From: Jiella marina | Lineage (GTDB): Bacteria > Pseudomonadota > Alphaproteobacteria > Rhizobiales > Rhizobiaceae | Direction of reading: 5' to 3' | DNA length: 64,000 nucleotides | NCBI RefSeq assembly: GCF_024359545.1 | Contig: NZ_JAKQZG010000002.1 | Span: 248,001-312,000, forward strand | In this document: piece by piece, positions 1 to 64,000 of the stretch | How the letters are laid out: each line of letters opens with the position of its first letter | Numbering within the stretch: the stretch's first letter is position 1 | Notes under the pieces: model-generated | Told to the model about the DNA's origin: nothing | Seen by the model: only the letters and a program-made list of their open reading frames with translations | The model's database searches: none | Translations under genes and position numbers: made by a program

Positions 1-2084
1 CCGAAGCGCGTCTCCTCGCTGTCTGCCGAGATCTCGATCAGGATAGCCGCGCCGACGCCGACGACGGAGGACGAAAACAGGACCTCCTTCGCCCCCGCGA
101 CGTCGCCGACCGCCTGGCGCCAGGCGCTCTCGAAGGCGGCCGCCGCGGTCTCGCGCTGATTGGCGGCCAGGAGCTTCGCCTCGATCGTGGCGGTGGAGCC
201 GGTCTGGGTTCCGGAGGCGGCGCTCGGATCGCCACCACTGCCGGCAAAGCCGACGCGAACCGCCACGTTCTGGAGCAAATTCTCCTCGCCGAGTTCGTCG
301 GCCGCCGCCTGGGCGGCTTCAACGAAGCGGTTGGCGCGCCGCACCGTCTCCTGATCGCTCGTGCCTTCGGGAAAGCGGAGCTCCGCATTGACGAAATTGC
401 CCTCGATCGCGGGGAAGAAGACGAAGCGCACGAGCCCGCCATTGATCACGCCGACCGAGGCGATGCCGATCGCCAGGCACGCGACGACGACGAAGATCGG
501 ATGCCGGATCGACACGCGCACAACCTTGCGCAACGGGCCGTTGGCGAAACGGTCGAAGCCGCCATTCAGCCGCTTGCGCAGGGGCTCGGTCAAGCGGCGC
601 GGCGAGAGCTTGCGGGGGCGCTTGAGTTTCACATGGCTGAGATGGCCGGGCAGGATGAAGAAGCATTCGACCAGGGACACGACCAGCACGTAGATCACCA
701 CGGCGGCCACCGGTCCGATGAACGAGCCGGAGGAGCCCGGCAGGAACAGCAGCGGCACGAAGGCCAGGACGGTCGTCGAGACGGCGAACATGATCGGCCG
801 CCACACCTTGGTAATCGCCCGCTCGGCCGCGTCGTCCTCAGATCCCGCTTCGAGTTCCGAAAAGGTCTGCTCGCCGACGACGATCGCATCGTCCACGACG
901 ATTCCGAGCGCCAGAATGAAGCCGAAGAGAGAAAGCTGGTTGATCGTCGGCCCCAGGAACAGCATCGGTGCAAAGGCGCCGATGAAGGCGACCACCACGC
1001 CGGCGGCGACCCAGGCGGCGACACGCAGGTCGAGCACCAGCATCAGAACCGTCAGGATGAGCATGGCGCCGAGGGCGCCGTTCTTGGTGAGAAGGTCGAT
1101 GCGCCCCTGCAGCACGGCGCCCTCATTGCGCCAGACCTCGGCCCGGATGCTGTCCGGCAGGGAAGGTTTCAACTCCTCCTCCAGATAGGTGAGGACGGCG
1201 GAGGAGACGCCGAGCACCTGTTCGGAAGCTGCCCGGTTGACCGATACAAAGACCGCCGGTTCGCCTGATACGGTCGCGCGGATGCCGCTCTCGGCCAGCG
1301 TCTCGCGGATCGTGGCGATGTCGCTCAACTGAACCGTCGCACCGTTTTCGTCGGAGAAGAGTTCGGTGTCGCGAAACTCCTCGGCGCTTTGCGCCTCGCC
1401 CAGCGTGCGCACCTGAACCGTGGAGGTGCCCGTATCGAGCTGCCCCGAACTCAGGTCGACATTCTGCGAAGACAGGCGACCGGCAAGGTCGAGAAGACCA
1501 AGACCATAGCTGCGCAGCGTCTCGCGCCGCACCTCGATGTCGATCTGATCGGCCGGAACGCCGGCGAGCGAGACCTGGCTGACGCCCTCGAGGCTGGTCA
1601 GTTCGTCGCGGACCCGAAAGGCCAGATCCTTGAGCGTCTCGCGCGCCACCGCGCCGTAAAGGACCAGTTCGACCGCAAGTTCTTCGGGTTCGACCTCGGC
1701 GATGCGCGGCGACTCCGCTCCGTCGGGAAAGGTGGTGATCCGCGCCACCTCGGTCTCGATATCGTCTTTCACCAGCCGCGGGTCTGCGCCGCTGGTGAGT
1801 TCGGCGACGACTGTGCCGACATCCTGCGCGGCCGTCGACTGAAGCTCGCGCACGCCCTCCAGCCCTTCGAGGCGCTGCTCGATCGGGGTCAGGATGGATT
1901 GCGCGATATCGGACGGGCTCGCACCGGGATAGGCGACGGTCACCGAAATTCGCGAGGTGGCGATTTCGGGGAAGGTGCGCACCGTCACGCTGGTCATCGC
2001 CGTTGCGCCGATGGCGAGCAACGAGACCATCAGGAGATTGACGGCGACAGGATTCTTGAGGAACCAGCGGATCAGTGCGCCCAT
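1..2084 (-). CDS. RND efflux transporter permease subunit (3' end beyond window)
   Basis: This is the inner-membrane pump of a tripartite RND efflux system (AcrB/MexB superfamily, hydrophobe/amphiphile type), which exports substrates using the proton gradient. The gene reads leftward off the window edge, so about 694 N-terminal codons of an expected ~1000-1050 are visible. The N-terminus (GALIRWFLKNPVAVNLLMV) is the typical TM1 entry. The first periplasmic porter domain follows, then a TM block around residues 335-455 with the conserved segment LALGIVVDDAIVVGE (TM4 aspartate pair), then the start of the second porter half. The start at 2084 lies one base beyond the adaptor's stop codon, so the two are translationally coupled. 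Substrate cannot be deduced. It could equally be annotated as an AcrB/AcrD/AcrF-family protein. Confidence 0.93.
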   Translation of the reverse strand, partial: MGALIRWFLKNPVAVNLLMVSLLAIGATAMTSVTVRTFPEIATSRISVTVAYPGASPSDIAQSILTPIEQRLEGLEGVRELQSTAAQDVGTVVAELTSGADPRLVKDDIETEVARITTFPDGAESPRIAEVEPEELAVELVLYGAVARETLKDLAFRVRDELTSLEGVSQVSLAGVPADQIDIEVRRETLRSYGLGLLDLAGRLSSQNVDLSSGQLDTGTSTVQVRTLGEAQSAEEFRDTELFSDENGATVQLSDIATIRETLAESGIRATVSGEPAVFVSVNRAASEQVLGVSSAVLTYLEEELKPSLPDSIRAEVWRNEGAVLQGRIDLLTKNGALGAMLILTVLMLVLDLRVAAWVAAGVVVAFIGAFAPMLFLGPTINQLSLFGFILALGIVVDDAIVVGEQTFSELEAGSEDDAAERAITKVWRPIMFAVSTTVLAFVPLLFLPGSSGSFIGPVAAVVIYVLVVSLVECFFILPGHLSHVKLKRPRKLSPRRLTEPLRKRLNGGFDRFANGPLRKVVRVSIRHPIFVVVACLAIGIASVGVINGGLVRFVFFPAIEGNFVNAELRFPEGTSDQETVRRANRFVEAAQAAADELGEENLLQNVAVRVGFAGSGGDPSAASGTQTGSTATIEAKLLAANQRETAAAAFESAWRQAVGDVAGAKEVLFSSSVVGVGAAILIEISADSEETRF

Positions 2085-2085
2085 G

Positions 2086-3315
2086 TCACTGCCCCGCCGC
2101 TGCCGCGCTTTCGGTAGCTTCGGCCCTCTCGTCCGCGACGCGTACCTCCTGGCCTTCGATCGCTGCCGGGAGGTCGCTGACCATGACCTCAGAGCCCTCG
2201 GGGAGCATTTCGCCATCCAAGAGGACGCGTGTTTCCTCGCGCAGGATCAGGCCCGGCTCTGCGCGGCGCAGTCTGCCGTTCTCGACGATCCAGACGAGGT
2301 TGCGACCCTTGACCGCCTCCGGCGGCACCTGAACGACGAGCCGGCCTTGGATCGCCACCGGGAGCGCCGCTTCCACCAGTTCGTCGATCCTCAAGGGCCG
2401 GCGGCGGTTCTCGTCGGCATCGGCGGAAAACGGCCGCGGCACCTCGACGATAAGCGCGACGGTCCGTGTTCCCTGGACGATCTGGGGATCGACGCTGACG
2501 ACGGTTCCCGATCCGAGTGCCATGGCGTCCGCGCCGGTGCCACGGAGCTCGACCCGGCCGCCGATCGCGCGCTCCGGCGTGCCAAGGATTTCGAGGTCGG
2601 CGGGCGTCAGCCCCATCTTCAGCTCGGCCGCTTCGGCATCGATGAGCGTGCCGAGCATCGTCCCCGGCTGAACGAGGCTGCCGACAGCCGCCGATTCCGC
2701 CGTGACGAGGGCATCGAAGGGCGCGCGAATCTCGGCGTCCGCCAGGGCGTTCTGCGCCTGCGTCAGCCCGGCCTCGGCATTGGCGAGATCGGCTTCGGCG
2801 CTGGCGACCTGGACGATCGTGTCCTCAAGTTCCGCTTCGCTCGAAAAATCCTGCTGCGCCAGCCGTTCCTGGCGTTCGCGGGCGACGCGGGCATCCGCCA
2901 ACGAGGCTCGTGCCTGCGCCACGCGGGCTTCGGCCTGCTCGACATCGGCCTGAAGGTCTTCGGTTTCGAGGGCGACGAGAAGCTCGTCTTCACTCACCCG
3001 CTCTCCGACGCGGAGATCCTCGCTCACCATGCGAATGCGACCCGGCGCCTCGGCGGTTACCGAGACTTCGGCGCGAGGCCGCAGGAATGCCGTCTGGGTG
3101 ATGACGAGTTGCGAAGCGGCCTGCGCCGTGGCCGTTTCGACCAGGGGAGCCGCCGGCGGCTGCTGTTCCGATTGCGGGCCGGGCCGGGTCAGCCACCAGT
3201 AGGCCCCGGCACCGATGGCGAGAACCACCAGCCCTGCCAGCGCCCACAGAACCCACCCCCAGCGACTGGAAGATTCCCGATCGCGATCGTCCCGTTCTTC
3301 CTCCGCGGTCGTCAT
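2086..3315 (-). CDS. RND efflux periplasmic adaptor subunit (HlyD/MFP family)
   Basis: This membrane-fusion adaptor links the RND pump encoded just downstream to an outer-membrane channel. The 409-residue protein has an acidic and basic cytoplasmic N-terminus and one membrane anchor near residues 22-46 (WALAGLVVLAIGAGAYWWL). A split lipoyl domain flanks a long alanine- and glutamate-rich alpha-helical hairpin (about residues 100-190, e.g. EQAEARVAQARASLADARV), followed by the beta-barrel and membrane-proximal domains. The ATG overlaps the stop of the upstream fasciclin/PRC gene (ATGA), and its own stop is one base from the pump's start, so the three genes form one operon. No outer-membrane factor gene is visible; a shared TolC-like channel is presumably used. 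Confidence 0.92.
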   Translation of the reverse strand: MTTAEEERDDRDRESSSRWGWVLWALAGLVVLAIGAGAYWWLTRPGPQSEQQPPAAPLVETATAQAASQLVITQTAFLRPRAEVSVTAEAPGRIRMVSEDLRVGERVSEDELLVALETEDLQADVEQAEARVAQARASLADARVARERQERLAQQDFSSEAELEDTIVQVASAEADLANAEAGLTQAQNALADAEIRAPFDALVTAESAAVGSLVQPGTMLGTLIDAEAAELKMGLTPADLEILGTPERAIGGRVELRGTGADAMALGSGTVVSVDPQIVQGTRTVALIVEVPRPFSADADENRRRPLRIDELVEAALPVAIQGRLVVQVPPEAVKGRNLVWIVENGRLRRAEPGLILREETRVLLDGEMLPEGSEVMVSDLPAAIEGQEVRVADERAEATESAAAAGQ

Positions 3316-4814
3316 TCGGCGTCGTCGGAGCCAGAATCCTCGACGACCACCGAGCCATCGAGCGGATCGATGACGATCTGTGCCACCGGGACGCGGCGCG
3401 TCTCCTCGTCGCCGAAGCCGAGAAAGCCATCCGACGTTTCCAGGACGACCGTGCGGACCCGCGCATCTTCCAGCGTGACGAGAACATCCGAGATGGTGCC
3501 GATCTCGTTGCCTTCGCCGTCCATGGCGGATTGGCCGATGAGATCCGCCGTCGAAACGATCTCGCGGGTCAGCCCGACATCGGGCACGGCCGGAGAGTCT
3601 GTCTCGTCCGGCGTCTGCGCCCCGTCAGCCGATGCAACTTCCTGCCCGGTCCGGGTGTCATCGCTGGCATTCGTGGCCGTCGTCATATCGGCATCGGCCT
3701 CATGGCGGGAATCGCCGGGTGTCGTATCGGTGGTGACGATCCCGTCAATGTTATTCGGACCCTGATCCTCTTGCGGGGACGGATCCTGGTTTCGCGATGC
3801 CTGATCCTCCGGAGGCGCGATCGTGACCGTGCTGCTGCTATCGACCATCTCCCTTGCGTCCGCCGTCTCGCCGTCGAGGCCGGTCGTATCGGAGTCGGAG
3901 CCGGGCAAGCTCGTCTCGGAGGAACGCATTTCGGCATCGCCGCCGGGTGCCGCGGGCGTCGGCCCTCTGTCAGACGCCACGATCTCGGACGCGAAATCCT
4001 CGCCGGTGCCGTCGTCGGCCGGACTGGTCTCGGCAGCGCTGACGTCCGTGTTCCCGCCGTCGCTCTGGCGCGCCGCCCCTGTCGAGGCGTCGTCAGCCGA
4101 AGCCACCTGATCGCTTGGCTGGTCGTCGTCGACGAAAGCCGTGGGAGCGAAGCCGGGCGGCAGAAGCACACGGTCGATCGCATGGACGATGATCCCATCC
4201 TGCCCGGCAACATTGCCGGTCACCACGCGCGTTTCATCCGCGGCGCGGGCGCGCAGGAGGTCGGTGAGATTCTCCGTCCCCTTCGGCGGAGGAACCTGCA
4301 ACGTCAATTCGCCCCGCGAATAGGTGGTGACGAGACGCCCGAGCCCTTCTTCCTCGGCAAAGGTCTGCATCTCGACGGGAATGTCATCGGCATCATGCGG
4401 GCCCGATGGCACGATATGAAGCTTCACGATCTGGTCGGCCGCTTCCTCGTGCTGGGTGCCTTGCATTTCCTCGACCAGCGCGGCCGGAAGACGGTCGAAG
4501 GCCTCGTTCGTCGGGGCAAAGACCGTCGCGGTCTCCAGCCCATCCAGATCCGCGGACTCTGCCAGCGCGGCAAAGGTGCTGAATCGGCTTTCGTTCTGCA
4601 AAAGCTCGCGTAACGTCGCCTCGTCGGCAGGGGCCGCGCCCGTCGAAGAGAGCAAAGCAGCAAGCGACACGGTCACCATCGCGCTGGTGGCCCCGCGCTT
4701 GCGGGCCGGATATCGATGCCCGCGGCCCTTCACCTGTGCCTCATGCTCTCGAACTCCGTGATCGACGTCATTGCCTGCTTCTCCGAAAGCCTGTTGGGTG
4801 TTTCGAGCCGCCAT
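3312..4814 (-). CDS. Exported fasciclin-domain / PRC-barrel chimeric protein
   Basis: This protein of about 500 residues has three parts. After a basic segment and a hydrophobic signal-like stretch (MVTVSLAALLSSTGAAPADE, about residues 46-65) comes a fasciclin/FAS1 domain (about residues 66-215) with the typical ATVFAPTNEAFDRLP and VHAIDRVLLPPG motifs. A long low-complexity linker rich in Asp, Thr, Ser and Glu follows (about 220-410). The C-terminus is a PRC-barrel domain (IGTISDVLVTLEDARVRTVV). FAS1 domains usually mediate extracellular adhesion, while PRC-barrels are usually cytoplasmic or photosynthesis-linked, so the pairing is odd. The true start is uncertain: the first ATG leaves an atypically long N-terminus, and a GTG about 28 codons later or the ATG at codon 46 are alternatives. 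Its TGA overlaps the adaptor ATG, placing it first in the efflux operon. Function is unknown. Confidence 0.8.
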   Translation of the reverse strand: MAARNTQQAFGEAGNDVDHGVREHEAQVKGRGHRYPARKRGATSAMVTVSLAALLSSTGAAPADEATLRELLQNESRFSTFAALAESADLDGLETATVFAPTNEAFDRLPAALVEEMQGTQHEEAADQIVKLHIVPSGPHDADDIPVEMQTFAEEEGLGRLVTTYSRGELTLQVPPPKGTENLTDLLRARAADETRVVTGNVAGQDGIIVHAIDRVLLPPGFAPTAFVDDDQPSDQVASADDASTGAARQSDGGNTDVSAAETSPADDGTGEDFASEIVASDRGPTPAAPGGDAEMRSSETSLPGSDSDTTGLDGETADAREMVDSSSTVTIAPPEDQASRNQDPSPQEDQGPNNIDGIVTTDTTPGDSRHEADADMTTATNASDDTRTGQEVASADGAQTPDETDSPAVPDVGLTREIVSTADLIGQSAMDGEGNEIGTISDVLVTLEDARVRTVVLETSDGFLGFGDEETRRVPVAQIVIDPLDGSVVVEDSGSDDAE

Positions 4815-5299
4815 TCGACAGCGGATGCGGGGATGACAACGAGCCGATCAGAAGATAGTCCCGGCTCGTGGCCAGGCGAGTTTCACCCGCCGTCGCCTTC
4901 CAAGTCTGCCGCGAGAACCGCCAGCGGTGGCTCGTGTCAGATGAGCTCGGGCTCGCTGAAAAGCGGGGGGCGGAATGCCCGGCGCACTTGATCCCAGGGC
5001 TCCTGCGGACAGGCTCCAAGCGGAAATTCGACCTTCAGGGAATTGTTCCGGTCGAGGTCGCTAGGCGGGGCCCGATCCGGCCTTACCCTCAGGGCGCTCA
5101 AGAGCCCCAACCAGTTGAAAAGCATCTGTCACGAGGCCGTCGTCGCATGCGTCAAATCGCGCAGGTGGCCGGCTTTGCGGATAATCAGGGGTGCTGGCTT
5201 TTTCCGCAGAAGAGGAAAAGACGCTGGAGCCCGAAGCACCAGCACCGGCCGTGCAACGAGGCACCCCGTCTTCAGACCGGCCGGCTCCAGCGGCAGGAA
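4815..5299. other. Intergenic region between efflux and sulfur-detoxification operons
   Basis: About 485 bases without a convincing gene. Both neighbours are read leftward, so this stretch should hold the promoter of the fasciclin-efflux operon and the 3' end of the rhodanese transcript. The short open frames here show no recognisable domain and have no ribosome-binding context that I trust. I see no tRNA, repeat array or insertion-sequence remnant. Confidence 0.6.
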
Positions 5300-5422
5300 T
5301 CAGCGCAGGACCTTCACCAGCGCCGCGATCACGAGGACGATCAGGACCAGCCAGAGCAGCCCCCATAATCCCATTCCGAAGGGCATCCAGCCCCACATGC
5401 CGTCATACCCATCATGCATCAT
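5300..5422 (-). CDS. 40-residue hydrophobic membrane microprotein
   Basis: A small open frame encodes a Met- and Gly-rich N-terminus (MMHDGYDGMWGWMPFGMG) followed by one transmembrane helix (LWGLLWLVLIVLVIAALVKV). Its ATG overlaps the rhodanese stop codon (ATGA at 5419-5422), which is the main reason for choosing this start over a longer upstream frame. Small hydrophobic proteins of this type (HDGYxxMWGWM-like) are common beside redox or metal-stress genes in proteobacteria, some carrying an extra SHOCT domain that is absent here. It is probably the last gene of the metallo-hydrolase/rhodanese operon. Function is unknown; it may be a membrane accessory factor. Confidence 0.7.
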   Translation of the reverse strand: MMHDGYDGMWGWMPFGMGLWGLLWLVLIVLVIAALVKVLR

Positions 5423-5808
5423 GACTGGGAGTCCTTTCCGTGTTCCACAGGTCGGCCGGCTTCGCGCCAGCCCTTGAGGCCCCCTTCGATCGGCTGGGCC
5501 CGATAGCCCATCTCTCCAAGGGTCGCGGCGGCAAGGCTCGCCCGGGCGCCCGAGGCGCACAGCACGTGGACGGGATCGCCCTTGGCATGGGCCTCGTGAA
5601 GCGCCTTCTCGCCGCCCTCATTGGTCGGATCGGCCTTGGCTTCGAGAAAGCCGCGCGGAACATGCAAGGCGCCGGGCACCTTGCCGTCTTCGGTGAGTTC
5701 GTGGGCTTCACGGACATCGAGGACCAGTCCGTCGACGTGCTGTGGCTCGATCGACCCGCCGGTCATCTCTTTCGCGTCTGCCACGAAGTCTTTCATCGTC
5801 TTGGCCAT
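5419..5808 (-). CDS. Single-domain rhodanese sulfurtransferase
   Basis: This 129-residue protein is a single rhodanese domain, which moves sulfane sulfur through a cysteine persulfide. The active-site loop is CASGAR with the catalytic cysteine at residue 84, preceded by the CH2A-type segment VDGLVLDVREAHEL and the KVPGALHVPRG motif. The start MAKTMKDF at 5808 is preferred: it leaves a short gap after the upstream metallo-hydrolase and fits domain length, whereas the longer frame enters that gene. It lies between a persulfide-dioxygenase-like hydrolase and a membrane microprotein. In BigR-regulated loci such pairs handle hydrogen sulfide or persulfide stress, and that role is inferred here. 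Confidence 0.9.
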   Translation of the reverse strand: MAKTMKDFVADAKEMTGGSIEPQHVDGLVLDVREAHELTEDGKVPGALHVPRGFLEAKADPTNEGGEKALHEAHAKGDPVHVLCASGARASLAAATLGEMGYRAQPIEGGLKGWREAGRPVEHGKDSQS

Positions 5809-5819
5809 CAGGGCCTCCC

Positions 5820-6743
5820 TCACAATCGATTCACGGGAATCTTCAGATAGACATGGCCGTCGGACTCCGCCGGCGGCAGGCGACCCGCCCTGAGATTGAT
5901 CTGCAGGGCGTGCAGCATGCGGTCCGGCAGGGAGAGCGTCTCGTCGCGCTCGGTGCGCGTCTTGACGAACTCCTCCTTGGTGACGCCGTCGCGGACATGC
6001 TTGTTGTCGCGCCGGTGTTCGGCGACCGTCGCCTCCCAGAAGATCTCGTCGCGCTCCTCGGTTCCGTAATCGTGACCGACGAAGAGCCGGGTCTCTTCGG
6101 GCAGTGACAGGATCGTCTGGATCGAATCCCACAACATGCCCGCGTCGCCGCCGGGAAAGTCTGCCCGGCTCGACCCCATGTCCGGATACATCAGCGTGTC
6201 GTGGACGAATGCCGCATCGCCGACGACATAGGTGATGGAGCCAAGCGTGTGACCGGGAGACAGGATCACCCGCGCCTCGATCCCCCCGATCCTGAAGATC
6301 TCGCTGTCCGAGTACAGACTGTCGAAGTCACGGGCCGGGTCGAAGGCGTCAGGCAGGTGATAGAGATCCCGCCACAGATCGGCGATTTCCAGGACCTTCT
6401 CGCCGATCGCGTTCGGGACGGAGAGCTTGTCCTTCAGATAGGCGGAGGCCATCAGATGGTCGGCATGGGGATGGGTGTCGAGCACGCGCTCGATCGCGAT
6501 CCCTTGTTCCTCGGCGAAAGCAAGGATCTCGTCGGCGCTCTCGAAACTGGTGCGCGCTTCCGCCGGATCGAAATTCTGGACCACGTCGATCACGGCGCCC
6601 TTACGGCTGTCGGGATCGGCGACGAGATACTGGATCGAGCCGGTGTCTTCTTCGTAGAAGCCCCAGACGTCCGGAGAGCCTGGCCCTTTCGAGGGACTGT
6701 GGCGAGTCAGCATGGCTGCCTCCATTGGTGTATTGCAGTTCAA
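5820..6743 (-). CDS. blh: MBL-fold metallo-hydrolase, Blh/ETHE1-like persulfide dioxygenase family
   Basis: A 307-residue metallo-beta-lactamase-fold protein with the metal motif THPHADH at residues 90-96, a second histidine in SPGHTLGSITYVVGD, an aspartate region (AFVHDTLMYPDMG) and a late histidine in LFVGHDYGTEE. This is the pattern of the ETHE1/Blh group, whose members oxidise glutathione persulfide with a mononuclear iron. Starts at codon 7 or 11 are also possible. It is divergent from a BigR-type repressor with only 24 bases between the start codons, and a rhodanese follows 11 bases after its stop. Together these indicate a BigR-controlled sulfide/persulfide-detoxification operon. The family is well supported; the substrate is inferred. 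Confidence 0.88.
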   Translation of the reverse strand: MNCNTPMEAAMLTRHSPSKGPGSPDVWGFYEEDTGSIQYLVADPDSRKGAVIDVVQNFDPAEARTSFESADEILAFAEEQGIAIERVLDTHPHADHLMASAYLKDKLSVPNAIGEKVLEIADLWRDLYHLPDAFDPARDFDSLYSDSEIFRIGGIEARVILSPGHTLGSITYVVGDAAFVHDTLMYPDMGSSRADFPGGDAGMLWDSIQTILSLPEETRLFVGHDYGTEERDEIFWEATVAEHRRDNKHVRDGVTKEEFVKTRTERDETLSLPDRMLHALQINLRAGRLPPAESDGHVYLKIPVNRL

Positions 6744-6767
6744 GCGGTTGTGCGCGATATATGAGCG
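6744..6767. promoter_or_regulatory. Divergent promoter/operator interval between blh-like gene and bigR-like gene
   Basis: Only 24 bases separate the two divergent start codons. The region and the first codons of the repressor gene are noticeably AT-richer than their surroundings (about 6755-6800). BigR/SqrR proteins bind AT-rich dyads overlapping such divergent promoters. I could not pick out a clean palindrome, so the operator is inferred from geometry only. Confidence 0.45.
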
Positions 6768-7109
6768 ATGTCTAAATTAGCAAGTCCTGATATAGAGATG
6801 CTGGAGCAGCGATCCGAGCATGTGGCGGCGCTGCTTTCCCTGATCGCCAATCCGGCGCGCCTGCGGATTCTCTGTCTTTTGGCCAAGGAGGAGATGCAGG
6901 TCGGGGCGATGGCGGGTGCGCTCGGCCTCAGCCAGTCTGCGCTCTCGCAGCATCTTGCGAGGCTCAGGGCCGGTGGGGTCGTCGAGACCCGCCGCGACCG
7001 GCAGGCGATCTTCTATCGCCTCGCCGATGGCGAGATCCGCGCCATCATGGACAGCCTTTACGACATCTTCTGCGGCAGCGCAGAGACGGATCTCGAAGAC
7101 AACGCCTAG
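6768..7109 (+). CDS. bigR: ArsR-family persulfide-sensing repressor (BigR/SqrR type)
   Basis: A 113-residue winged-helix ArsR-family repressor. The HTH is AGALGLSQSALSQHLARLR (about residues 49-67) and the wing ends in ETRRDRQAIFYRL. The classic ArsR metal motif (ELCVCDL) is missing. Instead there are two cysteines, C36 in RILCLL and C102 in DIFCGS, 66 residues apart. That spacing equals the C42/C108 pair of BigR and the C41/C107 pair of SqrR, which form an oxidised or polysulfide bridge that releases DNA. It is divergent from the blh/rhodanese operon it should repress. A later ATG (codon 11) could be the start. Assignment as BigR/SqrR rather than a metal sensor is well supported. Confidence 0.88.
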   Translation: MSKLASPDIEMLEQRSEHVAALLSLIANPARLRILCLLAKEEMQVGAMAGALGLSQSALSQHLARLRAGGVVETRRDRQAIFYRLADGEIRAIMDSLYDIFCGSAETDLEDNA

Positions 7110-7456
7110 GTGCTGCCCTTGGTTGGCCTGCGGCGTTTGGTTGGCTCCACCAGACATCTCCTGGCCTCCTTCGGCAGCAGGCTGCGTCAATACGCCCGCA
7201 GCAGCCGGCGGCATGCGTGACGCGCGGCTTCATTTTCCGCCGATCCGGCGCATAGAGGTCATGCAACCGCAAAAATCACGGGTCCTGAAGGCCGTCCCGC
7301 ACCGCGATTTTTGGAGGCTGCTAGCATTTCGTCAGGCTTCGGATCGTTGAACCCAGGGGGCTCCGGGCTAGCTGGGCGCTGACCAACCGGTGGCCCCGTT
7401 CGGCAGGTTCGAACGTACGGGTCGGCCGGACACGGCGATCAGCCTGGAGGAACATC
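7110..7456. other. Intergenic region upstream of egtB
   Basis: About 347 bases between the BigR-like gene and egtB, both read rightward. It contains an inverted repeat (7270-7281 with 7302-7313), listed separately, and the probable promoter of egtBD. The GGAGGAA-like ribosome-binding site lies just before 7457. No gene is supported. Confidence 0.6.
7270..7313. promoter_or_regulatory. Inverted repeat upstream of egtB (possible terminator or leader hairpin)
   Basis: Arms CAAAAATCACGG (7270-7281) and CCGCGATTTTTG (7302-7313) pair over 12 positions with one mismatch, enclosing a 20-base loop. The T-run is part of the right arm, so on either strand this could act as a bidirectional terminator of the bigR transcript. 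A leader structure ahead of egtB is the alternative. Confidence 0.4.
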
Positions 7457-8740
7457 ATGGCCCGCCTCTCTCCCCAGCCCCAATCCCATGCCGCAGCCAG
7501 CCCCTCGACGCTTGGTGACCAGTACCGACGCGTTCGCGAGGACAGCCGGCGGCTCGGCGAACCGCTCTCGGACGCGGATGCGACCGTCCAGTCCATGCCC
7601 GATGCAAGCCCGGCGAAATGGCACCTCGCCCACACCACCTGGTTCTTCGAGACGATGGTGCTGAAGCCCAATCTCGACGGCTACAAGCCGTTCGACGAGC
7701 GCTTCGACTATCTGTTCAACTCCTATTACGAGACGCTGGGCGAACGGCATCCGCGGCCGCGCCGCGGCATGATCACCCGGCCCGCGCTCGATACGATCTT
7801 CGATTTCCGTGCCCATGTGGACGAAGGGATCGACAAGCTTCTCGCCAGCGATCCCGATCCGTCCGTCGCCGAACTCGTCGAACTCGGCTGTCATCACGAG
7901 CAGCAGCACCAGGAACTGCTCCTCACCGACATCCTACATCTCTTCGCGCAAAACCCGACGAAGCCGGCCTATCGCGATCCCCAGCCGCTGGCCGTCGAGC
8001 CGGGCGAGGCGGATGACGCGCGCTTCGTCTCCTTCGACGGCGGTATCGTCGAGGTTGGCCATGATGGCGAGGGCTTCGCCTTCGACTGCGAAGGGCCGCG
8101 CCACCGCGTCCTGCTGGAGCCCTATCGCCTCGCCGACCGGCTGGTGACCAATCGCGAGTTCATCGCCTTCATCGAGGATGGCGGCTATTGCGATCCGCTC
8201 CTGTGGCTCTCCGCCGGCTGGGCCGACATTCTGGCGAATGGCTGGTCGAAGCCCTTCTACTGGGAGGAGCGCGACGGCGAATACTGGACAATGACCCTGC
8301 GAGGCGCCCAGCCAGTCGACCTCGACGCGCCCGTCACCCATCTCAGCTATTTCGAGGCCGACGCCTTCGCCGCCTGGTCGGGCAAGCGCCTGCCTACCGA
8401 GTTCGAATGGGAAAACGCCGTCCAGTCGCTGCCGGTGGAAGGCAATCTCGCCGATTCCGGTCGCCTGCGTCCGCGCCCGGCCCAGGCGGGCGAGGGGCTG
8501 CGGCAGATGTATGGCGACGTGTGGGAGTGGACGCGCAGCGCATTCTCGCCCTATCCGCGTTTCAAGCCGGCCGAAGGCGCTGTCGGCGAGTACAATGGCA
8601 AGTTCATGTGCGGCCAGTTCGTGCTGCGCGGCGGCTCCTGCGCGACGCCGGCCGGGCACATCCGTGCGACCTACCGCAATTTCTTTCCACCCGACGCACG
8701 CTGGCAGTTCTCCGGCCTGCGGCTGGCGGAGGATGCGTGA
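7457..8740 (+). CDS. egtB: Ergothioneine biosynthesis sulfoxide synthase EgtB
   Basis: EgtB is a non-haem iron enzyme that joins a thiol substrate (gamma-glutamylcysteine or cysteine) to hercynine with oxygen, a step in ergothioneine synthesis. The 427-residue protein has the N-terminal DinB-like helical domain with iron ligands in WHLAHTTWFFE (H59) and CHHEQQHQE (H147 and H151). The C-terminal FGE-sulfatase domain (about residues 190-427) has the motifs LPTEFEWENAV, GDVWEWT and VLRGGSCATP. Length is normal for the family. Its TGA overlaps the egtD ATG (TGATG), so the pair is co-translated. EgtA, EgtC and EgtE are not in the window; many alphaproteobacteria have only egtB-egtD together. Confidence 0.95.
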   Translation: MARLSPQPQSHAAASPSTLGDQYRRVREDSRRLGEPLSDADATVQSMPDASPAKWHLAHTTWFFETMVLKPNLDGYKPFDERFDYLFNSYYETLGERHPRPRRGMITRPALDTIFDFRAHVDEGIDKLLASDPDPSVAELVELGCHHEQQHQELLLTDILHLFAQNPTKPAYRDPQPLAVEPGEADDARFVSFDGGIVEVGHDGEGFAFDCEGPRHRVLLEPYRLADRLVTNREFIAFIEDGGYCDPLLWLSAGWADILANGWSKPFYWEERDGEYWTMTLRGAQPVDLDAPVTHLSYFEADAFAAWSGKRLPTEFEWENAVQSLPVEGNLADSGRLRPRPAQAGEGLRQMYGDVWEWTRSAFSPYPRFKPAEGAVGEYNGKFMCGQFVLRGGSCATPAGHIRATYRNFFPPDARWQFSGLRLAEDA

Positions 8741-9696
8741 TGCTCGACCGCACCGATACTCTGACGCTCCAGCGCGAAGCCTTTCGCCGCGACGTGCTGG
8801 AAGGTCTCGCCCTGTCGCAAAAGACCATTCCGGCCCGCTGGCTCTATGATGATCGGGGCTCGGAACTCTTCGAGGACATCACGAAGCTCGACGAGTATTA
8901 CCCGACGCGCACCGAGCGGGCGATCCTGGAACGCCACGCCGGCGACATCGCGCAGAAGCTCGGGCCCAAGGCGTCGCTCATCGAGTATGGAGCGGGCGCC
9001 GGCATCAAGACGGAAATCGTCCTCGATGCTCTCGACGACCCGGAACTCTACGTGCCGATCGACATTGCCGGCGACTTCCTGGAGGCTTCGGCCGAACGGC
9101 TCCGCGGGCGCTTCCCGGCTCTCGACGTGCATCCCGTGGTCGGCGACTTCACCGACGACATCGACCTGCCGGACAGCCTCCCCGACGAGGGGCGGCGGTG
9201 CGGCTTCTTTCCCGGTTCCACCATCGGCAATCTCGACCCGAAGGATGCGGTGACCTTCCTGAAGCGCATGCGCGGCCATGTGGGTCGAGGCGGCCGGGCG
9301 GTGCTCGGCGCCGATCTGAAGAAGCCGATCGAAGACCTTCGACGCGCCTATGACGACAGCGAGGGCGTGACGGCCGCCTTCAACCAGAACCTCCTGATCC
9401 GCATCAACCGCGAACTCGGCGGCGATTTTCCCCATGACGCGTTTCATCACGAGGCGCGATGGAACGACGCGGAATCGGCGGTCGAGATGCATCTCGTCGC
9501 CGACCGGGAGGTTTCGGTCAGCGTTGCCGGCCAGAGTTTCGACTTCCACGAGGGCGAGACGATCCATACCGAAAGCTCGCGCAAATACGATCGCGCGAGC
9601 CTCGGAAAACTCGCCGGATCGGCAGGATGGGAGATCGAATCCTTCTGGACCGACGACAAGGACCGCTTCTCGGTGACCATGCTGAAGGCGGCGTAA
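8740..9696 (+). CDS. egtD: L-histidine N-alpha-methyltransferase EgtD
   Basis: EgtD trimethylates histidine to hercynine using S-adenosylmethionine, supplying the substrate of EgtB. The 318-residue protein opens with a typical segment (KTIPARWLYDDRGSELFEDI, residues 28-47) and TKLDEYYPTRTE. It has the SAM-binding motif IEYGAGAGIKTEIVLDAL, the FFPGSTIGNLDP motif and the C-terminal HTESSRKYD segment that helps bind histidine. The start at 8740 overlaps the egtB stop by one base. A much longer open frame upstream in the same phase is only a shadow of egtB. Confidence 0.95.
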   Translation: MLDRTDTLTLQREAFRRDVLEGLALSQKTIPARWLYDDRGSELFEDITKLDEYYPTRTERAILERHAGDIAQKLGPKASLIEYGAGAGIKTEIVLDALDDPELYVPIDIAGDFLEASAERLRGRFPALDVHPVVGDFTDDIDLPDSLPDEGRRCGFFPGSTIGNLDPKDAVTFLKRMRGHVGRGGRAVLGADLKKPIEDLRRAYDDSEGVTAAFNQNLLIRINRELGGDFPHDAFHHEARWNDAESAVEMHLVADREVSVSVAGQSFDFHEGETIHTESSRKYDRASLGKLAGSAGWEIESFWTDDKDRFSVTMLKAA

Positions 9697-9717
9697 CAGG
9701 CCGGAGGACATCAAGGC

Positions 9718-9743
9718 GGCCGGGAGTTCCGCAAGGCCCGGCC
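9718..9743 (+). terminator. Candidate hairpin terminator after egtD
   Basis: Arms GGCCGGG (9718-9724) and CCCGGCC (9737-9743) form a perfect 7-base GC stem 21 bases after the egtD stop, with a 12-base loop. A modest T-containing stretch (tctgctttgtcc) follows. The T-run is weak, so termination strength is uncertain. Confidence 0.5.
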
Positions 9744-9977
9744 GTCTGCTTTGTCCAACGCCCCGCCTTCCCGGCGGACGCCGACCCATCGACGACGGCT
9801 CAGACAAGGGTTGATGATGGGAAGACAGAAGCCGACTAGCGACCACTTGAAACGGCGCAAAATCAACACCTTGCTGACGCGTCCTTCGGCATCCGGCCAA
9901 GCCTGATCGCGGATCGCCCGCATTGAAACGGACGCGCATCGCCTTAATCCTCAAACCATGTTCGTCTTGAGAAGATC

Positions 9978-10334
9978 GTGAGGGTGGGGCTCGTGGATCT
10001 GGTCACGAAGATCATCGTCATTTGCGCGGTCTCGGCGCTCGCCATCTTTGCCCTCTGGCGAACCGGAGCGAAGGACGCCACCGCGCCCCAGCAGCTTCCC
10101 TATCTCGGCGGCGGCACCCCGGATACCCATGCCTGGCAGCGCTATCATGTGCGCTATTACTCGATGACGCTGCTCTTCATCGCCTTCGAGATGGAGATGA
10201 TGTTCATGTATCCCTGGGCCGTCGTCTTCGTCGAAGAGGGCGGCAAGGCGATGATGGAAATGGGGATGTTCCTGGCGATCCTGTCCATCGGCATCGTCTA
10301 TGCCTGGCGCGAGGGCGTGTTCCGGTGGCAGTGA
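9978..10334 (+). CDS. Complex I-like subunit NuoA homologue
   Basis: A 118-residue three-helix membrane protein of the NuoA/ND3 family, first gene of a complex I-like operon. The family signature is clear in TM2 (VRYYSMTLLFIAFEMEMMF followed by MYPWAV), but the usual aspartate-glutamate pair is E71 and E73. The quinone-side loop reads LPYLGGGTPD and lacks the PYECG-type cysteine of typical ND3/NuoA. The start is a GTG at 9978, with other GTG codons close by. The 3' end overlaps the next gene (GTGA). Which complex it serves is discussed under the operon: the redox subunits of normal complex I are absent. Confidence 0.85.
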   Translation: MRVGLVDLVTKIIVICAVSALAIFALWRTGAKDATAPQQLPYLGGGTPDTHAWQRYHVRYYSMTLLFIAFEMEMMFMYPWAVVFVEEGGKAMMEMGMFLAILSIGIVYAWREGVFRWQ

Positions 10335-11497
10335 GCGCGCTGAAGAGATGGGCGGGCAAGGCCCCGGCGTCGGTCTTCGTCGCAATCGGCGAAGGGATGC
10401 GCGAACGCGTCGAACGCCTCTTCGCCGATCCGAGGATCGAGCGGGCGGCGACGCCGCGCCATGCCGCGATCTTTCTGATCGCCGGACCGATGCGACTTGA
10501 GGATCGCGAGGACCTGCGCCGCCTCCACGACCAGATGCCGCATCCCCGCGCGACGCTTCTGTGGGCTGCAGAGGTCGGCGAGGCGTTGGGCGATGCCGAA
10601 AAGCTCAACTTCACCCTCCAGCCTGCTGACACGAGCCGGGCAGATGAGGCAGCGCTTGACCGTCTCACCCGGATCTGGGCCGAACTTTCGGACGGCGAGC
10701 GGCCGAGTGAACCGGACCTGTTGCACGACGAGCCGCCCAATCCCTGGCAGGGGATCGGTCCCCACGGCCAGGGCGGCAAGGGCATGATGGGCGGCACGCC
10801 CTACGGACGGCCGATGGCGATGACCGCCGACGATCTGAGAGACGGCCTCGCGCTCGATCCGTATACCGCGCGCTTCGGCCCGTTCCTGCCGATGTTTCCG
10901 CCTGGGTTGTTGTTGGAGATGACGTTGCAGGGCGACGTGATCCAGTCCGCCAAGGTCTTGCGACCGCCCCTGCCTCAGGCAGCGAGGGATGATGCTTCGG
11001 CTGCGCTGCTCAGGCTGGCGCGGCTCCTCGATCTCCTTGGCCTGCCCGTGCTCGGCCATCGCGCTCGGCTTGCGGCGGCGGGCGATCGGCCATCATCGAC
11101 GCTTGAAACTCTCGGCCGTGCCATCCGCTGGTCCGGCTCCACGCTCGCCATCCGCCCGGGGCTTGGTGCGGTCGAAGGACAGGGGGACCTGCGCACCCGT
11201 TTTGATGATCTCCTGGCCGTGACGGGCGGTTCTTCGGCCGAGACACGGCCCGAACTGCCGGAATCGGCCCATCTCTCCTCGCTCCTGCCCGGCCTCGAAT
11301 GGTCCGAGGCTATGCTCGTCCTGAACAGCTTCGACGACGAGACGCTTTCGGCGCTGGCCGTGGTCAAGGAGGACGAAGACAAGGATGGCCACGACCATGA
11401 GGGCAGCGGCTACATGCACCATGAACACCACGGCCATGGGGGCCATCAAGGCGACGGTGGGCATGACCATCATGCGGGCCACGGAGGCGGCGCATGA
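10331..11497 (+). CDS. Cysteine-free NuoB-like / NuoD-like fusion protein with histidine-rich tail
   Basis: A soluble 388-residue protein placed exactly where NuoB-C-D sit in complex I operons. Residues about 40-82 resemble NuoB (TPRHAAIFLIAGPM, then LHDQMPHPRATLLWA), but every cysteine of the N2 [4Fe-4S] site is missing; the whole protein has no cysteine. Residues about 145-212 carry a conserved-looking stretch (PYGRPMAMT, DGLALDPYTARFGPF, LLLEMTLQGDVIQ) reminiscent of the NuoD N-terminal beta domain. The quinone-binding histidine/HRGxEK region is not seen. Residues about 350-388 are His-rich (12 histidines in about 39 residues), suggesting metal binding. The GTG start overlaps the nuoA stop, and the 3' end overlaps the NuoH homologue (ATGA). 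Similarity to NuoB/NuoD is my reading of motifs, not a search result. Confidence 0.7.
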   Translation: MSALKRWAGKAPASVFVAIGEGMRERVERLFADPRIERAATPRHAAIFLIAGPMRLEDREDLRRLHDQMPHPRATLLWAAEVGEALGDAEKLNFTLQPADTSRADEAALDRLTRIWAELSDGERPSEPDLLHDEPPNPWQGIGPHGQGGKGMMGGTPYGRPMAMTADDLRDGLALDPYTARFGPFLPMFPPGLLLEMTLQGDVIQSAKVLRPPLPQAARDDASAALLRLARLLDLLGLPVLGHRARLAAAGDRPSSTLETLGRAIRWSGSTLAIRPGLGAVEGQGDLRTRFDDLLAVTGGSSAETRPELPESAHLSSLLPGLEWSEAMLVLNSFDDETLSALAVVKEDEDKDGHDHEGSGYMHHEHHGHGGHQGDGGHDHHAGHGGGA

Positions 11498-12414
11498 CCA
11501 CATTTCTCGCCGCTCTCCTCCTCATCCTCTTCCTGTCGGTCGGCTTCGCCGGCGCGGCCGTCGCCGACCGGGCCATTCCCGCTTTTCTCGCCGGACAAAC
11601 CGCCCCGTCCTGGCGTCTCTCCCTCGCCGACGCCGTGCGTCTTCTCCAGACCCAGCGCATCCGCACCGAAGCGCCCGACGCGCTGCTCTGGTGGCTCGCG
11701 CCAGCCCTCTACCTCGCCCTCGCGATCGTTGGTCTCGCCGTTATCCCCTTCGGCCAAGACCTCGTTGCCATCCCGAGCGAAGTCGGCATCGTCGTCTGGG
11801 GCAGTTGCGAGGCGTTGACCATCGTCGCGGTCTTCATGTTCGGCTGGTCCGCCAATGCGCCGCTGGCGTTGATCGGCGCTTATCGCTATGTGGCGATCGG
11901 CTTGCCGGCGATGCTTCTGTCGATGTTCGTGCTGATCGGCGCGGCGCTTCCGGCGGAGTCCCTCGGCTTCATCGAGATCGTCGAGGCGCAGCGCACGGTC
12001 TGGAACGTCGTGCGCCAGCCGGCGGGGCTGATCCTCTTCCTGATGCTCGGCCTCGCAATCAGCCTGCGCGGACCCTTCGACTATGCCAGCCCGGAAGACC
12101 TTGCCGGCGGCGTGACAGCGGATGTCTCCGGTCCCGGCCTGCTCGCCTGGAAGATCGCCCGGCTCACGATGCTGGTCTCGGTCTCGGCGGTGACGGCTAC
12201 GGCCTTTCTCGGCGGCTATCTCGGGCCGATCCTGCCGGGCTTCGTCTGGCTGCTGCTCAAGACTGCGGTGGTTCTGCTCGTCCTGATCTGGGCGGGCAGC
12301 GTGTTCGCGCGCATGCCCCCCGCCCGCATGATGAGCGTCATCTGGACGATGCTCCTGCCGCTCTCCTTCCTCATGCTTCTCGTCGTCGGAGTGGAGTTGC
12401 TGCTATGGGGCTGA
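11494..12414 (+). CDS. Complex I-like subunit NuoH homologue with degenerate quinone-site loops
   Basis: A 306-residue polytopic membrane protein (about eight helices) at the NuoH position. NuoH normally forms the quinone chamber and joins the redox arm to the membrane arm. The canonical QxRxGPN loop is replaced by QTQRIRTEAPDALLWWLAP. The acidic PFDLPEAEQELVAGY loop is reduced to PFDYASPEDLAGGV, so most quinone-chamber glutamates are gone. The helix framework (AIPSEVGIVVWGS, LGLAISLRGPFDY, LKTAVVLLVLIWAGSVFARM) still matches the family. It overlaps the upstream fusion gene by four bases and the NuoJ homologue by ten. A pumping or structural role without quinone chemistry is inferred. Confidence 0.75.
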   Translation: MTTFLAALLLILFLSVGFAGAAVADRAIPAFLAGQTAPSWRLSLADAVRLLQTQRIRTEAPDALLWWLAPALYLALAIVGLAVIPFGQDLVAIPSEVGIVVWGSCEALTIVAVFMFGWSANAPLALIGAYRYVAIGLPAMLLSMFVLIGAALPAESLGFIEIVEAQRTVWNVVRQPAGLILFLMLGLAISLRGPFDYASPEDLAGGVTADVSGPGLLAWKIARLTMLVSVSAVTATAFLGGYLGPILPGFVWLLLKTAVVLLVLIWAGSVFARMPPARMMSVIWTMLLPLSFLMLLVVGVELLLWG

Positions 12415-13001
12415 CCGATCTTCTCTTCTTCGCCCTGTCGGCCGTCGCGATCGTTTCCGGATGGCGTGTCTTCGCCACCGATTCCATGGTGCGCGCGTCC
12501 TTCCTGCTGCTTCTCTCCTTTGTCGCGGTCGGCCTGATCATCGTCATGCTGGCCGCCCCCTATATCGGCGTCGCGACCGTTTTCATGATGGCTGTCGAGA
12601 TGATGGTCATGGCCCTCTTCATGGTCATGTTCATGATGAACCCGGCCGGGCTCAACCCGATGATGATGGTGCATCAGCATCGCTTCTCGATCGCAGCCGG
12701 CGTTCTCGCCTTCGCCGGGCTCACCGCCGCGATCCTCTTCACGAGCTTTCCCGAAAACTCCGTCGATCCTTCGACGCCGGTCGTCCACGATCTCGGCATC
12801 GAGCTTCTCGGGCCCTCCATGCTGATCTTCGAGACGGCAGGCGTGACACTGCTCGCCACCATGATCGGCTCGGTGATCCTCTCCTCGCGCTCGGGCCGTT
12901 TCGGCATGGCGGATCAGGGCTCGAAACCGCCCGGCCTCGAACCGGACGGCGAACCCGCTGGACGCCAGCCCGAACAGGGCGGCGGCCACCATCATCATTA
13001 G
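12405..13001 (+). CDS. Complex I-like subunit NuoJ homologue with His-tail
   Basis: A 198-residue, five-helix protein of the NuoJ/ND6 family. The TM3 region (APYIGVATVFMMAVEMMVMA) corresponds to the pi-bulge helix of NuoJ, normally A-x-x-V-x-G-A; here it is methionine-rich. After the last helix the protein has a Gly/Pro tail ending in GGGHHHH, an unusual extension that parallels the His-rich tail of the fusion subunit. The start ATG at 12405 overlaps the upstream NuoH homologue by ten bases; the longer open frame in this phase is a shadow. The neighbours (NuoH before, NuoK after) are in the normal complex I gene order, with nuoI missing between H and J. Confidence 0.82.
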   Translation: MGLTDLLFFALSAVAIVSGWRVFATDSMVRASFLLLLSFVAVGLIIVMLAAPYIGVATVFMMAVEMMVMALFMVMFMMNPAGLNPMMMVHQHRFSIAAGVLAFAGLTAAILFTSFPENSVDPSTPVVHDLGIELLGPSMLIFETAGVTLLATMIGSVILSSRSGRFGMADQGSKPPGLEPDGEPAGRQPEQGGGHHHH

Positions 13002-13014
13002 GAGGCCGAAACCC

Positions 13015-13320
13015 GTGACGCTCGCCACCGTCCTCATCGTCGCCGCGGCCCTGATCGGCATCGGACTATACGGCGCCCTGTCGCAGCAGAGTTTCGTCAT
13101 GCTGATGATGGGGCTCGAACTGATGCTGAATGGCGGGCTGCTCGCCGTGATCGGGCTATGGGCGAACACCATGGGCGGCGCGCCGGAGGGCCAGCTTCTG
13201 GCGATCATCATCATGGCGGTGATGGCCGTCGACATGGCGATCGGCTTCGCTCTGGTGACAGCCGTCTATCGCAAGCGGCAGGCCGACGTGACCGAAAGCC
13301 TGACGACGATGAAGCACTGA
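13015..13320 (+). CDS. Complex I-like subunit NuoK homologue
   Basis: A 101-residue, three-helix protein of the NuoK/ND4L/MrpC family with a GTG start. The first key carboxylate is conserved (E35 in MMGLELMLNG). The second, normally glutamate (E72 in E. coli), is an aspartate here (D73 in MAVDMAIGFALVTAVYR). These residues form part of the proton or ion path in complex I and Mrp antiporters, so the pathway seems kept but altered. It sits 13 bases after the NuoJ homologue and three bases before the NuoL homologue. Confidence 0.85.
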   Translation: MTLATVLIVAAALIGIGLYGALSQQSFVMLMMGLELMLNGGLLAVIGLWANTMGGAPEGQLLAIIIMAVMAVDMAIGFALVTAVYRKRQADVTESLTTMKH

Positions 13321-13323
13321 TCG

Positions 13324-15273
13324 ATGGCGTTTCTTCTCCCCCTCCTGCCGATCCTCTTCGCCATCGCAACCACGTTTGCGCCGCGCGGAGATGATGGACG
13401 TCAGCGTCTTTGGCTGACGGGTCTGGCGGTCGCCGCCATGGCGCTGACGGCATTCGCCGCCGCCCTGGGCGCGGCAGGGGGATGGACCGGCCATATCGCC
13501 TGGCACGAGCCGCTCGGGCTGACGGCCGCCCTGCCGCCACTGGCCGGGGCGATGGCGATCCTCGTGCCGCTCATCGCGCTGCCCGTCCTCGCCTATGCCG
13601 CTTTCCATGAGGAAGGCCGCGGCCTGCGCCGGCTCGTCGCCATCCTCCTCGTCTTCGTCGGCGGCATGGAGCTTCTGGTCGTCGCGGCGGATTTCCTGAC
13701 GCTTCTGATCGGCTGGGAGCTGGTCGGCGTCTGCTCCTATCTCCTGATCTCCCATGAGTGGCGAAACCGCGAAAACACCGCCTCCGGCCTCTATGCCTTC
13801 CTGATGACGCGCTTCGGCGATCTCGGGCTCTTCGCCGCCGCCATGGCGGTCTTTTCGGCGACGGGCTCCTTTTCCTATGACGGCCTTGGCCTCATGGAGG
13901 GCGTGCCGGCGGCGGTCGCGGGCTTTGGCCTGCTCTTGGCCGCCGCCTCGAAATCCGGCCAGATCCCCTTCGCGCCCTGGCTCTTCCGGGCGATGGCGGG
14001 GCCGACCTCGGTCTCGGCGCTCCTCCATGCCGCGACCATGGTCGCGGCTGGCGCCTTCATCCTCTTGCGCCTCGAACCCTTCCTCGCCTCCGTGCCGGGC
14101 CTGCCGGGGACGATCATCGCCGTAGGTGCTGCAACCGCGCTCTCGGGTGGCATCGTGGCGCTGCTCCAGACCCATGCGAAGCGCCTGCTCGCCGCCTCCA
14201 CCTCGGCCCATTATGGGCTGATGTTCGTGGCGGTCGGCGCCGGCTATCCGGGCGTCGCCTTCCTCCACCTCGTCGCCCACGCGGCCTTCAAGGCCCTGCT
14301 CTTCCTCGCGGCCGGTGTCGCTCACGAGAAGACTGGCAGCTACGATCTCTCGGCAATGCGCCTCGGCCGGGCCTTGCCGCTGGTGGGCCTTTTGACACTC
14401 GTCGGCGCCCTGTCGCTCGCCGGCGTGCCGCCGCTCGGCGGGGGCTGGACCAAGGAAGCGGTAACGACGGCGGCCGAGCATTGGAGCCTATGGGCCGCCG
14501 GGGCGGTGATTCTCGCCGGGGCTCTCAGCGCCGCCTATGCCGCACGATTCCAGCTTTCCGCCTTTGGCCAGGCCGAGGAACAGGACGATGAGGACGAGGG
14601 CGAAACCGCGCCGCTCTGGCCGCAGACCCGCGCCCGGCAGGTCGAGATTGGCGCGATGGCGCTGCTTGCCCTCTTCGTTCTCCTGACCTCGCTGCTTTGG
14701 CTCCCGCCGGTCCGGTCGACCCTCGAAGAACTCCTGCAAACCGCGCTTCCGGAGGCGAGCGTCGCGACCCTTGTTCTCTCGCTGATCGGCGTCGGTCTCG
14801 GCCTTCTCACCGGAACCATGATCGCCCGGCAGTATCGCACTCTCGGCACCGAGGGCGCTGCCGCCGAAGCGGCCCACTGGCTCGGCCTGCCGGCGCTGAT
14901 CGATGCCGCGGTCACCGGCCCCGTGCTCTGGCTGTCACGGAAGGCCGCCAAGCTCGATGACAAGCTCATCGACGGCGCGGTTCGGCTCGTCGCGCTCGGC
15001 GGCCGAGGCGCCTCCTGGGTGATGCGCCAGAAGGGCGAGGCCGGCGCGGAAGGCCTCGTCACCCAGGCGACCGGTCTCGTCGGAAGCCTTTCGCGGACCA
15101 CGTCCCGCTTCGGCGAATGGCTGACCGACGGCCTCGTCGAAGGCCTCGCGCTCACCGTCGGCCAGAGCGGGCGCGATGCACGGCGCCTGCAAACCGGCCT
15201 TTCCCACCATTACTATGCGATCGCAACGCTCGGTGCCGGCGCGGCGATCATCCTCCTGTTGGGCCTGTCCTGA
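13324..15273 (+). CDS. Complex I-like antiporter subunit NuoL homologue
   Basis: A 649-residue polytopic protein of the NuoL/ND5/MrpA family. The antiporter core is intact: E132 in WELVGVCSYLLIS, a histidine/lysine-containing channel segment (KSGQIPFAPWLFRAMAGPT followed by SVSALLHAATMV), and AAFKALLFLAAG. The C-terminal extension (about residues 560-649), corresponding to the long lateral helix HL and last helix, is present. The N-terminal FRVDGLS-type motif is poorly preserved. The family also includes DabB and Mrp subunits. Neighbouring NuoA, H, J, K, M and N homologues favour a complex I-like assembly over those. Confidence 0.88.
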   Translation: MAFLLPLLPILFAIATTFAPRGDDGRQRLWLTGLAVAAMALTAFAAALGAAGGWTGHIAWHEPLGLTAALPPLAGAMAILVPLIALPVLAYAAFHEEGRGLRRLVAILLVFVGGMELLVVAADFLTLLIGWELVGVCSYLLISHEWRNRENTASGLYAFLMTRFGDLGLFAAAMAVFSATGSFSYDGLGLMEGVPAAVAGFGLLLAAASKSGQIPFAPWLFRAMAGPTSVSALLHAATMVAAGAFILLRLEPFLASVPGLPGTIIAVGAATALSGGIVALLQTHAKRLLAASTSAHYGLMFVAVGAGYPGVAFLHLVAHAAFKALLFLAAGVAHEKTGSYDLSAMRLGRALPLVGLLTLVGALSLAGVPPLGGGWTKEAVTTAAEHWSLWAAGAVILAGALSAAYAARFQLSAFGQAEEQDDEDEGETAPLWPQTRARQVEIGAMALLALFVLLTSLLWLPPVRSTLEELLQTALPEASVATLVLSLIGVGLGLLTGTMIARQYRTLGTEGAAAEAAHWLGLPALIDAAVTGPVLWLSRKAAKLDDKLIDGAVRLVALGGRGASWVMRQKGEAGAEGLVTQATGLVGSLSRTTSRFGEWLTDGLVEGLALTVGQSGRDARRLQTGLSHHYYAIATLGAGAAIILLLGLS

Positions 15274-15276
15274 TCC

Positions 15277-16779
15277 ATGCTGACGCTCTCGATCCTCATC
15301 CCGCTTCTTGCCTCGCTCGGCCTGTTCGTCTGGTCGGATGCCACCAAGGATAAAGCACGCCGCGTCGCCCTCGGCGCCTCGGCCCTGTCGCTGATCTGCC
15401 TGATCATCGTCTGGCTCGGCTTCGATAGCGGGCCCGAGGCGCCAGCCTTCCAGGCGGTCTCGGAGGTCGGCTGGATCGACGCGCTAGGCGTCGCCTGGCG
15501 GGTGGGCGTCGACGGCATGTCGCTCGCCGTCTCGCTGATGAGCGGCCTCCTGTTCCTCTGTGCCATTGCCTGGCCGGCGGAGACGAAAGGCCGCGCCCGG
15601 CAATATTACGCCTGGTTCCTGTTTCTCCAGGGCGTCTCGCTCGGCCTCTTCCTGACGCTCGATCTCCTCATCTTCTACGTCTTCTTCGACCTGACGCTGG
15701 TCGGCATGTATTTCCTGATCGGCCGCTGGGGTCATGACCAGGCCGAATACGCGGCGCTGAAATTCTTCGTCTATACGCTGGCCGGCTCGCTCGCGATCCT
15801 TCTCGCCATCCTCGGCCTGGTGCTTGCGAACGACACGCTCACCTTCGACATGCCAGCCCTGATCGCCGCCCAGCCGCTCGGCGGAACAGACCTGCGTGCA
15901 AGCCTCATCCTCCTTGGCTTCCTCGTCGGCTTCGCCATCAAGACGCCGCTGGTGCCGTTCCACACCTGGCTTCCGCTCGCCCATGTGGAGGCGCCGGGGC
16001 CGGCCTCGGCCGTTCTCGCGGGCGTGCTTCTGAAAATGGGCACCTATGGCATGGTGCGCATACCCTTCCAGATGATGCGCGAGACCTTCGCGGCCTATGC
16101 GTTTCCGCTGGCCATCGTCGCCCTCGTCGCAATCCTCTGGGGTGCGCTCGTGGCGCTCGGCCAGACGAACCTCAAACGCCGCATCGCCTACACCTCGGTC
16201 AATCACATGGGCTACACCGTGCTCGGCATCGCCGCCGCCGGTGCGATGATCGGCAGCGACAGCGTGCGGACACTCGCCCTGTCGGGCGCGGTGACGGAGA
16301 TGGTCGCCCACGGCCTCATCACCGGTGCGCTCTTCCTCATCGCCGGCAGTTTCTATACCCGCACCGGCACCTATGATCTCGCCCGCTATGGCGGCCTCGC
16401 CCGCATCGCGCCGCTTCTGATGGCGGCCTATTTCCTCTCGGCCTTCGCCAGCTTCGGCCTGCCGGGCCTCGCGGGCTTCGTCGCCGAGTTCCAGATCTTC
16501 GCCGGCAGTTTCGGCGTCTATCCCGTCCTCGCCGCGATCGGTCTTCTCGGCCTCGTTGTCACCGCGGCGCTCTTCCTGATGATGGGCCAGCAGATCTTCT
16601 TCGGCACGCCCGCGCCGGGGATGATGGCGATCAAGGACCTGAAACCCGCCGAAATCGGGCCGCTCGCGGTGCTCCTTGTCCTGGTGGTGTTGATCGGCCT
16701 CCTGCCCGGCTGGCTCCTTGACATGATCCAGACCGGCTCGGCCTTCGCGCCGTTCCAGGCAGTCGGCGGGGCGCAGTAA
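15277..16779 (+). CDS. Complex I-like antiporter subunit NuoM homologue
   Basis: A 500-residue, 14-helix protein of the NuoM/ND4 family. The channel signature KTPLVPFHTWLPLAHVEAP with the following VLLKMGTYGMVRI segment is canonical. The glutamate of TM5 (E144 in E. coli NuoM) is an aspartate here (D138 in FFDLTLVGMYFLIGRWG). The N-terminal VDGMSLAVSLM motif is preserved. It starts three bases after the NuoL homologue and ends one base before the NuoN homologue. A role as an ion-translocating antiporter-like subunit is well supported; the driving force is unknown because no redox module is encoded. Confidence 0.9.
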   Translation: MLTLSILIPLLASLGLFVWSDATKDKARRVALGASALSLICLIIVWLGFDSGPEAPAFQAVSEVGWIDALGVAWRVGVDGMSLAVSLMSGLLFLCAIAWPAETKGRARQYYAWFLFLQGVSLGLFLTLDLLIFYVFFDLTLVGMYFLIGRWGHDQAEYAALKFFVYTLAGSLAILLAILGLVLANDTLTFDMPALIAAQPLGGTDLRASLILLGFLVGFAIKTPLVPFHTWLPLAHVEAPGPASAVLAGVLLKMGTYGMVRIPFQMMRETFAAYAFPLAIVALVAILWGALVALGQTNLKRRIAYTSVNHMGYTVLGIAAAGAMIGSDSVRTLALSGAVTEMVAHGLITGALFLIAGSFYTRTGTYDLARYGGLARIAPLLMAAYFLSAFASFGLPGLAGFVAEFQIFAGSFGVYPVLAAIGLLGLVVTAALFLMMGQQIFFGTPAPGMMAIKDLKPAEIGPLAVLLVLVVLIGLLPGWLLDMIQTGSAFAPFQAVGGAQ

Positions 16780-16780
16780 C

Positions 16781-18193
16781 GTGATGCCGCTCGGAGATAT
16801 CCTGCCGGAGATCGCCGTGCTGCTGACGGCCGTGGCGATCGTACTCCTGGCCAGCTTCCTGCCGCGCCGGCTGCAGTGGACCGGCGCGCCGGTGGCGCTG
16901 GCAGGGCTCGCAATCGCGGCCCTTTTCCTGCTTGCCCAAGCGAGCGGCGAGGCCCGCGCGACCTTCTCGCAGACCTACGCGCTCGACATGGCGAGCGTCG
17001 AGGGCCGTCTCCTCATCCTCTTCGCGACGGCCGTCACCGTGCTCCTCTCCCCGCGGTGGTTCGCCACTGACCAACGCCACGGCGAATTCTACGCCATGCT
17101 CCTGTTTTCGACCCTCGGCGCGATGGTGCTGGCCGGGGCGCTCGACCTGCTCCTCGTCCTGATCGGCGTGCTTCTGTCCTCGGCCACGGGCTACGTGCTC
17201 GCCGCCTATCACCGGGATTGGGCGCTCTCGGTGGAAGCGGGGATGAAATACTTCCTCGTCGGCGCGCTGGCGAACACCGCGCTGGCGCTGGGTGCGACCT
17301 TCATGATCGGCATGCTCGGCTACCCCGGCTTCGGCGAGATGGCGGCGGCGCTCGCCGTCGGCGAAGCCTCGCCGCTTCTCCTCGTCGGCCTCGGCCTCGT
17401 CGTGATCGGCATGGCCTACAAGCTTGGCGCCGTGCCCGCCCATGCCTGGCTGCCGGATGTTGCGGAGGGCGCCCCGGCCCCTGCCGCCGCCTTCCTGACG
17501 GTCGCGCCCAAGATCGGCGCGGCGATCGCGCTCGCCCGGCTCGTTTCGCTCTTTCCCGAGACCGGTTTCGCCATCCGGCCGCTGGTTGCCGCGCTCGCCG
17601 TCATCACCATGACCCTCGGCAATCTCGCGGCCCTGTGGCAGGACGACATGCGCCGCATGCTCGGCTGGTCCTCGGTCTCCCAGGCGGGCTATCTCCTGAT
17701 GGCCGTCACCGTCGCGGGCCTGAGCGATCAGGCGATGCCTGCCCTACTCATCTTCCTCGCCGGCTACACCGCCGCCAATCTCGCCGCCTTCGCGGCCGTT
17801 ACCCATCTGCGCGGCCGGACCGCCCGAAACGACTATGCCGGCCTCCTGAAAACCGCGCCGTTCGCCGCGATCGCCCTCATCATCGCCTTCCTGTCGCTGG
17901 TCGGCATCCCGCCACTCGGCGGCTTCCTTGGCAAGCTGGAACTCTTCCTCGTGACGATCGACGGCGGCTATGGCTGGCTCGCCGTTGCGGCGCTCTTCAA
18001 CACCGTTCTGTCGCTCGTCTACTATCTGCGCTTTGCCGTGCCGATGATCTGGCGCGAGCCAAGCGGCACTCTTTACCGGCTGGGGGCCTGGTCGGCCGTC
18101 GCCTTGGGAATCGCCCTCGCCGCGACAGTGGCTGTCGGGCTCCTCGCGCAAGCGATCCTTGGCCCGCTGGCGGGGGCGGCATTCCTTCCCTGA
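16781..18193 (+). CDS. Complex I-like antiporter subunit NuoN homologue lacking the TM5 glutamate
   Basis: A 470-residue, 14-helix protein of the NuoN/ND2 family and last gene of the operon. Lysine-channel motifs are present (EAGMKYFLVGALANTALA, AYKLGAVPAHAWLPDVAEG, LGWSSVSQAGYLLMAV). The glutamate expected in the LGIELMSLPLY-type TM5 motif is a leucine (about L131 in IGVLLSSATGYVLAAYHR), so one of the usual carboxylates of the pump is lost. The gene may start at GTG 16781 or ATG 16784. It converges on the MFS transporter gene with only about 40 bases between stops and no clear terminator. Confidence 0.88.
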   Translation: MMPLGDILPEIAVLLTAVAIVLLASFLPRRLQWTGAPVALAGLAIAALFLLAQASGEARATFSQTYALDMASVEGRLLILFATAVTVLLSPRWFATDQRHGEFYAMLLFSTLGAMVLAGALDLLLVLIGVLLSSATGYVLAAYHRDWALSVEAGMKYFLVGALANTALALGATFMIGMLGYPGFGEMAAALAVGEASPLLLVGLGLVVIGMAYKLGAVPAHAWLPDVAEGAPAPAAAFLTVAPKIGAAIALARLVSLFPETGFAIRPLVAALAVITMTLGNLAALWQDDMRRMLGWSSVSQAGYLLMAVTVAGLSDQAMPALLIFLAGYTAANLAAFAAVTHLRGRTARNDYAGLLKTAPFAAIALIIAFLSLVGIPPLGGFLGKLELFLVTIDGGYGWLAVAALFNTVLSLVYYLRFAVPMIWREPSGTLYRLGAWSAVALGIALAATVAVGLLAQAILGPLAGAAFLP

Positions 18194-18233
18194 GGGAGAA
18201 TTGCCAGACCCACAAGAACCGCGGTCGGCGCGT

Positions 18234-19610
18234 TCATTGCTCCCGTGCGAGGGCGACGACGATCGCGCCGAGGATCGAGAAGCCCGCCGTGATCAGGACG
18301 GCTTCGTCCCATCCCTCGACGAGACCCTCCGCGCCGCCCACCTCGGCGCCATGGGCGATCAGCACGGCCCCGATGGTGATACCGATCGCCGAGCCGAGAT
18401 AGCGCGCCGTGTTGTTGGCGCCGCTTCCCATCGCCGTGCGGTCGGCGGGAACGGTCGCCACCGCCTGTTGCCCGAGCGCGGCGTTGAGCACGCCGTTCGC
18501 CACGCCGGCGAGAAACAGGCCCGGCAGGAGCGCGACGATCGATCCCCCCACGGACGGGCCGTAGACCAGAAGCTGGGCCAGTGCGCAGCCGCCGAGACCG
18601 CCGGCGAGAACCATTCGGCGCGACCAGCTCTCCGGGATCCAACGCCCAGCGAATGCGGTGACGACGCTCGTCGCCGACCAGGCGCAAAGCACGATGCCGG
18701 CAGTGATCGCGCTGACGCCCATCGCCCGCGACATGAGCACCGGCACCAGCGACATCAGTGCGAGAATGCCCGCACCCGAGGCAAAGGCGGCGACGGTCGC
18801 GCCGACGAAGCCACCACTGCGAAAGAGGCGAAGGTCGAGAAGCGGATCGCGGCGCCGCGCCTCGACGAAGACGAAGCCTGCGAGAAGCGCGAGCCCCCCG
18901 AAGAGGAGACCGAGAACGAGGGGCCGGCCGATCCCGAGCCGCATTTCGGTCAGCCCCGCCATCACCAAGGCGAGCCCCGCCATCAGGAGGGCGGCTCCGA
19001 ACCAGTCGACCCGGCGGTTTCCGGACGTCTCGTCCGCCGGCAGAACCCTGTGACCGACGGCAAGAAGAGCGAAGGAGGCGAGCGCATCGCCCCAATAGGA
19101 AGCCGTCCATCCGCCCGCGCTGGTCATCAGCGCCGCGAGGATCGGCCCAGTGGCGACCCCGGCCCCGAGAGAAGCCGCCCAGACGGCGGTGGCGCGGGTC
19201 CGCTCCTGTCCGCCGGGATAGACGCGGCCGAGAAGCCCGAGGCCGCAGGCCATGACGGCCGCGCCGCCGAGCCCCTGCACGATGCGGGCGAGGATCAGAA
19301 CAAGCGGGGTCGGCGCGAAGGCACCGGCAACCGATGCCGCCGCCATCACGGCCAACCCGAAGAGAAAGACGGTCCGGCGTCCGCGATCGTCGCCGAGCGC
19401 GCCTGCGCTGAGAAGGCCGGTCGCGGCGCCGAGAGGCATGGCGCTGAGGAGCCAGGCCTGGGCGCCCGGCCCGGCGGCAAGGGCGGCCGCCGTGGGTTCG
19501 ATCGTCGTCAGAGGCACGGTGAAGATGACGAGGACGAGCATCGTCGCCGCCGAGACGACGGCGAGAGTGGGCGCGCCCTGCGCGCCCACCGACATGTCGG
19601 CCGTCGTCAC
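18234..19610 (-). CDS. MFS transporter, probable drug/proton antiporter (DHA2-like)
   Basis: A 458-residue major facilitator protein with about 14 predicted helices, typical of the DHA2 drug:proton antiporter group. Motif A-like GALGDDRGRRTVFLFGL follows TM2, and LILARIVQGLGGAAVMACG fits the TM4 motif B region. The start is a GTG whose bases overlap the stop of the upstream cupin gene (GTGA), so the two are co-translated. No substrate can be assigned; the exported partner cupin and the nearby CMD/RibD-like genes suggest a small xenobiotic or metabolite. Confidence 0.88.
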   Translation of the reverse strand: MTTADMSVGAQGAPTLAVVSAATMLVLVIFTVPLTTIEPTAAALAAGPGAQAWLLSAMPLGAATGLLSAGALGDDRGRRTVFLFGLAVMAAASVAGAFAPTPLVLILARIVQGLGGAAVMACGLGLLGRVYPGGQERTRATAVWAASLGAGVATGPILAALMTSAGGWTASYWGDALASFALLAVGHRVLPADETSGNRRVDWFGAALLMAGLALVMAGLTEMRLGIGRPLVLGLLFGGLALLAGFVFVEARRRDPLLDLRLFRSGGFVGATVAAFASGAGILALMSLVPVLMSRAMGVSAITAGIVLCAWSATSVVTAFAGRWIPESWSRRMVLAGGLGGCALAQLLVYGPSVGGSIVALLPGLFLAGVANGVLNAALGQQAVATVPADRTAMGSGANNTARYLGSAIGITIGAVLIAHGAEVGGAEGLVEGWDEAVLITAGFSILGAIVVALAREQ

Positions 19611-20077
19611 TCTGCGGCTCGGGCATATTGCTCGTCGGTCACCGGGTCGCCCCAGACGACGTTCTCGCCCTCCTCATATTGCTGGACAGCGTAGTGCGTG
19701 ACCGCCGTGGTGTCGGTCGCGCCGTGCCAATGCTGGACGTCCGGCGGACACCAGACGACGTCACCGGACTGGATGATCTCCTTCGGCTGGCCTTCCTCCT
19801 GAACCCAGCCGGTGCCCTCGGTGACGATGAGCATCTGGCCGGCCGGATGGTGATGCCAGTTCGACCGGGCGCCGGGCAGGAAGGTGACCTTGCCGGCATT
19901 GACGACGAAGGGATCACGGTTGTCGAATACGGGTTCGACATAGGCCGTGCCGGTGAAATAGTCGGACGAGCCGATCATGCCCTCGCGACTGCCGTTCTTG
20001 ATGATCTCCTGGCTCTGCGCCAGGGCGCCGGTGCTGACGATAGCCGCGGCGAGAGTAGTGGCTGCAAGTCTGAGCAT
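19607..20077 (-). CDS. Exported cupin-domain protein
   Basis: A 156-residue protein with a signal peptide (LRLAATTLAAAIVSTGALAQ) followed by a single cupin barrel. The metal-site histidines are in SNWHHHPAGQMLIVTEGTG and VQHWHGATDTTAVTHYAVQ. The ATG at 20077 is chosen over an upstream ATG because it begins directly with the signal peptide and has a GGAGA-type site before it. It is closely similar in layout to the cytosolic cupin at 22552-22947 (both have DYFTGT, the HPAGQ motif and an ending near VTDEQY). Such cupins often partner carboxymuconolactone-decarboxylase-like proteins. Enzymatic activity is unknown. Confidence 0.88.
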   Translation of the reverse strand: MLRLAATTLAAAIVSTGALAQSQEIIKNGSREGMIGSSDYFTGTAYVEPVFDNRDPFVVNAGKVTFLPGARSNWHHHPAGQMLIVTEGTGWVQEEGQPKEIIQSGDVVWCPPDVQHWHGATDTTAVTHYAVQQYEEGENVVWGDPVTDEQYARAAE

Positions 20078-20241
20078 TCTCTGGTCTCCTTCAGTCGTCA
20101 CTTGATTGCTTCTGGCGGCCGTGGACCGCGATGATGCGCTCCCTGGATCGGAGCGCGCTTCCGCCGTTGGGGCGGAATTCCTGTCTCCGTCCGGTCGAAC
20201 GGAACGGAGCGAGATGCCGGTCGAACACTTGATGAGCCGGC

Positions 20242-20955
20242 TTATTTTCGAACAATTTCGTGACGCAGCCAGACCACGCCGCCGTCGAGCACCTCGCAGG
20301 CAGAGAGCCGCAGATGCTGACCCCCGGCGGGATGGCTGCCGGTTTCGCCCGGATGGTCGTAGATGGCGGCGATGCCGGCCAGGCCGTCGATCGCCGGGCA
20401 GATCAGCGTGCTTGTCTCGTCGATCAGGCCCGCGGCCAGAAATGCGCCATTGGTCACGCCCCCGCCTTCGAGGATCAGACGCGTGGCCGCGAACCTCTCT
20501 GCGATGGTCTCAAGCGCCGCCTCGAGGTCGCGGCCGTCGCCGCCGGCAAAGACGTAGGCCACGCCTGCCGCACGAAGCCGGTCGAGCGTGGCGTCACTGA
20601 CACGTTCGGAAAGGATGGCGATTACCTGCTCTCCCTCCAGTTCACCACTCTCGAAGCCGAGCCGTCCGGAGGGGTCGAGCGCGATGGCGAGCTGGCGGCC
20701 TTTTCGCTCCGTCACATGGGGCTCACGCGGTTGCGGCTCATCGAGAAGTGCGAGGGCTTCGATCTCGGGCACATAGGCTGCCATCGTCTTGCGCCCGACG
20801 ATCCAGCCATCGGCTTCGAGACGCTCGGCGGTCGTGTCGTAGTGCCGGCCGATCAGATCGTCGATCGTCCCCTCCGCCGGATCGCTCCAGCGCTCCGGGT
20901 GCAGGCGCCCGTCGAGCGAGGTGACCATGTGGCAGGTGATTCTGGGTCGCGTCAT
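20242..20955 (-). CDS. RibD C-terminal-domain / dihydrofolate-reductase-like reductase
   Basis: A 237-residue protein of the RibD_C family (DHFR-like fold), related to the pyrimidine reductase of riboflavin synthesis. Recognisable elements are ITCHMVTSLDGRLHP at the N-terminus, DGWIVGRKTMAAYVP, and LILEGGGVTNGAFLAAGLIDE near the NADPH/substrate site. There is no deaminase domain and no riboflavin gene nearby, so it is more likely one of the stand-alone oxidoreductases of this family than true RibD. It is separate from its neighbours by more than 150 bases on each side. Confidence 0.85.
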   Translation of the reverse strand: MTRPRITCHMVTSLDGRLHPERWSDPAEGTIDDLIGRHYDTTAERLEADGWIVGRKTMAAYVPEIEALALLDEPQPREPHVTERKGRQLAIALDPSGRLGFESGELEGEQVIAILSERVSDATLDRLRAAGVAYVFAGGDGRDLEAALETIAERFAATRLILEGGGVTNGAFLAAGLIDETSTLICPAIDGLAGIAAIYDHPGETGSHPAGGQHLRLSACEVLDGGVVWLRHEIVRK

Positions 20956-21369
20956 CCTTCGGCTCTCTTGCGAATGTGGAATACCGTCCAGCTAGGTCGT
21001 CGGAAGCGCGACGATTACCGACCGGTTTTCACTGGCACCTATGAGAGGGGCTCATGGGCCGTGTGTAGCGGCAGCCGATCGAAGCGACCAACGAGCTTTG
21101 AGCCGCCGGGCTGGGCGCAGGCAAACCCGGCCGTCACCACGGCAAAGGGTTTGAGGAAGCGGGCGATGCGAAGCGGCCCGGAATTGAGCTCCCGGCCTTC
21201 AACGTCATTGTGAACGCCCTGCGGCATCCTTGGGCGCTCTGACACTGCCGCAATCCCTTCGCTGTCTCTCAGGGACGGCAAAGATCGCCGCGTCTCGTAC
21301 AGAGGCGGCACCCGCTCCCGCGGGAGCCGCCCACGCATCACTTGCGAAGCCTCGGGCGTCGCCCGGACA
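20956..21369. other. Intergenic region with GC palindrome
   Basis: About 414 bases between two leftward genes. It contains a strong GC palindrome GCTCCCGCGGGAGC (21314-21327) flanked by GGCGGC and GCCGCC, about 40 bases after the CMD-protein stop, which may end that transcript. The rest should hold the promoter of the RibD-like gene. Short open frames here have no recognisable domain. Confidence 0.5.
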
Positions 21370-22137
21370 TCAGCTCTCCCGGCCGTCGAACACTTCCTTG
21401 GCGACCGGCATGGCGGAGAAGACGTTTGGCCAGCCGGCATAGAAGGCGAGATGGGACAGCAGCGCCGAGGCCTCGTCCTTCGACAACCCATTGTCCATCG
21501 CCCGGTTCAGGTGGAAGGTGATCTGCTGGACGTGGCCGGCGGCGATCAGCGCCGCGACGGTGACGAGGCTGCGGTCGCGCGGTTCGAGACCGGGGCGCAG
21601 CCAGAGATCGAGGAACAGAAGCTCCTCGGTGTTGTCGACGACGCCCTGGCTGACGTCACCGTAGCGCTCCTGAACCGACGATTGGCGTGCGTCTTCGGCC
21701 TCCTGGTCGAGCGGCAGCATGTCGTCGGGCTCGGCCGCCGGCAGCTGATCGGCGGAGATGCCACGCTCGGAGAAAACGCTTCCCGCCGCATCGACGCCGA
21801 TCATCGCGTTCTGCCAGCCGGCATAGAAGGCGAGATGGGTGATCGTTTCGGAGACCTCCGTCGGCGTCACCCCATTGTCGAGAGCGTAAGCGATGTAGTC
21901 GCGCAGCCCTTCGCTCTGGCTGCGGGCGATCAGCGCGGCAATCGTCGCAAGGCTGCGATCGCGTTTCGAAAGAGCCTCGTCGCTCCAGACCTGACCGAAG
22001 AGATCGTCGGCGGTGTAGGATTCGAGCGCCGGCGAGACGTCCCCGATCGGGGCCCGGTCGAGGGGCAGGCTTTCTTGGGCGAAGACCGGCGAGGCGGCCA
22101 GTGTGAAGCTGCAGGCAATGGCTGCGATCTTGCGCAT
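21370..22137 (-). CDS. Exported double carboxymuconolactone-decarboxylase-like (CMD) protein without catalytic cysteines
   Basis: A 255-residue protein with a signal peptide (MRKIAAIACSFTLAASPVFA) and two tandem CMD/AhpD-like domains. The repeats are recognisable as RDRSLATIAALIARSQ with ITHLAFYAGWQNAM (first), and RDRSLVTVAALIAAG with LSHLAFYAGWPNVF (second). AhpD-type enzymes use a CxxC pair for peroxidase activity; the mature protein has no cysteine, so that chemistry is excluded. Family members with this layout are usually encoded near cupins and reductases, as here. Activity is unknown; a lactone- or dienelactone-related reaction in the periplasm is possible. Confidence 0.88.
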   Translation of the reverse strand: MRKIAAIACSFTLAASPVFAQESLPLDRAPIGDVSPALESYTADDLFGQVWSDEALSKRDRSLATIAALIARSQSEGLRDYIAYALDNGVTPTEVSETITHLAFYAGWQNAMIGVDAAGSVFSERGISADQLPAAEPDDMLPLDQEAEDARQSSVQERYGDVSQGVVDNTEELLFLDLWLRPGLEPRDRSLVTVAALIAAGHVQQITFHLNRAMDNGLSKDEASALLSHLAFYAGWPNVFSAMPVAKEVFDGRES

Positions 22138-22551
22138 GGTCGATCCTTTATCGTCTTGAGCGCCGCACGGGTGGCGGCGCGATGATCCGGCGTCGGTTTC
22201 GCCGATGATTGTCAGCTAGGCCCTGCACGATCGATCATTGAGCGCATCGAGATGATAGGTCTCATGAGACAGGCTCATCGATCACGGGCCGACCTTCCGA
22301 AAAGGAAGCGCGGCAGGGGAAACAGCGTTCCATGAACGCGACTCATAAGTCTTCGCTGCGAAATCATCCTAATCTCATCGGCATGTCAGCCCACCTCGTG
22401 TGGTGCTTGGTGTAAAGCGAGGGAACAACGCGCCCTCGAACAGGCTCAGGCGATGCGGAACGATCGGCACGCCCCGGGCTTCAGCTCCCGGGATACCCGG
22501 CCTCCGTTGAAAGGCCGCGCCCGGCACATCCGCGCACAAAGGAGACACGAT
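22138..22551. other. Divergent intergenic region between CMD protein and cytosolic cupin
   Basis: About 414 bases that must contain the promoters of both divergent genes. It carries the perfect 12-base palindrome GTCTCATGAGAC (22259-22270), a plausible operator. A ribosome-binding site AAAGGAG lies about 10 bases before 22552. No gene for a local regulator is in this interval. Confidence 0.5.
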
Positions 22552-22947
22552 ATGAAGATCACCCGTCCTGGAGACACACCCTCCGGCAAGGGCCCGGCAG
22601 ACTATTTCACCGGCACGGTTCGCCTCGATCCGCTCTTTTCCGCGGAGGAGCCGGGGCGCGTATCGGGCGCCTCGGTGACGTTCGAGCCGGGTGCGCGCAC
22701 AGCCTGGCACACCCATCCGGCCGGCCAGACGCTGATCGTGACGGCGGGCTTCGGCCGCGTGCAGCGCGAGGGCGGCCCGATCGAGGAGATCCGTCCCGGC
22801 GACATCGTCTGGTTTCCCGCAGGCGAAAAGCACTGGCACGGGGCCGCGCCCGAGGTCGCCATGACCCATATCGCCATCCAGGAAGCGATCGACGGCAGCC
22901 CCGTCACCTGGCTGGAGAAAGTAACCGACGAGCAATATGAGGGCTGA
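22552..22947 (+). CDS. Cupin-domain protein
   Basis: A 131-residue single-domain cupin with metal-binding histidines in [19 protein letters not shown] and [16 protein letters not shown]. It is a paralogue in arrangement of the exported cupin at 19607-20077 but lacks a signal peptide, so it should be cytoplasmic. The start MKITRPGD at 22552 is preceded by an AAAGGAG ribosome-binding site; upstream in-frame starts precede that site and look spurious. Proteins of this type are often annotated as cupins of aromatic or quinone metabolism, but no reaction is established by the sequence. Confidence 0.87.
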
Positions 22948-22978
22948 CAGCCCCCGCTTCGGTCTTGTCAGGGAAAGC

Positions 22979-23001
22979 AGAAAGCGGGGCTGGTGCCCCG
23001 C
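22979..23001 (-). terminator. Intrinsic terminator of murB
   Basis: On the minus strand, the hairpin GCGGGGC-ACCA-GCCCCGC (22984-23001) begins immediately after the murB stop codon and is followed by a T-rich tract (tttctgctttccc). It lies between convergent genes and could partly serve the cupin transcript as well. Confidence 0.7.
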
Positions 23002-24015
23002 TCAGCGGATCTCCAGCGGCTCCTGCTGCAGCGTGACGCCAAAGCGCTCGAAGACCGCGGACTTGATCGTCTCTGCGAGGGCCGAAATATCGTGGGCGGT
23101 GGCGCGGCCGTGGTTCACGATGATCAGCGCGTGCTTTTCGTACACGCCGGCATCGCCGACACGATGACCCTTGAGGCCGCAGCTCTCGATGAGCCAACCG
23201 GCCGACAGCTTCACCGTGCCGTCGGGCTGGGGATATCTCGGCGCCCCCGGGATCGTGTCGGCAACGGCTCCGGAAACGACCGGATTGTGGAAGAAGGAAC
23301 CGGCATTGCCGAGAACGCGCCAGTCCGGGAGCTTCGAACCGCGCAACGCGAGCACCCGCTCCATGATGGTCTTCGGATCGACGGTCTCGTCCAGGCTGTC
23401 GAGGCCGGCATAGCCGAGGATCGGTCGCCATTCACCCGGCAGGGCCAGCGTCACCTCGGTGATGACGAAACGGCCCGGATCGTCCTTGAAGACGCTCTGG
23501 CGGTAGCGGAAGCGGCAATCCTCGCGCCGGAAGACCCGCCAGTGCCGCTCGGCCCTGTCGTAGGCGGTCAGCGAATGGAAACGGTCGGCGAGCTCGATTC
23601 CATAGGCGCCGATATTCTGGACCGGCGCCGCCCCGACCGTTCCGGGGATTCCGGCGAGATTCTCGATTCCGCCAAAACCCTGGGCGACCGTCCATTGCAC
23701 GAAGTCCGGCCAGTCTTCGCCCGCCTGGGCGGTGACGAGGAGATCACCGTCCGCCTCGCCGGTCACCGCCCGGCCCCGAGTCGCGAGCACGGCCACGACC
23801 GCGTCGATCTCGGGATGGAGAACGACATTGCTGCCGCCCCCCAGGACCACGAAGGGAAGCCCCACTTCCCCCGCGAAACGCGCCAGCGCGTCGATTTCCT
23901 GCGCCTCGTGCACGAAGGCGCCATAGCGCGCCCTTGCCGCCAGCCCCAGACTGTTGCGCCGGCTCAGATCGAAATCCGAAATGGCCCGGCAGTCCGCCGC
24001 ATCAGGCCTGGTCAT
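23002..24015 (-). CDS. murB: UDP-N-acetylmuramate dehydrogenase (MurB)
   Basis: MurB is the cytoplasmic flavoenzyme that reduces UDP-GlcNAc-enolpyruvate to UDP-MurNAc in peptidoglycan synthesis. The roughly 337-residue protein has the FAD-binding segment LGGGSNVVL and the GIENLAGIPGTVGAAPVQNIGAYG motif, and the catalytic serine segment GNAGSFFHNPVV. The catalytic glutamate region near the C-terminus reads LLIESCGLKG-like. The inserted segment and length match the E. coli-like type I MurB. The start at 24015 overlaps the stop of the upstream haemoglobin gene (ATGA). It sits outside any division/cell-wall cluster, with haemoglobin and an Fe-S regulator, so it may be a second, stress-linked copy. 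Confidence 0.92.
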   Translation of the reverse strand: MTRPDAADCRAISDFDLSRRNSLGLAARARYGAFVHEAQEIDALARFAGEVGLPFVVLGGGSNVVLHPEIDAVVAVLATRGRAVTGEADGDLLVTAQAGEDWPDFVQWTVAQGFGGIENLAGIPGTVGAAPVQNIGAYGIELADRFHSLTAYDRAERHWRVFRREDCRFRYRQSVFKDDPGRFVITEVTLALPGEWRPILGYAGLDSLDETVDPKTIMERVLALRGSKLPDWRVLGNAGSFFHNPVVSGAVADTIPGAPRYPQPDGTVKLSAGWLIESCGLKGHRVGDAGVYEKHALIIVNHGRATAHDISALAETIKSAVFERFGVTLQQEPLEIR

Positions 24016-24545
24016 GGGCCGACTGTCCATCGCGATCCTCGCTCGCTCCCCCCGTCCCCGAGGCACTCCCGGTCGAGATGCTCGCGTTCGAGCGGCCTCA
24101 GATGCAGGATATCCTCGCCCCGCCGCATCTTGATGTTGATACGGAAGGAATTGCCGATCCGTTCCGAGCGCTCGATAAAGGCCGCCGCCACATCCGGCGG
24201 GCAGGTGTCCTGAACCGTCAGCCGGAAGAGCGCGAGCCAGCGCCTGAAATGGGCGTCGCCCAGTTCGGGAATCGCCAGATGCCTGGGCATCGGCCGGCCG
24301 TCATAGCGCCGCGTGCCCAGAAAGGACGCACTCCAGAAGTCGGTGATCGTGTCCAGATGGTCCTGCCACTGAGCGTCCGGCACCACGCGCCGGAAGATGG
24401 GCCCGAGGAGGTCGTCCTCGCGCGCGGCCGCGTAGAAGCGCGTCACCACCTGTCGGATCAGGGCCTCGTCCAGACCGGGAAGCGATCGGGTCGGAACGGC
24501 CGTCTCCGCCCGCGCGGCATCGATGCGTGTCGTCGGCATGCTCAT
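24012..24545 (-). CDS. Group III truncated haemoglobin
   Basis: A 177-residue globin of the truncated group III (trHbP, Campylobacter Ctb-like) family. Features are the B-helix region IRQVVTRFYAAAREDDLLGPIF, then WQDHLDTITDFWSASFLG followed by TRRYDGRPMPRH, and the proximal-histidine helix AHFRRWLALFRLTV. The C-terminal part (about residues 145-177) is longer than the usual ~130-residue family length. Members bind oxygen and nitric oxide and are linked to NO or microaerobic stress. It is nested between the Fe-S regulator and murB with four-base ATGA overlaps at both ends, so it is certainly in one operon with them. Confidence 0.9.
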   Translation of the reverse strand: MSMPTTRIDAARAETAVPTRSLPGLDEALIRQVVTRFYAAAREDDLLGPIFRRVVPDAQWQDHLDTITDFWSASFLGTRRYDGRPMPRHLAIPELGDAHFRRWLALFRLTVQDTCPPDVAAAFIERSERIGNSFRINIKMRRGEDILHLRPLEREHLDRECLGDGGSERGSRWTVGP

Positions 24546-25201
24546 GCCTCTTTGATGATGTAGGTGCAGCGTCGACCGCCCGAGACGATGTGTTCGGCGC
24601 GGTCAATCGCGACGGAGGGCCCCAGCACGGACTTGAAGACCTGCAGCTCGGCCCGGCAGAAGCCCTGGCAGGCGCTGGCGGCGGCGCAGATCGGACAGTG
24701 GTTTTCGGTCAGAAGCAGGGAGCCATCCTCCCGCTCCTGCCATTCGGCCATGTAGCCCTCGGCGGTGCGCATGGCGGCCAGCGCCGCGACGCGTTCGTTC
24801 AGCTGCGAGCAGTCGCGCATCGCGGCCTCGTAGGTTCGGCGGGTCTCGGTCTCCCTGCGGGCGATGACGCGATTCAGCGCGTCCTCGCCCAGCGCCGTGC
24901 GAATGCTGTCGAGAAGCTCGACGGTCAACGCCGCATGGGTGTCGGGAAAGCGCGCCTGGGCGGCCTCGGTCAAGGCCCATCTCTGGGTCGGCCGACCCCG
25001 GCCCGCCGGCCGGCTCTCGGCCGCGACCAGCCCATCCTCGCCCAGCCGCACAAGTTGCTGACGCGCCGCTTCCGCGGTCGTGCCGAGCTTGTCGCCCAAC
25101 GCCGCGGCGGTCATGGCGCCATGCATCTTCAGCGTCATCAGCACCCGCTCCGACGGCTTGCGCGGCGACCACGCCGTTTTTTCCAAGAGATTGCTTGACA
25201 T
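24542..25201 (-). CDS. SufR-like winged-helix regulator with cysteine (Fe-S) motif
   Basis: A 219-residue transcription factor with an N-terminal winged helix (SERVLMTLKMHGAMTAAALG, DKLGTTAEAARQQLVRLGEDG, RPAGRGRPTQRWALTEA). The C-terminal domain contains the cluster CPICAAASACQGFC, four cysteines spaced C-x2-C-x5-C-x3-C, as in SufR-type regulators that sense redox, iron or nitric oxide through an Fe-S cluster. The start MSSNLLEK at 25201 is chosen; a far longer open frame runs through the sodB promoter and gene and is spurious. It is divergent from sodB with a clear dyad between them, and leads the haemoglobin-murB operon. Confidence 0.85.
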   Translation of the reverse strand: MSSNLLEKTAWSPRKPSERVLMTLKMHGAMTAAALGDKLGTTAEAARQQLVRLGEDGLVAAESRPAGRGRPTQRWALTEAAQARFPDTHAALTVELLDSIRTALGEDALNRVIARRETETRRTYEAAMRDCSQLNERVAALAAMRTAEGYMAEWQEREDGSLLLTENHCPICAAASACQGFCRAELQVFKSVLGPSVAIDRAEHIVSGGRRCTYIIKEA

Positions 25202-25213
25202 AATCCTTGCGAT

Positions 25214-25240
25214 ATTTTTCAAAGATCTCACTTGGAAAAT
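25214..25240. promoter_or_regulatory. Dyad operator candidate between SufR-like gene and sodB
   Basis: The two 9-base arms ATTTTTCAA (25214-25222) and TTGGAAAAT (25232-25240) are inverted with one mismatch, separated by exactly nine bases. The site lies in an AT-rich patch just upstream of the regulator start and about 55 bases before the sodB ATG. A TTGACA box (25195-25200) nearby could be the sodB -35 element. It is the best candidate for the regulator's own operator. Confidence 0.65.
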
Positions 25241-25294
25241 AGCCGCCCGCGCCTTTCGGCGCAACCGCGGCACAGGAAAACAAGGAGATACATC

Positions 25295-25897
25295 ATGGCT
25301 TTCGTGCTGCCCAATCTGCCCTATGCCCATGCAGCCCTCGCCACCCGCGGCATGAGCCAGGAGACCCTGGAACTCCACCACGACAAGCACCATCAGGCCT
25401 ATGTGACGGCCCTGAACGGTTTCGTCGAGAAGTACGACGATCTGAAGGACAAGTCGCTCGAAGAGATCATCACGCTCGTCAAGGACGATGCAGACCGCGC
25501 CCCGGTCTTCAACAATGCCGGCCAGCACTGGAACCACATCCATTTCTGGAACGCGCTGTCCCCCGAAGGCGGCCGCCTGCCGGGCCGGCTCGAAGCCAAG
25601 ATCACGGAAGATTTCGGCTCGGTCGATGCGTTCAAGGAGGCCTTCAAGGCCGCGGCCCTCGGCCAGTTCGGTTCGGGCTGGGCCTGGCTCGTCCTCGGCC
25701 CCGACGGCAAGCTGAAGGCCACCAAGACGCCGAACGGTTCGAACCCGATCGCCACCGGCGAGGGCACCCCGATCCTCGGCCTCGATGTCTGGGAGCACAG
25801 CTATTACGTCGACTTCCGTAACCGCCGGCCCGACTATGTGGTGAACTTCCTCGACAATCTCGCCAACTACGAATTCGCCGAGGCCAATCTCGGCTGA
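25295..25897 (+). CDS. sodB: Superoxide dismutase (Fe/Mn family)
   Basis: The enzyme dismutates superoxide in the cytoplasm. The 200-residue protein has all four metal ligands: H28 in LELHHDKHHQAYV, a histidine in QHWNHIHFWN, and the aspartate and histidine of LGLDVWEHSYYVDF. The glutamine in NNAGQHWNH and the FGSGWAWL motif point to the iron-type or cambialistic SODs of alphaproteobacteria. The ATG at 25295 follows a good AAGGAGA site. The 12-base terminator just downstream shows it is a single-gene transcript. It is divergent from the SufR-like regulator. Confidence 0.95.
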   Translation: MAFVLPNLPYAHAALATRGMSQETLELHHDKHHQAYVTALNGFVEKYDDLKDKSLEEIITLVKDDADRAPVFNNAGQHWNHIHFWNALSPEGGRLPGRLEAKITEDFGSVDAFKEAFKAAALGQFGSGWAWLVLGPDGKLKATKTPNGSNPIATGEGTPILGLDVWEHSYYVDFRNRRPDYVVNFLDNLANYEFAEANLG

Positions 25898-25912
25898 GAC
25901 GGTCCTGACCTC

Positions 25913-25961
25913 GATGCACCATCCGCGCACGGACACGCGGCGGGATGGTGCATCGCTTTTT
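25913..25961 (+). terminator. Strong intrinsic terminator of sodB
   Basis: Perfect 12-base arms GATGCACCATCC (25913-25924) and GGATGGTGCATC (25943-25954), loop of 18 bases, followed by a T-run (25957-25961). It lies 15 bases after the sodB stop. An open frame that starts inside this hairpin is therefore not the true start of the next gene. Confidence 0.9.
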
Positions 25962-26024
25962 CTGATCCCTGAGAGGAGCGGCTGCTCGTGCGGCCTTTTC
26001 CGATCGTGCGAAGGAGGCTCGCGG

Positions 26025-26570
26025 GTGAAAATTCTCCAGAACGAACCCGAGATGCCGGACGGACTCAATCTGAGATCGCCCGCGCGGCCGGCGGTCGATC
26101 CGCGCCCCTATCGCGATGCCATGGCTTCGATCGGCGCAACCGTCGGCCTTGCCACCGTCCGGCTCGACAATGACCGCCTGGGGCGAACGGTGACGTCCTT
26201 CTTTTCGCTGTCGATCGACCCGCCCACGATCCTGGTCTCGATCGACCGCGGCAGCAGCTTCGCCGCCCATGTCGTCACGACCGGGGGCTTTTCCTTCGCC
26301 ATGCTCGCCGAAGGCCAGGAGGATGTGGCCAATACTTTCGCCGGGGCCGGCGACCCGGAGCGGCGCTTCGACACGGGACGCTGGACGACCTGGAATTCCG
26401 GCCATCCCCGGCTCGAGGAGGCGCTCGTCGCCATGGATTGCGAACTCCTCGGGGTCATCGAGACAGGCAGCCACATGCTTTTCGCCGGCGGTGTCGTGGG
26501 CCTCGCCACGCCCCAGGACCGCGCCCCCCTGATCTGGCACCGCCGCCGCTACACCTGCGTCACGCACTGA
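26025..26570 (+). CDS. Flavin reductase-like domain protein
   Basis: A 181-residue protein of the flavin-reductase-like (FMN-binding split barrel) family, which supplies reduced flavin to monooxygenases or reduces other acceptors. Family features are YRDAMASIGATVGLATVRLD, GRTVTSFFSLSIDPPTILVS, a central FSFAMLAEGQEDVANTFAG and the C-terminal IWHRRRYTCV. The GTG at 26025 is chosen because it has an AAGGAGG site seven bases upstream and avoids the sodB terminator. No partner monooxygenase is in the window. Confidence 0.85.
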   Translation: MKILQNEPEMPDGLNLRSPARPAVDPRPYRDAMASIGATVGLATVRLDNDRLGRTVTSFFSLSIDPPTILVSIDRGSSFAAHVVTTGGFSFAMLAEGQEDVANTFAGAGDPERRFDTGRWTTWNSGHPRLEEALVAMDCELLGVIETGSHMLFAGGVVGLATPQDRAPLIWHRRRYTCVTH

Positions 26571-26986
26571 CGAGACGCAGTTTCGCCAAAGCGCGCAGCG
26601 CCGGCCACCTGAATCCGGTTCCGGAAATGGGCCAAATTCGGCTCCACCTTACGGGACCTGATCGATGACGAGATCGCCTGCCACGGAAAATAACCGTTTC
26701 CCGCATCAGGCCGGTGTGCGAGCGCGCTGAGAGTTCGACACTGCGGTGTTCACCGGACAGTCGTTTCGCGCCCCGTCATGTCCTGACGAGGGCATGAGGC
26801 AAAAGCGCGCATTTCTCTACCAGCCTAGCAAGTTTTAGAAGCATTCCACATTTGCGGACCTGCCTCTCCTCCTAGGTCTCTTCCCAATCTCGAAACGAGC
26901 GATCCGACAGGGTGGCCGACGACGAGCCCATGCGGGCCGGCGGCTGCTGCTTGTCGCCATCACAACGGGAATGGAGGATGGATCGA
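26571..26986. other. Intergenic region upstream of paoABC
   Basis: About 416 bases upstream of the aldehyde oxidoreductase operon. An AT-richer patch around 26812-26855 (ctaccagcctagcaag and following) is a plausible promoter region. I see no recognisable operator, small RNA or gene. Confidence 0.5.
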
Positions 26987-27661
26987 ATGGGCCATCACCG
27001 AGACGACGAGCAGAATAGCGCCGGCAAGCCGAAGGCCGGGGTAACGAGCCCGGAGGTCACGCGGCGCGGCTTTCTGGGTGGCACGGCGACGGCAGGGGCG
27101 ACCGCCCTTGCAGGCATCGCCAGCACCGCCAAGGAGGCGATGGCCCAGGAAATGGAGGCCGGCGGCAGCGAGACCGTCGATGTCAGCCTCGTCATCAATG
27201 GTGGCCCTGTCGAGCGGAGCCTCGACGCGCGGACGACCGTCCTCGACCTTCTGCGCGAGGAGCTCGACCTCACCGGCACCAAGGTGGGCTGCAATCACGG
27301 CCAGTGCGGCGCCTGCACGGTGCTGATGAATGGCACGCGGATCAATTCCTGCCTGACGCTGGCGGCCATGGCCGATGGCGCGCGCATCACCACGATCGAA
27401 GGGGTGACAGAGGGCAAGGGCGAGTTGCATCCGATGCAGGCGGCCTTCCTCGAACATGACGGCTTCCAGTGCGGCTACTGTACGCCGGGCCAGATCGTCT
27501 CGGCGATCGGCTGCGTGAAGGAAGGCCACGCCGACAGCGAGGCGGAGATCCGCGAATACATGTCCGGCAATCTCTGCCGCTGCGGTGCCTACAAGGGCAT
27601 CACCGAGGCGATCCTCGAAGCGCGCGACGCCACGCGTTCCAGCGACGGGGGGGGTGCGTGA
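26987..27661 (+). CDS. paoA: Periplasmic aldehyde oxidoreductase, [2Fe-2S] subunit (PaoA-like)
   Basis: The electron-transfer subunit of a xanthine-oxidase-family molybdenum enzyme. A Tat signal peptide is present (TRRGFLGGTATAGATALAG), so the complex is exported folded to the periplasm. The ferredoxin-type cluster motif GCNHGQCGACTVLMNG and the second cluster motifs QCGYCTPGQI and LCRCGAYKGI are intact. The ATG at 26987 is preferred because GGAGG (26973-26977) stands nine bases before it; an ATG at 26978 abuts that site and is less likely. Its stop overlaps the paoB ATG. Layout matches E. coli PaoABC (YagTSR), which oxidises aromatic and other aldehydes. Confidence 0.92.
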   Translation: MGHHRDDEQNSAGKPKAGVTSPEVTRRGFLGGTATAGATALAGIASTAKEAMAQEMEAGGSETVDVSLVINGGPVERSLDARTTVLDLLREELDLTGTKVGCNHGQCGACTVLMNGTRINSCLTLAAMADGARITTIEGVTEGKGELHPMQAAFLEHDGFQCGYCTPGQIVSAIGCVKEGHADSEAEIREYMSGNLCRCGAYKGITEAILEARDATRSSDGGGA

Positions 27662-28701
27662 TGAAGCCGTTTCGCTATCAGGCCCCCGGCTCGGTCAATG
27701 CTGCCGTGGAGGCGGTCGAACCGATGGGCATCGCCGGACAGGGCGGAGCCTTCCTCGCCGGCGGCACCACGCTCATCGACCTGATGAAGCTTCATGTGCT
27801 GACGCCGCCGAGCCTCACGGACGTCAAGAATCTCGGCCTCGACACCATCGAGGAGAGTGATGGCGAGGTGCGGATCGGCGCCCGCGTCACCATGGCGCAA
27901 GCCTCCGAGCATCCGATCTTCGTCGAGCGGGCGCCGGCGCTGTCCGACGCCTTGTGGAAAGCGGCGAGCCCGCAGCTTCGCAATGTCGCGACGCTCGGCG
28001 GCAATGTGCTTCAGCGCACGCGCTGCCCTTACTTTCGCGACAATGTCAGCCCCTGCAACAAGCGCGATCCCGGTTCCGGCTGCGCGGCGATCGGCGGCAT
28101 CAACCGGCTTCTGGCCGTCCTCGGCACGTCGGAGAACTGCATCGCCACCTATGCCGGCGACTTCGCGAATGCGCTCATCCTGTTCGATGCGACGGTCGAA
28201 ACCCGGACGGACGAAGGCTCGCGCGAGATCGCCTTTGAAGATCTCCATGTCCTGCCGGAAGACCACCCCGAGCGCGAAACCATCCTCGGCGACGACGAGC
28301 TGATCACCGGCTACCGATTCCAGCTTCCCGACTGGGCGCGACGCTCGGTCTATGTGAAGGCGCGCGATCGCGAGTCCTATGCCTTCGCGCTGGCCTCCGC
28401 CGCCGTCGCGCTCGATCTCGATGGCGACACGATCCGCGAGGCACGCTTGGGCCTTGGCGGCGTCGCGACCGTCCCATGGCGGGCACGCGAGGCGGAGGAA
28501 TTCCTGCAAGGCAAGACGGTGAGCGAGGACACGGCTCTCGAAGCCGGCCGCATCGCTTTCGAAGGCGCGCAAGGCTACGAGCACAACACCTTCAAGATCC
28601 CGCTCGGGCGGCAGGTCGTCGCCAAGGCGATCCTCGATGCGGCGCGGATGGATCTTTCCGGCGCTCCCAACTCCAGCGGCACATCCGAAGGAGCCAACTG
28701 A
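27661..28701 (+). CDS. paoB: Periplasmic aldehyde oxidoreductase, FAD subunit (PaoB-like)
   Basis: The flavin subunit of the same enzyme, 346 residues. FAD-binding segments FLAGGTTLIDLMKLHV and ATLGGNVLQRTRCPYF are conserved. An insertion with cysteines (RCPYF, SPCNK, GCAAIGG) matches the extra [4Fe-4S] cluster that distinguishes PaoB from other xanthine-oxidase FAD subunits. It has no signal peptide and is expected to be exported with the Tat-tagged partner. It overlaps paoA and paoC by one base on each side. Confidence 0.92.
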   Translation: MKPFRYQAPGSVNAAVEAVEPMGIAGQGGAFLAGGTTLIDLMKLHVLTPPSLTDVKNLGLDTIEESDGEVRIGARVTMAQASEHPIFVERAPALSDALWKAASPQLRNVATLGGNVLQRTRCPYFRDNVSPCNKRDPGSGCAAIGGINRLLAVLGTSENCIATYAGDFANALILFDATVETRTDEGSREIAFEDLHVLPEDHPERETILGDDELITGYRFQLPDWARRSVYVKARDRESYAFALASAAVALDLDGDTIREARLGLGGVATVPWRAREAEEFLQGKTVSEDTALEAGRIAFEGAQGYEHNTFKIPLGRQVVAKAILDAARMDLSGAPNSSGTSEGAN

Positions 28702-30959
28702 TGGCCGACGACACGATGACCTTCGAAGCAACGCCCACCATGGACATCGAAACCCAGGACAAGGTGGAAAGCGCCGAGCGCGCTGCGGAGAACAACAATG
28801 TCGGCGCCGCCATCAGCCGCGTCGATGGACCGCTGAAGGTGACCGGCCAGGCGCGTTACGCCGCCGATTTCGCCGTGCCCAACCCGCTCTATGCCCATCT
28901 CGTGATTTCGACCATCGGCAAGGGGCGGATCACCGGGATCGACGACCAGGCCGCGCGCCAGGTGAAGGGCGTGCGGGAGATCTACAGCCACGCCAACAAG
29001 CTCGACGAGGGATCGGCGAAGTTCTTCGCCGCCGGCGGTCAGGCCCAGCAATCCTGGGAGCCTTTCGCGGAACCGGATGTGCGCTTCTACGGCGAGACGA
29101 TCGGCCTCGTCGTCGCCGAGACCATCCTCGGCGCACGTGAGGCCGCGGCCGAACTCGTCTTTCAATATGAGAGCGAGGATCCCGCGGCCGTCATCGACGC
29201 GTCAGGCGTGGAACGCCAGGAGATGCCGGACAAGGCGGTGACCAAGGGCGATTTCGACAGCGCCTTCGAGGCTGCGCCGGTGAAGATCGACAGCGACTAC
29301 GAGACCGCGCCAAACGTCCACAACGCCATGGAGCTCTTCGCCACCACGGCCCATTGGGTCGGCGACAAGCTGACGGTCTATGTCCCGAGTCAGTGGGTGA
29401 AGGGCTTCCAGATCGGGCTCGCCGAGGAACTCGGCATCGACGAGGCCAATATCGAAGTCGTCTGCCCCTTCGTCGGCGGCGGCTTCGGCGGCAAGGGCTC
29501 GCTCTTCACCTGGGTGTCGCTGATCGCGGCCGCCTCGCGCGATCTCGGCCGTCCGGTGAAGCTGTACGTGACCCGCGAACAGGGCTTCACGACCGCCTCG
29601 TTCCGCGCCGAGACCCGCCAGAGCGTCCGGCTCGCGGCGGCTGAGGACGGCACGTTCCAGGCGCTCGAACACACTGGCGACGAACTGACCTCGCGGGCCG
29701 ACAACTACTTCGTCAACGGCCAGGACGCGACGGTGCGCATGTATCAGGCCGATGCGATCCGCACCGGGCTCACCACCGTCCATGCCGACCGCCAGACGCC
29801 GGGCTTCATGCGCGCGCCGGCGGAGACGCCCTATTTCTTCGGGCTGGAATCGGCGGTGGACGAGATCGCCCGTGAACTCTCGATGGACCCGGTGGAACTC
29901 AGGATCAAGAACGACACCATGATCGATCCGGTCGACGGGGTGCCCTACACCTCGCGGTCGCTGAAGGAGTGTTTCCGCCAGGGCGGCGAGTCCTTCGGCT
30001 GGTCGAACTACACGCCCGAGATCGGTTCGATGAACGAGGGCGAATGGATGATCGGCTGGGGCGTGGCGACAGCCACCTATCCGACCCAGATGTCACCCTG
30101 CACGGTACGGATCCATCTCGACGTGTCCGGCGAGGCGCGGCTGCAGGTGGCGAGCCATGATGTCGGCACCGGCGCCTATACGGTGCTCACCCAGGCGGTC
30201 GCCGACGAGCTCGGCATCCCGGTCGAGAAAGTGCGCGTCGAACTCGGCGATTCCCGTCTGCCGCCCGGCACCATCGCCGGCGGCTCGATCTCGACGGCTT
30301 CCAACGTCTCGGCGATCATGATCGCCTGCGAGCGCATCCGCCAGCGGCTCGGCCTCGAACGCGGCGCAGACAACGATCTGGCGGCGGCCTTCGAGAATTT
30401 CGGCCAGGCGGGCATCGAGGAATATGCCGAGTGGAACCCCTCCGCCGCCAAGAAGAACGCAACGAAGACGCTCTATAACGGGCAGGTGATGATCGTCGGC
30501 GGCCCTGAGGAGGACTATACGGCCTTCGCCTTCGGCGCGATCTTCTCCGAAGTGCGGATCAACCGGTTCACCCATGAGATCCGCGTGCCGCGCATGACCG
30601 GCGCCTTTGCCGCCGGGCGGATCATGAACGCCAAGACCGCCAAGAGCCAGTATCTCGGCGGCATGGTCTGGGGCATCGGCCACGCGCTGCACGAAACGGC
30701 GGAAGTCGATCCGCGGACCGGCGCCTACATGAACGACAACATCTCGGAATATCTCGTGCCGGTGAATGCCGACGTTCCGAACATGGACGCGATCATCGTG
30801 CCCGAGGTGGACGACAAGGTGAATCCGGCAGGGGTGAAGGGCATCGGCGAGATCGGCATCGTCGGCGTCGCCGCTTCGATCGCCAATGCCGTCCATCATG
30901 CGACTGGCACAAGGCTCCGCCGGATTCCGATCCGGCTGGAAGATCTCGTTCAGGCGTAA
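28701..30959 (+). CDS. paoC: Periplasmic aldehyde oxidoreductase, molybdenum cofactor subunit (PaoC-like)
   Basis: The catalytic 752-residue subunit that binds molybdopterin cytosine dinucleotide and oxidises aldehydes to acids. Recognisable are the start of the fold (ISRVDGPLKVTGQARYAADF), the GGGFGGKGSLFTW cofactor motif, FMRAPAETPYFFGLES, and the catalytic glutamate segment VKGIGEIGIVGVAASIANA near the C-terminus. The start at 28701 overlaps the paoB stop. No paoD-type chaperone or MCD-synthesising gene follows; the next gene is on the opposite strand, so maturation factors must be elsewhere. Confidence 0.92.
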   Translation: MADDTMTFEATPTMDIETQDKVESAERAAENNNVGAAISRVDGPLKVTGQARYAADFAVPNPLYAHLVISTIGKGRITGIDDQAARQVKGVREIYSHANKLDEGSAKFFAAGGQAQQSWEPFAEPDVRFYGETIGLVVAETILGAREAAAELVFQYESEDPAAVIDASGVERQEMPDKAVTKGDFDSAFEAAPVKIDSDYETAPNVHNAMELFATTAHWVGDKLTVYVPSQWVKGFQIGLAEELGIDEANIEVVCPFVGGGFGGKGSLFTWVSLIAAASRDLGRPVKLYVTREQGFTTASFRAETRQSVRLAAAEDGTFQALEHTGDELTSRADNYFVNGQDATVRMYQADAIRTGLTTVHADRQTPGFMRAPAETPYFFGLESAVDEIARELSMDPVELRIKNDTMIDPVDGVPYTSRSLKECFRQGGESFGWSNYTPEIGSMNEGEWMIGWGVATATYPTQMSPCTVRIHLDVSGEARLQVASHDVGTGAYTVLTQAVADELGIPVEKVRVELGDSRLPPGTIAGGSISTASNVSAIMIACERIRQRLGLERGADNDLAAAFENFGQAGIEEYAEWNPSAAKKNATKTLYNGQVMIVGGPEEDYTAFAFGAIFSEVRINRFTHEIRVPRMTGAFAAGRIMNAKTAKSQYLGGMVWGIGHALHETAEVDPRTGAYMNDNISEYLVPVNADVPNMDAIIVPEVDDKVNPAGVKGIGEIGIVGVAASIANAVHHATGTRLRRIPIRLEDLVQA

Positions 30960-31018
30960 GCCGCGCCCTCGGGTGCCGAGTTCGACCTCGGTCAGCCCTA
31001 CCGCAGAAAAAAGCTGAC

Positions 31019-31046
31019 AGATCGGCCCGTTCCCGCGGGCCGATCT
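31019..31046. terminator. Hairpin between convergent paoC and HMG-CoA-lyase-like genes
   Basis: Perfect 11-base arms AGATCGGCCCG (31019-31029) and CGGGCCGATCT (31036-31046) with a six-base loop. On the minus strand a T-run (31012-31007) follows about six bases after the hairpin, so it fits best as terminator of the leftward catabolic operon. It may also serve paoC. Confidence 0.65.
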
Positions 31047-31139
31047 TCGTGCGGGAAGTTCACGACGTCGGATGGCGAGCCGACGAACTCCTCAACGAAA
31101 GAGCCGCCGAGCCCGCGCAGGATCCCCTTCAGATCAGCG

Positions 31140-32054
31140 TCATGCCACCGCGCGCTGGCGGGGCACGATGCGCAGATGGCTGGCGGTCTTGCCGCCCGGC
31201 AGCGCCGCGATGCGGTCGGCGGCGGCCAGAAGCTTCGTCCGGTCGATGCCGGTCGCAACGCCGCCTTCCTCGAAGGCGAAGTGCAGATCCTCGGTCGCCG
31301 TATTGCCGGTCGCGCCCGGCGCAAAGGGGCAGCCGCCGAGGCCCGCTGCGGCGCCTTCGATGATCGAGACGCCGACCGAATGGGCAAAGAGCGCGTTGGC
31401 GACGCCCATGCCGAAGGTATCGTGACCGTGAAAGGCCCAGACCGCGCCGGCCGGGCCATCGGCCATGACCGTCTCGAAGCGTCGGGCGACGGTCAGCGGG
31501 TCGGCGCGCCCGGTCGTGTCGCAGAGCGCGAATTCCGCCTTCGGCGCGATCTCCAGTGCCTCGGCGAAGACCCGCCGTACGTCATCGAGCGGGACGGTCC
31601 CTTCAAAGGGACAGTCGAAGGAGGTCGCGAGATCGACGCGGATTCCCTCCCCGCCGGTGCCGGCTTCGGAGACGATCGCGCGAAGCTGGTCGAGCGACTG
31701 GGCGACCGTCTGGCGGACATTGTTGAGATTGTGGGCCTCGGAGACCGAAACCACGAAGACGAGATCGGGATAGCCCGCTTCGAGCGCCAGACTCGCGCCC
31801 TTGGCGTTGGGCACCAGAACCGAGAGCTTGCAGCCTTCCCGGCCTTTGAAATGCGCAGCGATCTTCGCCATGTCGCCCATTTGCGGAATCGCCTTGGGGC
31901 TGACGAAGGAGCCGAGCTCCATGCGGGTCACGCCGGCATCGAGCAGCATCTCGACGATGGCGATCTTCTCTTCGGTCGGAAGCGGCTCGGCGATCGACTG
32001 GAAGCCGTCGCGCGGGGCGACTTCGAGAAGCGTGACGGATGCCCTGTCGTTCAT
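31140..32054 (-). CDS. Hydroxymethylglutaryl-CoA lyase family enzyme
   Basis: A 304-residue DRE-TIM metallolyase of the HMG-CoA lyase family, which cleaves hydroxyacyl-CoAs by retro-Claisen reaction. The N-terminal motif VTLLEVAPRDGFQSIAEP, RMELGSFVSPKAIPQMGD, the FDCPFEGTVP segment with cysteine, the metal-ligand motif FHGHDTFGMGVANAL and the glycine-rich GLGGCPFAPGATGN loop with the catalytic cysteine are all present. It is the last gene of the CoA-transferase/TRAP/aconitase operon and overlaps the hydratase gene by four bases. True substrate could be HMG-CoA or a related citramalyl-type CoA ester. Confidence 0.88.
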   Translation of the reverse strand: MNDRASVTLLEVAPRDGFQSIAEPLPTEEKIAIVEMLLDAGVTRMELGSFVSPKAIPQMGDMAKIAAHFKGREGCKLSVLVPNAKGASLALEAGYPDLVFVVSVSEAHNLNNVRQTVAQSLDQLRAIVSEAGTGGEGIRVDLATSFDCPFEGTVPLDDVRRVFAEALEIAPKAEFALCDTTGRADPLTVARRFETVMADGPAGAVWAFHGHDTFGMGVANALFAHSVGVSIIEGAAAGLGGCPFAPGATGNTATEDLHFAFEEGGVATGIDRTKLLAAADRIAALPGGKTASHLRIVPRQRAVA

Positions 32055-34021
32055 GCGGCCCCCTTGGCGTTCTGCCCCGGCGCGATTTGATTATGGCGGC
32101 GCTTCGCGATCCAGCTGACGACGCCACCCTGTTCCATGATCTCGATCTGGCGCGGCGTCAGATCGTGACGAAGCGTCAGCGACCGCTCGTTTCCGTCCTC
32201 GCCGATCGCCTTCGCCGCGACCCGCCGGCCGTTTTCGAGCTGACCCCGGATATCCTCGATCACGATGCGTTCGCCCACGGAAAGCCCGACCGGTTCCCCG
32301 TCGAACACCAGCGGCAAGACACCGAAGCTCGACAGGTTCTGCCAGTGGATGCGGGCGAAGCTCTCGGCGATCACCACGCGCAGACCCATGATCCGGGGCA
32401 CGAGCGCGGCGTTCTCGCGGCTGGAGCCCTGTCCGTAATTCTTGCCGCCGACGATGGCGTGGCCCGCTTCGGCCTGTTTCGCCCGATCGGAATAGGTATC
32501 GTCGACCTGTTCGAAAGCGTGATCCGCCGTGGCGAAGACATCCGACCAGAGCGGCAGGACGCGGCCGGCGGGGATGATGTCGTCGGTCGAGACGTCGTCG
32601 CCCAGCGAGAGCAGCACCGGCACATCGATCCGATCGGGATACCGGTCGAAATCGGGAAGCGAAGGTGTGTATCGGGTGCGATAGAGTTCCGGCCGATGAC
32701 CGGATTTCGGGAAGACGAAACCGGCTTCGTTCATCGGCATCCGGACCGGCTCGGCGTTGCGGGGATAGGCCATGTCGAGGGTGCGCGGATCGGTGATGAC
32801 GCCAAAGAGCGCGGAGGCCGCCACCGTTTCGGGGCTTGCCAGAAAGACCGAATCCTCGCGCGTGCCGGAGCGGCCGGGGAAGTTGCGCGGCACGGTTCTG
32901 AGCGAATTGCGGCCCGTCGCGGGCGCCTGGCCCATGCCGATGCAGCCGTTGCAGCCCGCCTGGTGCAGCCGCGCGCCGGCCGCCACCAGCGCGCCGAGCT
33001 TGCCTTCCGAGACGAGCGTCTGCAGCACCTGCCGCGAGGAGGGATTGATGTCGAGGGAGACGCCTTCCGCCGCCCGCCGGCCGGCGACGATGTCGGCCAC
33101 GACCGCGAAGTCGCGATAGCCTGGATTGGCCGAAGAGCCGACATAGGCCTGATAGATCGGCTCGCCAGCGATCTCGCGCACGGGCACGACATTACCGGGA
33201 CTCTGCGGCTTGGCGATCAACGGTTCCAACTGAGAGAGATCGATCCGGTCGTGCCGGTCGTAGGAGGCGCCCTCGTCGCGGGAAAGCGGCTTGAAGTCGG
33301 CGCCGCGCCCGCGCGCTTCGAGGAAGCGCTTCACTGCGTCATCGCTCGGGAACACGGAGGTCGTGGCGCCCATCTCCGCGCCCATGTTGGCGATGACGTG
33401 CCGATCCATGGCCGAGAGACAGTCGAGACCCGGGCCATAATATTCGATGATGGTGTTGGTGCCACCCGACGTTCCGTGCCGGCGCAGCATTTCCAGGATC
33501 ACGTCCTTGGCCGAGACCCAGTCGGGCAGTTCGCCGACGAGTTCGACGCCGAAGATCTCGGGACAGGCGATGTAGAAGGGCTCGCCCGCCATGGCCAACG
33601 CCACCTCGACCCCGCCCGCACCGATCGCCAGCATGCCGAGCGAACCGGCCGCCACCGTGTGGCTGTCGGAGCCGATGAGCGAGGCGCCTGGCACGCCGAA
33701 ACGTTCCATGTGAACGGGATGGCTGATGCCGTTGCCGGGGCCCGAATAGACGACGCCGAAGCGTTCGCAGGCGCTCTTCAGGAAAAGATGCGCGTCGGCA
33801 TTGATTTCGTCGGACTGGACGAGACCATGGTCGATATATTGCACGCTCGGCCGGGTGGTGACGCGCTCGACGCCCATGGCTTCCAGTTCGAGCATGACCA
33901 ACGTGCCGAGCACGTCCTGCAGCAACACCTGCTGCATGGTGAGCGCGATCTCCGCGCCGGGCTTCAGCTCGCCGCCGGCGAGATGGGCGCGCAGGAGCTT
34001 GGTCGCGAGGTTCTCAGACAT
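32051..34021 (-). CDS. Aconitase-family hydratase
   Basis: A 656-residue [4Fe-4S] hydratase with both the LeuC-like catalytic part and the LeuD-like swivel domain. Cluster cysteines are visible in GLDCLSAMDRH and QAGCNGCIGMGQAP. Substrate-site features are SLIGSDSHTVAAGSLGMLAI and GRNSLRTVPRNFPGRSG, and the swivel domain has DDVSTDDIIPAGRVLP and YGQGSSRENAALVPR. It is shorter than housekeeping AcnA (about 890 residues) and lies in a catabolic operon, so it probably acts on another hydroxy-di- or tricarboxylate (citraconate, homoaconitate or isopropylmalate type). The start MSENL at 34021 overlaps the TRAP small-subunit stop by eight bases. Confidence 0.87.
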   Translation of the reverse strand: MSENLATKLLRAHLAGGELKPGAEIALTMQQVLLQDVLGTLVMLELEAMGVERVTTRPSVQYIDHGLVQSDEINADAHLFLKSACERFGVVYSGPGNGISHPVHMERFGVPGASLIGSDSHTVAAGSLGMLAIGAGGVEVALAMAGEPFYIACPEIFGVELVGELPDWVSAKDVILEMLRRHGTSGGTNTIIEYYGPGLDCLSAMDRHVIANMGAEMGATTSVFPSDDAVKRFLEARGRGADFKPLSRDEGASYDRHDRIDLSQLEPLIAKPQSPGNVVPVREIAGEPIYQAYVGSSANPGYRDFAVVADIVAGRRAAEGVSLDINPSSRQVLQTLVSEGKLGALVAAGARLHQAGCNGCIGMGQAPATGRNSLRTVPRNFPGRSGTREDSVFLASPETVAASALFGVITDPRTLDMAYPRNAEPVRMPMNEAGFVFPKSGHRPELYRTRYTPSLPDFDRYPDRIDVPVLLSLGDDVSTDDIIPAGRVLPLWSDVFATADHAFEQVDDTYSDRAKQAEAGHAIVGGKNYGQGSSRENAALVPRIMGLRVVIAESFARIHWQNLSSFGVLPLVFDGEPVGLSVGERIVIEDIRGQLENGRRVAAKAIGEDGNERSLTLRHDLTPRQIEIMEQGGVVSWIAKRRHNQIAPGQNAKGAA

Positions 34022-34520
34022 AGTTCGCGCCGTCCGACTTCGGCTGCTTCGGTCGCACGAGGTTAAGAAGGAACTGCAGGCCGAGCGCCCCGAACCCGAT
34101 CGGGAGCATCGCGTAGGGGATCCAGTTGGGCGTGCCGAAGGCCGAGGAGACTCGCTCGCCATAGACCCAGGCGTCATGGGTCATCAGCCAGCCGCGCCAG
34201 GCCAGGATCCCGCAGAAGACGAGGCCGATAAGGCTGATCAGGCCGAGAACGATCCGCCGTGCCGTGGGGCGGAGCGCATCCGGCAGGAGCGTGATGCCGA
34301 TATGCTCGCCGCGCCGTTCGACATCGGCCGCACACATCAGCGCCAGATAGACGACCAGGAAGGAGTTGATCTCCAGGCTCCAGGACGTCGGCGCCGCGAA
34401 GGCATAGCGCATCAGGGCGTCATAGGTGACGGTGACCGCCATGAAGGCGAGCGCCACGACACCGCCGATTTCCAGAATGCGGGCCAGGCCGTCGATCGTC
34501 CGGATCACTCCCGCCTTCAT
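34014..34520 (-). CDS. TRAP transporter small membrane subunit (DctQ-like)
   Basis: A 168-residue protein with four predicted helices, matching the DctQ family that joins the substrate-binding protein to the DctM channel in TRAP transporters. Typical are the N-terminal helix GVVALAFMAVTVTYDALMRYA and the second-helix segment SWSLEINSFLVVYLALMCAA. It lies between the solute-binding protein gene and the hydratase gene, overlapping the latter. Function in uptake of the operon's organic acid is inferred. Confidence 0.88.
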   Translation of the reverse strand: MKAGVIRTIDGLARILEIGGVVALAFMAVTVTYDALMRYAFAAPTSWSLEINSFLVVYLALMCAADVERRGEHIGITLLPDALRPTARRIVLGLISLIGLVFCGILAWRGWLMTHDAWVYGERVSSAFGTPNWIPYAMLPIGFGALGLQFLLNLVRPKQPKSDGANYV

Positions 34521-34587
34521 GGCGTCCTCCTCAAGGTCGGTCCACGCGCCGGGCAGGGTGGCACCGGCGCGTGGGTTTCAGCGTTCC

Positions 34588-35625
34588 TCAGGCGTCTTCG
34601 CCCATGGCCAGCGCGATCGCCTTGCGGCCGACCTCCTCGCCAACCTCCGACGCCCAGGCGTCGCGAACGTTGGAGCTGACCTCGGCGAAGCGGTCGAGCA
34701 TGGCCTGGTCAGGCTCGATCACTTCGAGACCACCCTCCTTGAAGGCCGGCCAGTACTGCTCCTCGTAATAGTCCTGGTTCGCGGTGCGGGCGCTGTTCTC
34801 GTCGAACCAGTCGACGCCGGCCATGATGGCGTTCCTGACGTCCTCGGGCATCGCCTCCCAGCGATCCGTCTGGACGAAGATGCCGATCGCATAGGCCGTC
34901 ACCGGGACGCGGAGCACCTGCTTGACCTGCTCCTGGATGGAGCGGCCGTTGATGGTCGAGATATTGGCGACCGCCGCATCGACCGTGCCGCGCTGAAGCG
35001 CGAGGTAGAGTTCGGACGAGGGAATGCGCACCGCGGCCCCGCCGAAATCCTCGATCGCCTTGGTGGCCTCGAAGGAGACGACGCGGATCTTCTTGCCGTC
35101 GATCGCCTGGAGATCGCGAATACCCGGATCGCCGGCCGACCAGATATATTCCGGCTCCATGATGCCGCCGCCGAGCGACAGGACGGTCAAGCCCTGCTTC
35201 TTCAGCTCGTCCTGGATCAGGTTGAACAGCGGCGAGCCGCGCTTCAGGCGCTCCGGGTTCTCGTAGAGCGGTCCGACGACGCCCGGCAGGCCGGTGATGC
35301 CGAGGATCGGCAGCGAGCGGGTGATGTAGCTCGTCGTGTGGAACATGAAGTCGATCGTTCCCGAGCGAAGCGCCGGAAGCTGCTCGTCGGCCGAAAGCAG
35401 CCGGCCGGAATCGTAGAAATCGATCGCGACGGCGTCGGGCGAGTTCTCGTTGACGAAGTCGACGAAGCCCTGCGAGCCATAGGCGAGATCGGCGTAGGAC
35501 GGCGGAAGATAGGTGACGCCGGTGAGCGTCTGCTGGGCGTAGGCCGGCATCGCGCCGAAGCCGAAGGCGGTACCGGCCGAAAGCGCGGCACTGCCGGCGA
35601 GAAAGCTGCGTCTGTGAAGTTTCAT
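34588..35625 (-). CDS. TRAP transporter substrate-binding protein (DctP-like)
   Basis: A 345-residue periplasmic solute receptor with a Tat-like signal (KLHRRSFLAGSAALSAG ending at MPAYAQ). The DctP fold is shown by segments such as LPALRSGTIDFMFHTT, IDGKKIRVVSFEATKAIED, and the conserved arginine-containing substrate motif (IRVVS). The ATG at 35625 is preceded by a GGAGGAGA site and starts exactly with the signal. TRAP receptors bind carboxylates through that arginine, so an organic acid is expected. Confidence 0.9.
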   Translation of the reverse strand: MKLHRRSFLAGSAALSAGTAFGFGAMPAYAQQTLTGVTYLPPSYADLAYGSQGFVDFVNENSPDAVAIDFYDSGRLLSADEQLPALRSGTIDFMFHTTSYITRSLPILGITGLPGVVGPLYENPERLKRGSPLFNLIQDELKKQGLTVLSLGGGIMEPEYIWSAGDPGIRDLQAIDGKKIRVVSFEATKAIEDFGGAAVRIPSSELYLALQRGTVDAAVANISTINGRSIQEQVKQVLRVPVTAYAIGIFVQTDRWEAMPEDVRNAIMAGVDWFDENSARTANQDYYEEQYWPAFKEGGLEVIEPDQAMLDRFAEVSSNVRDAWASEVGEEVGRKAIALAMGEDA

Positions 35626-35651
35626 ATCGTTTTCTCCTCCCTTTGAGACAG

Positions 35652-36950
35652 TCATTTGACGAGGTTCGGCAGCCAGAGGCTGATCGAGGGAACCAGGACG
35701 AACAAGGCGAGCATCAGGAACTGGATGATGACGAAGGGTACGACCGAACGGATGATCTCCTCGATCTTCAGGGTCGGCACGACCGCCTTCAACGTGTAGA
35801 GATTGAGCCCCACCGGCGGCGTGATCACCGCGATTTCCAGGTTCATGACGAGGATGATGCCGAACCACAGCGGATCGTAGCCGAGCGCTGTGACGAGCGG
35901 CAGAAGGATCGGCGTCGTCACCACGATCAGCGAGACGGCGTCGACCAGCATGCCGAGGCCGACCAGGATCAGCATGATCAGCATCAGGATGACTTCGGGC
36001 GGCAGGTCGGTGCCGATCAGCAGGCTGGAGACCGCATCGGGGACGCGAACCAGGTTGAGATAGTCGCCGAAGATGCGGGCGCAGCCCATGATGATCAGGA
36101 TCGCGCCGGAGATGCGCGCGCTCGAACCGAGCACCTTCATAACGCCCTTCAGATCAAGGCAGCGGAAGACGCCAACGGCGATCAGGAACGCGCCGACCGC
36201 ACCGAAGGCGGCGGCCTCGCTCGGCGTGGCGATGCCGGAATAGATCGCTCCCAGAACGACGATGATCAGAAGCATCGCGTGCCAGATGCCGCCGAGAGCC
36301 CGCAGCCTTTCGCCCCAGCTATAGTGGACGCGCTCGCCGCTCGGCGCCTCCTCCGGGTTGAGGAGCGCGCGGAAATAGACATAGACGCAGAGTGCCAGCG
36401 CCAATGCGATCCCGGGGACGATGCCGCCGATAAAGAGGTCGGCGACCGAGACCGAGGACACCGCGCCATAGATGATCAGCGGCACGCTCGGCGGAATCAG
36501 CATGGCCAGCGCGCCGGAGGCGACGACGCTGCCTGCGGCGAGCGAGCGCGAATAGCCACGGTCGAGCATCTGTGGCACCGCGATCGAACCGACGGCGGCG
36601 ACACCCGCGATCGACACGCCGCTGACCGCGCCGAACACCGCCGAGGCGTTGACGGTCGCGATCGCCAGCCCGCCGCGCAGCCATTGCAGCCAGATCACCG
36701 CCGCCCGGAACAGATTGGCGCCGACCGGAGTCGCAGCAAGGAAATTGCCCATCAGCACGAAGAGCGGCAGCGCCAGGAGTTCGAAGCTGTTGAGCTGACC
36801 GAAGATCGAGGTCGGCCCGAAGAAGAAGGCCATGGCGCCGCGCGCCATGTAGAGACCCGTGAGCCCGGCCGCGCCGAGTGCCAGGAAGATCGGCGCGCCG
36901 AGCGCGATGAGGCCGAGCAGGATGACGACGACAATGATGGGTTCAATCAT
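35652..36950 (-). CDS. TRAP transporter large permease subunit (DctM-like)
   Basis: A 432-residue protein with about 12 helices of the DctM family, the sodium- or proton-coupled channel of TRAP transporters. Typical are the N-terminal LGAPIFLALGAAGLTGLYMA, ALPLFVLMGNFLAATPVGANL, SGVSIAGVAAVGSIAVPQML, and IPPSVPLIIYGAVSSVSVADLF. It lies between the CoA-transferase gene and the receptor gene on the same strand, completing a three-component TRAP system. Confidence 0.92.
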   Translation of the reverse strand: MIEPIIVVVILLGLIALGAPIFLALGAAGLTGLYMARGAMAFFFGPTSIFGQLNSFELLALPLFVLMGNFLAATPVGANLFRAAVIWLQWLRGGLAIATVNASAVFGAVSGVSIAGVAAVGSIAVPQMLDRGYSRSLAAGSVVASGALAMLIPPSVPLIIYGAVSSVSVADLFIGGIVPGIALALALCVYVYFRALLNPEEAPSGERVHYSWGERLRALGGIWHAMLLIIVVLGAIYSGIATPSEAAAFGAVGAFLIAVGVFRCLDLKGVMKVLGSSARISGAILIIMGCARIFGDYLNLVRVPDAVSSLLIGTDLPPEVILMLIMLILVGLGMLVDAVSLIVVTTPILLPLVTALGYDPLWFGIILVMNLEIAVITPPVGLNLYTLKAVVPTLKIEEIIRSVVPFVIIQFLMLALFVLVPSISLWLPNLVK

Positions 36951-36992
36951 CGCAGCGCCCCCTCTGGCGTGTCAGGAGGAAGCACGGCGCCA

Positions 36993-38183
36993 TCAGACGA
37001 CATGCGCCGATTTGAGGGCCGCGATCCGGGCGTCGTCGTAGCCGAGCCACTCGCCCAGAACAGCGTCGGTGTGTTCGCCAAGCTTCGGACCGGTGCGCTC
37101 GATCGAACCGGGCGAAGCGGACAATTTCGGAAACACGTTCTGCATCGCGAGTGAACCGATCTCCGGATCCTCGACCCGGGTGATCGATTCGCGCGCCTGA
37201 AAATGCCGATCGGCCAGCATATCCGGCGCCTTGTAGGTCAAGCCCGCCGGCACGCCGTTCTCCGCAAGCGTCTCGACGATCTCGGAGGCCGTATGCCCGG
37301 CGGTCCACTCTGAAATGATCGCGTCGATTTCCGCCTGGTTTCGGCCGCGCGCCTGGTGGGAAGAAAAGCGTTCGTCCTCGCTGAGTTCCGGCTGGCCCAT
37401 GACCTTGCAGAGGCGCCTGAACAGGCTGTCCTGATTGGCGCCGACGATGACCGTTTCGCCGTCCCTGGTCGGATAGGCGTTGGAGGGCGCGATGCCCGGC
37501 AGGAAGCTGCCCGAACGCTCGCGCACATGGCCGCCGCCGTCATATTCGGAGACGACGCTTTCCATGACCGACAGCACGGCCTCGTAGATCGAGGCGTCGA
37601 CGACCTGTCCTTCGCCGGTCCGGTTGCGGTGCTGAAGCGCGAGCAGCGCGCCCTGGAAGCCGCTCTGGCCGGCCAGCGTATCGCCGATCGAGATTCCGGC
37701 CCTGACCGGCGGGCGATCGGGATATCCGGCGATGTAGCGCATGCCGCCCATCGCCTCGCAGACCGAGGCGAAGCCCGCCCGATCCGCATAGGGACCGGTC
37801 TGGCCAAAGCCGGTCACGCGCACCATGATCAACCCCGGATTGCGCTCTTTCAGCACATCATAGCCAAGGCCCCATTCCTCCATGCGACCGACACGGAAAT
37901 TTTCGATGAGAATATCGGCCTTTTCGGCGAGCTCGCGCACGATCGCCTGGGCTTCCGGCTTGCGAAGATCGAGCGTCAGCGACTTCTTGCCGCGGGCGAT
38001 GACAGGCCACCAGAGCGTGTGCCCGGCTTCATCCTTGCGACCCCATTGGCGCATGGCGTCGCCGGTCTTCGGCGGCTCGATCTTCACGACCTCGGCGCCA
38101 AAATCCGCCATCAGCTGGCCGCAGAACGGCCCGGCGATCAGCTGTCCCATTTCCAGGACGCGAATGCCCGTCAACGGTTTCAA
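36993..38183 (-). CDS. CaiB/BaiF family CoA-transferase
   Basis: A 396-residue class III CoA-transferase, closest in pattern to SUGCT-like enzymes that move CoA from succinyl-CoA to dicarboxylic acids such as glutarate, itaconate or hydroxymethylglutarate. The catalytic aspartate is in GISIGDTLAGQSG (about residue 169). Other family motifs are IRVLEMGQLIAGPFCGQLMADFG-type N-terminus (first 20 residues of that pattern), FGQTGPYADRAGF and GEGQVVDASIYEAVL. It is the first gene of the leftward operon and is transcribed away from the GntR gene, with operator-like repeats between them. It should activate the transported acid for the lyase. Confidence 0.9.
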   Translation of the reverse strand: MKPLTGIRVLEMGQLIAGPFCGQLMADFGAEVVKIEPPKTGDAMRQWGRKDEAGHTLWWPVIARGKKSLTLDLRKPEAQAIVRELAEKADILIENFRVGRMEEWGLGYDVLKERNPGLIMVRVTGFGQTGPYADRAGFASVCEAMGGMRYIAGYPDRPPVRAGISIGDTLAGQSGFQGALLALQHRNRTGEGQVVDASIYEAVLSVMESVVSEYDGGGHVRERSGSFLPGIAPSNAYPTRDGETVIVGANQDSLFRRLCKVMGQPELSEDERFSSHQARGRNQAEIDAIISEWTAGHTASEIVETLAENGVPAGLTYKAPDMLADRHFQARESITRVEDPEIGSLAMQNVFPKLSASPGSIERTGPKLGEHTDAVLGEWLGYDDARIAALKSAHVV

Positions 38184-38276
38184 GTCTTCCTCCCGATCGA
38201 GGGCGTTTCCTCCCGCCCCCGAAACGCCGACCTCCCGGCGCCATGCTGTTCCTCGAACGCGAAAAGGCTTCGTCTA

Positions 38277-38286
38277 TTGTATCCAA
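38277..38286. promoter_or_regulatory. GntR operator candidate, copy 1 (TTGTATCCAA)
   Basis: TTGTATCCAA, a near-palindromic 10-mer of the kind bound by FCD-type GntR regulators (related to TTGTATACAA). It stands 93 bases upstream of the CoA-transferase start, and an identical copy lies at 38330-38339. Confidence 0.6.
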
Positions 38287-38329
38287 ATTGTCAAGTCCGC
38301 TACAATAAGCCCCGGTTACGAGGCGTTAT

Positions 38330-38339
38330 TTGTATCCAA
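38330..38339. promoter_or_regulatory. GntR operator candidate, copy 2 (TTGTATCCAA)
   Basis: An exact second copy of TTGTATCCAA, 53 bases (about five helical turns) downstream of the first, directly upstream of the preferred GntR start at 38351. It overlaps the earlier in-frame TTG and ATG start options at 38330 and 38339. Its position suggests autoregulation. Confidence 0.6.
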
Positions 38340-38350
38340 TGAGGCTCGAC

Positions 38351-39070
38351 ATGGCGGGTGAGAGGCGCAGCAGCAAGGCCGGCAAACGCACCGCCGACCG
38401 GGTCTATGAGGACATTCGCCGGGGCATCCTGACGGGGCTTCTGAAACCCGGCGAACGCATTACCGAGGAGCTTCTGGCAGAGCGTTTCGGCGCCAGCCGC
38501 ACCCCCGTCCGTTCGGCGATGGTCCGGCTCGCCGGCGACGGGTTCGTGGAGATGACGCCACGCTCGGGCACGATCGTGAAGCAGCGCAGCCCCCGCGAGA
38601 TCGCCGAGATTTACGACGTGCGCGCCCTTCTGGAGAGCGAGGCGGCGCGGCTTGCGGCCGAGCGCCACGACGAATCCGATCTTTCGACCCTCAAGACCGT
38701 TCAGGACGAACTCGATGCCCTGGCTGCGCGCGAGGAGAAGACGGAACCCGTGATCGAGAAACTCTCGATGCTCAATCGCGATTTCCACCACGCCATCCTG
38801 GCGGCAGGGCGCAATACGACGCTCACGGATTCCGCCGTGCGGCTGATGGAGATCGGCTTTCTGATCAACACCTATGCCCGGTTCGGCTGCGACGAGATCG
38901 AGCGGAGCCTGTCGGATCACCGCAAGCTTCTGGCCGCCATCGAGACGCGGGACGGGGCCTGGGCCGAAGCGATCATGCGATCCCATATCCTCGGCGCCCG
39001 CAACAGCCTGGCCGACGCCGTCGACATTCCCCGCACTTCGGCGCCGAAGCGCGTGAGGCGGCGGGATTGA
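38351..39070 (+). CDS. GntR-family (FCD domain) transcriptional regulator
   Basis: A 239-residue regulator with the GntR winged helix (ADRVYEDIRRGILTGLLKPG, ITEELLAERFGASRTPVRSA, DGFVEMTPRSGTIV) and a C-terminal FCD ligand domain. The FCD metal-ligand pattern is visible as DFHHAILAAGRN, SDHRKLLAAIE and MRSHILGARN, so a metal-bound carboxylate effector is likely. The ATG at 38351 is preferred because GAGG (38341-38344) precedes it; ATG 38339 and TTG 38330 are alternatives inside the operator repeat. It is divergent from the CoA-transferase/TRAP operon and probably represses it. Confidence 0.88.
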   Translation: MAGERRSSKAGKRTADRVYEDIRRGILTGLLKPGERITEELLAERFGASRTPVRSAMVRLAGDGFVEMTPRSGTIVKQRSPREIAEIYDVRALLESEAARLAAERHDESDLSTLKTVQDELDALAAREEKTEPVIEKLSMLNRDFHHAILAAGRNTTLTDSAVRLMEIGFLINTYARFGCDEIERSLSDHRKLLAAIETRDGAWAEAIMRSHILGARNSLADAVDIPRTSAPKRVRRRD

Positions 39071-39128
39071 AGCATTCGGCGAGTTCCGACGGGGACCTCA
39101 GGCTTTCGCATTTCAGAAGCAACCTGCC

Positions 39129-40178
39129 TCATGAAACCAGCGGTGTCCCCTGCCGTCTCAGGCGGATCGTCTCCACCCAGAGGCGTCCCTCGATCGCGCC
39201 TTCCAGGATCTCGAAGGCGAGCGAGATCGGGCGGCCGACATCCTCCACGGTGAAGGCCTGAGTAAGAGCAAGGCGCCCCTGCCCGGGCAGGATCGTTTCC
39301 AGTTGGCTGCGATTGAGCGCTCCCTCGAAAACTTTGAAGGCAAGCTTGTTCTCAGACCAATTCTCGTCGATCGCAATAACCACTTCGACCAGCCAGTTGC
39401 CCGGCACCAGGTGATAGGCTGGCCCCGTCAGGAGCCGGCGGGCCTTGCCGACCATTTCGATGGGGGCCTCGAACGGTTCGTCGCGTTGCTGCGGTTCGAA
39501 GAGCGCCTGAACGGGCCAGGAGAGTTGATGCGTCGTCTCCACCTCCGTCGGCCTTCCATAGTAAGTCCTGACAGAATCCAGCAGCGCCAGCTCGCCCTCG
39601 TTCAATCGCTCGATTTCACCGCGGATCTTGTCGATGTAAGGTGCAAAGGCCTGGAGGGCCTCGCCCACCGTCACGTCGGCATGGGTGGATTGAAGCCCCA
39701 GCGCCTTAAAGACCGTCTCGATCCCTTCGCTGTCTAGTTCCACCCCCACGAAACCGGACAGGGATTCGATCAACGGGACGAGGCGTGAATCCAGATGGGG
39801 CTGCGGGTAGAAGAGCGTGCTCGCCGTCTCCGCAAACCAGGCAAAGTTGGCCGACATCCATGTTGCATGCTGAAGCGACGACCGGAAACTGCGCTTGTCG
39901 CGGATCATGATGGTTCCGACCAGATCGGTCAGTTCGTCCTGAAACAGGACAACGATCGACTGGGTCTTCTGCAGGAGCTTCGGGATACGGGAATCGCCTG
40001 GCTGGATCAAAGCCACCAGCGCCTTGTCACCCCGATTCTTGTAGTGCTCATGAAACTTCTCGAGACGCGCAAACCGAGCTGCCGCGACCTCCGGATAAGC
40101 GTTGCGAGCAATCGCCTGCACCAGGGTGAAACCGAATTGGCTGTAAACGCCATTCAGTCCCGACAGGAGAAACAGCAT
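39129..40178 (-). CDS. Unrecognised 349-residue protein
   Basis: A soluble-looking protein that I do not recognise. The N-terminal part (MLFLLSGLNGVYSQFGFTLV) and a segment around residues 70-105 (LLQKTQSIVVLFQDELTDLV) faintly recall the layout of PAPS sulfotransferases, but the phosphate-binding glycine/serine/threonine motif is missing. The C-terminal 110 residues (e.g. GNWLVEVVIAIDENWSENKL, LAFEILEGAIEGRLWVETIR) look beta-rich, like a carbohydrate-binding or jelly-roll domain. The start at 40178 is chosen; an ATG 11 codons earlier is possible. It stands alone between the GntR gene and a GGDEF-EAL gene, convergent with the former. Codon use is like its neighbours. Confidence 0.7.
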   Translation of the reverse strand: MLFLLSGLNGVYSQFGFTLVQAIARNAYPEVAAARFARLEKFHEHYKNRGDKALVALIQPGDSRIPKLLQKTQSIVVLFQDELTDLVGTIMIRDKRSFRSSLQHATWMSANFAWFAETASTLFYPQPHLDSRLVPLIESLSGFVGVELDSEGIETVFKALGLQSTHADVTVGEALQAFAPYIDKIRGEIERLNEGELALLDSVRTYYGRPTEVETTHQLSWPVQALFEPQQRDEPFEAPIEMVGKARRLLTGPAYHLVPGNWLVEVVIAIDENWSENKLAFKVFEGALNRSQLETILPGQGRLALTQAFTVEDVGRPISLAFEILEGAIEGRLWVETIRLRRQGTPLVS

Positions 40179-40547
40179 CGAAGGCCCTTCCAAGAGACGA
40201 TTGCCGTCCAAGACGCAAAGGGGAGATCGAGGGCGGGTTCAGCGGCGTTCGACCGAACATGCCGCGCCCTGTGCCCGTGAACAACGGCCGATCCCGGCAG
40301 AATGATGGCGGAGGCGCTGTCAGTCCCGTCGCTTGAGATCGTTCGAGTCGACTCATATTGCCGCCCCTCATGGGCTGACGGCCCTGGACAAACGTTCGGC
40401 GCAGGATTCGACAACCCCGTTCAGTAAGATCGCTGAAACGTAACGGTGAAGTAACCCCCTCACCCCATAGTCTCCGCCCAAGGCGCATTGGGGACTGTAC
40501 CCGACTGCGCCCGATGTAAGCCGGGTACATGGCGAGAAGATGCGTAA
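40179..40547. other. Divergent intergenic region upstream of GGDEF-EAL gene
   Basis: About 369 bases that should contain both divergent promoters. An inverted repeat TGTACCCG (40496-40503) with CGGGTACA (40522-40529) lies 18 bases before the GGDEF-EAL start and could form a leader hairpin or operator. No gene or known RNA family was recognised; in particular I see no convincing c-di-GMP riboswitch. Confidence 0.45.
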
Positions 40548-42995
40548 ATGTCGATCAGGATAAGACTCATCGCCGGTTGCATGGTGTTCGCCTGCCTTAC
40601 GATCGCCTTCGGATTTCTTGCCTACACCAAGCAGACTGCCTCGATCGCACAGATGGGTCTGTTCTATACCGACAGTGTCCGACCGCTGACCCGGATCACG
40701 TCCAGCCTCACGAACATCAACGAGGTGCGAAGCCGGCTCGCAGGATTCCTCGAGGTCGCGGGGGAGGAAACCAGACGCAGCCCTCTGTCCGGCCGCAATC
40801 TGGAAGACGTGCTCGCCGCGATCTCGGAATTTCGAAGCCAGGCCGACGAAGTCCTTGCGGCAGACATTCCCGAACCCGCCGCCCGGACGCTGCGTGATGC
40901 CCTTTATCCCGCCCGCCTTGTGGATTCCGGTTACGCGTCCCTGACTCATCTGACCATGGTGCGAGAACTGAACAAGATCGCACTCGGCCTCGAAAAGGCC
41001 GCTCGTCAGATGCGCAGCGATCTTGAGGAACGGAAGGACACTGCGGAGAATGCGCTTGCCAGCACCACGGTCCAGAATGTGGTCGGCCTTGCTTCGGTGC
41101 TTCTGGCGACGATCGGCTTCGCCTTCTTTCTGATCCGTTCGATCGCCGGTCCGGTCCGGCGCCTCGCCGATACAGCCCAGGCGATCGCGGCCGACGAACC
41201 AGGCATTTCGCTCGAAGCCAAGGGTCCGTCCGAAGTCCGCCGCGCCATGGATGCGCTCCGCGAAGTGGCGACGAGCTACGAAGAACTGAAGTCCACGCTG
41301 CACGAGAAGACGAACCTTCTCTCCGGCCAGATCGCGACCCAGCAGGATCAGCTGCAAGCGGCGCTCGACAACATGACCCAGGCGCTCTGCATGCTGAACG
41401 GGCAGAAACAGCTACTCCTGTGCAACGGCGTCTTCGCCGCCCGATTCGGCGAATTCGAGCCGCTGACGCCGGCCAAGAAGTTCTTCACCGATCCCCAGCT
41501 CACCGCGCCCCTGCGCGAACACGAGACCGATTCCCATCACATGCAGACGCCGGAGGGCGTCATTCTCGACGTCAAACGCCGGGGCATGGCCGGCAAAGGT
41601 CTTCTGCTCACCTTCGAGGACATCACCGAACGCGAGCGGATTTCCCAGCGCCTTCAGCATCTCGCCGGCCATGACGGGCTCACCGACCTTCCCAATCGTC
41701 GCAAGTTCGGCGAGGAGCTTGACCAGCTTCTGAGAAGCGCGCGCAAGCCCTTCGCCGTGGCCGTCATCGACATTCGCAATTTCAAGTCGATCAACGACAC
41801 GTTCGGCCACCCTGTCGGCGACGCTCTGCTGCGCTCATGCGGCGACCGGATGGCGTCGCTGGTCGATGCCCGGGCGAGCGTCGCCCGGCTGGGCGGCGAC
41901 GAATTCGCGATCATCGCACCGCAGGCGAGGTCCGGAGTGGAAGCCGACGCGCTCGGCGCGTCGATCGTCGAAGCCTTCGACCAGCCCTTCGAAATCGACG
42001 GCCGGCGTATCTTCGCCAGCGCAAGCGTCGGTCTCGTCGCGCATTCCCCTTCCGGCGACGACAAGGACGCGATCAACGCGGACATCATGCTGCAGAATTG
42101 CGATCTCGCGCTCTACAAGGCCAAGGAGGAGCGGCAGGGCGCCTATCGCATCTTCCAGCCGGCGATGCGGCAGAAGCTGAAGCAGCGCCGAGAAATGGAA
42201 CTCGACCTGCAGGTCGCACTCGAACAGGACCAGTTCGAACTCTATTATCAGCCCTTCGTCGACATTGCCGAAAACCGCGTGAGCGGCTTCGAGGCGCTGC
42301 TGCGCTGGCGCCATCCCGAAAAAGGCATGATCTCGCCCGGCGAATTCGTGCCGCTCGCCGAGGAGACCGGGCTGATCGAACGGCTCGGCATCTGGTGCGT
42401 CGAGACCGCCTGCGCGGAAGCGGCGAGCTGGCCCGCCTCGATGATCATCTCGGTCAATTTCTCGCCGGTGCAGTTCAAGAGCGCGAGCCTCGTCGCCGAC
42501 ATCGATCGTGCGCTGCAGACTTCGGGCCTCGCCGCAAACCGGCTGCAGATCGAGGTCACCGAATCGCTGTTCCTCGACGAGAGCGACGAAATCCTGAAGA
42601 TCCTGAGCGAGCTTCGACGCCGCGGCCTGACCATCTCCATGGACGATTTCGGCACCGGCTATTCCTCGCTCGGCTATCTCAGCCGTTTCCCCTTCGACAA
42701 GATCAAGATCGACCAGTCCTTCGTGCGCGATCTGGCCCGCTCCGAGAACATGGCGATTGTGCGGTCGGTCATCGGCCTGTCGCGGGCGCTCAACATGCAG
42801 GTGATCGCCGAAGGCATCGAGACGCAGGGCCAGATGCGGGCGCTCTTCAACGAAGGCTGCCGCGAGATGCAGGGCTATTTCTTCTCGAGGCCCCAGCCGA
42901 AAGAGGAACTGCCGGCAACGATCGCCGCGATCACCAAGCGCTTCACCACCGATCTTGCCATCGAAGGTCCGAAAGAGCGGTCCAGGGCGGCCTGA
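40548..42995 (+). CDS. Membrane GGDEF-EAL cyclic-di-GMP signalling protein with HAMP and PAS-like domains
   Basis: An 815-residue inner-membrane signalling protein. TM1 (residues ~5-25) and TM2 (~180-198) enclose a periplasmic helical sensor. HAMP (~199-255), a short coiled coil and a PAS-like region (~285-365, ending LLLTFEDITERERISQRLQH) follow. The GGDEF domain has an intact active site (RLGGDEFAII, motif at about 449-453). The EAL domain also keeps its signature (SGFEALLRWRHPEKG, about 579-593) and catalytic segments such as NFSPVQFKS, IEVTESLF, MDDFGTGYSSLGYL and IKIDQSFVRDL. Both synthesis and breakdown of c-di-GMP are therefore possible. It appears to be a single-gene transcript. Confidence 0.93.
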   Translation: MSIRIRLIAGCMVFACLTIAFGFLAYTKQTASIAQMGLFYTDSVRPLTRITSSLTNINEVRSRLAGFLEVAGEETRRSPLSGRNLEDVLAAISEFRSQADEVLAADIPEPAARTLRDALYPARLVDSGYASLTHLTMVRELNKIALGLEKAARQMRSDLEERKDTAENALASTTVQNVVGLASVLLATIGFAFFLIRSIAGPVRRLADTAQAIAADEPGISLEAKGPSEVRRAMDALREVATSYEELKSTLHEKTNLLSGQIATQQDQLQAALDNMTQALCMLNGQKQLLLCNGVFAARFGEFEPLTPAKKFFTDPQLTAPLREHETDSHHMQTPEGVILDVKRRGMAGKGLLLTFEDITERERISQRLQHLAGHDGLTDLPNRRKFGEELDQLLRSARKPFAVAVIDIRNFKSINDTFGHPVGDALLRSCGDRMASLVDARASVARLGGDEFAIIAPQARSGVEADALGASIVEAFDQPFEIDGRRIFASASVGLVAHSPSGDDKDAINADIMLQNCDLALYKAKEERQGAYRIFQPAMRQKLKQRREMELDLQVALEQDQFELYYQPFVDIAENRVSGFEALLRWRHPEKGMISPGEFVPLAEETGLIERLGIWCVETACAEAASWPASMIISVNFSPVQFKSASLVADIDRALQTSGLAANRLQIEVTESLFLDESDEILKILSELRRRGLTISMDDFGTGYSSLGYLSRFPFDKIKIDQSFVRDLARSENMAIVRSVIGLSRALNMQVIAEGIETQGQMRALFNEGCREMQGYFFSRPQPKEELPATIAAITKRFTTDLAIEGPKERSRAA

Positions 42996-43016
42996 GTCGC
43001 GCGAGCCGATTTTCCG

Positions 43017-43688
43017 TCAGTCGCGCGGCCTGATGCCGTTCAGAACGATGGTCAGCACTGCCTGGGCGGCCTGCTCGTAAAAGCCCGGCTGTTCGACCTG
43101 CGATCCCAGGACCGCCCGGATCTGCGCGTCGAAATCGGCGTAGTGCTGGGTCGTTGCCCAGATCAGGAAGATCAGATGGACCGGATCGACCGGTGCCAGA
43201 CGGCCCTCGCCCACCCAGCGGCGGATCACGGCTGCCTTGTCATGCACCAGGGTGCGCAGCCGGCTTCTGAGAAAATCGCCAATGACCGGTGCGCCGGCCA
43301 GGATCTCATTGGCAAAAAGCCGTGAGGCGGCTGGATTTTCCGCCGACATTTCGAGCTTCAGCGTGATGTAGCGCCGAAGCTGCTCGATCGGATCGCCCTC
43401 CGCATCGATCGCCTCGAGCGGCGCCAGCCAGTCGTCCAGCGTATGCTGAAGGACGGCGTAGTAGATGTCCTGCTTGCGGCGATAATAGTAGAGGAGGTTG
43501 GGCTTCGACATGGCGGCCCGGGTCGCGATCTGATCGACCGTCGATCCCCGGAAGCCGTGGGTCGCGAAGACTTCGAGCGCCGCCTCGAGAATGATCTCCC
43601 GATTGATCGCCTGAATGCGCGTCGGCTGGCGCTTCGCCTCGCCCTCCTCCGTCTCCCCGTCGAGCTTGGCGTCCAAGACTTCCCCCAT
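43017..43688 (-). CDS. rutR: Pyrimidine-responsive TetR-family regulator RutR
   Basis: A 223-residue TetR regulator. Beyond the HTH (GFRGSTVDQIATRAAMSKPN followed by LLYYYRRKQ), its ligand domain closely follows E. coli RutR: DDWLAPLEA, ASRLFANEILAGAP, LAPVDPVHLIFLIWATTQHY, ADFDAQIRAVLG and a C-terminus ending NGIRPRD. RutR senses uracil or thymine. The start MGEVLDAK at 43688 is preferred; the longer open frame runs through the operator. Just upstream is a near-perfect RutR box, and the divergent genes are those of reductive pyrimidine breakdown, so the assignment is strong. Confidence 0.93.
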   Translation of the reverse strand: MGEVLDAKLDGETEEGEAKRQPTRIQAINREIILEAALEVFATHGFRGSTVDQIATRAAMSKPNLLYYYRRKQDIYYAVLQHTLDDWLAPLEAIDAEGDPIEQLRRYITLKLEMSAENPAASRLFANEILAGAPVIGDFLRSRLRTLVHDKAAVIRRWVGEGRLAPVDPVHLIFLIWATTQHYADFDAQIRAVLGSQVEQPGFYEQAAQAVLTIVLNGIRPRD

Positions 43689-43752
43689 CTGGCTCGCCGT
43701 CCGTCGCGGCAAATCCGCTTGACCGGTCCGAGCCGAGCTTCTAGCGTCCGAT

Positions 43753-43768
43753 TTGACCAAATAGTCAA
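43753..43768. promoter_or_regulatory. RutR operator
   Basis: TTGACCAAATAGTCAA is a dyad matching the RutR consensus TTGACCANNTGGTCAA at all but one defined position. It lies between rutR and the divergent aminotransferase gene and should control both. Confidence 0.88.
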
Positions 43769-43836
43769 GATTCCGGACGCGAAACGCAACCGCTTCCGCG
43801 GATCGGCGGCTCAAGACCGACGGAAGGCGAGCGGCG

Positions 43837-45165
43837 ATGAACGAGCATTCCACCATCGTTCCCAACAATCTCGAAGCCTTCTGGATGCCGTTTTCGGCAA
43901 ACCGGCAGTTCAAGAAGGCCCCGCGGCTCTTCGCCTCGGCCCGCGACATGCACTACACGACCGTGGACGGGCGGCAGGTGCTGGACGGAACGGCGGGCCT
44001 CTGGTGCGTGAATGCCGGCCATTGCCGGCCGAAGATCACCGAAGCGATCCAGACCCAGGCCGCCGAGCTCGACTACGCCCCGGCGTTTCAGATGGGCCAT
44101 CCCAAGGCCTTCGAACTCGCCTCGCGCCTCGCCACCATCGCGCCAGAGGGGCTCGACCACGTCTTCTTCACAAATTCCGGTTCGGAATCCGTCGAAACCG
44201 CGCTGAAGATCGCCCTCGCCTATCACCGAGCAAAGGGCGATGGCGCGCGGTTCCGCCTGATCGGCCGCGAGCGCGGCTATCACGGCGTCAATTTCGGCGG
44301 CATTTCGGTGGGCGGCATCGTCGCCAACCGCAAGATGTTCGGCACGCTGCTCACCGGCGTCGACCACATGCGCCATACCCATGACCCGGCCCGCAACGGC
44401 TATTCGCGGGGCGAAACCGAACACGGCGCGGAGCTGGCCGAAGACCTTCTCAGAATCGCGACGCTGCACGATCCTTCCACCATCGCCGCCGTCATCGTCG
44501 AGCCGGTTGCCGGCTCAACCGGCGTGCTGCCGCCGCCGAAGGGCTATCTGAAGCGGTTGCGCGAGATCTGCGATCAGCACGGCATCCTCCTGATCTTCGA
44601 CGAGGTCATCACCGGCTATGGCCGCATGGGCACCGCCTTTGCCGCCGACTATTTCGGCGTGACGCCCGACATCATGATCACCGCCAAGGGGCTGACCAAC
44701 GGCGTCATCCCGATGGGCGCGGTCTATGTGAAGAGCGAGATCTACGAGACCTTCATGAGCGGGCCGGAACATCTGATCGAGTTCGCCCACGGCTACACCT
44801 ATTCCGGCAACCCGATCGCCGCCGCCACGGCCCTCGCCACGCTCGAGACCTATCAGGAAGAAGGCCTGTTCGAGCGGGCGAAGGCGCTGGAGCCGGTTTG
44901 GGCCGACGCCATCCATTCCCTGAAAGGCACGCGCCACGTCATCGACATCCGCACCATCGGCCTCATCGGGGCGATCGAGCTGGAACCGATGAAGGGTGAG
45001 CCGGCCAAGCGCGCCTTTTCCGCCTTCGTGAAGGCCTTCGAAGAGGGGCTGCTGATCCGGGTGACCGGCGACATCATCGCTCTGTCGCCGCCGCTGATCG
45101 TCTCGGAAGAGCAGATCGGGGAGATCGTCGATACACTGAAAGGCGTTCTCGAAGCGCTGGATTGA
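43837..45165 (+). CDS. Omega-amino acid:pyruvate (beta-alanine) aminotransferase
   Basis: A 442-residue class III PLP aminotransferase. The cofactor-binding motifs are FTNSGSESVETALKIALAYH, ERGYHGVNFGG, LLIFDEVITGYGRMG and the PLP-lysine segment ITAKGLTNGVIPMGAV. The pattern YAPAFQMGHPKAFELA is that of omega-amino acid:pyruvate transaminases. In the reductive pyrimidine pathway it would convert beta-alanine or beta-aminoisobutyrate to the semialdehyde. It is the first gene downstream of the RutR box, 169 bases before the amidase gene. GABA aminotransferase activity is an alternative. Confidence 0.9.
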   Translation: MNEHSTIVPNNLEAFWMPFSANRQFKKAPRLFASARDMHYTTVDGRQVLDGTAGLWCVNAGHCRPKITEAIQTQAAELDYAPAFQMGHPKAFELASRLATIAPEGLDHVFFTNSGSESVETALKIALAYHRAKGDGARFRLIGRERGYHGVNFGGISVGGIVANRKMFGTLLTGVDHMRHTHDPARNGYSRGETEHGAELAEDLLRIATLHDPSTIAAVIVEPVAGSTGVLPPPKGYLKRLREICDQHGILLIFDEVITGYGRMGTAFAADYFGVTPDIMITAKGLTNGVIPMGAVYVKSEIYETFMSGPEHLIEFAHGYTYSGNPIAAATALATLETYQEEGLFERAKALEPVWADAIHSLKGTRHVIDIRTIGLIGAIELEPMKGEPAKRAFSAFVKAFEEGLLIRVTGDIIALSPPLIVSEEQIGEIVDTLKGVLEALD

Positions 45166-45214
45166 TCCCTGAACCGGTTCGACCGAATGCCGAAGAAGAC
45201 ATGAGCATCAATGT

Positions 45215-45243
45215 CGTCATCCCAGGCTTGACCCGGGATGACG
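45215..45243. repeat. Intergenic palindromic repeat element
   Basis: Perfect 9-base arms CGTCATCCC (45215-45223) and GGGATGACG (45235-45243) surround a further imperfect inner palindrome. GTCATCCC...GGGATGAC elements like this recur in intergenic regions of many alphaproteobacterial genomes. It lies between the aminotransferase and amidase genes and could form an mRNA hairpin. Only this copy was noticed in the window. Confidence 0.65.
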
Positions 45244-45334
45244 CGGCTTTCGGGAGCTGCGCAGAATAGTCATTCCCGATTTTGCCCTCGCCCTGGGTCG
45301 GGCAGAACTTTCAGTCATTGCAAGAGGACAGACC

Positions 45335-46582
45335 ATGAGCCAGCTTTCCAACCTCCAGATCAACGGCGATCGGCTCTGGGATTCGCTCATGGAAATGGCG
45401 AAGATCGGCCCGGGCGTGGCGGGCGGCAACAACCGGCAGACCCTGACCGACGAGGACGGCGAGGGCCGCCATCTCTTCAAGCGCTGGTGCGAGGAAGCCG
45501 GGCTCGAAATGGGTCTCGACACGATGGGCAACATGTTCGCCCGGCGCGAGGGCACCGATCCCGACGCCCTGCCCGTCTATGTAGGCTCGCATCTCGACAC
45601 CCAGCCGACCGGCGGCAAGTATGACGGCGTTCTCGGCGTGCTCGGCGCTCTGGAGCTGGTACGCACGCTGAACGATCTGAACATCAAGACGAAACACCCG
45701 ATCGTCGTCACCAACTGGACCAACGAGGAAGGCACGCGCTTCGCCCCGGCGATGCTCTCCTCCGGCGTCTTTGCCGGCGTGCATGAGGAGGAGTGGGCGA
45801 AGGCCCGCGTCGATTCCAAGGGCAAGAGCTTCGGCGAGGAGCTGAAGCGCATCGGCTGGGAAGGCGACGAGCCCGTCGGCGCGCGCAAGATGAAGGCCTT
45901 CTTCGAACTGCACATCGAGCAGGGTCCGATCCTCGAGGACGAAGACCTCGACATCGGCGTCGTCACCCATGGCCAGGGGCTCTACTGGCTGCAGGTGACG
46001 CTGACCGGCAAGGAGAGCCACACCGGCTCCACGCCCATGCCCAAGCGCCGCAATGCCGGCCTCGGCATGGCCCGCGTCACTGAGCTCGTCCACGAAACCG
46101 CCATGGACTATCAGCCGAACGCCGTCGGCGCGATCGGCCATGTCGAGGTCTATCCGAACTCCCGCAACATCATCCCCGGCAAATGCGTCTTCACGGTCGA
46201 CATCCGTTCGCCATCGAAAGAGACGCTGGAGACGATGAAGATGCGGATCGAGGACGGGATCGAGACCATCGTCGATGCGATGGACATTTCGGCGGAAGTC
46301 GAGGTTGTCGGCCATTTCGACCCCGTCACCTTCGACGAGAATTGCGTCAAGGCCGTGCGCGACGCCGCCGAGCGTCTGGGCTACTCCCACACCAACATCG
46401 TCTCCGGCGCCGGCCACGACGCCTGCTGGATCAACCGCGTCGCCCCCACCGCCATGGTCATGTGCCCCTGCGTCGACGGGCTGTCGCACAACGAAGCCGA
46501 AGAGATCTCGAAGGAATGGGCGACCGCCGGCGCCAATGTGCTGATGCATGCGGTGGTGGAGACGGCCGGGGTGGTGGAGTAG
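45335..46582 (+). CDS. N-carbamoyl-beta-alanine amidase (Zn-dependent hydrolase, M20 family)
   Basis: A 415-residue M20/HyuC-AmaB family metallo-amidase. Metal-ligand motifs are VGSHLDTQPTGGKYDGVLGV, TNWTNEEGTRFAPAML, FFELHIEQGPILE and the late histidine in DGLSHNEAE. The dimerisation-domain substrate motif GKESHTGSTPMPKRRNA and the asparagine/arginine segment NSRNIIPGKC are present. In this operon it should hydrolyse N-carbamoyl-beta-alanine to beta-alanine, ammonia and carbon dioxide. Allantoate or hydantoinase-linked substrates are possible for the family, but the dihydropyrimidinase next door favours pyrimidines. Confidence 0.92.
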   Translation: MSQLSNLQINGDRLWDSLMEMAKIGPGVAGGNNRQTLTDEDGEGRHLFKRWCEEAGLEMGLDTMGNMFARREGTDPDALPVYVGSHLDTQPTGGKYDGVLGVLGALELVRTLNDLNIKTKHPIVVTNWTNEEGTRFAPAMLSSGVFAGVHEEEWAKARVDSKGKSFGEELKRIGWEGDEPVGARKMKAFFELHIEQGPILEDEDLDIGVVTHGQGLYWLQVTLTGKESHTGSTPMPKRRNAGLGMARVTELVHETAMDYQPNAVGAIGHVEVYPNSRNIIPGKCVFTVDIRSPSKETLETMKMRIEDGIETIVDAMDISAEVEVVGHFDPVTFDENCVKAVRDAAERLGYSHTNIVSGAGHDACWINRVAPTAMVMCPCVDGLSHNEAEEISKEWATAGANVLMHAVVETAGVVE

Positions 46583-46615
46583 GATCGCCCTCGCAGCACG
46601 GATCAGGAGGCGGCG

Positions 46616-46837
46616 ATGGGACGCCCAACGGAATTGACGGAAGAAGAGCGGCAGGAACTGCTGGCGCAGGGCTGGCGACCGCATGAAATCTGGTTGCCGG
46701 ATTGGAACAATCCGCTGTTCAAGGCCAAGATTGAAGAGGAAGCCAGGGCAATCTATCAGTCCGATCGCAATGATCCGGATGTCGATGACTGGATCGTGCA
46801 GGTTCGCGGCGATCTGTGGGACGATGACGCAGCGTGA
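46616..46837 (+). CDS. MazE-like antitoxin (DUF3018 family)
   Basis: A 73-residue protein of the DUF3018/MazE-like antitoxin family. The segment GRPTELTEEERQELLAQGWR followed by PHEIWLPD is the family signature, and the acidic C-terminus is typical of the toxin-wrapping part. The start has a GGAGGCGG-type site. It overlaps the following PemK/MazF-like toxin gene by GTGA, the usual antitoxin-first order. It lies 33 bases after the amidase gene in the pyrimidine operon. Confidence 0.85.
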   Translation: MGRPTELTEEERQELLAQGWRPHEIWLPDWNNPLFKAKIEEEARAIYQSDRNDPDVDDWIVQVRGDLWDDDAA

Positions 46838-47199
46838 GGCGGGGCGACGTCTTTACGGTGTCCGTGGGAGGCCAATCGAAGATACCCCGCCCTGGCGTCA
46901 TCATCCACGCGACGAGCCTGATCATTCCGGATGGTCCGATCCTTGTCTGCCCCCTCACGAGCCGTTTGCTCACGGATATGATCACCCGGCCGACGATCGA
47001 ACCGTCGCAGTCCAATGGTCTGCTCGTCCCATCGCAGCCAATGGTGAACCGGATGACCAGTGCATCTCCTCGGGAAATCGGATCGATCATCGGCAGCTTG
47101 AGCCAGGATGATCTGCAACAATTGGATCTCGCGCTCATCATCGTACTTGAATTGGGGCCGGCGTTTTTTGCAGCCCCGCCGAAAGGAGAGGCTTCATGA
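46834..47199 (+). CDS. MazF/PemK-like mRNA interferase toxin
   Basis: A 121-residue toxin-family protein. MazF features are RRGDVFTVSVG at the N-terminus, PRPGVIIHATS, the strand ILVCPLTSRLL, NGLLVPSQPMVNRMT and the C-terminal IGSLSQDDLQQLDLALIIVL. Such toxins cleave mRNA at short sequences. The GTG start overlaps the antitoxin stop, and the 3' end overlaps the dihydropyrimidinase ATG (ATGA), so the module is translationally coupled into the catabolic operon rather than standing apart. Confidence 0.87.
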   Translation: MRRGDVFTVSVGGQSKIPRPGVIIHATSLIIPDGPILVCPLTSRLLTDMITRPTIEPSQSNGLLVPSQPMVNRMTSASPREIGSIIGSLSQDDLQQLDLALIIVLELGPAFFAAPPKGEAS

Positions 47200-48647
47200 C
47201 CACAGTCATCAAAGGCGGCACCATCGTCACCGCCGATCTCACCTATAAGGCCGACATCCTGATCGACGGCGACAAGATCGTCCAGATCGGACCGGACCTT
47301 TCCGGCGACGAGGTCATCGATGCCTCCGGCGCCTATGTCATGCCGGGCGGGATCGATCCGCACACCCATATGGAAATGCCCTTCATGGGCACCTTTTCCT
47401 CGGACGACTTCGATTCCGGCACGGCCGCCGCGCTCTCCGGCGGCACCACGATGACGGTGGATTTCTGCCTGCCGGGGCCGGACGAGAGCCCCATGGACGC
47501 GCTGCAGACCTGGTTCCAGAAGGCCGGGCCCGCGCGCACGGACTATTCCTTCCACATGGGCGTCACCTGGTGGGGCGAGAAGTTCTTCAACGACATGCCG
47601 AAGGTGGTCGACGCCGGCATCAACACCTTCAAGCACTTCATGGCCTATAAGGGCGCCTTGATGGTGAATGACGACGAGATGTTCGCGTCCTTCAACCGCT
47701 GCGCCGAGATCGGCGCGATGCCGCTCGTCCACGCCGAAAACGGCGACGTCGTCGCCTTTCTCCAGCAGAAGCTGATGGCCGAGGGCAACAACGGCCCCGA
47801 AGCCCATGCCTATTCCCGCCCGCCGGAAGTCGAGGGCGAGGCGGTGAACCGGGCGATCATGATCGCCGACCAGGCCGGCGTTCCGCTCTATGTGGTGCAC
47901 ACCTCCTGCGAACAGGCCCATGAGGCGATCCGGCGCGCCCGGCAGAAGGGCATGCGGGTCTATGGCGAGCCGCTGATCCAGCATCTGGTGCTCGACGACA
48001 CCGAATATTCCCATCCCGACTGGGATCATGCCGCCCGGCGCGTCATGTCCCCGCCCTTCCGGAACAAGCAGCATCAGGATTCGCTCTGGGCAGGTCTCGC
48101 GAGCGGCTCGCTGCAGGTGGTCGCGACCGACCATTGCGCCTTCACCACCGAGCAGAAGCGCATGGGGCTGGGCGATTTCACCAAGATCCCCAACGGCACC
48201 GGCGGTCTCGAAGACCGGCTCTCGGTGCTCTGGACCAAGGGCGTCGTCACCGGCCGCCTGACCATGAACGAGTTCGTCGCCGTCACCTCGACGAACATCG
48301 CCAAGATCCTGAACATCTATCCGAAGAAGGGCGCGATCCTTGTCGACGCCGACGCCGATCTCGTGATCTTCGACCCCACCGCGTCCAAGACGATTTCGGC
48401 CAAGACCCAGAAATCGGCGATCGACTACAACGTCTTCGAGGGCGTCGAGGTCACCGGCCTCGCCGTGATGACCTTCTCGCGCGGCAAGCTCGTCTACAAG
48501 GAAGGCGACGTGCGCGCCGAAAAGGGCGACGGCCGCTTCGTCGAACGCCCGGCCAACGCCCCGGTCAACAAGGCGCTGTCGACCTGGAAGGAACTCACGG
48601 CGCCGCGCAAGGTCGAGCGGACGGGGATTCCAGCGAGCGGGGTTTGA
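47196..48647 (+). CDS. hydA: Dihydropyrimidinase
   Basis: A 483-residue cyclic amidohydrolase that opens dihydrouracil or dihydrothymine to the N-carbamoyl amino acid. Metal-site motifs are PGGIDPHTHMEMPFMG, the carboxylated lysine in FKHFMAYKGALM (about K150), histidines in MPLVHAENGDVV and YVVHTSCEQAHEAI, and the aspartate in VVATDHCAF. The ATG overlaps the toxin gene by four bases. With the amidase and aminotransferase it completes uracil breakdown after the reductase step; dihydropyrimidine dehydrogenase genes are not in the window. Confidence 0.94.
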   Translation: MTTVIKGGTIVTADLTYKADILIDGDKIVQIGPDLSGDEVIDASGAYVMPGGIDPHTHMEMPFMGTFSSDDFDSGTAAALSGGTTMTVDFCLPGPDESPMDALQTWFQKAGPARTDYSFHMGVTWWGEKFFNDMPKVVDAGINTFKHFMAYKGALMVNDDEMFASFNRCAEIGAMPLVHAENGDVVAFLQQKLMAEGNNGPEAHAYSRPPEVEGEAVNRAIMIADQAGVPLYVVHTSCEQAHEAIRRARQKGMRVYGEPLIQHLVLDDTEYSHPDWDHAARRVMSPPFRNKQHQDSLWAGLASGSLQVVATDHCAFTTEQKRMGLGDFTKIPNGTGGLEDRLSVLWTKGVVTGRLTMNEFVAVTSTNIAKILNIYPKKGAILVDADADLVIFDPTASKTISAKTQKSAIDYNVFEGVEVTGLAVMTFSRGKLVYKEGDVRAEKGDGRFVERPANAPVNKALSTWKELTAPRKVERTGIPASGV

Positions 48648-48690
48648 TAGGGCCGACAAGGTCGCAATCGTCACGGCCGGTGGGTCGGGA

Positions 48691-49350
48691 ATGGGTGCGG
48701 GCGCAGCCCGCAACCTCGCCGAGAAGGGCTTCCGTGTGGCGATCCTGTCCTCTTCGGGCAAGGGCGAGGCGCTGGCCAAGGAACTTGGCGGGATCGGGGT
48801 CACCGGCTCGAATCAATCGAACGAGGACCTCAAGCGTCTGGTCGATACGGTTCACGAAGAGTGGGGCCGGGTTGACGTCCTGGTGAACAGCGCGGGCCAT
48901 GGTCCCCGCGCGCCGATTCTCGAGATCACCGACGAGGACTGGTATCGCGGCATGGAGGTCTACTTCCTGAGCGCGGTCAGGCCGACCCGCCTCGTCGCGC
49001 CGATCATGGCCGAGAATGGCGGCGGCGCGATCATCAACATCTCGACCTTTGCGGCCTTCGAGCCGAGCGAGGTGTTTCCGACCTCGGCCGTGTTCCGGGC
49101 GGGGCTAGCGTCCTTCACCAAGCTCTTTGCGGACCAATGGGCGGCGAAAAACGTCAGGATGAACAATGTCCTGCCGGGCTTCATCGACAGCCTGCCGGAG
49201 AAGGAGGCTTTTCGCGAAAAGATCCCGCTCGGGCGCTACGGGCATGTGGAGGAGGTGGCGGAAACCATCGCCTTTCTCGCCTCCGATGGCGCGGCCTACA
49301 TCACAGGACAGAACATCCGGATCGACGGTGGCATCACGCGGTCTGTGTGA
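48691..49350 (+). CDS. SDR-family oxidoreductase, atypical active site, 5' end unresolved
   Basis: A short-chain dehydrogenase-like protein. From the first start codon (48691) it has 219 residues, but recognisable SDR sequence (ADKVAIVTAGGSGMG) begins about 13 codons earlier, at about 48652, with no ATG, GTG or TTG in frame. The true start may be non-standard or lost. NNAG is represented by NSAGHGPRAPI and the C-terminus is canonical (LPGFIDSLPEKE, YITGQNIRIDGGITRSV). The catalytic YxxxK is replaced: aligning on AGLASFTK gives serine and arginine at those positions. I recall similar FPTSAVFRAGL sequences elsewhere, so this may be a conserved atypical group. It follows hydA by a few bases. Function is unknown. 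Confidence 0.65.
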   Translation: MGAGAARNLAEKGFRVAILSSSGKGEALAKELGGIGVTGSNQSNEDLKRLVDTVHEEWGRVDVLVNSAGHGPRAPILEITDEDWYRGMEVYFLSAVRPTRLVAPIMAENGGGAIINISTFAAFEPSEVFPTSAVFRAGLASFTKLFADQWAAKNVRMNNVLPGFIDSLPEKEAFREKIPLGRYGHVEEVAETIAFLASDGAAYITGQNIRIDGGITRSV

Positions 49351-49639
49351 GTTCAGATGCCTGATCTCTTCGAGGCACAGGGCCCAAACCCGTCACTGAG
49401 CCGTGATCTTGATCGTCCGCGCCGAACCCTCCCAGCTGTAAGCCACACTTGACGCTTCGCCTTGCTGAATGAGATGGCCTCGAACGCTTGATCCGAACAT
49501 TTTCATCCAGCTTCCAGATGAAGAGGACGTCGGCCACGGATTCAGCCATGTCTTACTCAAAGACGAAGGCAAAACCTTTAATCACTTGTTTTTCCCGTTC
49601 TGGCTAACATCATCCAAATTCCCCAAATCTTAGCCGCAA
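49351..49639. other. Intergenic region at the edge of an AT-rich insert
   Basis: About 289 bases. The first two thirds match neighbouring composition; from about 49540 the sequence turns AT-rich and leads into the chimeric Nudix gene. A short leftward open frame (MAESVADVLFIWKLDENVRI...) has no recognisable domain. No terminal inverted repeats or insertion-sequence remnants were found. Confidence 0.45.
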
Positions 49640-50623
49640 ATGATGCGCGATGCTCTGGGAGAGCGTATCCTGGGCCAAGTGGCGAATTACGGTGTCGATC
49701 AGGACGCGGTTTTATACAGATGGCTGGAATTTATGAGATTGTGTAAAAGTAAAACATACACATACAGAGGTCCATGGTACGAGATACTTGCTTTTTTCTT
49801 AATTCCTATTTTTGCTGCCAACTCCCTGCTGCTACCGGGAATTATATCGCGAATCTTCACAGGAAAATATGGTTTATCTCATTTCATTTCACCTTCTAGG
49901 GTACTCGACGACATTATTACACTTATCACTTTTTCAGTTGTCGTTTATCCTCTTGCTGCAATGTATAGTATAATACCATTCTTTGTGGGTATTGGCGCAA
50001 TTCATAGTTTCAGATTCCAAAGTCGCACCAGTTTCGCAATTGTCGGCGCTCTTTCTGGTTCTTTATTGAATATTCCAGTAATTGCAGATGGACATATTTC
50101 GCTAGCGGCGCTGATGCTATTTCCGTTTGGCGGTTGTTTGACCGCTCTAGGGTATCATCTCGTGGTGTACAGCAGCCGCGCCATACACGTCGCTGCCCTC
50201 ATCCTCATCCGCGCCGACGGCAAGACGCTCCTCGTCCGCAAGCGGGGAAAAAGGCGGTTCATGCCGCCAGGCGGCAAGCCGGAGAGGCTTGAGATCTTCC
50301 GCGAGGCAGCTGTGCGCGAAGCGTCCGAAGAGTTAGGCGTGAAGCTCAATCTTCACGTGCTGTCAAAGCATGGTGTCTATACCTCAAAGGCCGCGAACGA
50401 GAAGGGCAGGAAGGTCGTCGCCCATGTTTTCAGCGCACGATATGACGAGCCAATCGTTGCGGGTACGGAAATTGAGGAAGCGATATGGATCGACCCCCGG
50501 GCCAAACTGGCCGTTCCGCTCGCTCCCCTGACCGAAGAGCACATCCTTCCCCTCTGTCGTGAGTTGACAGATCGCACAGCTGACCGGCAGAGCACGGCGA
50601 ATGGGCGGCAATACCGGATTTGA
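49640..50623 (+). CDS. Chimeric protein: AT-rich membrane domain fused to a Nudix hydrolase
   Basis: A 327-residue open frame with two unlike halves. Residues 1-175 are AT-rich at DNA level and encode about four hydrophobic helices (e.g. EILAFFLIPIFAANSLLLPG, ITLITFSVVVYPLAAMYSII). Residues from about 178 on are GC-rich like the chromosome and form a Nudix domain with a perfect Nudix box (GKPERLEIFREAAVREASEE then LGV). Nudix enzymes hydrolyse nucleoside diphosphates linked to another group. The composition break is near 50165. A native Nudix gene starting near that point could have been overwritten by inserted DNA, or the fusion may be functional. The bidirectional terminator follows. Confidence 0.72.
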   Translation: MMRDALGERILGQVANYGVDQDAVLYRWLEFMRLCKSKTYTYRGPWYEILAFFLIPIFAANSLLLPGIISRIFTGKYGLSHFISPSRVLDDIITLITFSVVVYPLAAMYSIIPFFVGIGAIHSFRFQSRTSFAIVGALSGSLLNIPVIADGHISLAALMLFPFGGCLTALGYHLVVYSSRAIHVAALILIRADGKTLLVRKRGKRRFMPPGGKPERLEIFREAAVREASEELGVKLNLHVLSKHGVYTSKAANEKGRKVVAHVFSARYDEPIVAGTEIEEAIWIDPRAKLAVPLAPLTEEHILPLCRELTDRTADRQSTANGRQYRI

Positions 50624-50638
50624 GTATGATTACCGGCA

Positions 50639-50671
50639 AAAGGCCCGCGCGTTGAACACGCGCGAGCCTTT
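50639..50671. terminator. Bidirectional terminator between Nudix gene and acs
   Basis: Arms AAAGGCCCGCGCGT (50639-50652) and ACGCGCGAGCCTTT (50658-50671) pair with one mismatch around a five-base loop, with short A and T tracts at each end. It lies between convergent genes. Confidence 0.85.
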
Positions 50672-50698
50672 ACTCACCCAAGGGGACAGCGTGGCCGC

Positions 50699-52648
<1,950 letters not shown>

Positions 52649-52842
52649 GAAACCTCCTCCCATGAATTCTTGAGGCCGCCCTGGGCGGCACCCGTCGCGC
52701 AAACTTACGGCGAAAGAGCCGGAGCGGTCCAGTTCAGGCCCATAAGACTTTGGGCCCGGATCGCGCCTTGCATGTCACTTTGCCGGCGCGATCTGTCGCC
52801 GAATTGAGACGCGCCCTATGGTGGGCGCATTTCTTGAGCGAG

Positions 52843-53238
52843 TCAGGCCATGATGCCGATGACGAGACTCATGATCACGAAGACGCCCAGCCAGTGCCCG
52901 GCATTGATCAGGGTCAGCTTGCGCGGCCGCGCCTCGAAGGAATGGTCGACGACGATGGTGGCGAGGACGAAGCCCGCCCAGATCATGATGCCGCTGACCA
53001 GGGTGTTCCAAAGCGTCACGCCGCCGATATGGCCGACGATGCCGGCGAGCATGCCGGCAATCACCAGATAGGCGATGAAGACGACGACCAGCGGCGCGAC
53101 CTTCAAGGCCGGCTTGCCGCGATAGCCTTCCGCGGTCATCCAGGATTTCTCGAACATGCGGTGCCAGGCAAAGCCGAAGGCGAAGGCCAGAATGGCGGCG
53201 ATCACGGTGGCGAGCGAATCGATGGCGGCAAAGCCCAT
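52843..53238 (-). CDS. DUF1761 membrane protein
   Basis: A 131-residue protein with four predicted helices, of the DUF1761 family. Recognisable are FAFGFAWHRMFEKSWMTAEGY at the N-terminus and VTLWNTLVSGIMIWAGFVLA in the middle, and the tail helix GHWLGVFVIMSLVIGIM. The ATG at 53238 is chosen; an upstream ATG adds 19 polar residues. Function is unknown. It lies between acs and the AI-2E-family permease gene on the same strand. Confidence 0.82.
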   Translation of the reverse strand: MGFAAIDSLATVIAAILAFAFGFAWHRMFEKSWMTAEGYRGKPALKVAPLVVVFIAYLVIAGMLAGIVGHIGGVTLWNTLVSGIMIWAGFVLATIVVDHSFEARPRKLTLINAGHWLGVFVIMSLVIGIMA

Positions 53239-53328
53239 CGGGCGTTTCTCCCATTTCAAAGGCGTTTCCCATCCGGGTGGACGGCGCCGTTTCAATCGAG
53301 AGGAGAACGCCGCGGGCCGCGCTTCGTT

Positions 53329-54408
53329 TCAGCCCTTCGACCAGCCCCGGCACTCGCCATCATACGCCCCGCCGAGCGTGTCCTTGACGTAGAGCTCACG
53401 CACGAACACCATCAGCACCGCGACCATCGGCACGGCGAGCGCGATGCCGAGCGTGCCCAGAAGCACGCCGAACACCACCTGTGAACCCAAGGTCAGCACC
53501 GGCGGCAGCGCGCTCGTGTAGCGCTGGGCGATCGGCTGCGAGACATTGCTCTCGACACCCTGGACCAGCACATAGACGCCGAGCCCCCACAGCGCCTGGG
53601 TCATGGAGTCCGACAGACCGACGAGCACGATCGGGATTCCGGCGATGAAGGGGCCGAGTGTCGGGATGAAGGCGAGAAGGCCGGCCTGGAGCGCCAGCAG
53701 GAAGGCGTTTGGCATCTCGACGAAGATCAGCCCGACCCAGGTGACGGCGAAGACCGTGACCATCGAGATGCCGGTGCCGCAGACCCACAGGATCAACTCA
53801 TGGGTGGCCTCGTAGATCGTGTGGTCGATGCGGTCGCGTTTCGAAGCGGGAAAAAGGCTGACCACGCCATGGCGATAAAGCCTTGGCTGGGCCAGCGTGA
53901 ACAGGGCGATGAAGACGATGACGAAGATGTTGCCGAGACCGCCGAGCACGGAGAACATGGCCTGCGAGGCCGAAGAGAAGATCCCGGAGGCGTCGGGGAA
54001 GAGGGCGCTGATCCCGACCGGATCCGTGCCCTGCCCTGCATCCTCGCCGCTGGGCCCGACGCCCATCTCCGCCAGCATCTCGGCGATGGCGCGAAGCTGA
54101 TCGCGCAACTGCCGCCAGAGCTCGTTGAACTCGCTGACGAGCGTCATCCCACCATAGAACAGGCCGGCCGCCAGGGCCCCGAAGAACACCAGGGAGACGA
54201 TGCCGACCGCCCAGCGATAGCTCAGCCCCAGCCATTGCAGGGGCCGGGCAAGGGCGGCCAGAATCGCGGCGAGAAGCAGACCGCCAAAAAGCAGGAGAAA
54301 TGCCGGCGCAGCCGCCCAGACCAGCGCCGCCGTCGCTCCCATGGCCAGAACGACGGACGTGACGATCGTCGCCTGCTTGACCAGTCGCTCCTCGGTTTCG
54401 TCCTTCAC
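53329..54408 (-). CDS. AI-2E family transporter
   Basis: A 359-residue protein with about eight helices of the AI-2E/PerM transporter family. Typical are LLFGGLLLAAILAALARPLQ, NIFVIVFIALFTLAQPRLY, LALQAGLLAFIPTLGPFIAG and the late motif GSQVVFGVLLGTLGIALAVP. Members include autoinducer-2 exporters and sodium/proton antiporters, so the substrate is uncertain. A Gly/Asp-rich periplasmic insertion lies around residues 110-130. It is about 90 bases upstream of the DUF1761 gene, with which it may be co-transcribed. Confidence 0.88.
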   Translation of the reverse strand: MKDETEERLVKQATIVTSVVLAMGATAALVWAAAPAFLLLFGGLLLAAILAALARPLQWLGLSYRWAVGIVSLVFFGALAAGLFYGGMTLVSEFNELWRQLRDQLRAIAEMLAEMGVGPSGEDAGQGTDPVGISALFPDASGIFSSASQAMFSVLGGLGNIFVIVFIALFTLAQPRLYRHGVVSLFPASKRDRIDHTIYEATHELILWVCGTGISMVTVFAVTWVGLIFVEMPNAFLLALQAGLLAFIPTLGPFIAGIPIVLVGLSDSMTQALWGLGVYVLVQGVESNVSQPIAQRYTSALPPVLTLGSQVVFGVLLGTLGIALAVPMVAVLMVFVRELYVKDTLGGAYDGECRGWSKG

Positions 54409-54541
54409 GGGGCCTCCAATCCTGCTCCTGGGTGGAGAGCCATATGGGACCGTCGGCCCGCATGCCCTCCCCTGCCAAACGATCGAGACCGTCGCCGACT
54501 AACGAAATCTAGGCGTCGTCCGGAGCGCCCGGCGGCAAGGC

Positions 54542-55231
54542 TCAGCCATAGTCCCGGGCGCCAAAAATCGCCGACCCGACGCGGACCGAGGTCGCGCCCA
54601 TCTCGACGGCCGTCTCGAAGTCACCGCTCATGCCCATGGAGAGCTTGGCGAGACCGGCGTCCTCGGCGAGCTTGCGAAGCAGCGCGAAATGCGGGCCGGG
54701 GTTCTCGTCGGCCGGCGGAATGCACATCAGCCCCTCAATTGCGAGGCCGTGCTCCTCGCGGCAACGCGCGACGAAGGCGACAGCCTCCTTCGGCGGAATG
54801 CCGGCCTTCTGCTCCTCCTCGCCGGTGTTCACCTGCACATAGAGCCGCGGCGCCCTCTCCTGCTTCTTCATCTCCTTGGCGAGCTCCCGCGCGATCTTCT
54901 CGCGATCGACGGATTCGATCACGTCGAACAGGGCGACGGCATCCCCCGCCTTGTTGGACTGCAACGGCCCGATCAGCCTGAGCTCGATGTCCGGGAACCG
55001 CTCCCGCAAGGCCGGCCACTTCCCCTTGGCCTCCTGCACCTTGTTCTCCCCAAACACACGCTGTCCGGCCTCGATGACCGGCAGGATCGCCTCCTCGCCA
55101 TGGGTCTTGGAGACGGCGACGAGGGTGACGGCGGCAGGGTCGCGGCCGACGTCTGCGGCGGCTTTGGCAATGCGGGTGGTCACGTCGTGGTAGCCGCTGA
55201 GATGGGGATCGGCGGCAGTCTCGTTGGTCAT
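54542..55231 (-). CDS. YggS/PLPBP-family pyridoxal-phosphate homeostasis protein
   Basis: A 229-residue PLP-binding protein of the YggS/PROSC family, which balances B6 vitamers and amino-acid pools without a known catalytic reaction. Motifs are VTLVAVSKTHGEEAILPVIE with the PLP lysine, RVFGENKVQEAKGKWPAL, IELRLIGPLQSNKAGDAV, and the C-terminal LSMGMSGDFETAVEMGATSV followed by RVGSAIFGARDYG. It is commonly found near the leuS/lptE region in Rhizobiales, as here, and is divergent from the TerB-like gene. Confidence 0.94.
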   Translation of the reverse strand: MTNETAADPHLSGYHDVTTRIAKAAADVGRDPAAVTLVAVSKTHGEEAILPVIEAGQRVFGENKVQEAKGKWPALRERFPDIELRLIGPLQSNKAGDAVALFDVIESVDREKIARELAKEMKKQERAPRLYVQVNTGEEEQKAGIPPKEAVAFVARCREEHGLAIEGLMCIPPADENPGPHFALLRKLAEDAGLAKLSMGMSGDFETAVEMGATSVRVGSAIFGARDYG

Positions 55232-55490
55232 GGAGAGTGTCTCGGTTCGAATTCTGGCTACGCCTCATATCGGTCATCCGCGTCCCGATTCCAGAATGGC
55301 GGAAAGCGGGCCGGCATCTCTGGGGCAATCGAGCCGGGAAGCTGCCGTCTCGCAGTCGACCCTTCCAAGCCATTGTGAGCCCAGAGCGCAGGCAGTCTGC
55401 GCCTGTGATCGGACGGTGGCCGCTATTGCCAATCGCATCGGCCGTTTCGATATCCGGGGTCAGCGAGCGAACTCATGAGGACCCGACCCA

Positions 55491-56267
55491 ATGGATATTC
55501 AGCGCCTTCTCTCCGATTTCCTTGGCAGCCAGACGCAGGGGGGCTCGTCGTCCCGCCGCGATCCCTATCGCGCCGGTGACGCGGCGCGGGGCGGCAGTTC
55601 GGGCGGCTCTCTGATCGATCAGGTCGGCGGCATGCTTCAGGGGCGCGGCGGCTCGATGGTGACCAGCGCTGTCGTCGGCGGTCTGGCCTCGCAGCTCTTC
55701 AAGAAGAAGCGCGGCAAGTCCTTCGGCAGCAGCGCGCTCAAGCTCGGTGGCGCCGCGCTGGTCGCGGGCCTCGCCTACAAGGCCTACCAGAACTACCAGA
55801 CGAAATCCGGGGCCACCGCATTGCCCGGCGCCGAACCCGTGCGGACCCTGCCCTCGACGCAGAGCCCCGACGAGGTACCAGAGCCCCATGGCACCGCCTT
55901 CATGCCCTCCGGCGAGGAGGATGATCGCGCCCGGCTGATGCTGTCGGCCATGATCGCCGCCGCCAAAGCCGACGGCTATATCGACGCCGACGAGGAAAAT
56001 GCGATCTTCGGCAAGATCGACGAGATGGATATGGCGAGCGGCGAAAAGGCCCTCGTCATGGACGAACTCCGCCGCCCCAAGACCGTCGACGACCTCGCCT
56101 CTGAAGCGAAAACGCCCGAAATCGCCATGGAAATCTACACCGCCTCGGTTCTGGCCATCGACGCCGACCACCCGGCCGAACGCGCCTATCTCGATCTCCT
56201 GGCGGCCAGGCTCAACCTGCCTGCCGAGCTCGCGCGGGAGATCAGGCAGACGGCAGGCGCGGAGTAG
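55491..56267 (+). CDS. TerB/DUF533 family protein
   Basis: A 258-residue protein with a Gly/Ser-rich N-terminus, a hydrophobic segment around residues 78-95 (LKLGGAALVAGLAYKAYQ), and a C-terminal TerB-like/DUF533 domain (LMLSAMIAAAKADGYIDADE, YTASVLAIDADHPAERAYLD, LLAARLNLPAELAREI). The repeated helix pairs with acidic D-x-D-x-x-E residues may bind divalent cations. E. coli YebE is a member of DUF533; its function is unknown. The gene appears single. Confidence 0.9.
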   Translation: MDIQRLLSDFLGSQTQGGSSSRRDPYRAGDAARGGSSGGSLIDQVGGMLQGRGGSMVTSAVVGGLASQLFKKKRGKSFGSSALKLGGAALVAGLAYKAYQNYQTKSGATALPGAEPVRTLPSTQSPDEVPEPHGTAFMPSGEEDDRARLMLSAMIAAAKADGYIDADEENAIFGKIDEMDMASGEKALVMDELRRPKTVDDLASEAKTPEIAMEIYTASVLAIDADHPAERAYLDLLAARLNLPAELAREIRQTAGAE

Positions 56268-56606
56268 GGGGCGAAGCGGCCACGCTCCGGCATCCGTCTT
56301 CGCGGTGCATTATCAAACAAGGCTCGATCGGCGGCATTTGATCCTTTGCGGTAATTCGGGCCCCGCGTTGGGAATGTTCGCTTCAAACCGAATCTCACCG
56401 ATGCTGCAATTTGATCGAATGACGGCTTGTAGACGGTCGCAGGCCAGCGACTTACAGCACGCGTGAAGATCAATCTTTACTAGCTACGGTATTAACGGTA
56501 GGCTGAAGATATCGGTGACTGTGAGCAGATAGAGCTGCCGTCCATAAGAGGAAAATCGACCCTGTTTGAGAAGATAAAGAAAGCGGAAGGTGAAATATCG
56601 GTTCAA
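56268..56606. other. Intergenic region leading into an AT-rich islet
   Basis: About 339 bases. Composition shifts from GC-rich to AT-rich around 56440-56560, marking the left edge of the two-gene islet. The next reading frame is open for many codons upstream of its first TTG, so the start may lie here at a rarer codon. No inverted terminal repeat or attachment duplication was found. Confidence 0.45.
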
Positions 56607-57146
56607 TTGGCTGATTTACTCGTCTTTTTCGGGTATTTTGGCCTATGTCTTTATATTGGTGGCGTCGCATACACCACTGCCTTCAATGATTTTTTTGGAA
56701 TAACAATATTAGATAAATCGGGAGTAGTTGAAACGTCATTTTTGTTCGTAAGATCAGCCCAGCTGGGTGTATTCGGATTTGTTATACTTGTCATATTCAT
56801 ATTAATTCTATCAATTTTCTTCTTCTTGTCACGTTTTGTTTTCAAGCTATATTTTGGCTATTCTGCTATTATTACGATATTCTGCATATCCACGCTGGTG
56901 GCATCATATATCGGCGCATATCTAGGAACTAAGACCGCATCAAACTCGGTTGACGCTGATACCTCAAATCTCCCAACTTTTAAGTCTTCTGACAAAGATG
57001 AGCGATATCAAAACGGCTCTTACAAGCTCCTCCATGACGACGGAAAAAATCTGTACTTAACGAAATTGGTTGCAGCGGGTTCGCTTGTCCAGATCGATAT
57101 TCTGTCGAAAAGCAAGATTACGAATTACGAGGTTACACTAAAATGA
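56607..57146 (+). CDS. AT-rich islet gene 1: membrane protein of unknown function
   Basis: A roughly 179-residue protein with three predicted helices (LLVFFGYFGLCLYIGGVAYT, VFGFVILVIFILILSIFFFL, IITIFCISTLVASYIGAYLG) and a C-terminal soluble domain of about 65 residues (e.g. SYKLLHDDGKNLYLTKLVAA). The given start is a TTG; the frame continues upstream without stop (FEKIKKAEGEISVQLADLL), so the true start may be a rarer codon near 56562. I recognise no family. AT-rich base use differs sharply from the chromosome, indicating acquired DNA. It overlaps the next gene by ATGA, so the two work as a pair. Confidence 0.65.
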   Translation: MADLLVFFGYFGLCLYIGGVAYTTAFNDFFGITILDKSGVVETSFLFVRSAQLGVFGFVILVIFILILSIFFFLSRFVFKLYFGYSAIITIFCISTLVASYIGAYLGTKTASNSVDADTSNLPTFKSSDKDERYQNGSYKLLHDDGKNLYLTKLVAAGSLVQIDILSKSKITNYEVTLK

Positions 57147-57664
57147 AAGTCCAACTTGTAACCCTGTTTTTCATTTGTCTTTCTAAACCAGCGATCTCAG
57201 ATGTCTTGAAGATCGAAACTAACAATTGGGATCTGCGTCGGGAGCTCGTATGGACAGCAAAACTGGTGGAACTTAATCAAGAAACCGGAATTGCCGAATT
57301 TATCTACATTAATAAAGGAATCGAAGAGAAAATACTGGTCCATTTTACTCGTATATATTCAATCACATTTGACAATGATCAAATTGTTAACAGCACATTT
57401 CCACCAACGAGATCCGACTTAACAACACCTCTCGGTGATATTCCCAGGAGCCGAGAACGTATCTTACTGGAAAATGATGGATTTCTAGAAATACCAAGCG
57501 ACGTGAAAGTTGTACCCGATCGTGATGCTAGAAATTATACTCTCAAAGGTGGCATTGTGTCATTGACGACCCAACAAGTGAATATTGAAGCATTGGCAGA
57601 ACGAAACGAGCAAAAGTTATTCACCGTACCACAAGCCGCATTCATCAACTGGATTCGGGGATAA
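57143..57664 (+). CDS. AT-rich islet gene 2: exported protein of unknown function
   Basis: A 173-residue protein with a probable signal peptide (MKVQLVTLFFICLSKPAISD) and a beta-rich mature part. A segment LVELNQETGIAEFIYINKGI and IPSDVKVVPDRDARNYTLKG can be seen, but no family is recognised. It overlaps the membrane-protein gene by four bases and shares its AT-rich composition. The pair may form a membrane plus periplasmic function such as immunity, adhesion or phage defence; nothing in the sequence decides this. Confidence 0.65.
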   Translation: MKVQLVTLFFICLSKPAISDVLKIETNNWDLRRELVWTAKLVELNQETGIAEFIYINKGIEEKILVHFTRIYSITFDNDQIVNSTFPPTRSDLTTPLGDIPRSRERILLENDGFLEIPSDVKVVPDRDARNYTLKGGIVSLTTQQVNIEALAERNEQKLFTVPQAAFINWIRG

Positions 57665-57923
57665 TAGATGACTGCAGAAATTGACCCCATTTGATCTCAC
57701 GGTATTGCGGGCTCGGATAGCGGGCTCTCAATGTTGAAATCTCAAATTCCACCTCCGCATAGTTGCCGCTGGCCAGCGGTCCCGCGAATGACAGCTTTCC
57801 ACCCTTGGCGGTCAATCGGGCCGGCCAGTAGCGCGTCAGCTTGGGTGAGTTGCGAAGAACCCAGCTGACGTGCAGTGCAGCCCGCCATTGCGCTTTGGCA
57901 CGGACGCGGATAACCCCTCGCAT
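57645..57923 (-). CDS. Possible short ORF or gene remnant (low confidence)
   Basis: A 92-codon leftward frame in the gap before leuS, overlapping the end of the islet gene by 20 bases. Its middle part (LRNSPKLTRYWPARLTAKGG, LSFAGPLASGNYAEVEFEIS) reads like ordinary protein of chromosomal composition, but no family is recognised and no good ribosome-binding site is seen. It may be a fragment left by insertion of the AT-rich islet. Confidence 0.25.
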   Translation of the reverse strand: MRGVIRVRAKAQWRAALHVSWVLRNSPKLTRYWPARLTAKGGKLSFAGPLASGNYAEVEFEISTLRARYPSPQYREIKWGQFLQSSIIPESS

Positions 57924-57997
57924 GAGGGAAAAGTCGGTTCTTCATGACCGATCTCCCGCCCTTTCATCCGCACGAAGACCGCCCGAGCATCCAATCC

Positions 57998-60619
57998 ATG
58001 ACCACCGAACGCTACAATCCCCGTACCGCCGAGCCGAAATGGCAGAAAGCCTGGGCCGAGGCGAAGCTCTTCGAGACGCAGACGGACGCGGCGGGCGAGA
58101 AATACTACGTCCTCGAGATGTTCCCCTATCCGTCAGGGCGCATCCATATGGGCCATGTGCGCAATTATGCGCTGGGCGACGTGGTGGCGCGCTACAAGCG
58201 GGCCAAGGGATTCAACGTTCTCCACCCCATGGGCTGGGACGCCTTCGGCATGCCGGCAGAAAACGCCGCCATGCAGAACAAGGTGCATCCGGCGAAATGG
58301 ACCTATGAGAACATCGACGCGATGCGCACCCAGCTGAAATCGATGGGCTTGTCGCTGGACTGGTCGCGCGAATTCGCCACCTGCGACGTCGATTACTATC
58401 ACCGCCAGCAGATGCTCTTCCTCGACATGCTGGACAAGGGCCTCGCCTATCGCAAGAAGTCGAAGGTGAACTGGGATCCGGTCGACATGACCGTGCTCGC
58501 CAACGAGCAGGTGATCGACGGCAAGGGCTGGCGCTCGGGCGCCGACGTGGAGCAGCGCGAACTGGTCCAGTGGTTCTTCAAGATCACCGACTTCGCCGAC
58601 GATCTGGCGGCCGCCCTCGACGCCCTGCCGAACTGGCCGGAAAAGGTCCGGCTGATGCAGCGGAACTGGATCGGCAAGTCGGAAGGCCTGATGCTGCGCT
58701 GGGCATTGGAGACCGCGACGGCGCCCGAAGGCCAGCGCGAGGTCACGGTCTTCACCACGCGGCCCGACACCCTTTTCGGCGCATCCTTCATCGCGGTCGC
58801 CGCCGATCATCCGCTGGCGCAGAAGGCCGCCGAGAACAATCCCGACCTGCAGGCCTTCATCGCCGAATGCCGACGCACCGGCACCAGCGCCGAAGCGCTG
58901 GAAAAGGCGGAGAAGAAGGGTTTCGCCACCGGGATCGAGGCGGTGCACCCGTTCGACCCGGAATGGCGCGTGCCGGTCTATGTCGCAAATTTCGTGCTGA
59001 TGGAATACGGCACCGGCGCGGTCTTCGGCTGCCCGGCCCACGACCAGCGCGACCTCGATTTCGCCCGCAAATACGGCCTGCCTGTCAAGCCCGTGGTGCT
59101 GCCGCCGCATGAGGACCCGGTGGCCTTCTCGGTCGGCAACGAGGCCTTTACGGACGACGGCACGATCTACAATTCCGGCTTTCTCGACGGCAAGACGCCG
59201 GACGAAGCCTTCGAGGCGGTGGCCGAGAGGCTGGAGGCGACGGACCTGTTCGGCGCTCCCCAGGCCGAGCGACGGGTGAACTACCGCCTGCGCGACTGGG
59301 GCATTTCGCGCCAGCGCTATTGGGGCTGCCCGATCCCGGTGCTCCATTGCGAAAGCTGCGGCGTCGTGCCGGAGGCCCGCGAGAACCTGCCCGTCAAGCT
59401 GCCCGACGACATCGACTTCGAAAAGCCCGGCAATCCGCTCGACCGTCACGCCACCTGGCGCAAGGCCATCTGCCCGCGCTGCGGCGGCGATGCTTCACGT
59501 GAAACAGACACGATGGACACCTTCGTCGATTCCTCGTGGTACTTCGCCCGCTTCACCGCGCCGCGCGCCGACGAGCCCACCGACCCGCAGGCCGCCAATG
59601 CCTGGCTGCCGGTCGACCAGTATATCGGCGGCATCGAGCATGCGATCCTGCATCTCCTCTATTCCCGCTTCTTCGTGCGCGCGATGCGCAAGTGCGGTCA
59701 TCTGGATCTCGACGAGCCCTTCAAGGGCCTGTTCACCCAAGGCATGGTCGTTCACGAAACCTATCGCGACGGCCGCGAATGGGTGCCGCCGGTGGATGTG
59801 CGCTTCGAGGAGGCGGAGGGAGCCCGCCGCGCGATCCGCATCTCCTCCGGCCAGCCGATCGAGATCGGCGGCATCGAGAAGATGTCGAAGTCGAAGAAGA
59901 ACGTGGTCGATCCGGACGACATCATCGGCTCCTACGGCGCCGACACCGCCCGCTGGTTCGTCCTGTCGGACTCGCCGCCGGATCGCGACGTGATCTGGAC
60001 CGAGGCCGGCGTCGAAGGCGCCCACCGCTTCGTCCAGCGCTTGTGGCGGCTCGTCACCGAGACCGCTCCAAAGCTGAGGGACGCGCCCTCCTCCGCGTCT
60101 GGTGGAGAGGACGACGAGGCGCTGACGATCCGCAAGGCCGCACACCGCACCGTCGCCGGTGTCGGCGAAGACATCGAGCGTCTCGGCTTCAACAAGGCCA
60201 TCGCCCGGGTACACGAGCTGGTCAACCAGCTCGCTGCGGCCTTCGCCAAGCTCGATGCGGGGAGCCCCCCTGCCCGGCTCGCCGCGGCGCGCGAAGCCCT
60301 CTCGATGCTGGTCCGCGCCATCGCACCGATGATGCCGCATCTCGCCGAATCCGCCTGGGAGGCGATCGGCGAAGACGGGCTCGTCGCAGCCGCGCCCTGG
60401 CCAACGGTGGACGACACGCTTCTGAGCGACGATACGGTCACACTCCCGGTCCAGATCAACGGCAAGAAGCGCGGCGACTTGACCGTTCCGGCCGAGGCCG
60501 GCAAAGCTGACATCGAACAGGCGACCCTGGCGCTCGATTTCGTCGTGGCCGCGCTGGACGGGAAGACACCGAAACGGCTCGTCGTCGTGCCGGGGAGAAT
60601 CGTCAATGTGGTCGTGTAA
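57998..60619 (+). CDS. leuS: Leucyl-tRNA synthetase
   Basis: Class Ia aminoacyl-tRNA synthetase charging tRNA-Leu, 873 residues from the preferred start. The HIGH-type motif is [20 protein letters not shown], the editing domain contains [16 protein letters not shown] and [19 protein letters not shown], and the KMSKS loop is [18 protein letters not shown]. The anticodon-binding and C-terminal domains are complete. ATG 57998 (MTTERYNP) is preferred because it begins exactly where the family does; an ATG 18 codons upstream adds an unusual leader. A parS-like site lies within it (59491-59506). The 3' end overlaps lptE. Confidence 0.96.
59491..59506. other. parS: parS-like chromosome partition site within leuS
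   Basis: TGCTTCACGTGAAACA matches the ParB target TGTTTCACGTGAAACA at 15 of 16 positions. It lies in leuS about 3.7 kb from parB. With the site in acs it indicates a centromere region. Confidence 0.85.
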
Positions 60620-61187
60620 GGTCTCCGGCAATCATCCCGGAACGCCCTCTCGCCGAAATCGCCGCGGGAGCCGTACGTTGCGTGTCGGCCTCGCGCTTGC
60701 CGCCGCGACGGTGCTCGCCGGCTGCCAGGCCGGACCGCTCTACGGGACGGCCGGCGTGTATACCTTCTCCACCGAGCCGCAGAGCTATGGCTATGAAGGC
60801 CGCATCGCGATTCCGGAGCCGAATTCGCGCACCGAACAGCTCCTGCGCAACGAGCTTCTCTTCCGGCTCAATCGCGGGACACCGGTCACCCAGCCGATCT
60901 ACGAATTGCGGCTCGCTCTCGACAGCCAGGCCCGCGGCCTGATCGCCGATACGGGCGACATTCCCCGTTCGGCGATCTTCGTGGAGAAGGCCCGATTCAC
61001 GCTGGTTCGTCTCTCCGACAATCAGGTGGTGCTCTCCGGCGACCGCATGGCAACAGTGCCCTATGATTCGACCGAGCAGCTCTATCAGAACCAGCGCGCT
61101 CTGCTCGACGCGCGCAAGCAGACGAGCCGGCTCCTCGCCTCGCAGATCGAACTCGCCGTCAACGCAGCCTTGAGCGGCGGCGCCTGA
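60606..61187 (+). CDS. lptE: LPS-assembly lipoprotein LptE
   Basis: A 193-residue outer-membrane lipoprotein that plugs LptD and completes lipopolysaccharide insertion. The lipobox is in [18 protein letters not shown], with the cysteine as lipidation site. The mature part has the family segments [19 protein letters not shown] and [19 protein letters not shown]. The first ATG overlaps leuS by 14 bases; a later start near the basic stretch ([12 protein letters not shown]) is possible. The order leuS-lptE-holA is characteristic of many proteobacteria. Confidence 0.92.
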
Positions 61188-61283
61188 CGTCGGCCGGTAC
61201 TGACGTCTCGGCCGGACTGACGCATCGCCCTCTCCTGGCAAACGACGGTCCTGATCACTGGCGAAGCGCGGGAGGTTCGATCC

Positions 61284-62330
61284 GTGGCCCAGAAGAAAGC
61301 CGGAGAAGTCGAGGCCTTCCTGAGCCGACCGGACTATTCCCATTCGCTCGTCCTTCTTTACGGACCCGATACCGGCCTCGTGGCGGAGCGCTCGGCGAAA
61401 CTCGCCAAGAATTTCGGTGTCGATCTGACCGATCCGTTTGCCGCCGTCACGCTGGCGGCCGATGATCTGGAGAAGGATATCGGCCGGCTCTATGACGAGG
61501 CCCGCACGCTCTCACTGATGGGCGGGCGGCGCTATGTGCGGGTACGCGGAGCGGGGGCCGGCAAGAGCCTCGCCGATGCGGTGGCGGAGCTTGCGGGCGA
61601 GAAGCTGGAGGAAACGCTGATCGTCATCGAGGCGGGCGATCTGAAGAAGAGCGCAGGTCTCAGGATCAATGTCGAGCGTGGCCGGTTCGCCGTGGCGCTG
61701 CCCTGCTACCAGGACGAAGGCCGGGCGCTCGACAGGATGATCGACGAAGAACTCGACCTCGCCGGTCTCACCATGGATCGCGAGGCCCGCGAAGCGCTGA
61801 AGGCACGCCTCGGAGCGGACCGCATCGCCTCGCGGGGTGAGGTGCAGAAGCTCTGCCTCTACGGCCTCGGCGCCCCCACGATCACCGAAGAGGATGTGCG
61901 CGCCGTCGTCGGAGACGTTTCCTCGGACACGCTGGAGGAAGCCGTCGATGCGGCCGCCGCCGGCGAGGTCAAGCGCCTGCCCCATCTCATCGAACGGCTC
62001 ACGACCGCCGGCATCGCGACGTTCCAGCTTCATCTTGCCCTTCTGCGCTATTTCCAGCAGCTCCAGGCCATGCGCGAGACCGTCGAGCGACGCGGCGAAA
62101 CGGTCGCCCGCGCCGTCGAACGACGCCGCCCGCATTTCCGCCGCCGGCACGCAATGGAAACCGCGCTCGGCGCCTGGACCCTTTCGGCGATCGGCGATCG
62201 GTTGCAGGCAATCGAGGCCGACATCCTGCAAAGCCGCAAGGAGGCTGCGCTAGCGCTCACCATCACCCACAAGACGCTACTCGACACCGCCGTCGAGGCC
62301 GCGCGTCTGAAGGCGCGGCGCCTGAGCTGA
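61284..62330 (+). CDS. holA: DNA polymerase III subunit delta
   Basis: The delta subunit of the clamp loader, 348 residues with a GTG start. Family features are SHSLVLLYGPDTGLVAERSA at the N-terminus, VIEAGDLKKSAGLRINVERG, DRIASRGEVQKLCLYGLGAP and the C-terminal helical domain with HLALLRYFQQLQAMRE. It follows lptE by about 96 bases, in the usual order upstream of parB in alphaproteobacteria. Confidence 0.94.
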   Translation: MAQKKAGEVEAFLSRPDYSHSLVLLYGPDTGLVAERSAKLAKNFGVDLTDPFAAVTLAADDLEKDIGRLYDEARTLSLMGGRRYVRVRGAGAGKSLADAVAELAGEKLEETLIVIEAGDLKKSAGLRINVERGRFAVALPCYQDEGRALDRMIDEELDLAGLTMDREAREALKARLGADRIASRGEVQKLCLYGLGAPTITEEDVRAVVGDVSSDTLEEAVDAAAAGEVKRLPHLIERLTTAGIATFQLHLALLRYFQQLQAMRETVERRGETVARAVERRRPHFRRRHAMETALGAWTLSAIGDRLQAIEADILQSRKEAALALTITHKTLLDTAVEAARLKARRLS

Positions 62331-62521
62331 GCGTTCTTGGGTCACCCGATCATCTGCTGGAGGGCGGCCGTGAAGCTGGCCCTCGCTCGAGCCCGGAGAC
62401 GCTCTCACGCTTGACGCAGTCCGATGAACAAGACGCCTGACGAAGAAGATCCGACTACTTGTTCACTCGAGACGTGGCGTGCTACTTGACCAAACGTCAG
62501 TCTCGCTTGGGAACATCGTGG
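62331..62521. other. Intergenic region upstream of lectin gene
   Basis: About 191 bases with the promoter of the secreted lectin-like gene. A frame extending upstream of its signal peptide is open but has no ribosome-binding evidence. Nothing else was recognised. Confidence 0.45.
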
Positions 62522-63046
62522 ATGAAAATATCGCTTCTCATGGCCGCCTCAGTCGTCGCGGCCATTTTCGTCGCTCCCGCACAGGCACAGTCCATCGACA
62601 TCTGGAGCTACAACACCCTTTCCACCGAATTTCGCGGGCCCAATATGCGGCTCGACGTCTATAATGGCGGCCCGAAGAACAACTTGACGCATCTGGCGCC
62701 GGCCCAGGACGTGTCCGGCCAGTACTGGCGTTTTTCTCCGGCGGGAGGCGACTATTGGCGCCTGACCACCATGTTCCGCGGTCAGGACATGTGCCTCGAC
62801 GTCTTCAATGGTGGTCCGCGGAACAACCAGGTCCATCTGGCGCCTTGCGGCAATTATACCGGCCAGTTCTGGTCGTTCCGCCCGGATGGCGGCGCGTACC
62901 GCCTCGTGACCCAGTTCCGGGGACCGAACATGTGCCTGGACATCTTCAATGGCGGTCCCGACAACAACCAGCCGCATCTGACACGTTGCGACAACTATTC
63001 AGGCCAGTACTGGCAGGTTCGCTCGACCGGGCAACCGGTGGATTGA
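62522..63046 (+). CDS. Secreted ricin-type beta-trefoil lectin-like protein
   Basis: A 174-residue exported protein: signal peptide (MKISLLMAASVVAAIFVAPA, cleaved near AQAQ) and a single beta-trefoil built of three repeats. The repeat core appears at residues 37-54 (FRGPNMRLDVYNGGPKNN), 85-102 (FRGQDMCLDVFNGGPRNN) and 132-149 (FRGPNMCLDIFNGGPDNN), each followed by an SGQYW or TGQFW motif. Repeats 2 and 3 each have a cysteine pair (C91/C109, C139/C156); repeat 1 has lost both. Ricin-type domains bind carbohydrates; no catalytic domain is attached. It is an insertion between holA and parB relative to the common order. Confidence 0.87.
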   Translation: MKISLLMAASVVAAIFVAPAQAQSIDIWSYNTLSTEFRGPNMRLDVYNGGPKNNLTHLAPAQDVSGQYWRFSPAGGDYWRLTTMFRGQDMCLDVFNGGPRNNQVHLAPCGNYTGQFWSFRPDGGAYRLVTQFRGPNMCLDIFNGGPDNNQPHLTRCDNYSGQYWQVRSTGQPVD

Positions 63047-63181
63047 GACCGACGGCATCGGTCGTTGACCGGTGCCGCTCCTGTCCAATCCGCGGAGGCC
63101 GGAACGATCCAACGGCCGAGTGCGTCGGCACCCTCGGTCATTGCTACGGGACCGGCGAGAAATCTGCGGCCCGAACCGGTC

Positions 63182-64000
63182 TCAAACCGACCGGAGCCGC
63201 GGTCCCTGCTCGATATGACGCACCGCGCGGGAATCGGCATCCTGCAAGCGCTGAAGCAGGTTTTCCACGTCTCCCGGGCCAGAGAGGCTGAGTTCGACGC
63301 TGACGCCGCCGCCCTTGGTGCGGGAGACGGCAACCGGATGGCCCACCGCATCGCCAAGGCGCCGCTCCCAGTCGAGGATCTCCTCGCTCTTCTTCGTTTC
63401 GCGCGCCGCCCGTCCACGTCCTGAAGACACAGACTGACCCGCCGCGGGCTCGATCACCTCAGGATCGCGTGCCAGCGCTTCGGCCTCCCGCACCGAGAGG
63501 TTCTCCTTGACGATCCGCTGGGCGAGCGCCACCGGATCTTCGGCAGTGACGACGGTGCGCGCGGCGCCGGCCGAAAGGGCACCTTCCTCGACCATGGCGC
63601 GGACTTCCGGCGGAAGCTTCAGGAGCCGCAGCGTATTGGCCACATGGCTGCGGCTCTTGCCCAGGATCTCGGCCAGATCCGCCTGGGTGTAGCCATGCTC
63701 GTCGATCAGCGTCTGATAGCCCTGGGCCTCCTCGATCGCGTTGAGATCGGCCCGCTGGACGTTCTCGATGATGGCGATTTCGAGCGACTGCCGGTCGTTG
63801 ATCTCCCGCATGACCACAGGCACTTCGGCGAGGCCCGCGAGGCCCGCCGCCCGCCAGCGCCGTTCGCCGGCGACGATCTCGAAGCGCTCGCGTTGCCCGG
63901 GCTGAGGTCGCACCAGCAAGGGCTGGACGACGCCGTGCTGGCGGATCGAGGCGGCAAGTTCGTCGAGTTCGGCCTGGTTGAACACCCGGCGCGGATTGTG
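63182..64000 (-). CDS. parB: Chromosome partitioning protein ParB (5' end beyond window)
   Basis: ParB binds parS sites and, with ParA, segregates the chromosome origin. About 273 codons are visible; the N-terminal ParA-binding part lies beyond the window edge. Visible features: NPRR and the ELAASIRQHGVVQPLLVR segment, the CTPase/arginine motif GERRWRAAGLAGL, ENVQRADLNAIEEAQGYQTL, the HTH YTQADLAEILGKSRSHVANT followed by LRLLKLP, and the C-terminal dimer domain. The parS-like sites at 51515 and 59491 fit its target. parA and gidA/gidB genes are expected just beyond. Confidence 0.95.
   Translation of the reverse strand, partial: HNPRRVFNQAELDELAASIRQHGVVQPLLVRPQPGQRERFEIVAGERRWRAAGLAGLAEVPVVMREINDRQSLEIAIIENVQRADLNAIEEAQGYQTLIDEHGYTQADLAEILGKSRSHVANTLRLLKLPPEVRAMVEEGALSAGAARTVVTAEDPVALAQRIVKENLSVREAEALARDPEVIEPAAGQSVSSGRGRAARETKKSEEILDWERRLGDAVGHPVAVSRTKGGGVSVELSLSGPGDVENLLQRLQDADSRAVRHIEQGPRLRSV

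Follow-up and report, generated by a model that had tools for sequence, protein, structure and literature searches.

A complex I derivative without redox subunits in Jiella marina, with a probable role in copper transport or response

What would a complex I membrane arm do without NADH and quinone chemistry? The question is raised by an eight-gene operon in the window, the 64,000-nucleotide stretch of Jiella marina contig NZ_JAKQZG010000002.1 analysed here. We conclude that the operon encodes a redox-free derivative of complex I that has probably been remodelled, away from respiration, for copper transport or for a response to copper.

Gene set and relatives of the cassette

The order A-BD-H-J-K-L-M-N, without redox subunits, was confirmed at positions 9978-18193 on the plus strand. 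The genes encode a NuoA-like subunit (9978-10334; Pfam PF00507, 1.1e-24), a NuoB-like plus NuoD-like fusion, BD, presumed to form a cytosolic cap (10331-11497), NuoH-like (11494-12414; PF00146, 8.7e-46), NuoJ-like (12405-13001, from a start upstream of that in the listed ORF; PF00499, 2.2e-17) and NuoK-like subunits (13015-13320; PF00420, 4.5e-15), and the antiporter-like subunits NuoL (13324-15273; PF00361, 1.1e-52), NuoM (15277-16779; TIGR01972, 460 bits against a cutoff of 264) and NuoN (16781-18193; PF00361, 3.9e-55), the last three also placed by trees. Pfam and NCBIfam identify A, H, J, K, L, M and N as complex I subunits. Adjacent genes overlap by 4-10 bases or are separated by 1-13 bases, as tightly coupled as initially described, which fits a single operon. 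The cassette holds the membrane arm of respiratory complex I (A, H and J-N) and lacks modules C, E, F, G and I; the reported absence of nuoC, E, F, G and I was borne out in the gene content of the window and in the Pfam-scanned neighbours, which include no complex I redox subunit.

These neighbours comprise an ArsR-type regulator (6768-7109), a rhodanese, fasciclin/PRC, PF03781/PF12867, MFS, cupin, RibD_C and CMD proteins, and three ORFs without a Pfam match. The PF03781/PF12867 ORF is EgtB according to Pfam and tblastn with the Halomonas KO116 protein; egtB (7457-8740) and a match to KO116 egtD (8779-9693) occupy positions 7457-9696 of the plus strand, and in KO116 itself egtB begins directly after N. 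These ergothioneine synthesis genes are possible functional neighbours, not subunits. EgtB and EgtD were each found at 4 of 82 cassette loci (81 distinct, L007 and L057 being one locus found twice) and in 1 of 40 control regions, so that enrichment of ergothioneine genes is not shown.

The initial annotation had argued against decay, and decay is indeed ruled out: among the relatives, of which the best 80 of 118 were taken, 74 carry all eight genes contiguously and in order. Fulvimarina and Aurantimonas are among the carriers. One locus scored as incomplete, L017, has a shortened L running into CopB-like sequence. The annotation would have fallen had the cassette been the only membrane arm of the genome; this, too, is ruled out, by a canonical nuo operon on contig C6 with its own A and H-N. 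On the suggested check for conservation alongside canonical nuo, canonical NuoD was found in 46 of the 50 cassette genomes searched. Such co-occurrence would suit a spare membrane arm docking onto the canonical peripheral arm, an extremely improbable reading, given that the canonical operon supplies a membrane arm of its own, that the Halomonas korlensis and Billgrantia antri drafts contain the cassette with no NuoD match outside BD, that residues conserved in NuoH and NuoA have disappeared, and that BD would compete for the docking site.

Several families of redox-poor complex I relatives were considered. In the subunit trees (NuoH, L, M and N, with no Mrp rows included), which had been proposed as a check, each of L, M and N falls with the canonical subunit of the same name, and cassette NuoH is separate from three group-4-type rows. 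Membership of the group 4 [NiFe] hydrogenases was rejected, as Ni-Fe and Fe-S cysteine ligands are missing and BD contains no Cys. Ehr complexes, relatives of complex I and hydrogenases without a known redox reaction, retain Fe-S subunits, whereas none was seen in the cassette. Mrp antiporters resemble the cassette in being redox-free relatives of the membrane arm; a difference is the presence of NuoH, NuoA and a B/D cap in the cassette. Cassette L scored 212 bits with the best antiporter-A model (cutoff 1104 bits), and among the best 25 models listed no antiporter model reached its own cutoff with L, M or N; on these grounds Mrp membership was rejected. DabAB was likewise rejected, as neither the operon nor the scanned neighbours encode a DabA carbonic-anhydrase-like partner. 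According to the available text of PMC13144422, DAB2 has a complex I-like membrane subunit that is redox-free, is coupled to a soluble domain and draws on the proton-motive force, a likeness to the cassette; DabAB nevertheless consists of one membrane subunit, DabB, plus DabA, with no H, A, J, K, M or N and with another soluble domain.

The claim that none of the redox-less precedents Ehr, Mrp and DabAB has this subunit set stands with regard to Mrp and Dab; the kind as such is not without precedent, as a related cassette has been published. Copper-linked complex I-like cassettes are a kind already known from Marinobacter: in M. atlanticus, as described in the accessible portion of Eddie et al. 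2021 (PMC8233155), a nuoADHJKL cassette lies among copper-resistance genes and is co-expressed with them. Seven genes are listed, without M or N and with an L lacking the C-terminal extension, and copper redox or cofactor replenishment is suggested as the role; the same portion contains no mention of methionines or of HMBD. By its description, this cassette (ACP86_11540-11570) is probably of the same kind as four sister loci found here (class 2, L200-L203), which differ from it in having M and N. In the accessible part of a paper on copper methylation in Acidithiobacillus, nuoH-N are named only as NADH dehydrogenase genes, and nuo-type terms were not found in an Alteromonas copper paper.

The cap and the membrane subunits

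BD starts with GTG within the 3' end of A and has 388 residues, including 19 His and no Cys. The absence of cysteine from the B/D-like protein is thereby confirmed for the window, with the correction that the BD proteins of relatives carry 0-6 scattered Cys. A sequence error hiding cysteines, the other outcome that would have undermined the initial reading, is unlikely, because 10 further BD rows (L007 and L057, one locus, among them) are also free of Cys and, across 82 aligned rows, Cys stays at or below 15% in every column of the NuoB-like part. The N2 Cys ligands of complex I NuoB are thus missing from the cassette. With family models, BD scored weakly as NuoB (NCBIfam 4.7e-4, Pfam 0.01), while a profile search of the PDB matched NuoB chains (best E 3.2e-8). 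The monomer was modelled by AF2 with a pLDDT of 85.6, and the top Foldseek matches of the class-1 BD model are of NuoB type; since, by chain letters and names, the 50 matches listed of 829 contain only NuoB-type chains, the NuoD fold is not confirmed. When the profiles of class-1 BD and NuoD were compared directly, the match was also weak (E 0.034), whereas the comparison through class 2 gave E 6.4e-10 over 312 columns. The D part is assigned on this class-2 comparison and on PF00346 matches to relatives of class 1, at E about 1e-7 to 1e-8.

The GPQHPAAHG His loop of NuoD, which has a role in quinone chemistry, is absent as well, GPFLPMFPPG standing at its position in window BD (columns 183-193, where the alignment is weak for class 1). 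A conserved loop, GPHGQGGKGMMGGTPYGRPMAMT (residues 143-165; 10757-10825, plus strand), is modelled with low confidence in the monomer. The cap ends in a His-rich tail (about residues 353-388; 11387-11494, plus strand), a minority feature, 14 of 85 rows having at least 4 His among their final 40 residues. The class 2 loci are arranged A-BD2-H-J-K-L-M-N, and their caps contain a CPMHP motif (4 of 4) and, in the one cap scanned, an HMBD match (E 2.3e-28), with the limitation that these loci represent at most two independent types (2 distinct of 4 for H, J and K). The family name of HMBD stands for heavy metal binding domain and specifies no metal.

In the subunit alignments, the rows retained were 81/87 for A, 82/87 for BD, 82/85 for H, 81/85 for J, 74/84 for K, 79/82 for L, 77/81 for M and 76/81 for N, fragments and identical copies having been left out beforehand and start sites set by rule. 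They were compared with 19 canonical rows for A and 16 for the other subunits; of the 17 canonical regions, 14 contain all 13 queried subunits (NuoE not queried) and L125, L131 and L137 are partial. Canonical complex I and the cassette share homologues of A, H, J, K, L, M and N, but in the cassette B and D are reduced to the fused cap, H E157 and N E133 are lost, and Met is gained in A, J and K. Conserved Met gain is almost confined to these three subunits: it accounts for 22 of 102 cassette-specific columns in A (6/22), J (11/52) and K (5/28), compared with 7 of 178 in H (2/35), L (0/43), M (2/55) and N (3/45). Among columns common to classes 1 and 2, the counts are 18/50 for A, J and K and 2/58 for H, L, M and N.

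NuoA carries E71 M72 E73 M74 M75 F76 M77 (nt 10188-10208, plus strand), of which M72, M74 and M77 are common to both classes and rare in canonical NuoA. In NuoJ, a methionine ladder in helix 3 and the following loop (F60-Q91; 12582-12677, plus strand) reads FMMxVEMxVMxxFMVMFMMNPAGLNPMxMVHQ, and the protein ends in a short His tail: 74 of 84 cassette rows, and 0 of 16 canonical ones, have at least 4 His among the final 40 residues. NuoK has gained M29, M31, M67 and M70, keeps E35, and has D73 where E. coli has E72, while NuoH has Met and Arg at the E. coli E157 and E241 positions. The antiporter cores, initially described as kept, are largely so in L (key ionisable residues retained, except for His at the D303 and Glu at the D400 position) and M (retained, with Asp at the E144 position) and not fully so in N, which has Leu at the E133 and Gln at the H305 position.

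These replacements bear on the copper-redox-driven ion pump proposed by Eddie et al. for Marinobacter. Co-location and co-expression of the M. atlanticus cassette with copper genes (PMC8233155, in the part available) speak for such a pump, which we nonetheless consider quite improbable: conserved Cys are lacking from the part of the class-1 cap that resembles NuoB, and with the GPQHPAAHG His and H E157 replaced, no electron acceptor site is evident.

Copper-linked neighbourhoods

Copper-linked markers occur at 49 of the 81 distinct cassette loci (50 of 82 before merging), whereas 40 random 20-kb regions taken from 14 of the cassette genomes contain none; p-values are nominal, because markers and tests were picked after viewing the flanks and the loci are related. 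The marker set was built from families seen in the flanks, and the cassette loci vary in length and include the cassette. The controls come from a draw of 60 random regions on contigs with PF00346 matches, the first 20 taken as drawn and the second 20 hand-picked from the remaining 40 to spread across genomes. The available flanks of the other 32 distinct loci contain no copper marker, and the class 2 locus L201 has only a weak DUF411-like match. With a stricter list, omitting DUFs and cupredoxin, 35 of 81 distinct loci remain positive. Neighbours of resistance type among the relatives include multicopper oxidase, CopB, CusA/CusB-type proteins and metal P-ATPase. CopB, CopC and CopD are annotated near the cassette in Halomonas KO116, and the CopC and CopD queries gave no matches in the marker search of the loci. 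Of four annotated plasmid records, two from one strain, three carry cueR and a heavy-metal P-ATPase and all four a multicopper oxidase. A CueR-like operator (at least 12/14 matches) lies upstream of A at 10 of 82 loci (9 of 81 distinct), against a background of 2 in 410 mononucleotide shuffles.

The window itself provides evidence against the copper export reading: no copper marker is present in its first 28.2 kb, no CueR-like box was found upstream of A (best, 9/14 matches), and most relatives lack the His tail of BD. CopB was not found in the genome, and its multicopper oxidase matches lie on contigs other than that of the cassette. Moreover, with established copper exporters encoded in these islands, a further exporter could be superfluous.

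Proposed function and its meaning

The neighbourhoods, the gained Met and His tails, and the heavy-metal-binding motifs of class 2 point to copper or another soft metal as the missing clue, the substrate. We give roughly even credence to a complex rebuilt for copper or a soft metal and likely acting in ion-driven Cu(I) export. Its fuller mechanical form, a metal pump on a complex I chassis with a metal-receiving cap in place of the quinone and redox arm and with L and M run in reverse as the motor, is put forward more tentatively, at somewhat below even confidence. The cytosolic BD cap would receive the metal through its Met- and His-rich segments in the window or CPMHP motifs in class 2; methionines and carboxylates of J helix 3, A and K would form a Cu(I) path replacing the E-channel of complex I; and the energy would come from ions entering through the L and M antiporters, making Cu(I) export to the periplasm the most likely net action. 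Ion translocation by the complex is deduced from homology, and we likewise infer the metal binding by A, J and K as well as transport, its direction and its coupling.

Met-rich helices specify neither direction nor metal, and HMBD is named only for heavy metals, features that would also suit an importer of copper or another metal, or a pump for a different soft metal such as Ag(I); the resistance-type neighbours make this improbable. A rather unlikely competitor is a pump or antiporter gated by copper, in which metal bound to BD and J would open or drive H+ or Na+ movement under copper stress while copper itself does not cross the membrane. Such ion movement would restore pH or membrane potential. 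The largely intact antiporter residues of L and M, the metal-binding domains of class 2 and the DAB2 precedent, in which a soluble domain is coupled to a complex I-like subunit (PMC13144422, as far as its available text goes), speak for gating, but the columns that gained Met are in membrane subunits (A, J and K) and not in the cap alone.

It has long been an open question how complex I couples its quinone site to antiporters far away from it. A natural derivative that had its substrate site and parts of its E-channel replaced, with L and M left largely intact, would offer an independent test of which parts matter for coupling. The cassette, whose plasmid-borne genes are annotated as NADH-quinone oxidoreductase subunits, may be an overlooked copper-resistance system, patchily distributed in alpha- and gammaproteobacteria and sometimes carried on plasmids.

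A redox-free relative of complex I in a genome with a canonical nuo operon

The eight closely spaced genes at 9978-18193 of the window (+ strand) follow the order A-BD-H-J-K-L-M-N, where the letters denote Nuo subunits and BD a fusion of NuoB-like and NuoD-like parts; BD begins with GTG (10331) within the 3' end of A, and J begins (12405) within the 3' end of H. A, H, J, K, L, M and N were assigned to complex I families by Pfam and NCBIfam, and BD (388 residues) contains 0 cysteines. The cassette, in which the initial annotation had noted the absence of redox subunits, is a real, conserved, redox-free derivative of complex I. The refuting case of a redox gene set elsewhere in the genome that lacks a membrane arm does not apply, because another contig of the assembly, C6, bears a canonical nuo operon comprising separate copies of A, B, C, D, F, G, H, I, J, K, L, M and N; its NuoE was recognised by eye in a 484-residue ORF.

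One scan of genome contigs yielded 118 encoding relatives; among the best 80 of these are Fulvimarina, Aurantimonas, Palleronia and other alphaproteobacteria, Salinisphaera, Halomonas and its relatives, and Rhodanobacter. Order and strand were unchanged in the complete eight-gene cassettes of 74 of these 80, the six incomplete loci comprising five cut by contig ends and L017, in which L is truncated. At L017:12808-13500, L matched over only ~127 residues, followed by CopB-like sequence, with M and N absent; either the copy is broken or the MAG was assembled wrongly. Occurrence is rare and patchy: the cassette was found in 3 of 150 genomes of the host's order and 5 of 398 of its phylum (own genome counted in both) and was not found in G573, the single same-genus genome searched.

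As to whether the cassette also occurs alongside canonical complex I in other genomes, a PF00346 search found canonical NuoD in 46 of 50 cassette genomes. None was found in the other four, which are drafts, so the cassette can occur in draft genomes that gave no canonical NuoD; Halomonas korlensis and Billgrantia antri each gave a single weak PF00346 match, placed by its coordinates within BD itself, and two cassette-bearing MAGs gave no match. Two copies in one genome or strain were observed (loci L031/L032, L033/L052, L027/L035, L030/L053, L073/L079, L082/L088 and L089/L090), the hosts being Palleronia abyssalis, P. pelagia, a Rhodobacteraceae isolate, a Salinisphaera MAG, Roseovarius spongiae, Salinicola peritrichatus and, on two plasmids, Roseivivax marinus. 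The L078 cassette, of the window type (class 1), lies on a contig labelled as an Actinomycetota MAG, by transfer or binning error. The Consotaella genome of L015 holds three more loci with NuoB/NuoD-like genes (L140, L141 and L142), two of them also with antiporter-like and NuoH-like genes.

Copper-linked genes around the cassette

The flanking genes were clustered, and Pfam matches of the cluster representatives identified multicopper oxidase, CopB, metal P-type ATPase with HMA domains, MerR-type regulator, AcrB/CusA-type pump, CusB-type protein, DUF305, DUF411, DUF326 and DsbA/ScsC-type proteins. Among four annotated plasmid records, two of them from one strain, multicopper oxidase genes lie near the cassette in all four and cueR with a heavy-metal P-ATPase in three; CopB, CopC and CopD are near that of Halomonas KO116. 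Copper-linked markers, scored with identical proteins and thresholds in both sets, occurred at 50 of 82 cassette loci and in none of 40 random control regions of 20 kb drawn from 14 of these genomes (Fisher's test, nominal P = 1.2e-12). One locus is counted twice among the 82, leaving 49 of 81 distinct loci with a marker; two or more markers were present at 30 of 82 (29 of 81 distinct), and 35 of 81 distinct loci retained one once DUF305, DUF326, DUF411 and cupredoxin were excluded. Counting against the link, the flanks of 32 of the 81, and the first 28.2 kb of the window, contained no marker; CopB was not found in the window genome, and its multicopper oxidase matches lie on contigs other than the window's. 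A CueR-like operator (at least 12 of 14 matches to the consensus) was detected upstream of A at 10 of the 82 loci (9 of the 81 distinct) and, at the same threshold, in 2 of 410 mononucleotide shuffles; seven operators lie within ~175 bases of the A match and the others 330-440 bases off. A nuoADHJKL-like cassette lies among, and is co-expressed with, the copper-resistance genes of Marinobacter atlanticus, for which the accessible text of Eddie et al. 2021 (PMC8233155) proposes energy from copper redox reactions or redox cofactor replenishment. Strong circumstantial evidence ties the cassette to copper.

In the window, egtB and egtD (7457-9696) lie upstream of the cassette, preceded by an ArsR-type candidate metal-responsive regulator (6768-7109) and a protein with fasciclin and PRC-barrel domains (3312-4814). 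Ergothioneine, the product of egt genes, is a copper-binding thiol. In Halomonas KO116, egtB starts directly after N; egtB also follows N in L076, L082, L087 and L088; in L086, egtD lies ahead of A. These genes adjoin the cassette in distant lineages, upstream in the window and L086 and downstream elsewhere, as at L092:24093-26365; by count they are not enriched (at most 4 of 82 cassette loci vs 1 of 40 controls). An APC-family permease recurs beside cassettes of the window type (L007:470-1789, L091:9862-11181, L092:12451-13788) and of a sister class (L200:1509-2861, L203:2843-4177).

The BD fusion and a sister class with metal-binding motifs

A profile built from 63 BD sequences and searched against PDB sequences (E up to 1) matched 43, all but one of them NuoB-type subunits or hydrogenase counterparts (best E 3.2e-8 across 45 residues); the sole unrelated chain scored 0.57. 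With the AlphaFold model of BD (pLDDT 85.6, pTM 0.82), the 50 Foldseek matches listed were NuoB-type chains, judged by chain letters. The class-1 NuoD part alone aligned weakly to NuoD (E 0.034), placing GPFLPMFPPG opposite the NuoD loop GPQHPAAHG. Both histidines of this loop, one of which presumably binds the quinone head group, are replaced in BD. PF00346 matched BD of two relatives (E 1.1e-7 and 9e-8), and the sister-class fusion, BD2, gave an alignment with NuoD spanning 312 columns (E 6.4e-10) and one with class-1 BD that takes in the NuoB and NuoD parts alike. By sequence, BD combines NuoB and NuoD in reduced form. Its conserved stretch GQGGxGMMGGxPYGRPMxMT has low confidence in the monomer model, as would be expected of a partner- or ligand-binding loop.

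The sister class (class 2) was found by a J-profile search of 293 genomes from the order of G490, probably Pseudomonadales, which matched five genomes at E ~1e-101 (class 1) and four at ~1e-45 (class 2). All four class-2 loci, L200 to L203, read A-BD2-H-J-K-L-M-N. BD2 of L200 (5736-7826), like those of L201, L202 and L203, carries CPMHP motifs (two copies in three proteins, one in the fourth) and a long His-rich linker; in L200, Pfam detects HMBD heavy-metal-binding domains in two stretches (E 2.3e-28), which lie with this linker between the NuoB-like and NuoD-like parts. J of three of the four reads MMMATEMSIMAIFMVMFMMDPGGLGGMDMSHQ. Multicopper oxidase, CopB and APC permease genes lie upstream of the cassette in L200 and L203; L202 starts close to a contig end, and the L201 neighbourhood gave a weak DUF411-like match alone.

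Trees of NuoH and NuoL had been proposed as a check. The NuoH tree placed both classes together (100/98) and separate from the 16 canonical and 3 hydrogenase-type rows, and a quick tree of the antiporter subunits clustered L, M and N of the cassettes with canonical NuoL, NuoM and NuoN respectively, so the cassette looks to have originated from a complex I arm with three antiporters, in trees without Mrp rows.

Gained methionines, lost acids and a possible copper path

Each cassette subunit was compared by alignment with its canonical counterparts from cassette-bearing genomes and E. coli, and a column was taken as cassette-specific when its residue was conserved at 90% in the cassette but rare in the canonical set. 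Methionine occupies 6/22 of these in A, 11/52 in J and 5/28 in K, compared with 2/35 in H, 0/43 in L, 2/55 in M and 3/45 in N (pooled, 22/102 vs 7/178; Fisher's test, nominal P = 6.7e-6), one K and one N column being at or beside the start; total methionine content is up in A, J and K and down in H, L, M and N. Among columns common to the two classes but rarely seen in canonical subunits, with class 2 represented by only two distinct sequences for each of H, J and K, methionine accounts for 3/10 in A, 11/26 in J, 4/14 in K, 0/7 in H, 0/13 in L, 1/23 in M and 1/15 in N. Helix 3 of J reads FMMxVEMxVMxxFMVMFMMNPAGLNPMxMVHQ with few exceptions among 27 aligned relatives (J conservation was computed over 81 rows), and at least four histidines occur in the last 40 residues of J in 74 of 84 cassette rows vs 0 of 16 canonical.

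In the E. coli enzyme, J Gly61 (pi-bulge), A Asp79 and H Glu157 line a common hydrophilic cavity, J Glu55, K Glu36, K Glu72 and N Glu133 form a second chain, and the authors of the structural description see no continuous path linking cavity and chain (PMC8357420). In class 1, of 82 rows the H Glu157 position holds Met in 62, Ile in 15 and Leu in 4, N Glu133 is Leu (76/76), H Glu241 is Arg or Lys (82/82), and J Tyr59 and Gly61 are Met and Val (both 81/81). Both acids remain in A, with Glu at the Asp79 position, and K retains Glu36 and, in most rows, Glu72, which is Asp in the window. In L, residues E144, R175, D178, K229, H254, K305, H334, H338, K342 and K399 are kept in nearly all rows, D303 is replaced by His and D400 mostly by Glu, and M retains K234, H241, K265, H322, H348 and E407, with E144 as Asp. 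The acids of the quinone side and of N have thus been lost, and soft-metal ligands have been gained in between.

In the scheme we consider most likely, the BD cap would take up Cu(I) from the cytosol and the J methionine ladder would hand the ion on to A and K halfway across the membrane. The loop after the ladder we take to be, by homology, the ND6 TMH3-4 loop. In Drosophila complex I that loop is near the ND3 TMH1-2 loop (PMC9977279). A Glu94 and J residues might form an exit toward the periplasm, by likeness to E. coli, where J Ser145 and A Glu102 face A Glu81 (PMC8357420), and export could be driven by ion influx via L and M. We infer the direction of transport, the metal and the coupling alike.

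No further description of such a cassette was found in the open-access literature (subscription papers lay outside the search); nuo subunits, mostly in partial sets, are reported on plasmids of 57 species in a survey whose accessible text does not contain the word copper (PMC12361115). The gained methionines, lost acids and class-2 metal-binding motifs, not found described in the accessible open-access text, open the copper link to direct testing.
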